Shown here one piece after another: positions 1-44,580 of a stretch of 44,580 nt of DNA. This DNA is from Actinomycetes bacterium (GTDB lineage: Bacteria; Actinomycetota; UBA4738), in NCBI GenBank assembly GCA_021784765.1, contig JAJYHN010000139.1, positions 1-44,580 on the forward strand. Direction: 5' to 3'. How positions within the stretch are numbered: position 1 is the stretch's first letter; the number at the start of each line of letters is the position of its first letter. Below the pieces are notes generated by a model. The model made no database searches. It saw nothing but the letters and a program-made list of their open reading frames with translations, and had not been told where the DNA came from. Made by a program: the position numbers and the translations under genes.

Positions 1-374
1 TCTGGGACGATCACGTCGTCGCCCTCCTCGCAGAGCGCGAGGATCGCGTAGAACATGATCGGCTTCGCGCCGGGCGTCACGATGCAGCGCTCGGCCGGGT
101 AGGCGGCGCGCCCGGTGCGCCCGAAGAACTCGCCGACCGCCGCCCGTAGCCCCGGCGCCCCGGGGGCAGGGCCGTAGTGGGTGAGGCCGCGGTCGAGCCC
201 CTCCTTGGCCGCCTCGACGACGTGCGCGGGCGTGTCGAAGTCGGGCTCGCCGATCTCCAAGTGGATGACGCGCCGGCCTGCGGCCTCCATCGCCCGCGCA
301 CGTGCGAGCACCTCGAAGGCCGACTCGGTGCCGAGCCGCGACATGCGAGAAGAGAGCGTGGGGATGCGGGCCAT
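1..374 (-). CDS. Class I/II PLP-dependent aminotransferase, N-terminal part (truncated by window edge)
   Basis: Manual minus-strand translation from ATG at 374: MARIPTLSSRMSRLGTESAFEVLARARAMEAAGRRVIHLEIGEPDFDTPAHVVEAAKEGLDRGLTHYGPAPGAPGLRAAVGEFF...; 'HLEIGEPDFDTP' and 'THYGPAPGAPGLRAAV' are typical of aspartate-aminotransferase-fold class I enzymes. Confidence 0.88.
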   Translation of the reverse strand, partial: MARIPTLSSRMSRLGTESAFEVLARARAMEAAGRRVIHLEIGEPDFDTPAHVVEAAKEGLDRGLTHYGPAPGAPGLRAAVGEFFGRTGRAAYPAERCIVTPGAKPIMFYAILALCEEGDDVIVP

Positions 375-505
375 CCGGAGGCGCAGCGTAGCCGGAGGCG
401 ATCGGATCGGTCAAGCGCGCGGGTCCTGTCGACAGCCGGACGGTCCCGGCGGGAAGGGGCCCTTCGTCGGTAGGCGCTTCCGCCAGCCGGACCGATCCTT
501 GCCTC

Positions 506-994
506 GTGTTCGTTCGGTACTTCGAGATGCTACCGATCTCCTACGAGGCGGCCGACGCTGCCCTGCGGGGCTGCCCGCGGGACTGGCTGCCCGAGCTCGC
601 CATCGACGCCGGCCGTGTGAGGGACCGACTGCTGGCCGAGGCGCGCCTGGCGCCGCCGGCAACGCGGCTGCGTTCCGAGGGGGCATCGCTGCAGGTCGGG
701 GCGCCGCTCCGGCTCGCCGAGACGAGCTTCCTCCCCCTCTCGTGGCCCCCGGAGCGCGCGGTCGCGCCGTTCCCCACGCTGGAGGGGGACCTGCAGCTCG
801 CGCCGCTCGGGCCGACCGGCGCGCAACTCTCCTTCAGCGCCTTCTACCGGCGCCCGGACGAGGTGCGCGACGGCGCCGTCGACGGCGGCGTCCTGCACCG
901 GATCATCGAGTCCACCGTGAAGGACTTCGTCGACCGCGTCGCGCTGGCCGTCCAGGCGATCGTCGCGAGTGGCCGGTATCGCGCCACCGCGTGA
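506..994 (+). CDS. Hypothetical protein (162 aa)
   Basis: ORF MFVRYFEMLPISYEAADAALRGCPRDWLPELA... fills the gap between aminotransferase and greA; no family confidently recognised (possible SRPBCC-like fold). Confidence 0.6.
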   Translation: MFVRYFEMLPISYEAADAALRGCPRDWLPELAIDAGRVRDRLLAEARLAPPATRLRSEGASLQVGAPLRLAETSFLPLSWPPERAVAPFPTLEGDLQLAPLGPTGAQLSFSAFYRRPDEVRDGAVDGGVLHRIIESTVKDFVDRVALAVQAIVASGRYRATA

Positions 995-1076
995 CCGGCC
1001 GGCACGCGGACCGCGCGGGGAGTGGGGATCTCGTGGCCGCTTCGGCGGCCGGAGGCCGCTCTGCTAGATTCGAACG

Positions 1077-1622
1077 ATGGCCAGCGACGTCGACCCCAAG
1101 TACCTGCCGCCCGAGCGCCCTCCGCGCAAGCCGGGCCAGGAGCCGAGCGCCAGGCTCACGCTGGACGCCTACGTCCGGCTGCGCAAGGAGCTCGAGGACC
1201 TCGAGACCAACGGCCGCGCGCACATCGCCGATCGGCTGCTGCACGCGCGCGAGTTCGGCGACATCCGCGAGAACGCCGAGTACGACGCCGCGAAGAACGA
1301 GCAGGGGCTGATGGAGGCCCGGATCCGCGAGCTCAAGCGCAAGCTCGCCGACCCCGAGATCATCGAGGCCGTGCACGGGGACGAGATCGACGTGGGCGCG
1401 ATGGTCACGCTGCGGCCGGTCGACGAGGACGACCCCGACGACGAGATCTACCTGCTGGCGCACTCGGCCGAGGAGAGGGCCCCCGGCGTCCGCACGGTGA
1501 CCGTGCAGTCCCCGCTCGGCTCGGTGCTGATGGGCAAGCGGGTCGGCGACCACGTGTCCTACGAGGCGCCGGGCGGGACCTTCACCTACGAGGTCGTCGC
1601 GTTCGGCCCGCAGGGGCCCTGA
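1077..1622 (+). CDS. greA: GreA/GreB-family transcription elongation factor
   Basis: LRKELEDLET..RAHIADRLLHAREFGDIRENAEYDAAKNEQGLMEARIRELKRKLADPEII and C-terminal SPLGSVLMGKRVGDHVSYEAPGG typical of GreA. Preceded by TAGATT -10-like hexamer 6 nt before ATG. Confidence 0.9.
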   Translation: MASDVDPKYLPPERPPRKPGQEPSARLTLDAYVRLRKELEDLETNGRAHIADRLLHAREFGDIRENAEYDAAKNEQGLMEARIRELKRKLADPEIIEAVHGDEIDVGAMVTLRPVDEDDPDDEIYLLAHSAEERAPGVRTVTVQSPLGSVLMGKRVGDHVSYEAPGGTFTYEVVAFGPQGP

Positions 1623-1804
1623 ACCGCCAGCACCACCTGGCGGAAAGTCGAGGTGGCGTACTGGTCGTAAGCCCTGGTTGCCCCCGGGTCCTGTGGCCCC
1701 CCAGGTAGGCCCCATGTGGACCTGCCCATAGGTCCCGTAGAGCCCCTACGTTTGGTCATCCGTTCCGCTGCTGAGTCCTCTGCGGAGAGCCAGGGGGGCG
1801 CCAG

Positions 1805-2422
1805 GTGCGTAGGAGAGAGGACCACGCAGCCCCGACGCGTGATGGGGCGGTGCATCGTCGCCGCCTCCCTCCGCCGCCGTTGCCGCCCAGGCGGTTCGCG
1901 TGTGTCTTCGCCGCGCTGGAGGCGGCGCTCTACCGGCACACGGGACACACGATCGGGGGGATGCTTGCCGGCGTCCACGTGCTGCTCATCACGACGACGG
2001 GCAGGAGGACCGGCACCTGCCACACGGTCCCGGTCGCCTTCATCGCCGACGGAGAGGACCTCCTCGTCGTCGCCGGCAACGGCGGGTCCTCGCAGGACCC
2101 GAACTGGTATCGCAACCTCCTGGCCGACCCCCGTGCCGTCGTGGAGCTCCGCGGCGCCTCGTTCCCCGTCGTCGCGAGCCCGGTGACGGGCGAGGAGCGT
2201 GACCGCCTGTGGGCCGTGCTCGAGCAGCGGCTCCCGCCGCTCCCCTTCTACGAGCGGCGCACGACCCGGGAGATGGCGGTCATGAGGCTGTCGAGGGTCG
2301 AGCGCGAGACCCCGCCCGTCACCCGTCCCGTGCTCCAGCCGTCCTCGACCTTCGTCGGGCAAGGTCGCCTCGCCAACGTCGGGTTCGACCCCGGAGGCGA
2401 CGGCGTCCCCCCGGTGATGTGA
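1805..2422 (+). CDS. Nitroreductase/quinone reductase family deazaflavin (F420)-dependent oxidoreductase (DUF385-like)
   Basis: VLLITTTGRRTGTCHTVPVAFIADGEDLLVVAGNGGSSQDPNWYRNLLADPRAVVELRG matches the Ddn-like fold signature; true start may lie downstream of the listed GTG. Confidence 0.8.
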   Translation: MRRREDHAAPTRDGAVHRRRLPPPPLPPRRFACVFAALEAALYRHTGHTIGGMLAGVHVLLITTTGRRTGTCHTVPVAFIADGEDLLVVAGNGGSSQDPNWYRNLLADPRAVVELRGASFPVVASPVTGEERDRLWAVLEQRLPPLPFYERRTTREMAVMRLSRVERETPPVTRPVLQPSSTFVGQGRLANVGFDPGGDGVPPVM

Positions 2423-2465
2423 GGCTCCCGAGCTCGGTGGACCGCGTCGCCTGGTCGCGGATTGG

Positions 2466-3770
2466 TCACGGATAGGTCCAGCGAACGCCACCACACTCGG
2501 GCGTCGCCCCAAGTGGGAACCGCACGGCGGGCTGGACGGTGGTCCATGCCCCGTTGCCATCCCAATCCGCCCCCGTCACCCGGATCGATCCCGTTCGAAG
2601 GTCGATTGCCAGCCAGGGCGCGCGGACGGGGCCACCGGTTGCCCCGGATGCGGCCGCGGCTGCTGCAGCCGCCCGTCCGATCGCAAGCACCGTGTGGGAT
2701 CCGAACGGAAGCAGCGGCCAGAGGACGTCGCTGGTGGAGAGGTCGAGCCTGCTTCCCGTGTAGACGGGATGCGATCCGAAGAACTCACAGCCGTAGCGGA
2801 ACTCCTTCAGGCTGTAGACAGGGAGCGTGTCCTGCTGGCCGACGCCCGCGACGTAGGTGGTGGGGGAGACCCAGGCGACGCCTGCCTCGACATCGGTGTT
2901 CGCGACCGACTGCCAGTAGCCCCAGACCGTTGGCGAGGATTCCCTTGCGCCCGCGTACAGGTCGTCCTCGCGCAGGACCTCGAGTCGGGTCGGGATGTTG
3001 TCCCGGCGGAAGACCATGAGGGCGATCGCCGGGGTTCCCGGGTAGGCGCTCAGCTCGAACGGCGCCTCGCCCCATCGGAGCGGAACGACGACCGGCTCGG
3101 GGGCGCGCGGCCCCAGGGTCATCACCGAGAGCCGAGGCGTCTGGGTCGCAGGGTCCAAGGCCGTGCTTGCCCGTGCGACCCAGTACAGGCGCAGGGGGCC
3201 GGTCGGGTCGGTCGGCGGTCGGACGAACACGGGCGAGACCATGGAGGTGCCGTCTGAGGCCGTTGCCACTGCCCGGATGCGCCCGTCGGGCATGAGCTCG
3301 TAGAGGACCGAGCCCCTCCCACCGGGCAGCCCGACGCTGTAGGCGAGCTCGATGCCGTCGGGCGCGGCGGCGATCTGGTAGACGTCGACCCGGGGATGGG
3401 TCCAAAGGACGCGTGGGCGGCCGGAGAGCGGAACGTCCCACAGGTGCGTTCCGTCGTCGTGGAGCAGCATCCCCGCGTGGAGGCGACCTGCGGGCCAGCG
3501 TAGACCAGCGAGCGCGCCGATCTCGGGCGCCGGCGCCGTGGACATCCCCGGCGGGGCCGACGCGGAGGTGGCGGCTGGGGCGGACGGACGAGCGGATCCG
3601 GGCGTCCCGGAGGTCCCACCCGAGCTCGTGCACCCGGCGAGGGCGAGCGCCGCCACCAGGGCCGCCGCCTTGAGGCGGTGAGCTTGCCGGAACGGGATGC
3701 CGGTGCCTCCCCCGCCAGGTACAGGGTCGATCGATGGGGGCGCCCCTCCCCCGAGGGCGCTACGGCGCAC
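2466..3770 (-). CDS. Putative secreted lipoprotein, possible beta-propeller-like
   Basis: Lipobox LKAAALVAALALAGC followed by Ser/Gly/Pro-rich linker; GTG at 3770 overlaps the stop of the upstream L,D-transpeptidase-like gene (GTGCGCCGTAG), giving a coupled start inside the listed 479-aa ORF. Confidence 0.72.
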   Translation of the reverse strand: MRRSALGGGAPPSIDPVPGGGGTGIPFRQAHRLKAAALVAALALAGCTSSGGTSGTPGSARPSAPAATSASAPPGMSTAPAPEIGALAGLRWPAGRLHAGMLLHDDGTHLWDVPLSGRPRVLWTHPRVDVYQIAAAPDGIELAYSVGLPGGRGSVLYELMPDGRIRAVATASDGTSMVSPVFVRPPTDPTGPLRLYWVARASTALDPATQTPRLSVMTLGPRAPEPVVVPLRWGEAPFELSAYPGTPAIALMVFRRDNIPTRLEVLREDDLYAGARESSPTVWGYWQSVANTDVEAGVAWVSPTTYVAGVGQQDTLPVYSLKEFRYGCEFFGSHPVYTGSRLDLSTSDVLWPLLPFGSHTVLAIGRAAAAAAAASGATGGPVRAPWLAIDLRTGSIRVTGADWDGNGAWTTVQPAVRFPLGATPECGGVRWTYP

Positions 3771-4749
3771 TGTAGTGCACGTAGTTGTCCGGCCCCGGAC
3801 TCCACGACTTGTTGGACGTGTTGTAGACCCAAAGTGAGTCGAGGCTTGAGATCGAGGTTGAGGGCGCCCGGATGCATCCGTTGGTCGGCGTCGTCCAGAA
3901 ATCATGGGCGTTGATCCCTCCGTGGATCATGAAGGAGCTGCGGTTCACACCAGAGGAGGAAGTCACATACCAGGGATCGAGGGGCCACTTGCCCGGGTAG
4001 TAGGTATCACTTGTGTCGCTTACGAACCCGACTTGGCTCCCAAGTTCCCAGCCCCAGTGGAAGTGATACAAGTTCGCAGGGGCTGAGTTCGCCCAGTCGC
4101 CGTTGGGAAGTGGACCAAGATTGACGACCCAGTGATCCTTCGGCATGTTGTCGCCACTTCTGCCTGGAAAGATCGTCGTGTACGTGTGTTTCGCGATGCC
4201 GCTGACGTACACGGTGTAGTGATTGTAGAGCCATCCACAGTAGCCGTTGTACGTCACGGTTCCGCTGCAAGCGGAACTCGAGTATGGCTCGAGGTAGAAG
4301 TCGTTCCAACCCAGGTCACCCGAAAAGTTGGACGGAATCGCGGGTCCCGCCAGCTGCGCAACCTCGAGCGAGATCGCTGACCCCTCCGCCTGCATCTCCG
4401 CCGTGTCGATGCCCCGCGCCTGAAGTTCCGCCCACGTGGCGTCGCAGAGGACAGAGCCGGTGCAGTGGGAGGTCGGAGCGTCTGTTTGGGGTGTGGGCAT
4501 GGAGGTTGGCATGCATTGCGCCGTTGCTGCCGCAGGGTTGCCATCTTGAATGCACGGGCCGGACAGCCACGGGGGTTGGTTGCCTCCGTTGCTCGCGAGC
4601 GCGGGAGCGGGCCACACCGTGATGAGCACCAGAACGACAATGCCGACAGCTCGTCGAAGCAAGGGGGTCCTTCCTTGCGTTGCTTCCTCAAGGTTGGGAC
4701 GGCCAATCGTTCTCATCAATCTCTCCCTCCTCCCCAGGGGGTTGATCAC
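3760..4749 (-). CDS. Secreted L,D-transpeptidase (YkuD-like) domain protein
   Basis: N-terminal hydrophobic signal (RRAVGIVVLVLITVWPAPALA) and C-terminal HGGINAHDFWTTPTNGCIR resembling the YkuD H-G-(x)n-S/T-x-G-C-I-R catalytic motif. Confidence 0.75.
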   Translation of the reverse strand: MINPLGRRERLMRTIGRPNLEEATQGRTPLLRRAVGIVVLVLITVWPAPALASNGGNQPPWLSGPCIQDGNPAAATAQCMPTSMPTPQTDAPTSHCTGSVLCDATWAELQARGIDTAEMQAEGSAISLEVAQLAGPAIPSNFSGDLGWNDFYLEPYSSSACSGTVTYNGYCGWLYNHYTVYVSGIAKHTYTTIFPGRSGDNMPKDHWVVNLGPLPNGDWANSAPANLYHFHWGWELGSQVGFVSDTSDTYYPGKWPLDPWYVTSSSGVNRSSFMIHGGINAHDFWTTPTNGCIRAPSTSISSLDSLWVYNTSNKSWSPGPDNYVHYSAP

Positions 4750-5051
4750 GCATCAAGTCATGTCGGGGCACGCTCCTTGCGAAAAGCGGTGACGAACGGG
4801 CCGTGGCAGCACGACGGGACACTCCCTGGGGACCGACGAGAGCCGGAGTCCGATCGGGGCGGCGACCGAGTGTCATCCCTCGCGTCTCTCCCTCGGGTTT
4901 CCCCTAGGGCCCTTCCACCCCCGCCCCTCTTCCTACTCGGCTGTGAACGCGGTGTCGAGCCATCCGTGAGACCTACGCAGATCGCCGTAGTGACGTCGGC
5001 CCGGTCCTGACTGTGCCCAACGCTGGGTCACCCGGGGCACGTCCTTGGGGA

Positions 5052-5074
5052 GCGACGGCCCCTCAGGCCGTCGC
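5052..5074 (-). terminator. Strong hairpin downstream of CDP-alcohol phosphatidyltransferase gene
   Basis: GCGACGGCC-CCTCA-GGCCGTCGC, perfect 9-bp stem, 5-nt loop, 36 nt past the stop at 5110; no clear U-tract on either side. Confidence 0.45.
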
Positions 5075-5109
5075 TTCGCGGGGGGCGTGCGATCGGGACG
5101 TGCCGGCCG

Positions 5110-5985
5110 TTACCGCCGCGCGGCGGCGCCCCGCCACGCGGACCACAGCCGCTGGGCGGCCGTGACCAGGCCGAGCGCCGCCAGCAGGGCCATGACCGGC
5201 CGGAGCATTCCCGGGGCGATCAGTCCGATCATCAGCGCGACGTAGCGCTCGAGCCGCTGGACGAGCCCCTCGGTCAGGGTCAGGCCGAGCGCCTCGGCCT
5301 CGGCGCGCACGAAGCTCACCAGGAAGGACGCCACCAGTGCGACGAGCGTGAGCAGGGCCGTCGTGCGGTCGCCCTGCCCGGCCAGCGACCAGAACAGGCA
5401 GCCGAAGACGATCACGTCGGAGGCGCGATCGAGGACGGAGTCCAGGAACGCCCCGCCGCGGCTGGCCTCGCCGCGCAGCCGGGCGACGCCGCCGTCGAAG
5501 ATGTCGAGCATCCCGGCTGGGGCCAGCAGCAGGCCGGGCAGCAGCCGGCGGCCGGTCAGCAGCAGCCATCCGACGATCACGTTGCCGGCCAGCGAGAGCA
5601 GCGTGAGCTGCCAGGGACGCACGCCCATCCGGTACAGGCCGGCCAGCCCGAACCGGTAGGGCCAGGCGAAGATCCGCCCGAAGCTCGGCGCGATCATCCC
5701 CTTGACGCTGCGGGGGGCCGGCATGTCGCGGATGTGGGCCTCGGGCCGCTCGCCGCGGCGCCGGGGCGCAGCCCGCGGCGGCCCCCCTCGGGGGTCGCCG
5801 CCGGGCGGTCGGCGTCCCCGGCGGATCCCACGGCGCTTCTCCCTCACGACCTCGCCCCCTCCGCGCACCGCACCATCGTAGCTGGCCGGCCGGGGGCGCC
5901 GCGGCCGCGTTCGCCCTGGTCGCAACGCGGATGCCACAGACCGTTGGGCCGCCGGCAACCCCGGCGTTACCGACCGCTGACCCAT
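5110..5985 (-). CDS. CDP-alcohol phosphatidyltransferase family protein (phospholipid synthesis)
   Basis: DIFDGGVARLRGEASRGGAFLDSVLDRASD fits D-x2-D-G-x2-A-R-x8-G-x3-D-x3-D; several hydrophobic segments. Start uncertain; first ~80 residues are low-complexity and a start at 5724 (MPAPRSVKG) is possible. Confidence 0.87.
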   Translation of the reverse strand: MGQRSVTPGLPAAQRSVASALRPGRTRPRRPRPASYDGAVRGGGEVVREKRRGIRRGRRPPGGDPRGGPPRAAPRRRGERPEAHIRDMPAPRSVKGMIAPSFGRIFAWPYRFGLAGLYRMGVRPWQLTLLSLAGNVIVGWLLLTGRRLLPGLLLAPAGMLDIFDGGVARLRGEASRGGAFLDSVLDRASDVIVFGCLFWSLAGQGDRTTALLTLVALVASFLVSFVRAEAEALGLTLTEGLVQRLERYVALMIGLIAPGMLRPVMALLAALGLVTAAQRLWSAWRGAAARR

Positions 5986-6049
5986 CCCTCCCTACGCTCG
6001 TGCGTGGGTCCCGGATCGGGGCCGAGCGGATCGAGCGACGAGGTGGGCG

Positions 6050-6220
6050 ATGAACAAGCGGTCGGCGATGGTGATCTCCGGGGCGCTGGTGGCGGCGCTC
6101 CTCGCGGGAATGGTCGGGGCGGGCGTGCAGGCATCTCGCTCGGTGGCCCCGGTGACGAGGACGGTCGTGCTGCAGACGGTCCCGGCCGGCTCGTCGACCT
6201 GGGCGGGCGGCGATGACTAG
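6050..6220 (+). CDS. Small single-TM/secreted peptide (56 aa)
   Basis: Not in ORF track. ATG at 6050: MNKRSAMVISGALVAALLAGMVGAGVQASRSVAPVTRTVVLQTVPAGSSTWAGGDD*; upstream purine-rich GACGAGGTGGGCG; stop overlaps next ATG (ATGACTAG). Confidence 0.5.
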   Translation: MNKRSAMVISGALVAALLAGMVGAGVQASRSVAPVTRTVVLQTVPAGSSTWAGGDD

Positions 6221-6536
6221 GGCGGACGGCGCGGCGGGGCTGGAGCCGGGGCCGGTGCCGGCGCGCCCGGTGCGTGCCAAGCGCGCGTCCCGGGCCTCGC
6301 TCCGGCTCTGGACGGCGGTTGCCGGGGCGGTCGGCTTCGCGCTCCCGTTCGCCGCGTTCCGGGTGGCGCCGCGACCTCCGGCGCCGGCGGCCGCGCAGCA
6401 GGTCGTCGTGCTGCCGGCCGGAAGCAAGCTCGTGAGCTCCGGCAGCGGCGTGAAGGTCGTGGCCGCGTCCGGCGGGGCCGCCACGGCCGGAACACCGGTC
6501 ACGACGACCGGTGGCTCGGCACCTCCCCCTCCGTGA
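6213..6536 (+). CDS. Small membrane-anchored protein with low-complexity tail (107 aa)
   Basis: ATG overlaps the stop of the 56-aa ORF; one hydrophobic helix (LRLWTAVAGAVGFALPFAAF); 3' end overlaps convergent cimA (6499-6536). Confidence 0.5.
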   Translation: MTRADGAAGLEPGPVPARPVRAKRASRASLRLWTAVAGAVGFALPFAAFRVAPRPPAPAAAQQVVVLPAGSKLVSSGSGVKVVAASGGAATAGTPVTTTGGSAPPPP

Positions 6537-8130
6537 CGGTGGCCGTGCGGCGGCGCAGCAGGCCGTACGTGTAGCTCTCGGCGAGCGCCTCGTAGGAGGC
6601 CTGGATGATGTCCTCCGAGACCCCGACCGTGACCCACTCGGCGTCCCCGTCGCTCGTCTCGATCAGCACGCGCACGACGGCGCCGGTGCCCTTGGTCCCG
6701 TCCAGCACGCGGACCCGGTAGTCCGTCAGCTCCATCCGGGCGAGCTCCGGGTAGGTCCGTCCGAGCGCCTGGCGCAGCGCGTTGTCGAGCGCCCCGACCG
6801 GCCCGTGGCCCTCGGCGGTCGCGATGTGCCGCTCCCCGTCGGCGACCACCTTCACCGTGGCCTCGGCGAGCCCCTCGCCGCCCTCGCGCTCCTCGACCAG
6901 GACCCGGAAGGACTCCACGCTGAAGAACTCCTGTCGCCAGCCGGCCCCGCGCCGCAGCAGCAGCTCCAGCGAGGCGTCGGCGGCCTCGAAGGCGTAGCCG
7001 GCCGCCTCGCGCTCCTTCAGCGAGGTCAGGACGCGGCCGACCGCATCGTCGTCCAGCCCCACCCCGAGCTCGGCGGCCTTGCGAACGAGGTTCGCCCGAC
7101 CGGCGAGGTCGGAGACCACGATATGGTTGCTGTTGCCGACGGACGCGGGCGGGACGTGCTCGTAGGCGTCGGCGCGACGGACGACGGCCGAGACGTGCAG
7201 GCCCGCCTTGTGCGCGAAGGCGTTCCGGCCGGCGTAGGGCTGGTGCGGGTCCGGCGGGATGTTGGCGATCTCGGCGACCCGGTGGGCGAGCTCGGTCAGC
7301 CGCGCGACGCCGTCGCCGGGGAGGACCTCGTAGCCGAGCTTCAGGGAGAGATTCGCCGCGATCGGGATGAGGTCGGCGTTCCCGCAGCGCTCGCCATAGC
7401 CGTTGATCGTCCCCTGGACCTGCAGCGCGCCGGCGCGGACCGCCTCGACCGAGCCGGCCACCGCGCAGCCGGTGTCGTCGTGCACGTGGACGCCGAGCGG
7501 GACCGCGGCCAGCCTGCCGACCTCGCGGACGACCTCGGCCACATCGCCCGGCAGCGACCCGCCGTTCGTGTCGCAGAGCACCAGCCGCTCGGCCCCGGCC
7601 TCCTCGGCCGCGCGCAGCACGGCGAGGGCGTAGTCCCGGTTGCGCCGCCACCCGTCGAAGAAGTGCTCGGCGTCGAAGAACACCCGGCGCCCCTCCGCTC
7701 GCAGGAACGCGATCGAATCGGCGACCATCGCGAGGTTCTCCTCGAGGGTCGTGCGGATGGCCTCGGTGACGTGGAGGTCGGAGGACTTGCCGACCAGGCA
7801 CACGACCTCGGTCCCCGCCTCGAGCATGTCGCGGAGGACGGGGGAGGCGCCGGCCCGCTCGCCAGGGCGGCGCGTCATGCCGAACGCGGCGAGCTGCGAG
7901 CGCGTCAGCGGCTCGCGGACCGCGAGGCGAAAGAACTCGGTGTCGCGCGGGTTCGCCCCCGGCCAGCCGCCCTCGACCAGCGGCATGCCGAGGTCGTCGA
8001 GGGCATGGAGCACCTTCAGCTTGTCCTCGACGCTGAACGAGAGCCCGGCTCGCTGCGCGCCGTCGCGCAGCGTCGTGTCGTACAGCTCGACGGCCGGCGC
8101 CGCCGCAGGGCCCGTCCCCGGCTCAGGCAT
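6499..8130 (-). CDS. cimA: (R)-citramalate synthase
   Basis: VELYDTTLRDGAQRAGLSFSVEDKLKVLHALDDLGMPLVEGGWPGANPRDTEFF; HVHDDTGCAVA; C-terminal regulatory domain VRVLDGTKGTGAVVRVLIETSDG. Lies in leu/ilv operon. Confidence 0.9.
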   Translation of the reverse strand: MPEPGTGPAAAPAVELYDTTLRDGAQRAGLSFSVEDKLKVLHALDDLGMPLVEGGWPGANPRDTEFFRLAVREPLTRSQLAAFGMTRRPGERAGASPVLRDMLEAGTEVVCLVGKSSDLHVTEAIRTTLEENLAMVADSIAFLRAEGRRVFFDAEHFFDGWRRNRDYALAVLRAAEEAGAERLVLCDTNGGSLPGDVAEVVREVGRLAAVPLGVHVHDDTGCAVAGSVEAVRAGALQVQGTINGYGERCGNADLIPIAANLSLKLGYEVLPGDGVARLTELAHRVAEIANIPPDPHQPYAGRNAFAHKAGLHVSAVVRRADAYEHVPPASVGNSNHIVVSDLAGRANLVRKAAELGVGLDDDAVGRVLTSLKEREAAGYAFEAADASLELLLRRGAGWRQEFFSVESFRVLVEEREGGEGLAEATVKVVADGERHIATAEGHGPVGALDNALRQALGRTYPELARMELTDYRVRVLDGTKGTGAVVRVLIETSDGDAEWVTVGVSEDIIQASYEALAESYTYGLLRRRTATVTEGEVPSHRSS

Positions 8131-9217
8131 CGACGGCTCCCTCCGTGACGAGGTCGCCGACCTCGGCCGTCGAGAACCCCATCTCCGCGGCCCGCATCGA
8201 GCGCATCTTCGAGACGGCCCGCCGGATGCCGGCGTCCACCCGGGCGGCGGCGGCGTCCTCGCCCAGGGATCGCAGCATCAGCTCGCCGGCCGCGATCGCC
8301 GCGATCGGGTTGATCGTGCCCCTGCCGGTGTGGTCGGGGGCCGTCCCGCCGATCGGCTCGAACATCGACACCCCGCCGGGGTCGGGGTTCAGGTTCGCCC
8401 CGGCCGCCACGCCCATGCCTCCCTGCACCGTGGCCGCGAGGTCGGTCAGGATGTCGCCGAACATGTTGTCGGTGACGACCACGTCGAACCGGCCCGGGTT
8501 CTCCAGCAGGTAGATGCACGCGGCGTCGACGTGGACGTAGGCGGTGCCGATGCCCGGATGCTCGGCCGCCACCTCGTCGAAGACCCGCTGCCACAGGTCG
8601 CCGGCGTAGGTGAGTACGTTGGTCTTGTGCGCGAGCGTCACGTGACCGCGCCGGCCCGGGCGCGTCGCGAGGTCGAACGCGAACCGCACGCAGCGCTCGA
8701 CCCCCCGTCGCGTGTTGACGCTGTCCTGCAGCGCGACCTCCTGCGGGGTTCCCCTGCGGAAGAACCCGCCGGTGCCCGCGTACAGCCCCTCGGAGTTCTC
8801 GCGGACGAAGGCCATGTCGACGTCCTCCGGCGCGAGGCCGCCGACCGGCGAGCGCACGCCCGGGTAGAGCCTGACCGGCCGCAGGTTGACGTACTGGTCC
8901 AGCTCGAAGCGCAGCCGCAGCAGCAGGTCGCGCTCGAGGATGCCCGGCTTGATCTGCGGGTGCCCGACGGCGCCCAGGTAGATCGCATCGGCGTCCCGCA
9001 GCTCCTCGAGCGCCGGGTCGGGCAGCGTCTCGCCGGTGCGCAGATAGCGCTCGCCGCCGAGGTCGTGCTCGACGGTCTGCAGCTCGAACCCCTCGGCGGC
9101 CGCGACGGCCCGCAGCACCTTCAGGCCCTCGCGGATCACCTCGGGGCCGGTGCCGTCGCCGGGGATGACCGCGATCCGGTGCCGGCGAAGGGCGCCCTCC
9201 GATCCGCCGCCGCTCAA
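8123..9217 (-). CDS. leuB: 3-isopropylmalate dehydrogenase
   Basis: HRIAVIPGDGTGPEVIREGLKVLRAV...GAVGHPQIKPGILERDLLLRLRFELDQYVNLRPVRLYPGV...DNMFGDILTDLAA; proposed TTG start overlapping leuD TGA (TTGA). Confidence 0.92.
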   Translation of the reverse strand: MSGGGSEGALRRHRIAVIPGDGTGPEVIREGLKVLRAVAAAEGFELQTVEHDLGGERYLRTGETLPDPALEELRDADAIYLGAVGHPQIKPGILERDLLLRLRFELDQYVNLRPVRLYPGVRSPVGGLAPEDVDMAFVRENSEGLYAGTGGFFRRGTPQEVALQDSVNTRRGVERCVRFAFDLATRPGRRGHVTLAHKTNVLTYAGDLWQRVFDEVAAEHPGIGTAYVHVDAACIYLLENPGRFDVVVTDNMFGDILTDLAATVQGGMGVAAGANLNPDPGGVSMFEPIGGTAPDHTGRGTINPIAAIAAGELMLRSLGEDAAAARVDAGIRRAVSKMRSMRAAEMGFSTAEVGDLVTEGAVDA

Positions 9218-9795
9218 TCGAGCCTCCAGTCGGCCTGCGGGGGCTCCCCCTCCGGCACGCCGACCGCGACGCCGGGGGTCCCGGACGACCCACTCGCGCC
9301 GCCTGTCTTCGTGCGCCGCGCCACCCATGGCATGAGCCCGCCGGCATCGAGGATCTCCTGCATGAATGGCGGCAGGGGGGTCGCGGCGAAGCGCTTGCCC
9401 CTCGTCACGTTCTCGACGATGCCCTCGTCGAGGTCGACCCGGAACACGTCGCCGGTCGCGGCGTCCTCGGTGACCCCCGGGCACTCGACGATCGGCAGGC
9501 CGACGTTCACCGCGTTTCGGAAGAAGATCCGTGCGAACGACTCGGCGACGATCACCGAGATGCCCGACCCCTTGATCGCGAGGGGCGCGTGCTCGCGCGA
9601 GGATCCGCTGCCGAAGTTCCGCCCCCCGACCATGACGTCGCCCGGCCGCACGCGGGAGACGAACTCGGCGTCCAGGTCCTCCATGCAGTGCCTGGCGAGC
9701 TCCTCGGCCTCGGTGGAGGTGAGGTAGCGCGCGGGGATGATCACGTCGGTGTCGACGTTGTCCCCGTAGACGTGCCCGATCGCCTCGACGATCAT
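9214..9795 (-). CDS. leuD: 3-isopropylmalate dehydratase small subunit
   Basis: YGDNVDTDVIIPARYL...GGRNFGSGSSREHAPLAIKGSGISVIVAESFARIFFRNAVNVGLPIVE; ATG overlaps leuC TGA. Confidence 0.93.
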   Translation of the reverse strand: MIVEAIGHVYGDNVDTDVIIPARYLTSTEAEELARHCMEDLDAEFVSRVRPGDVMVGGRNFGSGSSREHAPLAIKGSGISVIVAESFARIFFRNAVNVGLPIVECPGVTEDAATGDVFRVDLDEGIVENVTRGKRFAATPLPPFMQEILDAGGLMPWVARRTKTGGASGSSGTPGVAVGVPEGEPPQADWRLD

Positions 9796-11165
9796 CGGGC
9801 CGCACCCCCCTCCGCGACCGCGGTGCCGGCCGCCACCAGCGGGGCGCCGGGCCCCCTGCTCATCAGCGCCATGTCCGGCGGCTCGACGCCGACCTCGTCG
9901 GGGTGGGCGAGGCGCCCGAGGACGGCGGTGGCGGCCGCCACCGCCGGGCTCGCCAGGAACACCTTGGCCTCGCGGTGGCCCATGCGGCCGACGTAGTTGC
10001 GGTTCGACGTCGAGACGCAGACCTCGCCAGGCCCGAGCACCCCCATGTGGCCGCCGAGGCACGCGCCGCACGTCGGGGTCGACACCGTGGCGCCGGCCGC
10101 CGCGAAGATCTGCAGCAGGCCCTCCTCGTTCGCCTGCTTCCAGATCTCCTGGGTCGCGGGGATCACCATCAGCCGAACGCGCGGGTCGGCCGTGCGCCCG
10201 CGCAGGATGTGGGCGGCGATCCGCAGGTCCTCGATCTTGGCGTTCGTGCACGAGCCGATGAAGACCTGGTCGACCGCCACCCTCTCGGCCTGCGACACGG
10301 GCTCGGCCTTCGAGGGCAGCGAGGGCAGCGAGACCTGCGGCTCGAGGGCCGAGACGTCGATCGTGTGCGTGGCCGCGTACTCGGCGTCGGGGTCGCTGGC
10401 GTCGACGGGGAACTCCCGGACGCGGCCGGTCGCCGCCTGGCGCGCACGGACGTAGTCGAGCGTCACCTCGTCCGGCGCGATGATGCCGGACTTCGCGCCC
10501 GCCTCGATCGCCATGTTCGCCAGCGTGAACCGCGAGTCCTGCGACAGGTGGGCGAGCGCCGGGCCCGTGTGCTCCATGGCCTGGTAGGCGCAGCCGTCGT
10601 CGCCGACCTGGCCGATCACCGAGAGGATCAGGTCCTTGCCGATGACCCAGGGGCCGGGCCGGCCCTCGTAGACGAACCTCACCGACTCGGGAACCCGCAG
10701 CCAGATCTCGCCGGTTGCGAACACGGCCGCGAGGTCGGTCGAGCCGACCCCGGTCGAGAACGCGCCGACCGCGCCGTAGGTGCACGAGTGCGAGTCGGCG
10801 CCGATGATCACCATGCCCGGCAGGGCCAGGGCCTCCTGCGGGAGCAGGATGTGCTCGATGCCTCCGCGGCCGAGCTCGAAGAAGTGCTCGATGCCCTGCT
10901 CGCGGGCGAACCCGCGCATCGACATCATGAGGCCCGCGCTCGCGATGTCCTTGGCCGGGACGAAGTGGGAGGGGACCAGCGCGATCTTCGACGGGTCCCA
11001 CACCCGCTCGACGCCGAGCTCCTTGAAGCGCTTGATCGAGACCGGCGCGGTCACGTCGTTGCCCATCGCGAGGTCGACCCTGACCATGACGAGGTCGCCG
11101 GGCCGGACGGACTCGTGGCCGGCCGCGCGGGCCAGGACCTTCTCGGTGATCGTCATTCCCGGCAT
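9792..11165 (-). CDS. leuC: 3-isopropylmalate dehydratase large subunit
   Basis: MTITEKVLARAAG...GADSHSCTYGAVGAFSTGVGSTDLAAVFATGEIW; FIGSCTNAKIEDLRIAAHILRGR; CGACLGGHMGVLGPGEVCVSTSNRNYVGRMG. Confidence 0.94.
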   Translation of the reverse strand: MPGMTITEKVLARAAGHESVRPGDLVMVRVDLAMGNDVTAPVSIKRFKELGVERVWDPSKIALVPSHFVPAKDIASAGLMMSMRGFAREQGIEHFFELGRGGIEHILLPQEALALPGMVIIGADSHSCTYGAVGAFSTGVGSTDLAAVFATGEIWLRVPESVRFVYEGRPGPWVIGKDLILSVIGQVGDDGCAYQAMEHTGPALAHLSQDSRFTLANMAIEAGAKSGIIAPDEVTLDYVRARQAATGRVREFPVDASDPDAEYAATHTIDVSALEPQVSLPSLPSKAEPVSQAERVAVDQVFIGSCTNAKIEDLRIAAHILRGRTADPRVRLMVIPATQEIWKQANEEGLLQIFAAAGATVSTPTCGACLGGHMGVLGPGEVCVSTSNRNYVGRMGHREAKVFLASPAVAAATAVLGRLAHPDEVGVEPPDMALMSRGPGAPLVAAGTAVAEGGAAR

Positions 11166-12701
11166 CTACGCCGACACCTCCTCGGTGCTCGTGACCGCAA
11201 GCGCCCGGTTGATGGCGGCGAGGTAGGCGCGGGCGCTCGCCTCCACGACGTCGGGGGCGAGCCCCCGCCCGGTCACCAGCCGGCCGCCGACCTCGAGCTG
11301 GACGACGACGTCGCCGAGCGCGTCGCTCCCACCGGTCACGGCCGACACGTTGTAGGAGACCAGCGTGGCCGCGACGGCGGTGGCCCGGCCGATCGCGCCG
11401 TAGGCGGCGTCGATCATGCCGTCGCCCATCGCCGAGTCCTCGACGGTCTCCTCGCCCCGGCGCAGCCGCACGGTGGCGGTCGGGGAGAGGTGGGTCCCGC
11501 CTGCGACGGCCAGCGACTCCATGACGAACGCCTCGCCGACACCGGCGCCGAGCTCCTCGGCGGCGATCGCCTCGAGGTCGGCGTCGGTCAGCGAGATCTT
11601 GCGGTCGGCGAGGTCCTTGAACCTTGCGAACGCGCGATCGAGGGCGTCGGGCTCGAGCCGGACGCCGAGCCCGGCCAGGGCATCGGCGAACGCGTGCCGG
11701 CCCGAGTGCTTGCCGAGCACGATCTTCGACCCCTCGTAGCCGATGGCCGTCGGGTCCATGATCTCGTAGGTCGCGCGGTTCATCAGGACGCCGTGCTGGT
11801 GGATGCCGGACTCGTGGGCGAACGCGTTGGCGCCGACCACGGCCTTGTTCGGCTGCACCGGGTAGCCGGTGAGCTTGGAGACCAGCCGCGAGGTCCGGGC
11901 GATCTCCTTGACATGCAGGCCGTGCGCGAGGCCGGTCGCCTGCCCGCGCGTCGCGACGATCATCGCGAGCTCCTCCAGCGAGCAGTTCCCGGCGCGCTCG
12001 CCGATGCCGTTCACCGCGACCTCGACCTGCCGCGCGCCGGCCAGCACGCCGGCGAGCGAGTTCGCGACGGCGAGGCCGAGGTCGTTGTGGCAGTGGACCG
12101 AGATCGTCACGTGCTCGGGCATCGCCTCACGCGCCGCCCGCACCAGCTCGGCGAACTCGTGCGGCAGCGCGTAGCCGACCGTGTCGGGGACGTTCAGGGT
12201 CGTGGCGCCCTCCTCGACGGCGGCGTGGAACGCCTCCAGCATGAACTCCGGATCGGTGCGGGTCGCGTCCTGCGCGCTGTACTCGACGTCCTCGGTGTAG
12301 CCGCGGGCGCGCCGCACGGCCCGCCGCGTCGCCTCCAGGACGTCCTCGCGCGACATCCGAAGCATCGAGTCCATGTGGATGTCGCTGGTCGAGATGAACA
12401 CGTGCAGGCGCCCATGCTGCGCGTCGCGGATGGCCTCCCATGCGCGGTCGACGTCGCCGTCGCTCGCGCGGCAGAGGGCGGCGATCACCGGGCCCTTCAC
12501 GTTCCGGGCGATGCGCCGGACGGCCTCGAACTCGCCGGCCGACGAGGCCGGGAACCCGGCCTCCAGCACGTCGACCCCGAGGCGCGCGAGCTGCTCGGCG
12601 ATCTCGAGCTTCTCGGCCTCGGCCAGCGCGATGCCGGGCGCCTGCTCGCCGTCGCGCAACGTGGTGTCGAAGATGCGTACGTGGTCAGGCACCGGAGGCA
12701 C
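11166..12701 (-). CDS. leuA: 2-isopropylmalate synthase
   Basis: [99 protein letters not shown]. Confidence 0.94.
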
Positions 12702-13710
12702 CCCCCTCCGGCGCGCCGCGGCGTCCGAGCCACGGCATCATCGAGCGGAGCCGGGCCCCGACCTCCTCGATCTGGTGCTCGCGCCCCCGGCGGCGCAGCG
12801 CCTCGAACCGCGGGAACCCGGCCTTGGCCTCGAGCACCCACTCGTTCGCGAACTGGCCGGTCTGGATCTCCGACAGGATCCGGCGCATCTCGGCGCGGAC
12901 GTGATCGTCGACCACCCGCGGCCCGCGCGTGTAGTCGCCGTACTCGGCGGTGTCCGAGACCGAGTAGCGCATGCCCCCGAGCCCGCCCTCGTACAGCAGG
13001 TCGACGATCAGCTTCAGCTCGTGCAGGCATTCGAAGTAGGCGATCTCGGGCTGGTAGCCGGCCTCGACCAGCGTCTCGAACCCGGCCTGGACCAGCGCGG
13101 CCGTCCCGCCGCAGAGCACGGCCTGCTCGCCGAACAGGTCGGTCTCGGTCTCCTCGCGAAACGTCGTCTCGAGGATCCCCGCCCGTCCGGCGCCGATGCC
13201 GCTCGCGTAGGCGAGCGTGCGGGCGCGCGCGGTGCCGGTCGCGTCCGTGTGCACCGCGAAGAGCGACGGCGTGCCGGCGCCCTCGGCGTAGGTGCGCCGG
13301 ACCAGGTGCCCGGGGCCCTTCGGCGCGACCATCGCGACGTCGACGCCCTCGGCCGGGCGGACCTGGTTGAAGTGGATGTTGAAGCCGTGGGCGAACATCA
13401 GCATGTCGCCCGGCGCGAGGTTCGGCGCGACGTCGGCCTCGTAGACGGACGGCTGCGTCGTGTCGGGCAGCAGCATCATCACGACCTCGGCCTCGCCGGC
13501 GGCCGCGGCGGTCGGGAGGACCCGCACCCCGTCCTCCTCGGCCGTGGACCACGACTTCGAGTCGCGGCGAAGGCCGACCCGGACGTCCACGCCCGAGTCC
13601 CGCAGGTTCAGCGCGTGCGCGTGGCCCTGGCTGCCGTAGCCGAGCACGGCGACGCGCTGGCCCTCCAGCGCAGACCGGTCGATGTCCCTGTCGTAGAGCA
13701 CGCTGCCCAT
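12685..13710 (-). CDS. ilvC: Ketol-acid reductoisomerase
   Basis: [84 protein letters not shown]. Confidence 0.95.
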
Positions 13711-13782
13711 TCGGTCTCCTTCGTCGTCGGTGGTGGGGTGGGTGGCGGGCGCCGAGCCGCACGGCGGCGCCCCGGCCGGGGC

Positions 13783-14316
13783 TCAGGCGGTCGCGGGCTC
13801 CTTCGCCGCACGCAGGCGGTCGCGGTCCCGGATCCCGCGCTCGCCGCGGCCGAGCGCGATGCGGCCGGTGCGGACCATCTCGACCAGGCCGTAGGGCTCG
13901 AGCAGCTCGCAGAGCGCGTCGATCTTCGCCGACGGGCCGCTCACCTCGATCGTGACCGTCGCCTGGGCGACGTCCACGATGCGGCCGCGGAAGATCTCCA
14001 CGAGCTCGACGACCTGGAACCGCTGCTCGGGCTTGGTGCGGACCTTCACCAGGGCGAGCTCGCGCTCGACCGAGGCGGTCTCGCCGAGCTCCACGACCTT
14101 GATCACGTGGATCAGCTTGTTGAGCTGCTTGGTGACCTGCTCGAGCGGCTTGGTCGTGACCTCGACGACGATGGTCATCCGCGAGAGCCCTGGACGTTCG
14201 GTCGTGCCGACGGCGAGCGAGTGGATGTTGAACCCGCGGCGCGCGAACAGGCTCGAGACCTGGGTCAGCACGCCGGGCTGGTCCTCGACCAGGACGGAGA
14301 TCGTGTGCAGGCTCAT
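13783..14316 (-). CDS. ilvN: Acetolactate synthase small (regulatory) subunit
   Basis: [52 protein letters not shown] (ACT domain); ATG overlaps ilvB stop. Confidence 0.94.
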
Positions 14317-16073
14317 GCGACCGGTGCCTCCGCGGGATCGTTCACGGGCCGAACGCCCTCGGGCCCGAGGATGATGTCGTCGTTCGAGGCGCCGGCCGGC
14401 ACCATCGGGAACACGTTCTCCGACGGGTCGACCCGGAAGTCGATCACGACCGTCCGGTCGGTGATCGACATCGCCTTGTCGAGCACCGCGTCGACGTCGC
14501 CGGGGTCCTCGGCTCGCAGCCCGACGGCCCCCATCGCCTCGGCGAGCTTGACGAAGTCCGGCGTGTCCTGGGTGAGGTGCACCTGCGAGTAGCGTTCGCC
14601 GTAGAACAGCTCCTGCCACTGGCGGACCATGCCGAGGTAGCCGTTGTTCAGGATCGCGACGGTGATCGGGATGCTCTCGGTGGCGCTGGTCGCGAGCTCC
14701 TGCGCCGTCATCTGGAAGCAGCCGTCGCCGTCGATCGCCACCACTCGCTGGTCGGGTCGGCCGACCTTCGCGCCGAGCGCCGCCGGAACGGCGAACCCCA
14801 TGGTCCCGAGCCCGCCGGAGTTGATCCACTGCCGGGGCCGCGTGAACCGGTAGAACTGCGAGGCCCACATCTGGTGCTGGCCGACGCCCGAGACGATCGT
14901 CGCCTCGCCCCTCGTCGCCTCGTAGATCCGCTCGACGACGAACTGCGGCTTGATCGGGCCGCCGTCCTCCTGCCGGTAGCGCAGCGGGAACCGCTCCTGC
15001 CAGTCGCGCAGGGTCCCGAGCCACGCCGAGTGGTCGGGCCGGCCTCGCTCCTCCTGGAGCTTTGCCAGCTCGCGCGCCAGGGCCGCCGTCACGTCCCTGG
15101 CGTCGCCGACGATCGGGACGTCGACGGACCGGTTCTTGCCGATCTCGGCCGGGTCGATGTCCACGTGGATCACCTTCGCGCCCGGCGCGAACCCCGCGAG
15201 GTTGCCGGTGACCCGGTCGTCGAAACGCACCCCGATCGCGATCAGCAGGTCGGCCCGCTGCATGGCGGTCACGGCCGTGTAGTTGCCGTGCATGCCGGGC
15301 ATCCCGAGCCCGAGCGGGTGGGTGTCGGGGAACACGCCACGGCCCATCAGGGTCGTGACCACCGGCAGGTCGCCCGTCTCCGCGAGCCTGCGGAGCTCGT
15401 CCGAGGCGTCGGAGCGCACGATGCCGCCGCCGACGTAGAGCACCGGACGCTCCGCGCGGAGGATCAGGTCGACCGCGGCCTTCACCTGCTTCATGCTGCC
15501 CCTGGTCGTCGGCCGGTAGCCGGGCAGGTCGACCGACTCCTGCCACTCGAAGCGCATGTCGGAGATCAGGACGTCCTTCGGCAGGTCGATCAGCACCGGC
15601 CCGGGCCGCCCGGTCGAGGCGACGTGGAACGCCTCGCGGACGACCCGCGGGACGTCGTTCGCGTCGGTCACCATCCAGGTCTGCTTGGTGATCGGCATCG
15701 CGATGCCGGTCATGTACGCCTCCTGAAAGGCGTCGTTGCCGACGACGGCGGTCGCCACCTGCCCGGTGATGGCCACGAGCGGGATCGAGTCCATCATCGC
15801 GTCGGCGAGGGGCGTGACCAGGTTGCAGCCGCCGGGGCCGGAGGTCGCCATGGCGACGCCGACGCGGCCGGTGGCGTGCGCGTATCCCTCGGCCGCGTGG
15901 CCGGCGCCCTGCTCGTGGCGGGTCAGGACGTGGCGGATCGACGACTCGAGCAACGGGTCGTAGGCGGGGAGGATGGCCCCGCCGGGGATCCCGAACACGG
16001 TGTCGACGCCCTCGAGCTCGAGGGCGCGAAACAGCGCCTGCGCGCCGGTGAGCTTCTCTCCGCCCCTGGCCAT
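14313..16073 (-). CDS. ilvB: Acetolactate synthase large subunit
   Basis: [100 protein letters not shown] motif [20 protein letters not shown]. Confidence 0.95.
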
Positions 16074-16077
16074 GGTC

Positions 16078-16377
16078 CTAGCTCGCCCCCCGTCCGGCCT
16101 CCACGGCCTCGCTCGGCGTCCGCCGTGCCCGGTAGCCGCGGCCCTCCAGCGCGTGGCAGGCGCGCTCGAACTCCCACGGCGTCCAGTCCCGCCGACGCTG
16201 CTGGAACGCCTCGTCGTCCTCGTCGAACGCCGTGGCCAGGTAGGTCACCTCGCTCGCGAACCAGTCCTGCAGGAACGCCCGCTCTCGGGTGTCGGACACG
16301 TCCAGCCGCACCTGACCGGGTCCCTCCCACTGGGCGGACCCCACGGATCGCCCGCCGCGATCGAACTCGAAGCGCAT
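16078..16377 (-). CDS. Conserved-looking small protein at head of ilv operon (99 aa)
   Basis: [88 protein letters not shown]...; 4 nt before ilvB start; ATG at 16377 preferred over ORF-track start at 16419 (Arg-rich extension). Confidence 0.6.
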
Positions 16378-16487
16378 CTCGAACCGCCTCCTCCGGCGCC
16401 CTCGGCGCCGCCGTGTCACGTGTGTCTCGCTGCGTTCCCGGCCTCGCCGGGTCCCGGTCGCCTGCCGTTCACGGGAACCGGGGGAAC

Positions 16488-16516
16488 AAAAAACCCCTGG
16501 CGGATGCCAAGGGTTT
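16488..16516 (-). terminator. Intrinsic terminator of ilv operon attenuator
   Basis: Minus strand AAACCCTTGGC-ATCC-GCCAGGGGTTTTTTG: 11-bp stem (one G.U), 4-nt loop, T6 tract; located between leader peptide and first operon gene. Confidence 0.85.
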
Positions 16517-16517
16517 C

Positions 16518-16552
16518 GGCGCGGTCAGGGCGTGCGACGCCCCGCCCGCGCC
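16518..16552 (-). promoter_or_regulatory. Attenuator hairpin starting at leader-peptide stop codon
   Basis: Minus strand GGCGCGG-GC-GGGGCGT-CGC-ACGCCCT-GA-CCGCGCC: 14 bp in two helices around a 2x2 internal loop. Confidence 0.75.
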
Positions 16553-16608
16553 TAGGTAATAAGGACGAGGACCAGGAGAGAAGCCAGAACTACCTGGTTG
16601 CCACTCAT
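16552..16608 (-). CDS. BCAA attenuator leader peptide (18 aa): MSGNQVVLASLLVLVLIT
   Basis: Minus strand ATG AGT GGC AAC CAG GTA GTT CTG GCT TCT CTC CTG GTC CTC GTC CTT ATT ACC TAG; 10 of 18 residues are V/L/I; followed by hairpin and terminator upstream of ilvB operon. Not in ORF track (too short). Confidence 0.9.
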   Translation of the reverse strand: MSGNQVVLASLLVLVLIT

Positions 16609-16617
16609 GTGGCAGCT

Positions 16618-16646
16618 ATGCTACGGGTCGCGCCACGATCGGTCAA
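16618..16646 (-). promoter_or_regulatory. Promoter of ilv/leu superoperon
   Basis: Minus strand TTGACC (16646-16641), 17-bp spacer, TAGCAT (16623-16618); leader ATG begins 10 nt past the -10. Confidence 0.78.
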
Positions 16647-16725
16647 GGGGTCCTGCGGGCCCGACCTGCACGAACTTCCGGGCGCGGATTGTCCGCCCCG
16701 GCCATGCGGACGGCCGTGGAGCCAC

Positions 16726-17265
16726 TCACGAGGTCGGAGCGTCGCCGAGCCCGACGGAGTCGCGTGAGGCCGAGAGCACGCGCGTCGCTCGCCAGGTGAG
16801 CCCGGCGACCATCGCGAAGAGCGCCGCAAGACCGATCGTGCGTGACCAGTCGACGACGAGCCAGAGGTACCGGGGGAAGGACCGGAGGGCGCCGATCGAC
16901 CCGCTCGAGGTGAGCGGTGGATAGGCGGTCCAGACGGCGGACTGTCCCCTCAACGCATGCCAGGCGGCCGTGTCCTGCCAGACGGACCCGATCGCCCAGA
17001 CCCCGGCCGAGACGAGGACCACACGCAGGAGCCCGCGCACCCAGCGCCCGCTGGCGCGGTCGCGGAGCGTTCCGGCGATCCCGGCGGCCATCGCCGCGAG
17101 ATACGCGAAGAACAGCGTTGCCGCGAGAACCCCGCTCACCGTGTTCCTCCCGATCCGCCTCCGCACACGGCGGGTGGCCGGGACCTCGGCTGCCACCTGC
17201 CACCCAAGCTGCCGCCTCACACGAGCATGCGCCGCGCGCCTTGACCCGCCAGACCCGCTCATCAT
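16726..17265 (-). CDS. Hypothetical integral membrane protein (179 aa)
   Basis: Hydrophobic segments VLAATLFFAYLAAMAAGIAG, LLRVVLVSAGVWAIGSVW, IGLAALFAMVAGLTW. Confidence 0.62.
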   Translation of the reverse strand: MMSGSGGSRRAAHARVRRQLGWQVAAEVPATRRVRRRIGRNTVSGVLAATLFFAYLAAMAAGIAGTLRDRASGRWVRGLLRVVLVSAGVWAIGSVWQDTAAWHALRGQSAVWTAYPPLTSSGSIGALRSFPRYLWLVVDWSRTIGLAALFAMVAGLTWRATRVLSASRDSVGLGDAPTS

Positions 17266-17278
17266 CCTCGAGACTTGG

Positions 17279-17854
17279 TCAGGATGTCGAGGAACTGAAG
17301 GCGCCTGTCGAAGGATCGAAGTTCAGTTGGTGCCCGCCGACGTCGACGATGAGCTCGGTCGGGGGTGCCGGATTCGCGGTCGGCGGCAGCAGGCCAAGGA
17401 GCGTCACGCCCCCCTGGTACGGAGGCTTGATCCAGGTCCAGTTCGCCAGAGGGTGGGCGGCTGCACCGTTGAGGCACGCGGTATCCGCGGCGGTGCACTT
17501 GTCGATGCCGATGAACCCATAGGCCTGACCTGCTCGGGGAAGAGTCAGGATGATCCACCAGGAACCGTACCTCATGCAGTTTCGGATCTCGCCCCTTGCC
17601 TGCGCGATGGCCGAGCTCTGACCGGACCACGATCCGCACGCGTCCGGGTCACTGGAGGGGGTCGGCGACGGAGAGGGTGTCGCCGTCGGCGAGGGCGAGG
17701 AGGCTGGGCTGGGTGTGGGCCCAGCAACCACGTTCGGGAGGCGCGCGCAGGCGACCAGCGCCAAGGAGAGGAAGAGAAGGACGAGAAGTCGAAGGCGGCG
17801 AGCGAACACGGGAATCGGAGCATCGCCGGGCTGTGATGCCCCTTCGCCGCTCAA
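17279..17854 (-). CDS. Putative lipoprotein with Ser/Pro/Thr-rich linker (191 aa)
   Basis: LRLLVLLFLSLALVACARL lipobox-like, then TPSPASSPSPTATPSPSPTPSS linker and Cys-containing domain. Confidence 0.72.
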   Translation of the reverse strand: MSGEGASQPGDAPIPVFARRLRLLVLLFLSLALVACARLPNVVAGPTPSPASSPSPTATPSPSPTPSSDPDACGSWSGQSSAIAQARGEIRNCMRYGSWWIILTLPRAGQAYGFIGIDKCTAADTACLNGAAAHPLANWTWIKPPYQGGVTLLGLLPPTANPAPPTELIVDVGGHQLNFDPSTGAFSSSTS

Positions 17855-17953
17855 CAGAAACTCACCGGGGGGCGATGCGCCGCCAGGTCGTGCCGCAGCG
17901 CCGCTCGGCGACCCGGGTGAGCAGCAGGGCGAGCCAGCAGGGCAGCACGGAAG

Positions 17954-18586
17954 TCACGAGTGCCCTGGGTCTTGCGACAGGACCGTGGTGAGCGATAGGC
18001 ACGGCACTTCGTACGAAGCCGGCCGGAGCACGGGGGCGGTGGTGACAACGGGCTGCACGAGTGTCTCGGGAATCACCTGGCGAAACGACCGAGCGCCGAC
18101 TCGGTAGTAGACGACTTCGTTGCGAACAACGAGGCGCCCAGGGCGCAGCGCTCGAAGAACCAGCAGGATTCTGCTCGTTGCTCCCGGTCGGAGCGTGAAT
18201 GGTGCGGCGGCGAGTGGCTGGACGCGACAGGTATGCGCGAAGAACCAGACGGGGGGAGATGCGACGTACCTGCCCCCGGGGACGCTTCGTGCGCCATTGG
18301 GATTGTCCACCGTGTACTCGATGCGTTCGACGGCGACCACAGTTCCCAGCCCGACGCCGGACAGGGCGATCCGCTGAACCGTCAGCGAGTTGGACGAGAC
18401 GTTGTGGAGCACGGGATCGAGCCATATCCACTGGGCGCCGGGGCGAACGGGCGGGAGGGAATCGGTCAGTGGATACGAGTGCTGGAGAGCATCGCCGGAC
18501 ATCAGAGACGGCCCACACGCGGGGGTCGCCGCCAGCAACGCGGCAGCCCCCGCGTACAGCACGACCCCGACGAGTCGCCTCTTCAC
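17954..18586 (-). CDS. Putative secreted protein/lipoprotein (210 aa)
   Basis: GTG start: MKRRLVGVVLYAGAAALLAATPACGPS; start overlaps upstream ORF stop (GTGA). Confidence 0.65.
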   Translation of the reverse strand: MKRRLVGVVLYAGAAALLAATPACGPSLMSGDALQHSYPLTDSLPPVRPGAQWIWLDPVLHNVSSNSLTVQRIALSGVGLGTVVAVERIEYTVDNPNGARSVPGGRYVASPPVWFFAHTCRVQPLAAAPFTLRPGATSRILLVLRALRPGRLVVRNEVVYYRVGARSFRQVIPETLVQPVVTTAPVLRPASYEVPCLSLTTVLSQDPGHS

Positions 18587-18970
18587 GAGAGACAGCTTGC
18601 CTGCACGAGGTCAGTGACCGTGTAGCCGGAGCTCGTTCCCCACAGGTACCGATGCTGACCGCACCCTGACACGCCCGTCCATGTCTCCGTGGTGATCTGA
18701 TCATACATGGCCTTCGAGGACAAGCTGACCCCTTCGATGCTGAACGAGCCGCCCCATGTGTGCTTGGGTCCCGCTGCTTCGGGTGATGGTCTCGCCCACC
18801 AGCAGGACGTGAGCGTACGTCGCGATGAAGCTCGGAACGCTGTACGTATCCACTCCTGACGGCGGATTCCCGTAGTCACCTTCCCAGTAGAGCGGATCCC
18901 AGTAGTACCAGTGAATGCAGACGTGGTCGCACTGGACGGCCAGGTACTCGCGGAACCAGTAGCTGTGCAC
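18583..18970 (-). pseudogene. Frameshifted, apparently N-terminally truncated gene
   Basis: Reading continues across two frames: VHSYWFREYLAVQCDHVCIHWYYWDPLYWEGDYGNPPSGVDTYSVPSFIATYAHVLLVGETITRSS | GPKHTWGGSFSIEGVSLSSKAMYDQITTETWTGVSGCGQHRYLWGTSSGYTVTDLVQASC*; shift near GGGACCC (~18772-18783). Confidence 0.6.
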
Positions 18971-19023
18971 GAGTTCGTCGTCGGGGCCCGTCCGTGCGCC
19001 CGGGGGCGCGCCGCGTTCGCCCG

Positions 19024-20694
19024 TCAGTCGCAGACGGCGCCGCGGCTCGCGGAGCTCACGAGCCTCGCGTACTTCGCCAGGGCGCCGCGCTCGTAGCGAG
19101 GGGCCGGGGCCTTCCACCCCTCGCGCCGGCGGGCGAGCTCGGCGTCGTCGACCTCGATGTCCAGGCGCCGGGCGTCGACGTCGAGCGAGATCGCGTCGCC
19201 CTCGTGCACGAGCGCGATCGGTCCGCCGACGACCGCCTCGGGCGCCACGTGGGCGATAGAGAAGCCGTGGGTCGCGCCGCTGAACCGTCCGTCGGTCACG
19301 AGCATCACGTCGCGGCCGAGCCCGGCACCGAACACCGCGGCGGTCACGGCCAGCATCTCGGGCATGCCGGGCGCCCCCTTCGGGCCCTCGTTCCGGATCA
19401 CGATCACGTCGCCGCGCTCGATCCGCCCGCCGGTCACCGCCTCGAACGCGTCCTGCTCGGAGTCGAACACCCGGGCGCGCCCGCGGAAGCTCAGGCCCTC
19501 CATGCCGACGACCTTCGCGACGGCGCCCTCCGGGGCGAGGGAGCCGCGCAGGATCGCCATGCCGCCGTAGGGGTGGATGGGCTCGGCCATCGGCCGGACG
19601 ACGTCGCCGTCGGGCCCGCCCGGCGAGAGTGCCGCGAGGTTCTCCGCCACGGTCCTGCCGCTGACGGTCAGCGCGTCGCCGTGCAGCAGCCCCGCGTCCA
19701 GCAGCTCCCTCATCAGCACCGGCACGCCGCCGACCCGGTCGAGGTCGGCCATGACGAACCGCCCGGCCGGGCGCAGGTCGCCGATGTGCGGGGTGCGCCG
19801 GCTGATGCGGTCGAAGTCGTCGATGTCGAGGTCGACCTCGGCCTCGTGCGCGATCGCGAGCAGGTGCAGCACGGCGTTCGTCGAGCCGCCGCAGGCCATC
19901 ACCAGCGTGATCGCGTTCTCGAAGGCCTCGCGGGTCATGATCTGGCGGGGCCGGATGCCGGCGCGCAGCAGGTCCACGACCGCGGCGCCGGATGCGCGCG
20001 CGAACGCGTCGCGACGCGCGTCGACCGCCGGCGGCGAGGCGCTCCCCGGCAGCGACATCCCGAGCCCCTCGGCCGCGACGGCCATCGTGTTCGCCGTGTA
20101 CATGCCGGCGCACGAGCCGGGCCCGGGACAGGCGTGCGCCTCGACGTCGTGCAGCTCGCCGTCGCTCATGGTCCCGGCGGCGTTCGCGCCGACGGCCTCG
20201 AACACGTCCTGGATCGTGAGGTCCCTGCCCCGGAGGTGCCCGGGAAGGATCGTGCCGCCGTACAGGAACACCCCCGGCAGGTTCAGCCGGGCGGTGGCCA
20301 TCAGCATGCCCGGCAGGCTCTTGTCGCAGCCGGCGATCGTCACCACGCCGTCGAACCGCTCGGCGTGCATGACCAGCTCGACGGCATCGGCGATGTTCTC
20401 GCGACTGACCAGCGAGGCCCGCATGCCGACGGTGCCCATCGCGATCCCGTCCGAGACGGCGATCGTCGTGAACTCGACCGGGACGGCGGCGCCGGTCTCG
20501 CGCACGCCCTCCTTGGCGACCGCGGCCAGGCGGTCGAGGTGGATGTTGCAGGGCGTCACTTCGTTCCACGCGGAGGCGACGCCGACCTGGGCCTTGGCGA
20601 AGTCCCCGTCCCCGAACCCGACCGCGCGCAGCATCGCCCGCGCCGGCGCGCGCTCGGTGACGTCGGTGCTGCGGGGCCGCATCGGGTCGCTCAT
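19024..20694 (-). CDS. ilvD: Dihydroxy-acid dehydratase
   Basis: [100 protein letters not shown]. Confidence 0.95.
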
Positions 20695-20820
20695 CGGTCA
20701 CTCCTTCGTGGTCGGGCCGGGGCGCGCGGCGCGGGCGTTCGCGGGCGCGACGTGCAAGGAGTGTACGGGCGACGCCCCGTGCGCGCGAGCGTGGCCCCGA
20801 GTTCGCCGGGCCGGCATACG

Positions 20821-22071
20821 ATGGGCTCCATGACCGGGCGGCCGACGCACGTGATCGTGGGGGCGAGCCTTGCGGGCACGGCGGCCGCCGGGGCGCTCCG
20901 CCGGGAGGGGTTCGACGGCCGCGTCGTCCTCGTTGGCGACGAGCCCGATCCGCCGTACGAGCGCCCGCCGCTCTCCAAGGAGTACCTCCGCGGCGAGAAG
21001 CCCGCCGAGGACCTCCGTCTTCGTGAGGAGGGCTGGTGGGACGAGAACGACGTCGAGCTGCGCCTCTCGACCCGTGTGGTGCGCCTGGACCCGGCCGCCC
21101 GCGAGGTCGAGCTCTCGGACGGCGAGCGGCTCGGCTACGACCGCCTCCTGCTCGCGACCGGCGCCCGCAACCGCCCGCTCTCGATGCCCGGCGGCGGCCT
21201 CGCGGGCGTCTTCCAGCTCCGGACGCTCGAGGACGCCGACCGGCTCCGCGAGGCCTCGCGGGCGGGCGCGCGGGCCGTCGTGGTCGGCGCCGGGTTCATC
21301 GGCATGGAGGTCGCCGCCTCGCTCCGCTCGCTCGGCCTGGACGTCACGGTGGTCGAGGTCTTCGAGGCCCCGCTCGTGCGCGCGATCGGCGCCGAGATGG
21401 GTCGGGTGCTCGAGGCCATCCACCGTGATCGTGGGGTGGCGTTCCGCTTCGGTGAGGGCGTCGAGCGGCTGGAGGGCGACGGTCGCGTCGGCCGGGTGGT
21501 GACGACCGGCGGGGAGGCGATCGATGCCGACCTGGTGGTCGCCGGCGTCGGCGTACGACCGAACGCCGAGCTCGCCGAGGACGCCGGGCTCCCGGTCGAC
21601 AATGGGATCCTGGTGAACGAGCGGCTCGAGACGAACCTCCCCGGCGTCTTCGCGGCCGGCGACGTCGCCAACCACGAGCACCCGGTGTTCGGGCGGCGGA
21701 TTCGCGTCGAGCACTTCGACAACGCGAGCCGCATGGGGGCCGCCGCCGCGGGGAACATGCTCGGCAGGGGGGCGTCCTTCGACGATGCGCACTGGTTCTG
21801 GTCGGACCAGTACGAGCACACGATCGACCACGCCGGCTTCGCACCCGAGTGGGACCAGGTGGTCGTCCGCGGCAGCGTGGAGGAGCGGGACTTCGTCGCG
21901 TTCTACCTGAAGGACGGCCTGCTGCGGGCGGCGTTCGGCGTCGATCGCGGGCGCGACGTGCGCAGGGCGCGGGACCTGATCAGGGCGGGGCGGCCGGTGG
22001 ACCCGGAGCGGCTGCGCGACCCGGAGGTCGACCTGAAGAAGCTCGCGAGCGACCTGGCCGCGAACGCGTGA
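20821..22071 (+). CDS. FAD/NAD(P)-dependent oxidoreductase (ferredoxin reductase type)
   Basis: HVIVGASLAGTAAAGALRREGFDGRVVLVGDEPDPPYERPPLSKEYL; VVVGAGFIGMEVAASLRSLGLDVTVVE; GVFAAGDVANHEHPVFGRRIRVEHFDNA. Start may be ATG 20830. Confidence 0.9.
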   Translation: MGSMTGRPTHVIVGASLAGTAAAGALRREGFDGRVVLVGDEPDPPYERPPLSKEYLRGEKPAEDLRLREEGWWDENDVELRLSTRVVRLDPAAREVELSDGERLGYDRLLLATGARNRPLSMPGGGLAGVFQLRTLEDADRLREASRAGARAVVVGAGFIGMEVAASLRSLGLDVTVVEVFEAPLVRAIGAEMGRVLEAIHRDRGVAFRFGEGVERLEGDGRVGRVVTTGGEAIDADLVVAGVGVRPNAELAEDAGLPVDNGILVNERLETNLPGVFAAGDVANHEHPVFGRRIRVEHFDNASRMGAAAAGNMLGRGASFDDAHWFWSDQYEHTIDHAGFAPEWDQVVVRGSVEERDFVAFYLKDGLLRAAFGVDRGRDVRRARDLIRAGRPVDPERLRDPEVDLKKLASDLAANA

Positions 22072-22130
22072 CGCGGGCTGCCGGCGCGGCTGGCCGGCGC
22101 GCCGCGGCGGGACGGACGAAAGGGGTGGAC

Positions 22131-23149
<1,019 letters not shown>

Positions 23150-23153
<4 letters not shown>

Positions 23154-24574
23154 GCCTGAAGCCCGCCGATCCCCAGGCGATCGTGATCTTCGGCGCCTCG
23201 GGCGACCTCACCAAGCGCAAGCTCCTGCCGGCGTTCTGGCACCTGTTCGTGGAGGGCCTGCTGCCCTCGGGGTTCGCGATCGTCGGGTACGCGCGAACCG
23301 AGATGCACGACCGCGACTGGATCGAGTACGTGCGCGACGCGATCCACGAGTTCGGCAAGGTCGACCCGTCCGGCGAGCCGTGGGACGAGTTCGCGAAGGC
23401 GCTCTCGTACCTGCCGGGCGAGTTCGACTCCGAGCGGGCGATGGACCACCTGCGGGGCCACCTCGCCTCGGTCGACCGGCGCCGGCACACGGCCGGCGGG
23501 CGCTTCTACTACTGCGCGACGCCGCCGGCCGCCTACCCGTCGATCGTGCGGCGTCTCGGCGAGAGCGAGCTGCACGGCAACGCGAAGATCGTGATCGAGA
23601 AGCCGTTCGGCCGCGACCTGCCGAGCGCACACGATCTGAACGACGAGCTGCACGCGGTCTTCGACGAGTCCCAGATCTTCCGCATCGACCACTACCTCGG
23701 CAAGGAGACCGTGCAGAACATCCTGGCGTTCCGGTTCGCCAACGGCATGTTCGAGCCGATCTGGAACCGCCGCTACATCGGCAGCGTGCAGATCACGGTC
23801 GCCGAGGAGATCGGCATCGAGGGGCGCGGGCAGTTCTACGAGGAGACCGGGACCATTCGCGACATGGTCGCGACCCACCTCTTCCAGGTGATGACGTTCA
23901 TCGGCATGGAGCCGCCGGTGAGCTTCGAGCCCGACCGGCTGCGCGACGAGAAGGTCAAGGTGCTGCGCGCGATGAGCCTGTGCGACCCGTCGAAGGTCGT
24001 GCGGGGGCAGTACGCCGGCTACCGGGCCGAGCCCGACGTGTCGAAGGACTCGCAGGGCGAGACCTTCGCCGCGATGGAGCTCGAGGTCGACAGCTGGCGG
24101 TGGGCTGGGGTTCCCTTCTACCTTCGGACCGGAAAGAACCTGAGGCGGAAGGACACCGAGGTCACCCTGTCGTTCCGCGACGTGCCCTACAACCTGTGGA
24201 GGGGCGTCGACGCCGCGCCGCTCGCGCGCGACCACCTCACGATCCACATCCAGCCGCACGAGGGCATCACCCTTGCGATGAACGTGAAGAAGCCGGGGCC
24301 GGGGCTGGCGTTCGACCGCGCGACGATGGACTTTGCCTACGACCGGCGGTTCGAGGCGCCGCTCGCCGAGGCCTACGAGCTGCTGCTGCTCGAGGCGATG
24401 GAGGGTGACCACACGCTCTTCACGCGCGAGGACGAGGTCGAGCGCGCGTGGGAGATCCTGCAGCCGGTGCTGGACGATCCGCCGCCGGTGGTGTTCTACG
24501 AGAAGGGGTCGTGGGGCCCGAAGGAGGCCGACGAGCTCATCGCCCCCCACGTCTGGCACGTGTCCAGGCGCTAG
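23150..24574 (+). CDS. zwf: Glucose-6-phosphate 1-dehydrogenase
   Basis: GTG start overlapping gnd TGA; IVIFGASGDLTKRKLLPAFWHLF; VIEKPFGRDLPSAHDLN; FRIDHYLGKETVQNILAFRFAN. Confidence 0.95.
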
Positions 24575-24635
24575 GGGAGATCCGGCCCAGTGGCTCGCCG
24601 CGGCTCGCCGCCGACCGACGCCGCGATTCGGAAGG

Positions 24636-24676
24636 GTACATGCAAGATACATGTATGTCATGCATATCGCATGTAC
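24636..24676. promoter_or_regulatory. Palindromic operator/promoter of vapBC-type TA locus
   Basis: GTACATGC (24636-24643) and GCATGTAC (24669-24676) perfect 8-bp inverted repeat around related ACATGT/ATGCAT cores; locally AT-rich; -10-like TACACT at 24674-24679. Confidence 0.65.
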
Positions 24677-24686
24677 ACTTCCACGT

Positions 24687-24917
24687 ATGACGAAGTCGGT
24701 CCAGATCCGCAACGTGCCCGCCGAGGTGCACCGAACGCTGCGGGCTCGCGCCGCCGCCGCCGGGCAGTCTCTGTCCGACTACCTCCTGGCCGAGATGGTC
24801 CGCATCGCGGAGCGTCCGCCCGTGGCGGACGTGCTGGCTCGGGCCGGTGCGCGGGCGGGCGGGACGAGCGGGTCGAGCATCGTGCGGGCCGTGCGCTCGG
24901 GTCGCGACCGGGCGTGA
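24687..24917 (+). CDS. VapB/FitA-like ribbon-helix-helix antitoxin
   Basis: MTKSVQIRNVPAEVHRTLRARAAAAGQSLSDYLLAEMVRIAERPPVADVLAR..., classical FitA-like N-terminal RHH; in-frame ATG 24687 within listed ORF. Confidence 0.85.
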   Translation: MTKSVQIRNVPAEVHRTLRARAAAAGQSLSDYLLAEMVRIAERPPVADVLARAGARAGGTSGSSIVRAVRSGRDRA

Positions 24918-25315
24918 TCGTCGTCGACACGTCGGCGGTTCTCTCGGCCCTGGCGGGCCGGCCTCGGGACGACCGGCTCGTGTCGCGCCTCGCGGGCGAC
25001 GGCGATCTCCACGCGCCCCACCTCATCGACGTCGAGGTCGTCCATGCCTTGCGCCGGCTCGTCGGGATGCGCGCGCTGACGCAGGAGCGTGCCGAGGACG
25101 TACGGTCGGACTTCGCGGACCTCCCCATCGTCCGCTACCCGCACCAGCCGCTGGCCGATCGGATTTGGGAGCTCCGGCACAACCTCTCCGCGTACGACGC
25201 CGCGTTCGTCGCGCTGGCCGAGGCGCTCAGTGTTCCTCTGGTCACCTGCGACGCGCGCCTGGGGCGAGCGACCGGGCACGAAGCTCGCGTCGAGGTGTTC
25301 GCGGGTCGAAGGTGA
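24914..25315 (+). CDS. vapC: VapC-like PIN-domain toxin ribonuclease
   Basis: GTG start overlapping antitoxin TGA: VIVVDTSAVLSALAGRP...HLIDVEVVHALRRL...SAYDAAFVALAEALSVPLVTCDARL; conserved PIN acidic residues. Confidence 0.88.
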   Translation: MIVVDTSAVLSALAGRPRDDRLVSRLAGDGDLHAPHLIDVEVVHALRRLVGMRALTQERAEDVRSDFADLPIVRYPHQPLADRIWELRHNLSAYDAAFVALAEALSVPLVTCDARLGRATGHEARVEVFAGRR

Positions 25316-25328
25316 GTCGCGCTCGGTC

Positions 25329-26389
25329 TCACCGGCGGCTCGCGAGGAAGCCGGCCAGGTGCCACACGAGGACGCTAAGGAACGGGAGGACCAGCCAGGC
25401 GAGCAGCCGCGGCCGGAGGCGCAACAGGAGCACGGAGAGAAGCCCGACGATCACGAGCTTGCCCGGGAGCCCGATCAGGCGCGCGACGGGATTGCTCTCG
25501 ACCGCTCCCTCGCCGTGCAGGGCGAGTCGCGTGGAGAGAGCGTCACCCACGTTCAAGGCGTTGAGCGCGACGAGCGCGACCGTCGGCGTCCGCTGCAGCA
25601 AGACGATGGCCTGCGTGAGCGGAGCCCATGCGGCGGCGATCGCGGGCATGATGAGGTAGGGAGCCACCTGGGTGAGCCCGGATGAGATGCCGAACCAGTC
25701 GAGTCCGTATCCGAAAGGGAAGGGTGGCCAGCCGGTCCAGAGCAGGCCGGGACCAAGACAAGGGTCCACGCCCACCGGGGCCGGAGGGTCCCGAGCAGCG
25801 CCCCGAAGAGGAAGAGCGGCGGGACCGTCAGGCAAGGGTCGCCCATCCGGGCCCGGACGGGGACGCCGTCACCTGCCAGGCCCAGACGAGCGCCCACGTT
25901 GCGAACCCTGCGAGGCCGAGGCTTGCGGCGCGCAAGCCGAGGGGGGAAGAGTCCAGCGCAGCCCGCCGGGGTGCCGCTCCAGCCCTCACCGACGGCCGTG
26001 GGCATCCTGCCCGTGACGGCGCAGTTCGTGTCGGCCCACCCAAGGACCAGCGGTCCGAGGGTGTAGGCGACGGCCGGGGCGAAGAACCACCGTCGGCGGC
26101 CCGCCAGCACCAGCGTCGCACCGGCGAGCAGCAGCGCCGCGAACCGGGCGACGTCCGCCTCCATCTGGCCGCGTACCGCGGCCCAGGACACCACCAGCCG
26201 TTCGGTCACGGCACCGGGTGACTGGACCCAGGCGGCGTTCAGCGCGCGATCGGCGTGGAACTGCATCGTCGCGAAGACAGCCAGGCTGGCGACCCCCGCG
26301 ACAACCGGAGGCCACCGGGCCTGCGCCGTCGCGCGTAGCCACCGGATCGGTGCGGCAGTGGTGGCGGTGGAGAGCGGGGGCGGCCTCAT
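25329..26389 (-). pseudogene. Multi-frameshifted membrane protein gene (C-terminal DUF5658-like)
   Basis: Hydrophobic membrane-protein sequence moves between minus frames: ...AVTGRMPTAVGEGWSGTPAGCAG | LDSSPLGLRAASLGLAGFATWALVWAWQVTAS | MGDPCLTVPPLFLFGALLGTLRPRWAWTLVLVP | GLLWTGWPPFPFGYGLDWFGISS...ALNVGDALSTRLALHGEGAVESNPVARLIGLPGKLVIVGLLSV. Confidence 0.6.
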
Positions 26390-26859
26390 CGACGACCGCC
26401 GGAGGTGGGCTCGTCGGGCGGAGCGTCGCGCTTGGCGGGGCGCCAGATCGCATGGAGGCCGACGGCGACGATCGCGAGCGCCGGCCCGAGGCCGACCGAG
26501 CCGTAGGCGACCCATGCGCGAACCCCGCCGGAGGCACGGAGGGGCCACAGGAAGATCCACATCACCGCGAGCGCGGCGAGCACCACGAGGGCGCTGAGCG
26601 CCAGGCGCCCTGCGAACCCGAACGAGGTCGGCGTGGCGCCGGTCCGCGTCGACACCTCCGGCGCCAGGCGCTCTGGTCCGGGGTCGAGGCGCGGGGGTGG
26701 CCGTGATCCGGGGCCGCCTCGGACCGCAGGGCCCCTGGTCGGGGTCGGCACGTCGACCCGGGTCAGGCAGCGCGGGCACCACGTCATCGCCTCCGGCACG
26801 ATCCCCCCACACGAGCGGCAGGTCTGGCCGCGGGTCTCACCGCCCTCGTTCACCTGCAT
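26386..26859 (-). CDS. Zinc-ribbon, two-TM membrane protein (157 aa)
   Basis: CRSCGGIVPEAMTWCPRC zinc ribbon; TM segments LALSALVVLAALAVMWIFLWPL and WVAYGSVGLGPALAIVAVGLHAIW; stop overlaps ATG of downstream gene. Confidence 0.72.
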   Translation of the reverse strand: MQVNEGGETRGQTCRSCGGIVPEAMTWCPRCLTRVDVPTPTRGPAVRGGPGSRPPPRLDPGPERLAPEVSTRTGATPTSFGFAGRLALSALVVLAALAVMWIFLWPLRASGGVRAWVAYGSVGLGPALAIVAVGLHAIWRPAKRDAPPDEPTSGGRR

Positions 26860-26958
26860 CCGGCACCTCTTCGGACCATGTCCTTCTGCATCGGCAGAGG
26901 CGGGACGCGGGGAGAGCCCGATGTGCGGGCGTGTGGAACGGGCCGGATCGTCGCGCGG

Positions 26959-28518
26959 CTATGCGCCGACGACGGGGGCCCCGAGCGACGGGGACGGCTC
27001 CTCGGGTGCCGCGGACGCCGCAACCGGTTCGGGCCCGCCGCCGCCCGCCGCCCGCCGCCCGGCGATCCGGAGCGCGAGGATCCAGGCGCCGAGGGCCCCG
27101 GCAGGGGCCAGCAGCGGGATCGAGGGAAGCAGGTAGCGGTAGTCGAACATCGAGGTCGCCATCGCCGTCAGCGCCAAACCGGCTCCGGAGAGCGTGTAGA
27201 GCAGGACCTCCGCGCGGAGCCGCCTCGGCGCCGCGCGCCGCAGCCCCACCGCGCCGGCCCCGAGGCCGAGCGCGATGCAGAGCGCGAGCAGCGGTCCGGG
27301 GGTGTAGCCGGCACGCTGGTAGGCGATCAACGCCTGGGCGACCGGGCGGTCGATGCGCGTCGTGGGCGGCACCGGCGGCCCGAAGCGTCGCTGGGCGCGC
27401 AGCGCCGCCCTGCGCTGGTCGGGCACCGACAGCCCGAACTGCCACATGCGAACCGGCTCCTGCCACCTTCCGGTGCGGTGCCCAGGCGCGAGCAGGTGCA
27501 GGAAGTCCGCGCCGACCACCCGCGCGAAGGTCAGCGGCTGGTGGCGCAGGACCGCGAGCGAGAACTGGAGGAGCGCGCGGTCCCTCGTGATCCCCTTCGG
27601 CGGGCGGACGTGCGACGCGGGAGAGGCCGCGTTCCACACGTACCAGTTGGGTCCGGGCCGATCGGCCGGCGGCATCGCCGGACAGAGCATGCGCTCGTAG
27701 GCCGGGATCGCGAGGCCCTGGCACGTGGCGAAGTCGACGACGCGTCCGTACAGGAAGTGGCCGTCGAAGCTCGTGATCGTGTAGCGGCGGTGGTAGTGGT
27801 GGAACCATCCCGCGTACAGGCCGATCGGCAACGCGAACGCGACGACCAGCGCAACGGCCCGAGCCCCTCCGAGCCGTGTGCCCAGCACGAACAGCAGCGC
27901 GGGGGCGATCAGCACGATGCCGACCGTGCGGGCGAGGGTCGCGAGCGCCAGCAGCAGCCCGGCCGTCGCGACCACCGTGACCGGCGGCCGGCGCCACCAC
28001 ACCAGCAACGCGAAGGCCGTTCCGACGAGGACGTCGAACATGGTCTCGGCCATGACGTACTGCTCGAGGTCGATCAGGTAGGCGTCGAGCAGCAGCGGCG
28101 CCGCCCCGAGGGCGGCGAGCCACGCCGGGAGCCCCAACCGCCGCAGCACCGCGTACGCGAGGACGCCGAGCGCGAGCCCCAGCAGGTGCTGGAACGCCGG
28201 CACCACCGCGAGATGCCCGCCCCCGAGGGCGAGCAGCACCTTCAGCAGGGCCGGGTAGGCCGCCGGGCGGAGCCCGTTGGGGATCAGCCGGTGGGCGTTG
28301 TGCAGGTAGTAGTAGGAGTCCCCGTAGAAGAGCAGCGCCGGGCGGTAGCCGAGCGAGGCCATGGCCCGAAGGACGGCCCCTGCCGCGAACAGGACCAGGA
28401 ACAGCCAGTGCCGCCGGGCGAGCGCGGCGGCGCCGCTCGTCCGGCGGACCGACGCGCGGGTCCCGGCGTTCGTCGCCGGCGGGCCGGGCGGCGAGAGGGT
28501 GGCCTCAGGCCGCGGCAC
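26959..28518 (-). CDS. Polytopic glycosyltransferase (GT39/ArnT-like dolichyl-phosphate mannosyltransferase superfamily)
   Basis: Many TM helices; FYGDSYYYLHNAHRLIPNGLRPAAYPALLKVLLALGG N-terminal loop typical of GT-C enzymes; adjacent to GT2. Confidence 0.72.
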   Translation of the reverse strand: MPRPEATLSPPGPPATNAGTRASVRRTSGAAALARRHWLFLVLFAAGAVLRAMASLGYRPALLFYGDSYYYLHNAHRLIPNGLRPAAYPALLKVLLALGGGHLAVVPAFQHLLGLALGVLAYAVLRRLGLPAWLAALGAAPLLLDAYLIDLEQYVMAETMFDVLVGTAFALLVWWRRPPVTVVATAGLLLALATLARTVGIVLIAPALLFVLGTRLGGARAVALVVAFALPIGLYAGWFHHYHRRYTITSFDGHFLYGRVVDFATCQGLAIPAYERMLCPAMPPADRPGPNWYVWNAASPASHVRPPKGITRDRALLQFSLAVLRHQPLTFARVVGADFLHLLAPGHRTGRWQEPVRMWQFGLSVPDQRRAALRAQRRFGPPVPPTTRIDRPVAQALIAYQRAGYTPGPLLALCIALGLGAGAVGLRRAAPRRLRAEVLLYTLSGAGLALTAMATSMFDYRYLLPSIPLLAPAGALGAWILALRIAGRRAAGGGGPEPVAASAAPEEPSPSLGAPVVGA

Positions 28519-29686
28519 GGGCCGTCCGGCGCAGGGCTGCCATCCAGGCGGTCGCGGCCAGGGTCACGATGGTGAGCGCCACGAGCATGGAGAACATCCT
28601 GCCGTGGTGGCTGCCGATCGTCAGCCTGCGCGTGGTCTCGCCGAGCAGCGCCGCCAGGGCCACCTCGGCGATGACCGCCATGCCGCCGACGGCGAGCGCG
28701 CCCCTGGTGAGCGCCCACCGCAGGGCGCTTCGCATCCGCTCGTTCGGGTCGAGCGCGAGGGCCCGGTACAGGCGAAGGCCGAGATGGGCCTGGGCGAGGG
28801 CGCCGCCGGCGACGAGCATCAAGACGCCGGCCGGGACGCTCACCGGCGCCGGCCCGACGCCGGTCACGAGCGCGCCGCCCACCGCAGCGAGCAGCAGCGC
28901 CGGCACGAGGAACCACCCCGAGGCCGCGTACGCGAGCATGTAGCGGACGTGGCGGAGCCCGTCGCGCAGCGACTTCAGCTTGGAGATGCTGCCGCCGGGC
29001 CGCGGCGCGTAGGTGATCGGGGTCTCCGCGATGCGAAGCCTGGCCTGGCGCGCCCGGATCACCATCTCGGAGGCGAACTCCATGCCGGTCGAGCGCAGGC
29101 GGAGCCGCTCGAGCGCGTCGGCGCGCACCATCCGCAGCCCGCAGTGGGCGTCGGAGACGCCGCTTCGGTAGAGCAGGTTCAGCACGCCCGTGAGGATCGG
29201 GTTGCCGATGTAGCGGTGGTGCCATGGCATGGCGCCCGGCAGGATCCGGCCGCGGAAGCGGGAGCCCATGACGAGGTCGTTGCCCTGGCGGGCGAGTGAG
29301 ATGAACGCCGGCAGCTCGCGGAAGTCGTAGGTGAGGTCGGCGTCGCCCATCAGGATCGTGCGCCCGCGCGCGTGCTCGAGGCCGGTCAGGTAGGCGCGGC
29401 CGTAGCCGCGCCGGGGCTCGTGGATCACGCGGGCGCCTCCCCGGTGGGCGAGCGCCGCGCTGGCGTCGGTGGAGCCGTTGTCGACCACGAGCACCTCGCC
29501 GCCCACCCCCGCCTCCTCGATCGCGGCCCACGCCTCAGCGACGCAGCGCTCGATGGTCGGCTCCTCGTTCAGGCAGGGGATCACGATCGAGACGTCGAGC
29601 GAGCTCGCACCGGGCCCGCCGGGCTCTCGGAGGATCATGGGGAGGGGTGTCGCCCCCTCGGGCGTGGCGTGCAGGCGTGCGTTCAA
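28505..29686 (-). CDS. GT2 family glycosyltransferase with C-terminal membrane domain
   Basis: VSIVIPCLNEEPTIERCVAEAW; VLVVDNGSTDAS; GYGRAYLTGLEHARGRTILMGDADLTYDF; DAHCGLRMVRADALERL. Confidence 0.9.
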   Translation of the reverse strand: MNARLHATPEGATPLPMILREPGGPGASSLDVSIVIPCLNEEPTIERCVAEAWAAIEEAGVGGEVLVVDNGSTDASAALAHRGGARVIHEPRRGYGRAYLTGLEHARGRTILMGDADLTYDFRELPAFISLARQGNDLVMGSRFRGRILPGAMPWHHRYIGNPILTGVLNLLYRSGVSDAHCGLRMVRADALERLRLRSTGMEFASEMVIRARQARLRIAETPITYAPRPGGSISKLKSLRDGLRHVRYMLAYAASGWFLVPALLLAAVGGALVTGVGPAPVSVPAGVLMLVAGGALAQAHLGLRLYRALALDPNERMRSALRWALTRGALAVGGMAVIAEVALAALLGETTRRLTIGSHHGRMFSMLVALTIVTLAATAWMAALRRTARAAA

Positions 29687-29861
29687 GAGTCCCTCCGTCC
29701 GGTGAATCGGTCACGGCGCGGCGACGCGTGGGCGGGTGCCCACGCCACCTCGTGCGTGTGTTCGACTGAGATGCGTTCGGAGGATGTTGCGAGCCCGTCG
29801 CGGTCTTGCGATTTCGCGGCAACGCCTCCGCCGGCCCCCGGGGGGACGGCGGAGGCGCCGG

Positions 29862-31436
29862 TCAGGACTGGGGTCCGAAGACGTAGGTCGTCACGCTCTG
29901 CGGGGGCACCTGCAGGACGAGCCGGCCGTGGGCGTCGAGCGACGGGAGGGCGACCCGGGCGAGGTCCAGCGTCGCGCTGGTGCGGACGGCCGCCGAGGGG
30001 ACGAACGCGCGAAGCAGGGCCGTCGGGAGGCGGAGCCGCAGCGTCGCGCCGGCGTGCCCGGCCGGCGCGTCGTCGATCACGATCACCGTCCACTGCGAGG
30101 CCGACGAGAACGCCAGCAGCCGAACGCCCGGCACGGTGGTCGCGGCCGGGCGCCGGACGGCGCCCGGCCGCACGTACCTGCTGAAGTTTCCGAAGACCCA
30201 GTAGCGCTTGGTGGTGGTGATCGCGGTGTTGCCGTCGGTCCGGAAGTTGGGGTCGTAGTAGAGGAGGCCGTCGTCCCATCCCCGGTGGTTCACGCTCCCG
30301 GCGCAGGTGGGGGAGGCGGCCGGATCGCAGCCGAGGCTCGAGGACAGTGCCCGCCACCAGCTGAACGAGGACGCCCCTGCGCCGGCGACGTCGCTCCAGA
30401 TGCGGCCGGCGAGCCACAGGCCGCTCGCCATCGTCGGGTCGTACAGCCGGCCGAACCGGTGGCCGTCGACGCAGCAGATCTCGGTCATCCAGAGCGGCTT
30501 GCCGTACCGGCGCCCGGCGGCGGCGAGGCCCTGCAGGACCGAGGCCTGGGGCGTGCCGTAGTCGTGGTAGGCGATCGCCGCGACGTAGCGGGCGACGCCG
30601 GGCCGCCCGAGCCACGCGGGCAGCTCCGGCAGCAGCTGCGCGCGCACGTGGCTCGACTCGTCGGCGATGACGTGTGCCCAGGGCGCGCGCCGCGCGAGGT
30701 CCCCGCCGAGGTCGGCGATCAGCGTCGCCCGCTGCGCCGGGGGGACGGCCATGCCCTCCTGGTAGCACGAGCCGAAGCCGAAGTCCGGCTCGTTCATCGG
30801 GCTCACATACGAGAGCGTGATGCCGTCGGCCTCCCGGAGGTGGGCGACGACGTCGGTGAGGTAGGCGGCGTAGGCGGCCGTGTCGGCCGGCACGAGCCCG
30901 CCGCCGCAGTTCTTGCCGTTGGTCTTCCACACCCCGGGCGCGCTGTTGGCGAACCCGACCAGGTTCGGCACTCCGTCTCGGGCGGCGAGCCGGAGGAACG
31001 CCAGGCCTCCAGGGTCGGCCGACCAATCGTAGGTCCCCGCCCGAACGAGGAAGCTCTGGGGCCCCGGCAGCCCGGGCGTCCCGGCGCCGGCCCCGATGTC
31101 GTACCGGTACATGCTGAGCCGGATCCCGGAGGGACGAAAGAGCATTGCCGCGACCTGCTGCTGGACCGCCGGCGGGAAGGACGCGAGGTCCGCCGGCCAC
31201 CCCTCGCCGGAGGCCCCGAATCCCTGCATGGTCTGCAGGGGGGCCGATCCGACGAAGCCGTTCGAGGTCGACGGGTCGGCGCTCCCGGGGCGCCCGGCGC
31301 TCGAGTGGATCGATGCGAGGTCGAGCGCCGCGGAGCCGACCACCAGCGCCGCGAGGGCCCCCGCGACCCACCATCGGGCGCTCCTCGACCGGGAAGGTTG
31401 CCGCCGGCCCGCCGCGTCCCGACCCTGTCCCGCCAT
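29862..31436 (-). CDS. Secreted glycoside hydrolase (GH30-like)
   Basis: Signal anchor WWVAGALAALVVGSAAL; MQGFGASGEGWPADLASFPPAVQQQVAAMLF; YVSPMNEPDFGFG and WMTEICC acid/base and nucleophile-like motifs; C-terminal beta domain. Confidence 0.82.
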   Translation of the reverse strand: MAGQGRDAAGRRQPSRSRSARWWVAGALAALVVGSAALDLASIHSSAGRPGSADPSTSNGFVGSAPLQTMQGFGASGEGWPADLASFPPAVQQQVAAMLFRPSGIRLSMYRYDIGAGAGTPGLPGPQSFLVRAGTYDWSADPGGLAFLRLAARDGVPNLVGFANSAPGVWKTNGKNCGGGLVPADTAAYAAYLTDVVAHLREADGITLSYVSPMNEPDFGFGSCYQEGMAVPPAQRATLIADLGGDLARRAPWAHVIADESSHVRAQLLPELPAWLGRPGVARYVAAIAYHDYGTPQASVLQGLAAAGRRYGKPLWMTEICCVDGHRFGRLYDPTMASGLWLAGRIWSDVAGAGASSFSWWRALSSSLGCDPAASPTCAGSVNHRGWDDGLLYYDPNFRTDGNTAITTTKRYWVFGNFSRYVRPGAVRRPAATTVPGVRLLAFSSASQWTVIVIDDAPAGHAGATLRLRLPTALLRAFVPSAAVRTSATLDLARVALPSLDAHGRLVLQVPPQSVTTYVFGPQS

Positions 31437-31524
31437 GCCGTGATCTCCGCCCGCCGTCGCCGAGGACGCCTACGGTAGCGCGCCGACGCCGGCCCGCGGC
31501 GAGGGGCGCATCCGGTAGCCTTGC

Positions 31525-31549
31525 GGCGGGCGCCGGTGCGGCGCCCGCC
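31525..31549 (+). promoter_or_regulatory. 5'-UTR hairpin upstream of 62-aa ORF
   Basis: GGCGGGCGCC-GGTGC-GGCGCCCGCC perfect 10-bp stem; preceded by TAGCCT (31516-31521) and followed by AAGGAGG SD (31564-31570). Confidence 0.5.
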
Positions 31550-31576
31550 CCACGCCGTACGACGAAGGAGGTTCAC

Positions 31577-31765
31577 GTGGCCGAGCAGATCGACCGCGCG
31601 CTGTTCGACAAGGCCATCGAGGTGACGGCGGCCGCGCTCCGTGGCGCGATGGGCGGCCAGGGCAGCCAGCCGCCCTCCTACGCGGCCGACCTGTTCCGGG
31701 AGGTCTGGAGGGCGCTGAAGGAGGCCTCGGCCGACCTGTCGGACCGGCCGCGGGCCGGGTTCTAG
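31577..31765 (+). CDS. Small hypothetical protein (62 aa)
   Basis: GTG start with near-perfect SD AAGGAGG 6 nt upstream: MAEQIDRALFDKAIEVTAAALRGAMGGQGSQPPSYAADLFREVWRALKEASADLSDRPRAGF*. Confidence 0.68.
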   Translation: MAEQIDRALFDKAIEVTAAALRGAMGGQGSQPPSYAADLFREVWRALKEASADLSDRPRAGF

Positions 31766-31937
31766 TCGCGATCGCGACACCGGAGTCGACGAGCCGCCGG
31801 CGCCGCGGGTCAGGGCTCGACGGATCCGCCGCGGGACGGTACCGTGCGCGGATCCCTGCCCCCGCTGCCGGCGTGCTTCAGCCGGGCAGCGGGTAAGGTG
31901 GAATCGGGCCGGTGGAACCCCTCGAGGGAGGAGTGGT

Positions 31938-33773
31938 GTGATGGATCGCATCCACGAGTGGAACGAGCTCGCTGCGCAGCTTGCGGTCGACGGCATCCGC
32001 GCATCGACGGCGGCCGGCTCGGGCCACCCGACCTCGTCGATGTCGGCCGCCCACCTCGCGGCCGTGCTGTTCGACGGCCACCTCCGCCTCGACGTCGCCG
32101 ACCCGAAGAGCCCGGCGAACGACCGCTTCGTGCTGTCCAAGGGTCACGCCTCGCCGATGTTCTTCTCGGTGCTGAAGGCGATCGGCGCCATCACCGACGA
32201 CGAGCTGCTGTCGTTCCGGAAGTTCGGGAGCCCCGTCGAGGGGCACCCGGTCCCGCGGCCCGACATGCCCTGGGTCGACGTGGCCACCGGATCGCTCGGC
32301 CAGGGACTGCCGATCGGGCTCGGAATCGCGCTCGCCATGCGCATGGACGGGCTGCCCGGCCGCGTCTGGGTCCTGATGGGCGACTCGGAGGTCGCTGAGG
32401 GCTCGGTCTGGGAGGCCATGACGAACGCCTGGCACCACGAGGTTCGAAACCTCATCGGCATCCTCGACATGAACCGGCTCGGGCAGCGCGGGCCGACGAT
32501 GCTCGAGTGGGACGGCGAGGCCTACGCGCGCCGCGCCGAGTCGTTCGGGTGGCGCACGATCCTGGTCGACGGCCACGACGTCGCCGCGATCGACGCCGCC
32601 TACACCGAGGCGGAGGACGGTGAGGGACCGACGCTGGTCGTCGCGAAGACCGAGAAGGGCCACGGGGTGTCGTTCCTCGCGAACAAGGAGGGCTGGCACG
32701 GCAAGGCGCTGTCGCCCGACGAGGCCGAGCGGGCGATCGCCGAGCTCGGCGGCGTGCGTGACCTGCGCGTGATCCCGGTCCCGCCCGAGCCGGTCGCGCG
32801 GCCGGTGGCCGGCGGCGGCACGGTGACCCTGCCGGCCTACGAGGACAGGATCGCAACCCGCAAGGCGTTCGGCGAGACGCTGGCGGCGCTCGCCGCCGAC
32901 CCGCAGGTCGTCGCCCTCGACGGTGAGGTCGGCAACTCGACCCACACCGAGGACTTCCAGAAGGTGGCTCCCGATCGCTACGTCGAGATGTACATCGCCG
33001 AGCAGGCGATGGTGGGGGCCGCCGTCGGGCTCCAGGTGATGGGCAAGAAGCCCTTCGCGGCGACGTTCGGCGCCTTCCTGACGCGCGCCTACGACTTCGT
33101 GCGCATGGCGGCGGTCAGCCGCGCGCACCTCCGGCTCTGCGGCTCGCACGCCGGCGTCTCGATCGGCGAGGACGGGCCGTCGCAGATGGCGCTCGAGGAC
33201 CTGGCGATGATGCGCGCCGTGCACGGCTCGACCGTCCTGTACCCGGCCGACGGGAACTCCACCGCGAAGCTCGTCGCGCAGATGGCCGACCTCGACGGCG
33301 TCGTCTACATGCGGACGACCCGCGAGGCGACGCCGAAGCTCTACGACGCCGGCGAGACGTTCCCCATCGGTGGCTCGAAGGTCGTGCGTTCGGGGCCGAG
33401 CGACCGGGCAACGGTCGTCGCGGCCGGGGTGACCGTGTTCGAGGCGCTGCGCGCCGCCGACGCCCTGGCGTCCGAGGGGATCGACGTCCGGGTGGTCGAC
33501 TGCTACTCGGTGAAGCCGATCGACGCCGCGACGCTGCGGACGGCGCTGGTCGAGACCGGCCTCGTCGTCACCGTCGAGGACCACTGGGCCGACGGTGGCC
33601 TGGGCGACGCGGTCCTCGCGGCGCTCGCGTCGCAGGGCGAGCTGTCCGGGCGCGTCGTGAAGATCGGGGTGACCGGGATGCCGGGCTCGGGGACCCCCGA
33701 CGAGCTCCGCGAGTGGGCCGGGATCTCCGCGGCGAAGATCGCCGAGCGGGTGCGGGCCGGGCTCGGCGCCTGA
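31938..33773 (+). CDS. tkt: Transketolase
   Basis: SGHPTSSMSAAHLAAVLF; FVLSKGHASPMFFSVLKAIG; VATGSLGQGLPIGLGIALAMR; GDSEVAEGSVWEAM; C-terminal pyrimidine-binding and transketolase domains. SD GGGAGGAG upstream; ATG at 31941 also possible. Confidence 0.95.
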   Translation: MMDRIHEWNELAAQLAVDGIRASTAAGSGHPTSSMSAAHLAAVLFDGHLRLDVADPKSPANDRFVLSKGHASPMFFSVLKAIGAITDDELLSFRKFGSPVEGHPVPRPDMPWVDVATGSLGQGLPIGLGIALAMRMDGLPGRVWVLMGDSEVAEGSVWEAMTNAWHHEVRNLIGILDMNRLGQRGPTMLEWDGEAYARRAESFGWRTILVDGHDVAAIDAAYTEAEDGEGPTLVVAKTEKGHGVSFLANKEGWHGKALSPDEAERAIAELGGVRDLRVIPVPPEPVARPVAGGGTVTLPAYEDRIATRKAFGETLAALAADPQVVALDGEVGNSTHTEDFQKVAPDRYVEMYIAEQAMVGAAVGLQVMGKKPFAATFGAFLTRAYDFVRMAAVSRAHLRLCGSHAGVSIGEDGPSQMALEDLAMMRAVHGSTVLYPADGNSTAKLVAQMADLDGVVYMRTTREATPKLYDAGETFPIGGSKVVRSGPSDRATVVAAGVTVFEALRAADALASEGIDVRVVDCYSVKPIDAATLRTALVETGLVVTVEDHWADGGLGDAVLAALASQGELSGRVVKIGVTGMPGSGTPDELREWAGISAAKIAERVRAGLGA

Positions 33774-33796
33774 CCCCGCCGGCGGGGGAGGATGAG

Positions 33797-34780
33797 GTGG
33801 ACGTGAACCGGGCCTCCCGCCGCGCCGGATCGCGCTGGGGCCGCGAGGACGCCGGCCCCGGGTCCGTCGGGCTCGTGCGCGCGAGCTACGCGGGGGATCG
33901 GTTCGTGCTCGGGTACGGGTCCGACTTCTTCGGCATCTGGGACCGGGAGGCGCCGGGCGGCCCCGTGGAGCGCTTCGCCCGCACCGATGCGGGGTGGGAG
34001 GCCGCCTGGCGCCGGTTCACGGCGCTCGAGCCGAACCCCGCGGTCGCCGGGCCCGCAGCGCGGGAGGAGCGTGCCGCGGGGTTCCGCTCGGCCCGCCGGC
34101 TGGGGCTCGCGCTCTCGGCGCTGCTCGCGGTGGCGGCCCTGATCACGGTCGCCGACATGGCCTTCCGGGTAACCGAGCTCGCGTCGCTCTACCGGGCGCG
34201 CGCGGGGCACGCCGTCCCCGCGGCCGAGACCGTCGCCATCCGCACGCGGCTGGAGGGGGCGTCGGCCGTCGGCGACATCGTGAGCGTGGCGACGGGGCTC
34301 CTGTGGCTCGTCTGGCAGTACCGGGCGGCGACGAACCTGCGGGCGCTCGGCGTCAGGGAGCTCCGCTACTCGCCCGCGTGGGCGGTGGGCTGGTGGTTGA
34401 TCCCGGTCGCGAACCTCGTGATGCCGTACCTGACCGTCCGGGAGCTGTACCGGGCGAGCGACCCGGATGCCGGCGCGACCGACTGGCGCCGCCCGGTCCC
34501 GTTCCTGTTGCCGGTCTGGTGGGCGGCCTGGATCCTCCCCCTGATGGTCGGTGCCGCGGGCCTCGCCCTCTCGTCCCGCACCTCGCTGGCGCCGTCGGCG
34601 GCGATCGCCCGAGACTGGTGGACGATGGCCGGCTCGTCGGCGGCCGTGGCCGGCGCGATGCTCTCGATCGCGCTGGTCCGCGGCATCGGCAGGCGCCAGG
34701 AGCGGCGGCGCGAGCGGATGACCGCGGTCGCACCGGCCCCCGCCGGAGCTGCCGGGGCTGCCGGAGGCGCCGGTGGCTGA
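33797..34780 (+). CDS. DUF4328-like membrane protein
   Basis: WQYRAATNLRALGVRELRYSPAWAVGWWLIPVANLVMPYLTVRELYRASDP matches the DUF4328 signature as remembered; multiple TM. Confidence 0.75.
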   Translation: MDVNRASRRAGSRWGREDAGPGSVGLVRASYAGDRFVLGYGSDFFGIWDREAPGGPVERFARTDAGWEAAWRRFTALEPNPAVAGPAAREERAAGFRSARRLGLALSALLAVAALITVADMAFRVTELASLYRARAGHAVPAAETVAIRTRLEGASAVGDIVSVATGLLWLVWQYRAATNLRALGVRELRYSPAWAVGWWLIPVANLVMPYLTVRELYRASDPDAGATDWRRPVPFLLPVWWAAWILPLMVGAAGLALSSRTSLAPSAAIARDWWTMAGSSAAVAGAMLSIALVRGIGRRQERRRERMTAVAPAPAGAAGAAGGAGG

Positions 34781-35564
34781 CGTCGTCACCCCCGACGGCG
34801 TCCGGCTCCACGTCGAGGTCGACGGCGACGGCGACGGCCCGGTCTCGGTGCTCGCCCACGGCCTCAGCCTCACCAACTCGTGCCGCGAGCTCGCGATGGT
34901 CACGCCGTTCGTGCCCGGGACCAAGGTTCGCTCCTGCTTCCGCGGGCACGGGCACAGCGACTCGCCCGAGACCGGGTATCGCTTCGCCGACTTCGCGACG
35001 GACGTCGACACGGTGGGCGTGGCCTACGGCGCGACGGTCGGGGTCGGCACCTCGCTCGGCGCCGGCGCGATCGCGAACCTCGTCGCCCGCGAGCCGGATC
35101 GTTTCGACAGGCTGGTCTTCCTGCTGCCTGCCGGCCTCGACGTCGAGTTCCAGCACAAGGAGCGGCTGCTGCGCACGGCCGACCTCGTGCAGGGCAGGAC
35201 GCAGGAGGAGGCCATCGACGCGCTGCTGTCGGACCCGGAGCGGACGGCGAGCTACCTGCAGATGCCGTGGCTCCGCGACCTCGACCACGAGCTGCTGGCG
35301 AACCTGAACCCGGTCGGGGTGCCGCGGGCGATCCGCGAGATCGTCCACGACCGGCCGCTGCGGAGCCGCCACGACATGGCGAAGGTGAAGGCGCCGACGC
35401 TGATCGTGTGCCAGCGCGGCGACGTCATCCATCCGGTCGAGGTCGGCGAGATCCTCGCGGAGATCATGCCGGCCGCAGAGCTGCTGGTCTTCGACGACGG
35501 AGAGGCGCTCTGGCATGCGATCCCCATGCTGGTCGCCCGCGTGAGCGAGTTCCTGACGGGCTGA
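34773..35564 (+). CDS. Alpha/beta-fold hydrolase
   Basis: VTPDGVRLHVEVDGDGDGPVSVLAHGLSLTNSCRE; CFRGHGHSDSPETGYRFADFATDVDTV; GTSLGAGAIANLVA; APTLIVCQRGDVIHPVEVGEIL. Confidence 0.88.
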   Translation: MADVVTPDGVRLHVEVDGDGDGPVSVLAHGLSLTNSCRELAMVTPFVPGTKVRSCFRGHGHSDSPETGYRFADFATDVDTVGVAYGATVGVGTSLGAGAIANLVAREPDRFDRLVFLLPAGLDVEFQHKERLLRTADLVQGRTQEEAIDALLSDPERTASYLQMPWLRDLDHELLANLNPVGVPRAIREIVHDRPLRSRHDMAKVKAPTLIVCQRGDVIHPVEVGEILAEIMPAAELLVFDDGEALWHAIPMLVARVSEFLTG

Positions 35565-35567
35565 CCC

Positions 35568-36977
35568 GTGGCTGCGATCTCCAACGGTGAGCTCGAGACC
35601 GCCTCCGAGATGGCGGCGGCGCTCGCGGCCGGCGGGACCTCGTCGCTCGAGCTCGTCGAGCGGGCGCTCGCTCGCGCCGAGGCGTGGCAGCCGGCGACGA
35701 ACGCGCTCTCGCAGCCCCCCTGGGCCGAGGAGGGCCTTGCCGCGGCCCACGCGGCCGACGCGGCGCGCCGGGCCGGGGACGCCGGGCCGCTCGCCGGCAT
35801 CCCGATTGCCGTCAAGGACCTGTTCGACGTGGCCGGCCACGTGACCACCGGGTGCTCGCGTGCCTACGCGGATCGCGCTCTCGCGGCCGCCGACGCGCCG
35901 ATGGTCGCGGCCGTGCGCGCCGCCGGGCTGGTGCTGATCGGCAAGCTGAACCAGCACGAGCTCGCGGCCGGCGGGACGAACCTGGTCTCGGCGTGCGGGC
36001 GCACGGCGAACCCGTTCGACCCCGAACGGATGACCGGCGGCTCCAGCGGCGGCTCGGCCGCCGCCGTGGCCGCCGGCATCGTGCCCTGGACCCTCGGCTC
36101 CGACACGGGTGGGTCGATCCGCATCCCCTCGTCGATGTGCGGGGTCTACGGCCTGAAGCCGACGACCGGACGGCTCTCGATCCGGGGCATGCTGCCGCTC
36201 GCGCCCTCGCTCGACTGCCCGGGACCGATCGCGGCGACGGGGGCCGATCTGGCGATCCTGTTCGCCGTCCTTCACGGGCGGGACCCGGGGACGGCGGTGC
36301 CCCGACCCCCGCCGGCCGCTGCGGTCGGCCGGCGCGTCGGCGTCCCCGAGGGCTACCTCGACGGGGTCGTCCACCCTGAGGCCGGGGCGGCGGTCGAGGC
36401 GGTCGCGGCCATGCTGGGGGGGGCCGGCGCCGAGGTGGTCCGCCTGGACGGACACGGGATCGAGGACGCGCGGAGCGTATGGAACCGCGTCTGCTGGTCG
36501 GAGTTTGGCCCCGCGCATCCGGCCCTCGCCGACCCGGCGCGCCGGGCGCTGCTCGACCCAAGCGTCCGAGAGTGGATCGAACGGGGGGAGGCCCTCTCGC
36601 CGGAGGAACGCGAGCGAGCGGCGGCCCGCCGCGAGGAGATCGGCGAGTGGTTCCGCGACCGCCTCGGCGGGGTCGACGCGCTGGTGGTGCCGACGACGCC
36701 CTACCCGGCCCCGCGGGCCGACCAGGAGGAGGTCGACCTGGGCCCGGCCGGCACCGTCCGGGTCGCGCGGATCGGTCCCGGCTACCTGACCTCCGCGGTG
36801 AACCTCGCGGGGCTGCCGGCCCTGTCGCTCCCGGCCGCGTGGTCGTCCGAGGGGCTGCCGATCGGGGTGTCGCTGATCGGGCACGACGACGGGGAGGCGA
36901 CGCTGCTCGAGCTCGCCGCCGTGTGGGAGGCAGGGGGCGGCCACAGGCCGCGGCGACCGCAGCGGCCGGCGCAGTGA
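35568..36977 (+). CDS. Amidase signature family protein
   Basis: PLAGIPIAVKDLFDVAGHVTTGCSRAY; NPFDPERMTGGSSGGSAAAVAAGIVPWTLGSDTGGSIRIPSSMCGVYGLKPTTGRLS, Ser-cisSer-Lys triad region. Confidence 0.94.
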   Translation: MAAISNGELETASEMAAALAAGGTSSLELVERALARAEAWQPATNALSQPPWAEEGLAAAHAADAARRAGDAGPLAGIPIAVKDLFDVAGHVTTGCSRAYADRALAAADAPMVAAVRAAGLVLIGKLNQHELAAGGTNLVSACGRTANPFDPERMTGGSSGGSAAAVAAGIVPWTLGSDTGGSIRIPSSMCGVYGLKPTTGRLSIRGMLPLAPSLDCPGPIAATGADLAILFAVLHGRDPGTAVPRPPPAAAVGRRVGVPEGYLDGVVHPEAGAAVEAVAAMLGGAGAEVVRLDGHGIEDARSVWNRVCWSEFGPAHPALADPARRALLDPSVREWIERGEALSPEERERAAARREEIGEWFRDRLGGVDALVVPTTPYPAPRADQEEVDLGPAGTVRVARIGPGYLTSAVNLAGLPALSLPAAWSSEGLPIGVSLIGHDDGEATLLELAAVWEAGGGHRPRRPQRPAQ

Positions 36978-37023
36978 GCCGCCGCCGTCGAGGCCGTGGG
37001 GTGCCCCATGCGAGAATGAGCCC

Positions 37024-37482
37024 GTGCGCCTCTCCGCGAAGGCCGACTACGCGATCCGGGCGACCGCCGAGCTCGCGGCCGCCGGCCCCGGCGCGCCCGT
37101 CAAGGCCGAGCAGATCGCGCGGGCGCAGAGGATCCCGGTCAAGTTCCTGCTGAACATCCTGGCCGAGCTGAAGCACGCCCGGCTGGTGGCGAGCCAGCGG
37201 GGAGCGGAAGGGGGCTACCTCCTCGCCCGGCCGGCCGAGGAGATCACGCTCGCCGACGTGATCCGCGCCGTCGAGGGCCCGCTCGCGAGCGTGGGCGACC
37301 GCCGCCCCGAGGTCCTCTCCTACGAGGGGCCGGCCGAGCGCCTCCGGGACGTTTGGATCGCAGTGCGCGCCGGCCTCCGCGCGGTGCTCGAGCACGTGAC
37401 GCTCGCCGATCTCGCGTCGGGCGAGCTGCCCGAGGTCGTCCTCGCCCCCGGCCGCGACTCCGAGGCCTGGCTTCCCCACTGA
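37024..37482 (+). CDS. Rrf2 family transcriptional regulator
   Basis: MRLSAKADYAIRATAELAAAGPGAPVKAEQIARAQRIPVKFLLNILAELKHARLVASQRGAEGGYLLARPAEEITLADVIRAVEGPLASV; no Cys residues for an Fe-S cluster. Confidence 0.92.
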   Translation: MRLSAKADYAIRATAELAAAGPGAPVKAEQIARAQRIPVKFLLNILAELKHARLVASQRGAEGGYLLARPAEEITLADVIRAVEGPLASVGDRRPEVLSYEGPAERLRDVWIAVRAGLRAVLEHVTLADLASGELPEVVLAPGRDSEAWLPH

Positions 37483-37491
37483 TGTCATGAA

Positions 37492-37900
37492 GGAGCGGGC
37501 CTCCGCTCCCGTGCTTAGAGCGTGACGGCGTACCGTCCGCTCAGCACAAGCGACAGGAAGGAGGCCCTACCGGGACGAGTCCGGGTGCCGGACCTACCCG
37601 GTCTCCTCCGCTCCGACGTCGGTCCGGGCGCGCTCGCTAGGGGTCATGGCCTCGCCTTCGGGCGACGGCCGCTGCCACTGATTGAGCCGCCCGTGCCGCA
37701 CGCTCACCATGGGAGCCCACCCGAACAGATGACTGGCGCAGACGTCGCCCCTGCGTGGTCCACGCGGCCAACCGACCACCCCGGCCGTCCATCCAACGCC
37801 GGTCCTCGCCGGCGTCAAGGTCGTTCGTCCGGTTGGGCGCTCCACCTTGACCCCGGCTCCGGGCCGTCGTGTGAGGCGGCCAAGGAGGTGATGTGGACGG
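37492..37900 (+). ncRNA. Candidate novel structured non-coding RNA (strand tentative)
   Basis: Non-coding interval between rrf2 and TSUP gene with several long hairpins (37511-37547, 37560-37609, 37648-37670 with cUUCGg tetraloop, 37796-37815) and a pseudoknot-type pair of helices (37768-37774/37830-37836 with 37814-37821/37844-37851). Confidence 0.4.
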
Positions 37901-37962
37901 ACTTGACACCCGCCCGCCCTTCATAGATGACCCGGGGAGCGGCACCCCCGCCGAAAGTCCAG

Positions 37963-37991
37963 TTGACGTGCCCGCCCTGCAACCGTAGCCT
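37963..37991 (+). promoter_or_regulatory. Promoter of TSUP transporter gene
   Basis: TTGACG (37963-37968), 17-bp spacer, TAGCCT (37986-37991), same architecture as the ilv promoter. Confidence 0.6.
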
Positions 37992-38070
37992 GGGTGAGGA
38001 TACTCAAGTGTTTCGGTGGAGTTGATCGACTTTCTGGGGTCCGGCCCGGAGCTCCGCCGGAGGAGGGGCG

Positions 38071-39102
38071 ATGCACCTCGATCCGTTCGTGGCGCTGTCC
38101 GGGTTCATCGTCGGCGTCGTCGTCGGGATGACGGGGATGGGCGGCGGCGCGCTGATGACGCCGATCCTGGTGCTGCTCTTCAACGTGAACCCGCTCGCGG
38201 CGGTCTCGAGCGACCTGGTGGCCTCGATGGTCATGAAGCCTGTGGGGGCGGGGGTTCACCTGCGCCGCGGCACCGTGCGGATCGACCTCGTGCGGTGGCT
38301 GATGGTCGGGTCGGTGCCGGCCGCGTTCGCCGGCGTGTTCGTCCTGAGGGCGTTCGGGACCGGTCGGGCGGCGGCGTTCGATCTCGAGCTGGCGCTCGGG
38401 GCCACCCTGCTGCTGTCGGCCTCGCTGATCGTCGGCAAGGGCTGGCTCGCCACCCGCCGCCGTCGCGTCGAGGGCGGGGGTCTCGCCGGCCGCCGGCCCC
38501 TTCGCGTGCGACCGCTGCGCACGGTGGCGATCGGCATCGCCGGCGGGCTCATCGTCGGCATGACCTCGGTCGGCTCCGGGTCGCTGATCATCGTGGCCCT
38601 GATGCTCGTGTACCCGTCGCTCGCGGCCTCGGAGCTCGTCGGGACCGACCTCACGCAGGCCGTCCCGCTCGTCGCCTCGGCGGCGGTCGCGCACATCCTG
38701 TTCGGGGACTTCCGGCTGGGGCTCACCGCGTCCCTGCTGCTCGGGAGCTTGCCGGGGGTCTTCCTGGGCGCGCGGATGTCCTCACGCGCCCCCGACGGCG
38801 TGATCCGGCCGGCGCTGGTGTTCGTGCTGCTGGCGTCCGCGCTCCGGCTCCTCGGGATGCCCGCGTCGGTGCTCGGGCCGGTGCTGCTCGGGGTCGTGCT
38901 GGCCGGCATGCCCGCGTGGGCGCTCGTCGACGCGGCCGGCTGGCCGCGGGAGCTCTGGGCGCGCGCGGGGCTCGACCGTCGGCGCTGGATCGGGCTGCAG
39001 GCCGCGCCGGCCGCCGGCCCCATCGCCTACTTCGCCGCCGCCCGGCCGCGGCTCGCCGCGGCGGCGGTCGACCGCGACCGGGTCGAGCGCGAGGTCGCCT
39101 AG
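38071..39102 (+). CDS. TSUP family (TauE/SafE) sulfite/anion exporter-like membrane protein
   Basis: FVALSGFIVGVVVGMTGMGGGALMTPILVLLFNVNPLAAVSSDLVASMVMKPVGA and internal repeat IAGGLIVGMTSVGSGSLIIVALMLVYPSLAASELVGTDLTQAVPLV; SD GGAGGAGG upstream. Confidence 0.9.
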   Translation: MHLDPFVALSGFIVGVVVGMTGMGGGALMTPILVLLFNVNPLAAVSSDLVASMVMKPVGAGVHLRRGTVRIDLVRWLMVGSVPAAFAGVFVLRAFGTGRAAAFDLELALGATLLLSASLIVGKGWLATRRRRVEGGGLAGRRPLRVRPLRTVAIGIAGGLIVGMTSVGSGSLIIVALMLVYPSLAASELVGTDLTQAVPLVASAAVAHILFGDFRLGLTASLLLGSLPGVFLGARMSSRAPDGVIRPALVFVLLASALRLLGMPASVLGPVLLGVVLAGMPAWALVDAAGWPRELWARAGLDRRRWIGLQAAPAAGPIAYFAAARPRLAAAAVDRDRVEREVA

Positions 39103-39142
39103 ACCCTCGGCCCGCAGGAGGGCGGCGTCAGGACGGTCGATC

Positions 39143-39979
39143 TCACGCGACGGCGCCGGCCGCCCTCAGCTCCTCGAACAGGGCGCGGGCGAGCCCGGGG
39201 TTCGCCGCGACGATCCCGAGGTTCGAGGTGTTCGGGAGGTCGAACACGATGACCTCCGCCCCGGCCTCGCGCGCGATCACCGAGCCGGCGGCGACGTCCC
39301 AGGGTGCCAGCCCGAGCTCGTAGAACCCGTCGACCTGCCCGGTCGCGACCATGCAGAGGTCGAGCGCGGCCGAGCCGCTGCGGCGGATGTCGTGGACCTG
39401 CGGGAGGATCCGCACGAGGATCTCCGCCTGCCAGCGCCGCCCGCCGGCGTCGTAGGAGAAGCCGGTCGCGAGCAGCGAGCGCTCGAGCGGCCGCTCGGTG
39501 ACGTGGATGGGCTCGCCGTCGCGCCGGGCCCCGAGTCCTCGGGCGGCGGTGTAGACGACGCCGTGCGCCGAGTCGTGCACGACCCCGACCGCCGGGGCGC
39601 CGCCGACCTCCACGCCGATCGAGACGCAGAACGCGGGGTAGCGGTAGACGTAGTTGCGCGTGCCGTCCAGGGGGTCGACGACCCAGCGGACGCCGCTCGT
39701 CCCCGGCCACTCGGTGAGCTCCTCCCCGAGGATCGCGTCGCCAGGCCGTGCCCCGCGGATCGTCTCGACGATCGCTCGCTCGGCCTCGCGGTCGACCTTG
39801 GTCACCAGGTCGGCCGCCGACGACTTCAGCCCGACCTCGAGGTCCCGGCCGATCCCCGCACGGTGGACCGCGGCCCCGGCCGCAGCGGCACGTCCGGCGA
39901 GATCGAGCAGGTCGCCGACGTCGCCGAGATCTCCGAGATCCCCGAGACCCCCGAGGTCGTGCGCGCGGTCCGCGGTCAC
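39143..39979 (-). CDS. Inositol monophosphatase family protein
   Basis: DLVTKVDREAERAIVETIRGARPGDAILGEE; WVVDPLDGTRNYVYRYPAFCVSIGVE; GLAPWDVAAGSVIAREAGAEV. GTG start at 39979 overlaps upstream stop (GTGA). Confidence 0.92.
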   Translation of the reverse strand: MTADRAHDLGGLGDLGDLGDVGDLLDLAGRAAAAGAAVHRAGIGRDLEVGLKSSAADLVTKVDREAERAIVETIRGARPGDAILGEELTEWPGTSGVRWVVDPLDGTRNYVYRYPAFCVSIGVEVGGAPAVGVVHDSAHGVVYTAARGLGARRDGEPIHVTERPLERSLLATGFSYDAGGRRWQAEILVRILPQVHDIRRSGSAALDLCMVATGQVDGFYELGLAPWDVAAGSVIAREAGAEVIVFDLPNTSNLGIVAANPGLARALFEELRAAGAVA

Positions 39980-40284
39980 CGGTGCGGCGCGGCCGCCGGG
40001 GCCCGCCCGGCGACCTCCCACACGGCGGCGGTCGGCTCGGCGCCGGCCTCGCGGAACACCGACGCCCCTCCGGCTCCCCGTCCGGTCGCCGCGGCGGCGG
40101 CCGGCGCCGCCTCGGAGGTCCAGACGGAGGCGAGCCGCCACCGCGCCGGATCGTTCGGGTCCCGCAGCAGGAAGGTCTCGATCAGGCCGTCGGGCAGGTC
40201 ACGCATCGTCAACTCGGCGAAGGCTTGGCGCAGCACGCCCTCCTTCTCCGGCGCCACGTGGGCCTCGAGGATGGTCACGATCAT
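39976..40284 (-). CDS. Small ABM-like (antibiotic biosynthesis monooxygenase/dimeric alpha-beta barrel) protein
   Basis: MIVTILEAHVAPEKEGVLRQAFAELTMRDLPDGLIETFLLRDPNDPARWRLASVWTSEAA. Confidence 0.62.
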   Translation of the reverse strand: MIVTILEAHVAPEKEGVLRQAFAELTMRDLPDGLIETFLLRDPNDPARWRLASVWTSEAAPAAAAATGRGAGGASVFREAGAEPTAAVWEVAGRAPAAAPHR

Positions 40285-40397
40285 CGGCGTCCCTCCTCGG
40301 CACCCGCGACCGCGAGGCGCCGACGTCCCGAACGATACACAATGTGCGTGGGGCGGGCCGCGGCCGGGGGCCGGGATCCTGGCCCCCGGAGGGCGAG

Positions 40398-41816
40398 GTG
40401 GAACGGGTCGGGCCGCAGGACGCGTCGTTCTTCTACCTGGAGACGCCGGCCGTGCACCAGCACGTCGGCGGAGTCCAGATCCTCGATCCGTCGACCTGCT
40501 CGGCGGGCGAGCCCTCGATCGACGAGCTGCGCCGGCTGATCCTCTCTCGGCTGCATCTCGCGCCGCGTTTCCGCCAGCGGGTGGTGTTCCCGCCGGTGCC
40601 GCTCAGCCGGCCGCGATGGGTGGACGACGAACGATTCGACCCCGACTTCCACATCCGGCGGGCGGCGCTGCCCTCGCCCGGCGGGCGGCGCCAGCTCACG
40701 GACTACGTGCAGCGGGTGATCTCGCGCCCGCTCGACCGCAGCAAGCCCCTGTGGGAGCTCTATCTGATCGAGGGGCTCGAGGGAGGCCGGGCCGCCATCC
40801 TCACGAAGATCCACCACGCCATGGTCGACGGCGTGTCCGCGATGGACATCGCGACGGTCCTGTTCGACACCACGCCGAACCTGCACATCCTGGAGCCGCC
40901 GCCGTGGGTGCCCGAGCCGCTCCCGGCGAGGGCCGAGCTGCTGCGCGAGGCCGTCCGCGACGCGGTGGCCGATCCGCTCGGCGCGGTCGCCGAGGCGATC
41001 GGGCGGGTCGTCACGGCGCCCTCGCGCGCCGCCGGGCAGGTGCGCGAGGTCGCCGCCGGGGTTCGCGAGATCCTCGGCGCCGGCACCCCGCCGGACTCGC
41101 CCCTGAACCAGCGCGTGGGGCCGAACCGCCGCTTCGCGATGGCCGAGGCGCCGGTGAGCGACTTCCGGGCGGTGAAGCGGGCTCTCGGCGGCACCGTGAA
41201 CGACGTGGTGCTCGCCACCGTGGCGGGGGCGCTGCATCGCCTGTACCGGCACCGGCGACTCCCCGTGCGGGGCGCCAGCCTCCGCGCGATGGTGCCGATC
41301 TCGGTGCGCGGCAAGGACCAGCGCGACGGCCTCGGCAACCGCCTCTCCACGCTGTTCGTCGACCTGCCGATCGGGCGGATGGGCCCGCGCCGCCGCCTCG
41401 CGCTCATCCGCGAGACCACGCGGAACCTCAAGGAGTCCCGGCAGGCGGTCGGCGCGGAGTTCTTCATGAACATCGGGCTGTGGGCGCCGCCGACCATCCA
41501 TGCGACCGCGGCGCGCCTCGCCGCGCGGACCCGGATGTTCAACCTCGTGGTCTCGAACGTCCCCGGCCCGCAGATCCCGCTGTACATCTGCGGGGCGCGG
41601 CTGCTCGCCCTGTACCCGATCATGCCGCTCGGGGAGACCGTGGGGCTCTCGGTCGCCGTCACGAGCCTCGGCGGGACGATGGCCTTCGGCCTGGTCGGCG
41701 ACTGGGACGCGCTGCCGGACATCGAGGTGCTGGCCGACGGCATCCGCGAGTCGATCGGCGAGCTGAAGGAGGCCGCGGCCGGGAGGCGGAGGGGCGCCGC
41801 CGCGGGGGCGGCCTAG
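40398..41816 (+). CDS. Wax ester synthase/diacylglycerol acyltransferase (WS/DGAT) family
   Basis: VGPQDASFFYLETPAVHQHVGGVQILDP; ILTKIHHAMVDGVSAMDIATVLFDTTP (HHxxxDG); NVPGPQIPLYICGARLLALYPIMPL. Start proposed at GTG 40398. Confidence 0.92.
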   Translation: MERVGPQDASFFYLETPAVHQHVGGVQILDPSTCSAGEPSIDELRRLILSRLHLAPRFRQRVVFPPVPLSRPRWVDDERFDPDFHIRRAALPSPGGRRQLTDYVQRVISRPLDRSKPLWELYLIEGLEGGRAAILTKIHHAMVDGVSAMDIATVLFDTTPNLHILEPPPWVPEPLPARAELLREAVRDAVADPLGAVAEAIGRVVTAPSRAAGQVREVAAGVREILGAGTPPDSPLNQRVGPNRRFAMAEAPVSDFRAVKRALGGTVNDVVLATVAGALHRLYRHRRLPVRGASLRAMVPISVRGKDQRDGLGNRLSTLFVDLPIGRMGPRRRLALIRETTRNLKESRQAVGAEFFMNIGLWAPPTIHATAARLAARTRMFNLVVSNVPGPQIPLYICGARLLALYPIMPLGETVGLSVAVTSLGGTMAFGLVGDWDALPDIEVLADGIRESIGELKEAAAGRRRGAAAGAA

Positions 41817-41842
41817 CGGTACAGGCCGAGCGGCTCCGGCCT

Positions 41843-42409
41843 TTACAGGTACTGGCCGGAGCGGTCCTCGCGGGCCGGGGCCGCCTGCGCCGGACCGGGC
41901 AGGCCACGACGCTGCAGCTGCTCGAGCTGGGCACGGGCCGCCATCTGCTGCGCCCAGATCGCCGCCTGGATCCCGTGGAACAGCCCCTCGAGCCAGCCGA
42001 CCAGCTGGGCCTGCGCGACCCGGATCTCCGACTCGGTCGGGACGCCTTCGATCGAGGGCGCCAGGGCCTCGAGCTCGCGCTGCAGCTCCTCGGACAGGAC
42101 CTCGCGGAGCTCCTTCACGGCGCGCTCGTAGATCTCGCGCAGCAGCCGCCGGCCCCGCTCGTCCGGCGGCGCCTGGCGCGTCTCCTCCAGCAGCTCGCGC
42201 ACCATCGCGGCGATCCGCACGACCTTGTCGGGCTCGGCGACGAACCGCTCGGCCCGCTCCTCCGCCTGGCGCGCGCCGCCCTCGGCGGCCTCTGCCCGGG
42301 CGCGCGCGAGCTGCTGCGCCGCCAGCTGCTGGGCGACGACCTCGGCCATCGGGGAGGGCGAACCGGCGCCGCCGAGCGCCGGCCGACCCTCTGCGTCCTG
42401 TTCGTTCAC
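41843..42409 (-). CDS. bpa: Bacterial proteasome activator Bpa/PafE-like (DUF2587)
   Basis: Helical core RVAQAQLVGWLEGLFHGIQAAIWAQQMAARAQLEQL and C-terminal ...DRSGQYL, the HbYX-type GQYL motif known from mycobacterial PafE. Confidence 0.88.
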   Translation of the reverse strand: MNEQDAEGRPALGGAGSPSPMAEVVAQQLAAQQLARARAEAAEGGARQAEERAERFVAEPDKVVRIAAMVRELLEETRQAPPDERGRRLLREIYERAVKELREVLSEELQRELEALAPSIEGVPTESEIRVAQAQLVGWLEGLFHGIQAAIWAQQMAARAQLEQLQRRGLPGPAQAAPAREDRSGQYL

Positions 42410-42496
42410 AGAGCACACGGTAGCAGCCGCGGGTCGGGGAAGCGGCACACGCGCTTCGGCCTCTCGCCGCTGGCGCCAGGACCGCGCCGGCCGCGC

Positions 42497-43453
42497 TCAG
42501 CCCCTCGCGCGTCCGGCCGTCGCGAGCCAGGCCGACACCGACCCCAGCCAGCGGTCGGGCGCCTCGAGCTGCGGCACGTGGCCGAGGTCGGGGTACACCT
42601 CGAGGCTCCAGTCCTCGTGGCCCTGCACGGCGAGCTCGGCGACGACCCTCGGGACCAGGCGGTCGACGCCGCCGTGCAGCACGAGCGCCGGCGTGCCCAC
42701 CCGCCGGACCAGCTCGCGGTAGCGCCACGGCCGAAGGTGGGCCCGGACGATGGAGCGGGTCGCCGTCGAGACCGCCAGCTCGGCCTCGCGCGAGCCGATT
42801 CGGGCCGCGAGCAGGTCGGCCTCGAGCGCCACCACCGCGGGGTCGATCGCTCGCGGGTCGGCGGCGATCGTCTCGAAGGTCTCCCGCAGCATCCCGTCGG
42901 GTCCGAGACGTCGCTCCCAGAACGACATCGCCTCGGGCCCGAGCAGGCTGCTGCCCGAGATCAGGAACCCGGCGGCGATCCGCAGCGACAGCCGGCCGGC
43001 CCAGCGCGGAGGGCGGGGGAAGGCGGCGTTGGTGAGCACCAGCCGATCGACGGCCTCCGGCGCGTGGGCGGCCTCGATCAGGGCGAGCATCCCCCCCATC
43101 GAGTTCCCGACCAGCACGACCGGCGGAAGGTCCATGGCCCGCAGGAACCCGTCCAGCAGGCGCCACTGACCGGCGATCGAGGCGCGGCGCCCGGCGACGG
43201 GCGTGTGCCCGTGCCCGACGAGGTCGGGCGCCAGCACCCGGCCGTGCCGGGCCAGGCCGGGGGCGACCAGCACCCAGTTCAGGTGCGAGCCGCCGAGCCC
43301 GTGCACCAGCACGAACGTCGGGCCGCCGGCCGGGCCCTCCCACTCCAGATAGTGGACGGGCCCGCGGACGTCGGCCCAGCGGCCGGCCGGCAGCCCGAGG
43401 GCGCGCGCCGCGGGAGAGGGGTCGTGCGAGCGGTGGGGATCCTGCGGATTCAT
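42497..43453 (-). CDS. Alpha/beta-fold hydrolase
   Basis: FVLVHGLGGSHLNWVLVAPGLARHGRVLAPDLVGHGHTPV; VLVGNSMGGMLALIEAAHAPEAV; LVLHGGVDRLVPRVVAELA; LEVYPDLGHVPQLEAPDRW. Confidence 0.92.
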   Translation of the reverse strand: MNPQDPHRSHDPSPAARALGLPAGRWADVRGPVHYLEWEGPAGGPTFVLVHGLGGSHLNWVLVAPGLARHGRVLAPDLVGHGHTPVAGRRASIAGQWRLLDGFLRAMDLPPVVLVGNSMGGMLALIEAAHAPEAVDRLVLTNAAFPRPPRWAGRLSLRIAAGFLISGSSLLGPEAMSFWERRLGPDGMLRETFETIAADPRAIDPAVVALEADLLAARIGSREAELAVSTATRSIVRAHLRPWRYRELVRRVGTPALVLHGGVDRLVPRVVAELAVQGHEDWSLEVYPDLGHVPQLEAPDRWLGSVSAWLATAGRARG

Positions 43454-43560
43454 CGGTGTTCCGACCGAGAGCCTACGACGGGGGCGCCGCTCGCGCCCAC
43501 GATGGCCGCTTGCGGCCGCGGGCCGGGCCCGGCGGCGGGCCCGAGGGGAACCGGCTCACC

Positions 43561-44580
43561 TCACATCACGCCGAGGCCCCCGAGGCTCGCCATCAGGTCG
43601 CTCCGGGCGTCCGGGTCGCAGACGGCGTCGATCACGGCCGGCCGGCCCTCCGCCGCGGCCGCCGCGGCCCGCTCGAGGGCGCCGTGCACCTCGTCGTGCG
43701 CGGTCACGCGCTCGCCGTGGCCGCCGGCGGCCTCGGCCAGCAGGTCGTAGCGCATGGCCGAGGCGGCGGCCGTCTCGGCGCGGCCGGCGCCCGGATGGGC
43801 GTGCTCGTGGACGTCCCCCCACCCGCCGTTGTTCACGACGACGACGACGATCCCGAGCCGACCCCTCGCCGCGGTGTCCAGCTCCATCGCCGACATGCCG
43901 AACGCCCCGTCGCCGGTGAACAGGAACACCGGCTCGTCCGGGCGCGCCGCCTTCGCCGCGACCGCGAACGGCAGCCCGATGCCGAGCGTCCCCATGGCCG
44001 AGCCGATGAACAGGTTCGTCCCCGGCCGGTGGGCCCTCGAGAATGCGAGGCCCCACACCACGCTGTCGCCGCCGTCGGAGACGAACGTCCCCGGCCCGAG
44101 CCCGTCGGCGAAGCGCGCCACCTCGCGCGCCAGCCACCCCGGGTGGATCCCGTTCGCCGGCCGCTCGCACTGCGCGTCCCAGGTGGACAGGCTCGCGGCG
44201 GCGGCCTGCCGCGTCTCGTCTGCCCAGCCGCCGAACGCGTCGGGCTCGCCGGGCCAGGCCTCCGTCAGCGCCTCGAGCGTCGCCGCCACGTCGCCGGCGA
44301 GGGCGATCTCGGGCCGGCGCAGGCCGCCGAGGTGCTCGGGACGCACGTCGACCTGGATGATGGTTTGCCCGGGCGGGAACAGCGGCGGCCCGCCGTAGAG
44401 CGTGTTCGCGTTGAACGCCGACCCCAGCACCAGCGCCACGTCCGCGGAGGCCAGCGCGACGCCGCCGTGCACGAGGCCGCCGGCGCATCGAGGGTGGTCG
44501 TCGTCGAGGAGCCCGCGCGCGGCCGATGTCGTGGTCACCGGGATCCCGGTCAGCTCGGCGAACGCCCGCAGCGCGGGGCC
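43561..44580 (-). CDS. Acetolactate-synthase-like thiamine pyrophosphate enzyme (N-terminus beyond window)
   Basis: DVALVLGSAFNANTLYGGPPLFPPGQTIIQVDV; TFVSDGGDSVVWG; AMGTLGIGLPFAVAAKAARPDEPVFLFTGDGAFGMSAMELDTAARGRLGIVVVVVNNGGWG; frame open to window end. Confidence 0.9.
   Translation of the reverse strand, partial: GPALRAFAELTGIPVTTTSAARGLLDDDHPRCAGGLVHGGVALASADVALVLGSAFNANTLYGGPPLFPPGQTIIQVDVRPEHLGGLRRPEIALAGDVAATLEALTEAWPGEPDAFGGWADETRQAAAASLSTWDAQCERPANGIHPGWLAREVARFADGLGPGTFVSDGGDSVVWGLAFSRAHRPGTNLFIGSAMGTLGIGLPFAVAAKAARPDEPVFLFTGDGAFGMSAMELDTAARGRLGIVVVVVNNGGWGDVHEHAHPGAGRAETAAASAMRYDLLAEAAGGHGERVTAHDEVHGALERAAAAAAEGRPAVIDAVCDPDARSDLMASLGGLGVM

Follow-up and report, generated by a model that had tools for sequence, protein, structure and literature searches.

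Known leader-peptide attenuators and the present locus

Leader peptides followed by terminators upstream of ilvB were described for Actinobacteria in 2005 (PMC1262725) and 2023 (PMC10272879). In Mycobacterium tuberculosis, ilvB1NC is preceded by an upstream ORF (uORF) with branched-chain amino acid (BCAA) codons, among them a regulatory GUA, and by a strong terminator, and control is proposed to depend on the position of the ribosome, regulatory codons versus stop codon (PMC13236596). Substitution of LVVI with AAAA abolishes induction in this system, and the terminated RNA of ~120 nt is abundant. An exclusive antiterminator was also proposed, and the uORF ends with UGA (PMC13236596). The ilvB-II motif of Corynebacterium comprises a BCAA uORF and two hairpins before ilvBNC, the second being the terminator; reporter activity was high in minimal but low in rich medium (PMC10272879). 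In this motif, P1 spans the uORF, and pairing between the P1 loop and the 3' shoulder of the terminator has been proposed. The Streptomyces ilvB leader MRTRILVLGKRVG, whose class is described in PMC1262725, carries a hairpin directly 5' of the terminator, and its ORF runs into this hairpin (KRVG, UGA stop). Changes of the regulatory codons in S. coelicolor ilvB are reported to have been without effect (cited in PMC1262725). Leu-run leader peptides also precede leuA and leuS (LEU element and leuS attenuators), and the LEU element is described as a pseudoknot in which the Leu run pairs with the leuA Shine-Dalgarno sequence (PMC1262725).

The leu and trp attenuators of E. coli have cognate leader codons, which are rare in leu, followed by an intrinsic terminator. 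In such classical attenuators, an upstream segment pairs with the 5' arm of the terminator before the 3' arm is made.

BCAA leader-peptide attenuation is thus already known from Corynebacterium, Mycobacterium, and Streptomyces, where its mechanism is disputed, and the first-pass annotation of our DNA rightly treated the class as established. The window analysed here is a stretch of 44,580 nucleotides from an uncultured member of the Actinomycetota. On its minus strand, a leader of this kind precedes an ilv-leu operon, and we consider it very probably a ribosome-mediated transcription attenuator of that operon. It resembles the M. tuberculosis leader in its BCAA uORF, its terminator, and the predicted attenuated RNA, but its hairpin 1 has the G of a UAG stop as first base and no exclusive pairing was found. 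Its relatives share the CTC GTA CTT core with the Streptomyces leader, the window itself having CTC GTC CTT. Related leaders before leuA and leuS have a stop-anchored hairpin and a terminator, unlike the LEU element. As far as the searched open-access literature shows, what is new is the UAG-anchored layout as a candidate shared platform and the apparent absence of the expected antiterminator.

Architecture and distribution of the leader

The leader covers positions 16488-16646 (Table 1). The promoter proposed in the first-pass annotation, TTGACC and TAGCAT with a spacer of 17 bp, is present on the minus strand (16646-16618), and neither strand has another promoter-like match between 5900 and 16700. 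Orthologous leaders have TTGACA at the -35 position. The -10 hexamer is located 9 nt 5' of the ATG, and the same spacing was seen in the same-order orthologues, whose leaders were read by hand. Because of this spacing, the start site is placed ~0-4 nt 5' of the ATG, and the leader mRNA of the window is probably leaderless.

The leader ORF encodes the 18-residue peptide MSGNQVVLASLLVLVLIT. Exactly as described before, ten of its 18 codons specify Val, Leu, or Ile (GTA GTT CTG CTC CTG GTC CTC GTC CTT ATT). Its tail, CTC GTC CTT ATT ACC TAG, aligns with CTC GTA CTT ATY NNN TAG in the orthologues, where GCGCG follows. Hairpin 1 was found at the stop codon as proposed, with 15 instead of 14 bp when the G of UAG is counted, and the terminator with its T6 tract has a stem of 12 instead of 11 bp (16490-16517) when A-U pairs with the T tract are included. 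The leader folds with -60.9 kcal/mol, compared with -42.8 ± 3.7 kcal/mol for 200 dinucleotide shuffles, none of which was as stable (z = -4.9). A simple terminator scanner did not pick up the leader terminator, presumably because the stem uses part of the T tract. This intrinsic terminator lies between the leader ORF and the first gene. The window gave no match at gathering score to the Rfam 15 families, T-box and ppGpp riboswitch included; 11 leader loci had no match up to E = 1, and 10 further loci gave three weak unrelated matches, all below gathering.

Table 1 Features of the leader and the genes downstream, with positions in the window
Feature	Position	Strand	Basis	Remarks
-35 hexamer	16641..16646	-	promoter scan	TTGACC
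-10 hexamer	16618..16623	-	promoter scan	TAGCAT
Leader peptide ORF	16552..16608	-		18 aa; ATG at 16608, UAG at 16554-16552
Hairpin 1	16518..16552	-	fold	15 bp; G of UAG is its first base
Intrinsic terminator	16488..16517	-	fold, conservation	T6 tract; no gap to hairpin 1
orfX	16078..16377	-		99-aa conserved protein; first gene 3' of the attenuator
ilvB	14313..16073	-	Pfam	acetolactate synthase large subunit
ilvN	13783..14316	-	position after ilvB and sequence reading alone	acetolactate synthase small subunit
ilvC	12685..13710	-	Pfam KARI_N/KARI_C	
leuA	11166..12701	-	Pfam HMGL-like and LeuA_dimer	
leuC	9792..11165	-	Pfam Aconitase	
leuD	9214..9795	-	position after leuC and sequence reading alone	
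leuB	8123..9232	-	Pfam Iso_dh	start provisional; stop position read from sequence
cimA-like	6499..8130	-	Pfam HMGL-like and LeuA_dimer	citramalate synthase; 3'-most gene of the apparent operon

Nine genes follow the leader in the order orfX-ilvB-ilvN-ilvC-leuA-leuC-leuD-leuB-cimA. No promoter or terminator match was found within them (6499-16377), which agrees with the earlier proposal that a BCAA leader peptide and a terminator precede an ilv/leu operon of at least nine genes. Short leader ORFs are missed by gene finders, and such operons are therefore easily annotated as unregulated.

The first gene, orfX, is kept in the window's order and, at 30-50% identity, in one further family (f5); W17, P20, and RRD at 62-64 are invariant. 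It gave no Pfam or NCBIfam match, and its structure model (mean pLDDT 73) had no PDB match with E <= 0.001. In another genome, a leader ending in VLLIT is followed by orfX and then by a prephenate dehydratase-like gene in place of ilvB. Upstream of the operon, ilvD is a separate gene (19024-20694, minus strand), and the window end (43579-44571, minus strand) encodes another ilvB-like thiamine-diphosphate enzyme, a distant one with 31% identity. Eighteen tRNA genes were matched in the window's genome, which is 84% complete; those seen include Leu GAG, CAG, and CAA, Val CAC, and Ile GAU.

Conservation upstream of orthologous ilvB genes had been suggested as a check, and it supports the leader. 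A model-free scan upstream of ilvB, which looked for short I/L/V-rich ORFs with a stable fold and then a T run behind them, found the same element at the same relative place both within the order of the window and in further families. As counterparts thus occur in other genomes, the element is more than a chance arrangement. The window's relatives are uncultured Actinomycetota. Of 398 genomes of the phylum, 52 were matched by covariance model R1 and 100 by R2; as the window sequence is part of both models, the E-values that they give for it are not independent. Orthologous leaders precede ilvB across the Actinomycetota. As a Streptomyces-type genome carries MRTRILVLGKRVG with ATT CTC GTA CTT, we regard the leader family as phylum-wide. 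As in the known actinobacterial ilvB leaders, the short ORF upstream of ilvB in the window contains a BCAA core of the LVL/LVV type and has a terminator 3' of it.

The layout is common to 116 distinct leaders. TAG is the stop codon in 112/116, found with models that favour TAG, and in 21/22 of the model-free matches. Hairpin 1 is anchored on the G of UAG in 57/59 leaders (103/116 in the larger set), and the gap between hairpin 1 and the terminator is 0-5 nt in 59/59. Both stems vary across orthologues with compensating changes, and the BCAA codons are kept; in the control pairing of the terminator 5' arm with its 3' arm (term5 x term3), the observed value was reached by 0/2000 permutations. 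The upstream part of the peptide is not conserved. At the level of sequence comparison, the putative uORF, the gene-matched codons described below, both hairpins, and their fixed geometry are thereby established. The anchoring rule, the probable leaderless start, the unusual codons, and the occurrence of the layout before leuA, leuS, cimA, and a leuB-like gene go beyond the first-pass annotation.

Folding at different ribosome positions and the search for an antiterminator

We computed the folding of the leader with a ribosome at successive positions, hiding the RNA up to 13 nt past the start of the A-site codon. In the window, hairpin 1 is predicted to form with a probability of 0.97 when the A site is at codon -4 or earlier, 0.84 at codon -3, and 0.02 at the stop. 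In silico, therefore, the structure responds to where the ribosome is and differs between a stalled ribosome and one at the stop. Because the BCAA codons are placed close to the stop and hairpin 1 is anchored on UAG, we interpret hairpin 1 as sensing whether translation of the ORF has been completed.

The terminator, in contrast, is predicted at equilibrium with a probability of 0.98 at every ribosome position. This speaks against an attenuator. The equilibrium values of the E. coli controls trpL and leuL are also flat (0.94-0.97), and since this quantity does not discriminate, we used a truncated-transcript test, in which each transcript was folded as cut just 5' of the terminator 3' arm, with trpL and leuL of E. 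coli K-12 as positive controls. The terminator 5' arm of trpL and leuL was sequestered to 0.62 and 0.46, respectively, at the stall and to 0.00 at the stop. For the 116 leaders, the values were 0.07 at codon -5, 0.02 at codon -4, and 0.35 at the stop. Hence, the 5' arm is, if anything, less sequestered at the stall than at the stop, opposite to what E. coli trp and leu show. None of the 116 leaders exceeded 0.5 in computed sequestering when the ribosome was stalled with its A site at codon -5.

We also compared the complementarity of leader regions with their own and with other leaders' partners. Both known stems gave a strong signal, and nothing convincing appeared in twelve other pairings. 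By eye, the BCAA codons had seemed a promising partner for the terminator 3' arm. When the last eight leader codons were compared by permutation with their own and with other leaders' 3' arms, they paired slightly better with their own, a weak result (p = 0.022, uncorrected, one of 12, phylogeny ignored), and we rejected this candidate.

A classical trp-type attenuator, in which a 2:3 antiterminator exists through non-canonical pairs, a pseudoknot, or sequence outside the tested region, is unlikely in the light of these results. General precedent, the antiterminator proposed for M. tuberculosis ilvB1, the shoulder-loop pairing proposed for Corynebacterium ilvB-II, and the slight preference for the own 3' arm argue for it. 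The lack of sequestering in all 116 leaders, compared with trpL and leuL in the same computation, and the failure of every other inter-region pairing to exceed permutation argue against it. The base-paired antiterminator of the textbook model thus appears to be absent from the predicted folds of the 116 leaders. Hence, of the "complete" attenuator claimed in the first-pass annotation, the leader peptide and both hairpins stand, but an antiterminator that pairs with the terminator was not detected, whereas those of trpL and leuL were. The regulatory codons of the two E. coli leaders are also further from the stop. Because a competing antiterminator is missing from the computed structures, we state that the leader likely works like a trp-type attenuator and do not assign it to that class. 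The ribosome-mediated attenuator that we favour raises the question of how a stop-anchored hairpin beside a terminator prevents termination.

Codon content of the leaders and the proposed mechanism

To relate leader codons to the genes that follow, we identified the gene behind each leader by its similarity to proteins of the window or of a small panel, and counted I, L, and V in the last six leader codons. Leaders before leuA (n = 15) contain L58 V2 I1, those before leuS (n = 5) L14 V0 I0, those before cimA (n = 11) I36 L2 V2, those before a leuB-like gene (n = 11) V13 I23 L1, and those before ilvB (n = 69) L122 V140 I50. We scored Leu as matching leuA and leuS, Ile as matching cimA, Val with Ile as matching the leuB-like gene, and Leu with Val (and Ile) as matching ilvB. 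With these rules, which were drawn up after the groups had been seen, the terminal codons fit the downstream gene in 110/111 leaders; with shuffled gene labels, the mean was 59 and the maximum 74 in 2000 rounds. In 59/69 ilvB leaders, the final I/L/V codon is the second before the stop. In a phylum-wide comparison, leader codons thus go with the gene that follows them in five gene classes, and the attenuator class extends to uncultured deep lineages.

Codon choice is unusual as well. In 46 loci, we compared the last seven leader codons with ilvB of the same locus, with usage taken from operon genes. I/L/V codons ending in A or T make up 105/220 in the leaders and 250/4642 in ilvB, and the leader is higher in 45/46 loci. 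GTA accounts for 40/79 leader Val codons but only 21/1902 in ilvB. In the window, 4/10 I/L/V leader codons end in A or T, compared with 1.6% (p = 1.3e-5). As CTA, TTA, and ATA are unused in these ilvB leaders and CTG and GTG are avoided, the choice is specific and not simply one of rare codons. E. coli leu also has rare regulatory codons, and the simple rare-codon explanation has been called an oversimplification (PMC1183508).

The match between codons and genes bears on the other explanations. A real but codon-independent terminator, with a leader that works mainly by hairpin-induced pausing or ribosome-polymerase coupling and responds to the general rate of translation rather than to BCAA, is quite improbable. 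It would accord with the absence of a detected base-pairing switch and with the codon changes in S. coelicolor, as cited in PMC1262725. However, a general response predicts no relation between the codons and the product of the downstream gene, such as holds over the five gene classes, and the LVVI substitution abolishes induction in M. tuberculosis (PMC13236596). Arrest of the nascent peptide at UAG as in TnaC, with a terminal LVLI-x motif that would detect a free amino acid within the exit tunnel, is more improbable still: conserved residues do lie directly 5' of a nearly invariant UAG, and they are conserved within each gene class, but they differ between classes (LLLL, IIII, VII, LVLI), the unusual synonymous codons are conserved, and the upstream peptide is not. 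An RNA element or protein-binding site made up of the conserved nucleotides CTCGTACTTAT, with an incidental ORF, is equally hard to credit. Near-identical wobble nucleotides in several families would allow it, but in front of other genes in-frame runs of Leu, Ile, or Val-Ile codons take the place of this element, and the distance of the core from the stop varies in steps of whole codons.

Attenuation by the supply of aminoacyl-tRNA for Leu, Val, and Ile is well supported as a reading of the sequences, and it is the best-supported one because of the codon-gene match together with the M. tuberculosis ilvB1 experiments (PMC13236596). The S. coelicolor codon changes, in the form in which PMC1262725 cites them, speak against it. 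In the mechanism we propose, RNA polymerase would start 0-4 nt 5' of the ATG and a ribosome would initiate on the leaderless uORF. With ample charged tRNA-Leu, tRNA-Val, and tRNA-Ile, the ribosome should reach UAG and cover the first ~10 nt of hairpin 1. Hairpin 1 would then be melted, the terminator would close, and transcription would stop after ~120 nt. When one of these tRNAs is scarce, the ribosome should stall on the rare codons a few positions before UAG. Hairpin 1 would remain folded, and we infer that the polymerase would read through into orfX-ilvBNC-leuACDB-cimA.

As to how termination could be prevented, we tentatively suggest that the folded hairpin 1, flush with the terminator (0-5 nt), may keep the basal pairs of the terminator from closing in the RNA exit channel. 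The Streptomyces-type leaders, in which a hairpin likewise abuts the terminator, are consistent with this step. It is possible, though somewhat doubtful, that the layout serves the Actinomycetota as a general attenuator platform for several amino-acid genes, with a steric switch in place of base-pair exchange. If so, a hairpin welded to the stop would block the terminator when folded and be removed by the ribosome at UAG, and a change of the terminal codons alone would retarget the device to Leu, Ile, Val with Ile, or all three.

No earlier account of Ile leaders before cimA or of Val-Ile leaders before the leuB-like gene turned up in the open-access papers searched. All 11 leaders before the leuB-like gene have Val-Ile codons with almost no Leu, and in one of these loci, the gene is followed by an aminotransferase gene like ilvE. 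The leader codons and this neighbour suggest that the leuB-like enzyme belongs to the isoleucine (citramalate) route and not to leucine synthesis. Six loci of Streptomyces-type genomes carry a conserved Ile leader before cimA, ATG ATT ATT GGC AGC AGG CGC GCC, whose ORF extends beyond its codon run, like that of the ilvB leader of these genomes.

A stop-anchored hairpin with a terminator also precedes the isocitrate lyase gene aceA in six genomes of the window's order (seven loci, two of them in one genome). The leader peptides end in FVAIA, FVGSH, KVSGS, FVGSA, or FVSSA, or in SVSAS with a TAA stop. The only codon common to all is GTA at the fourth position before the stop, and GTA holds the same place in the ilvB leaders.
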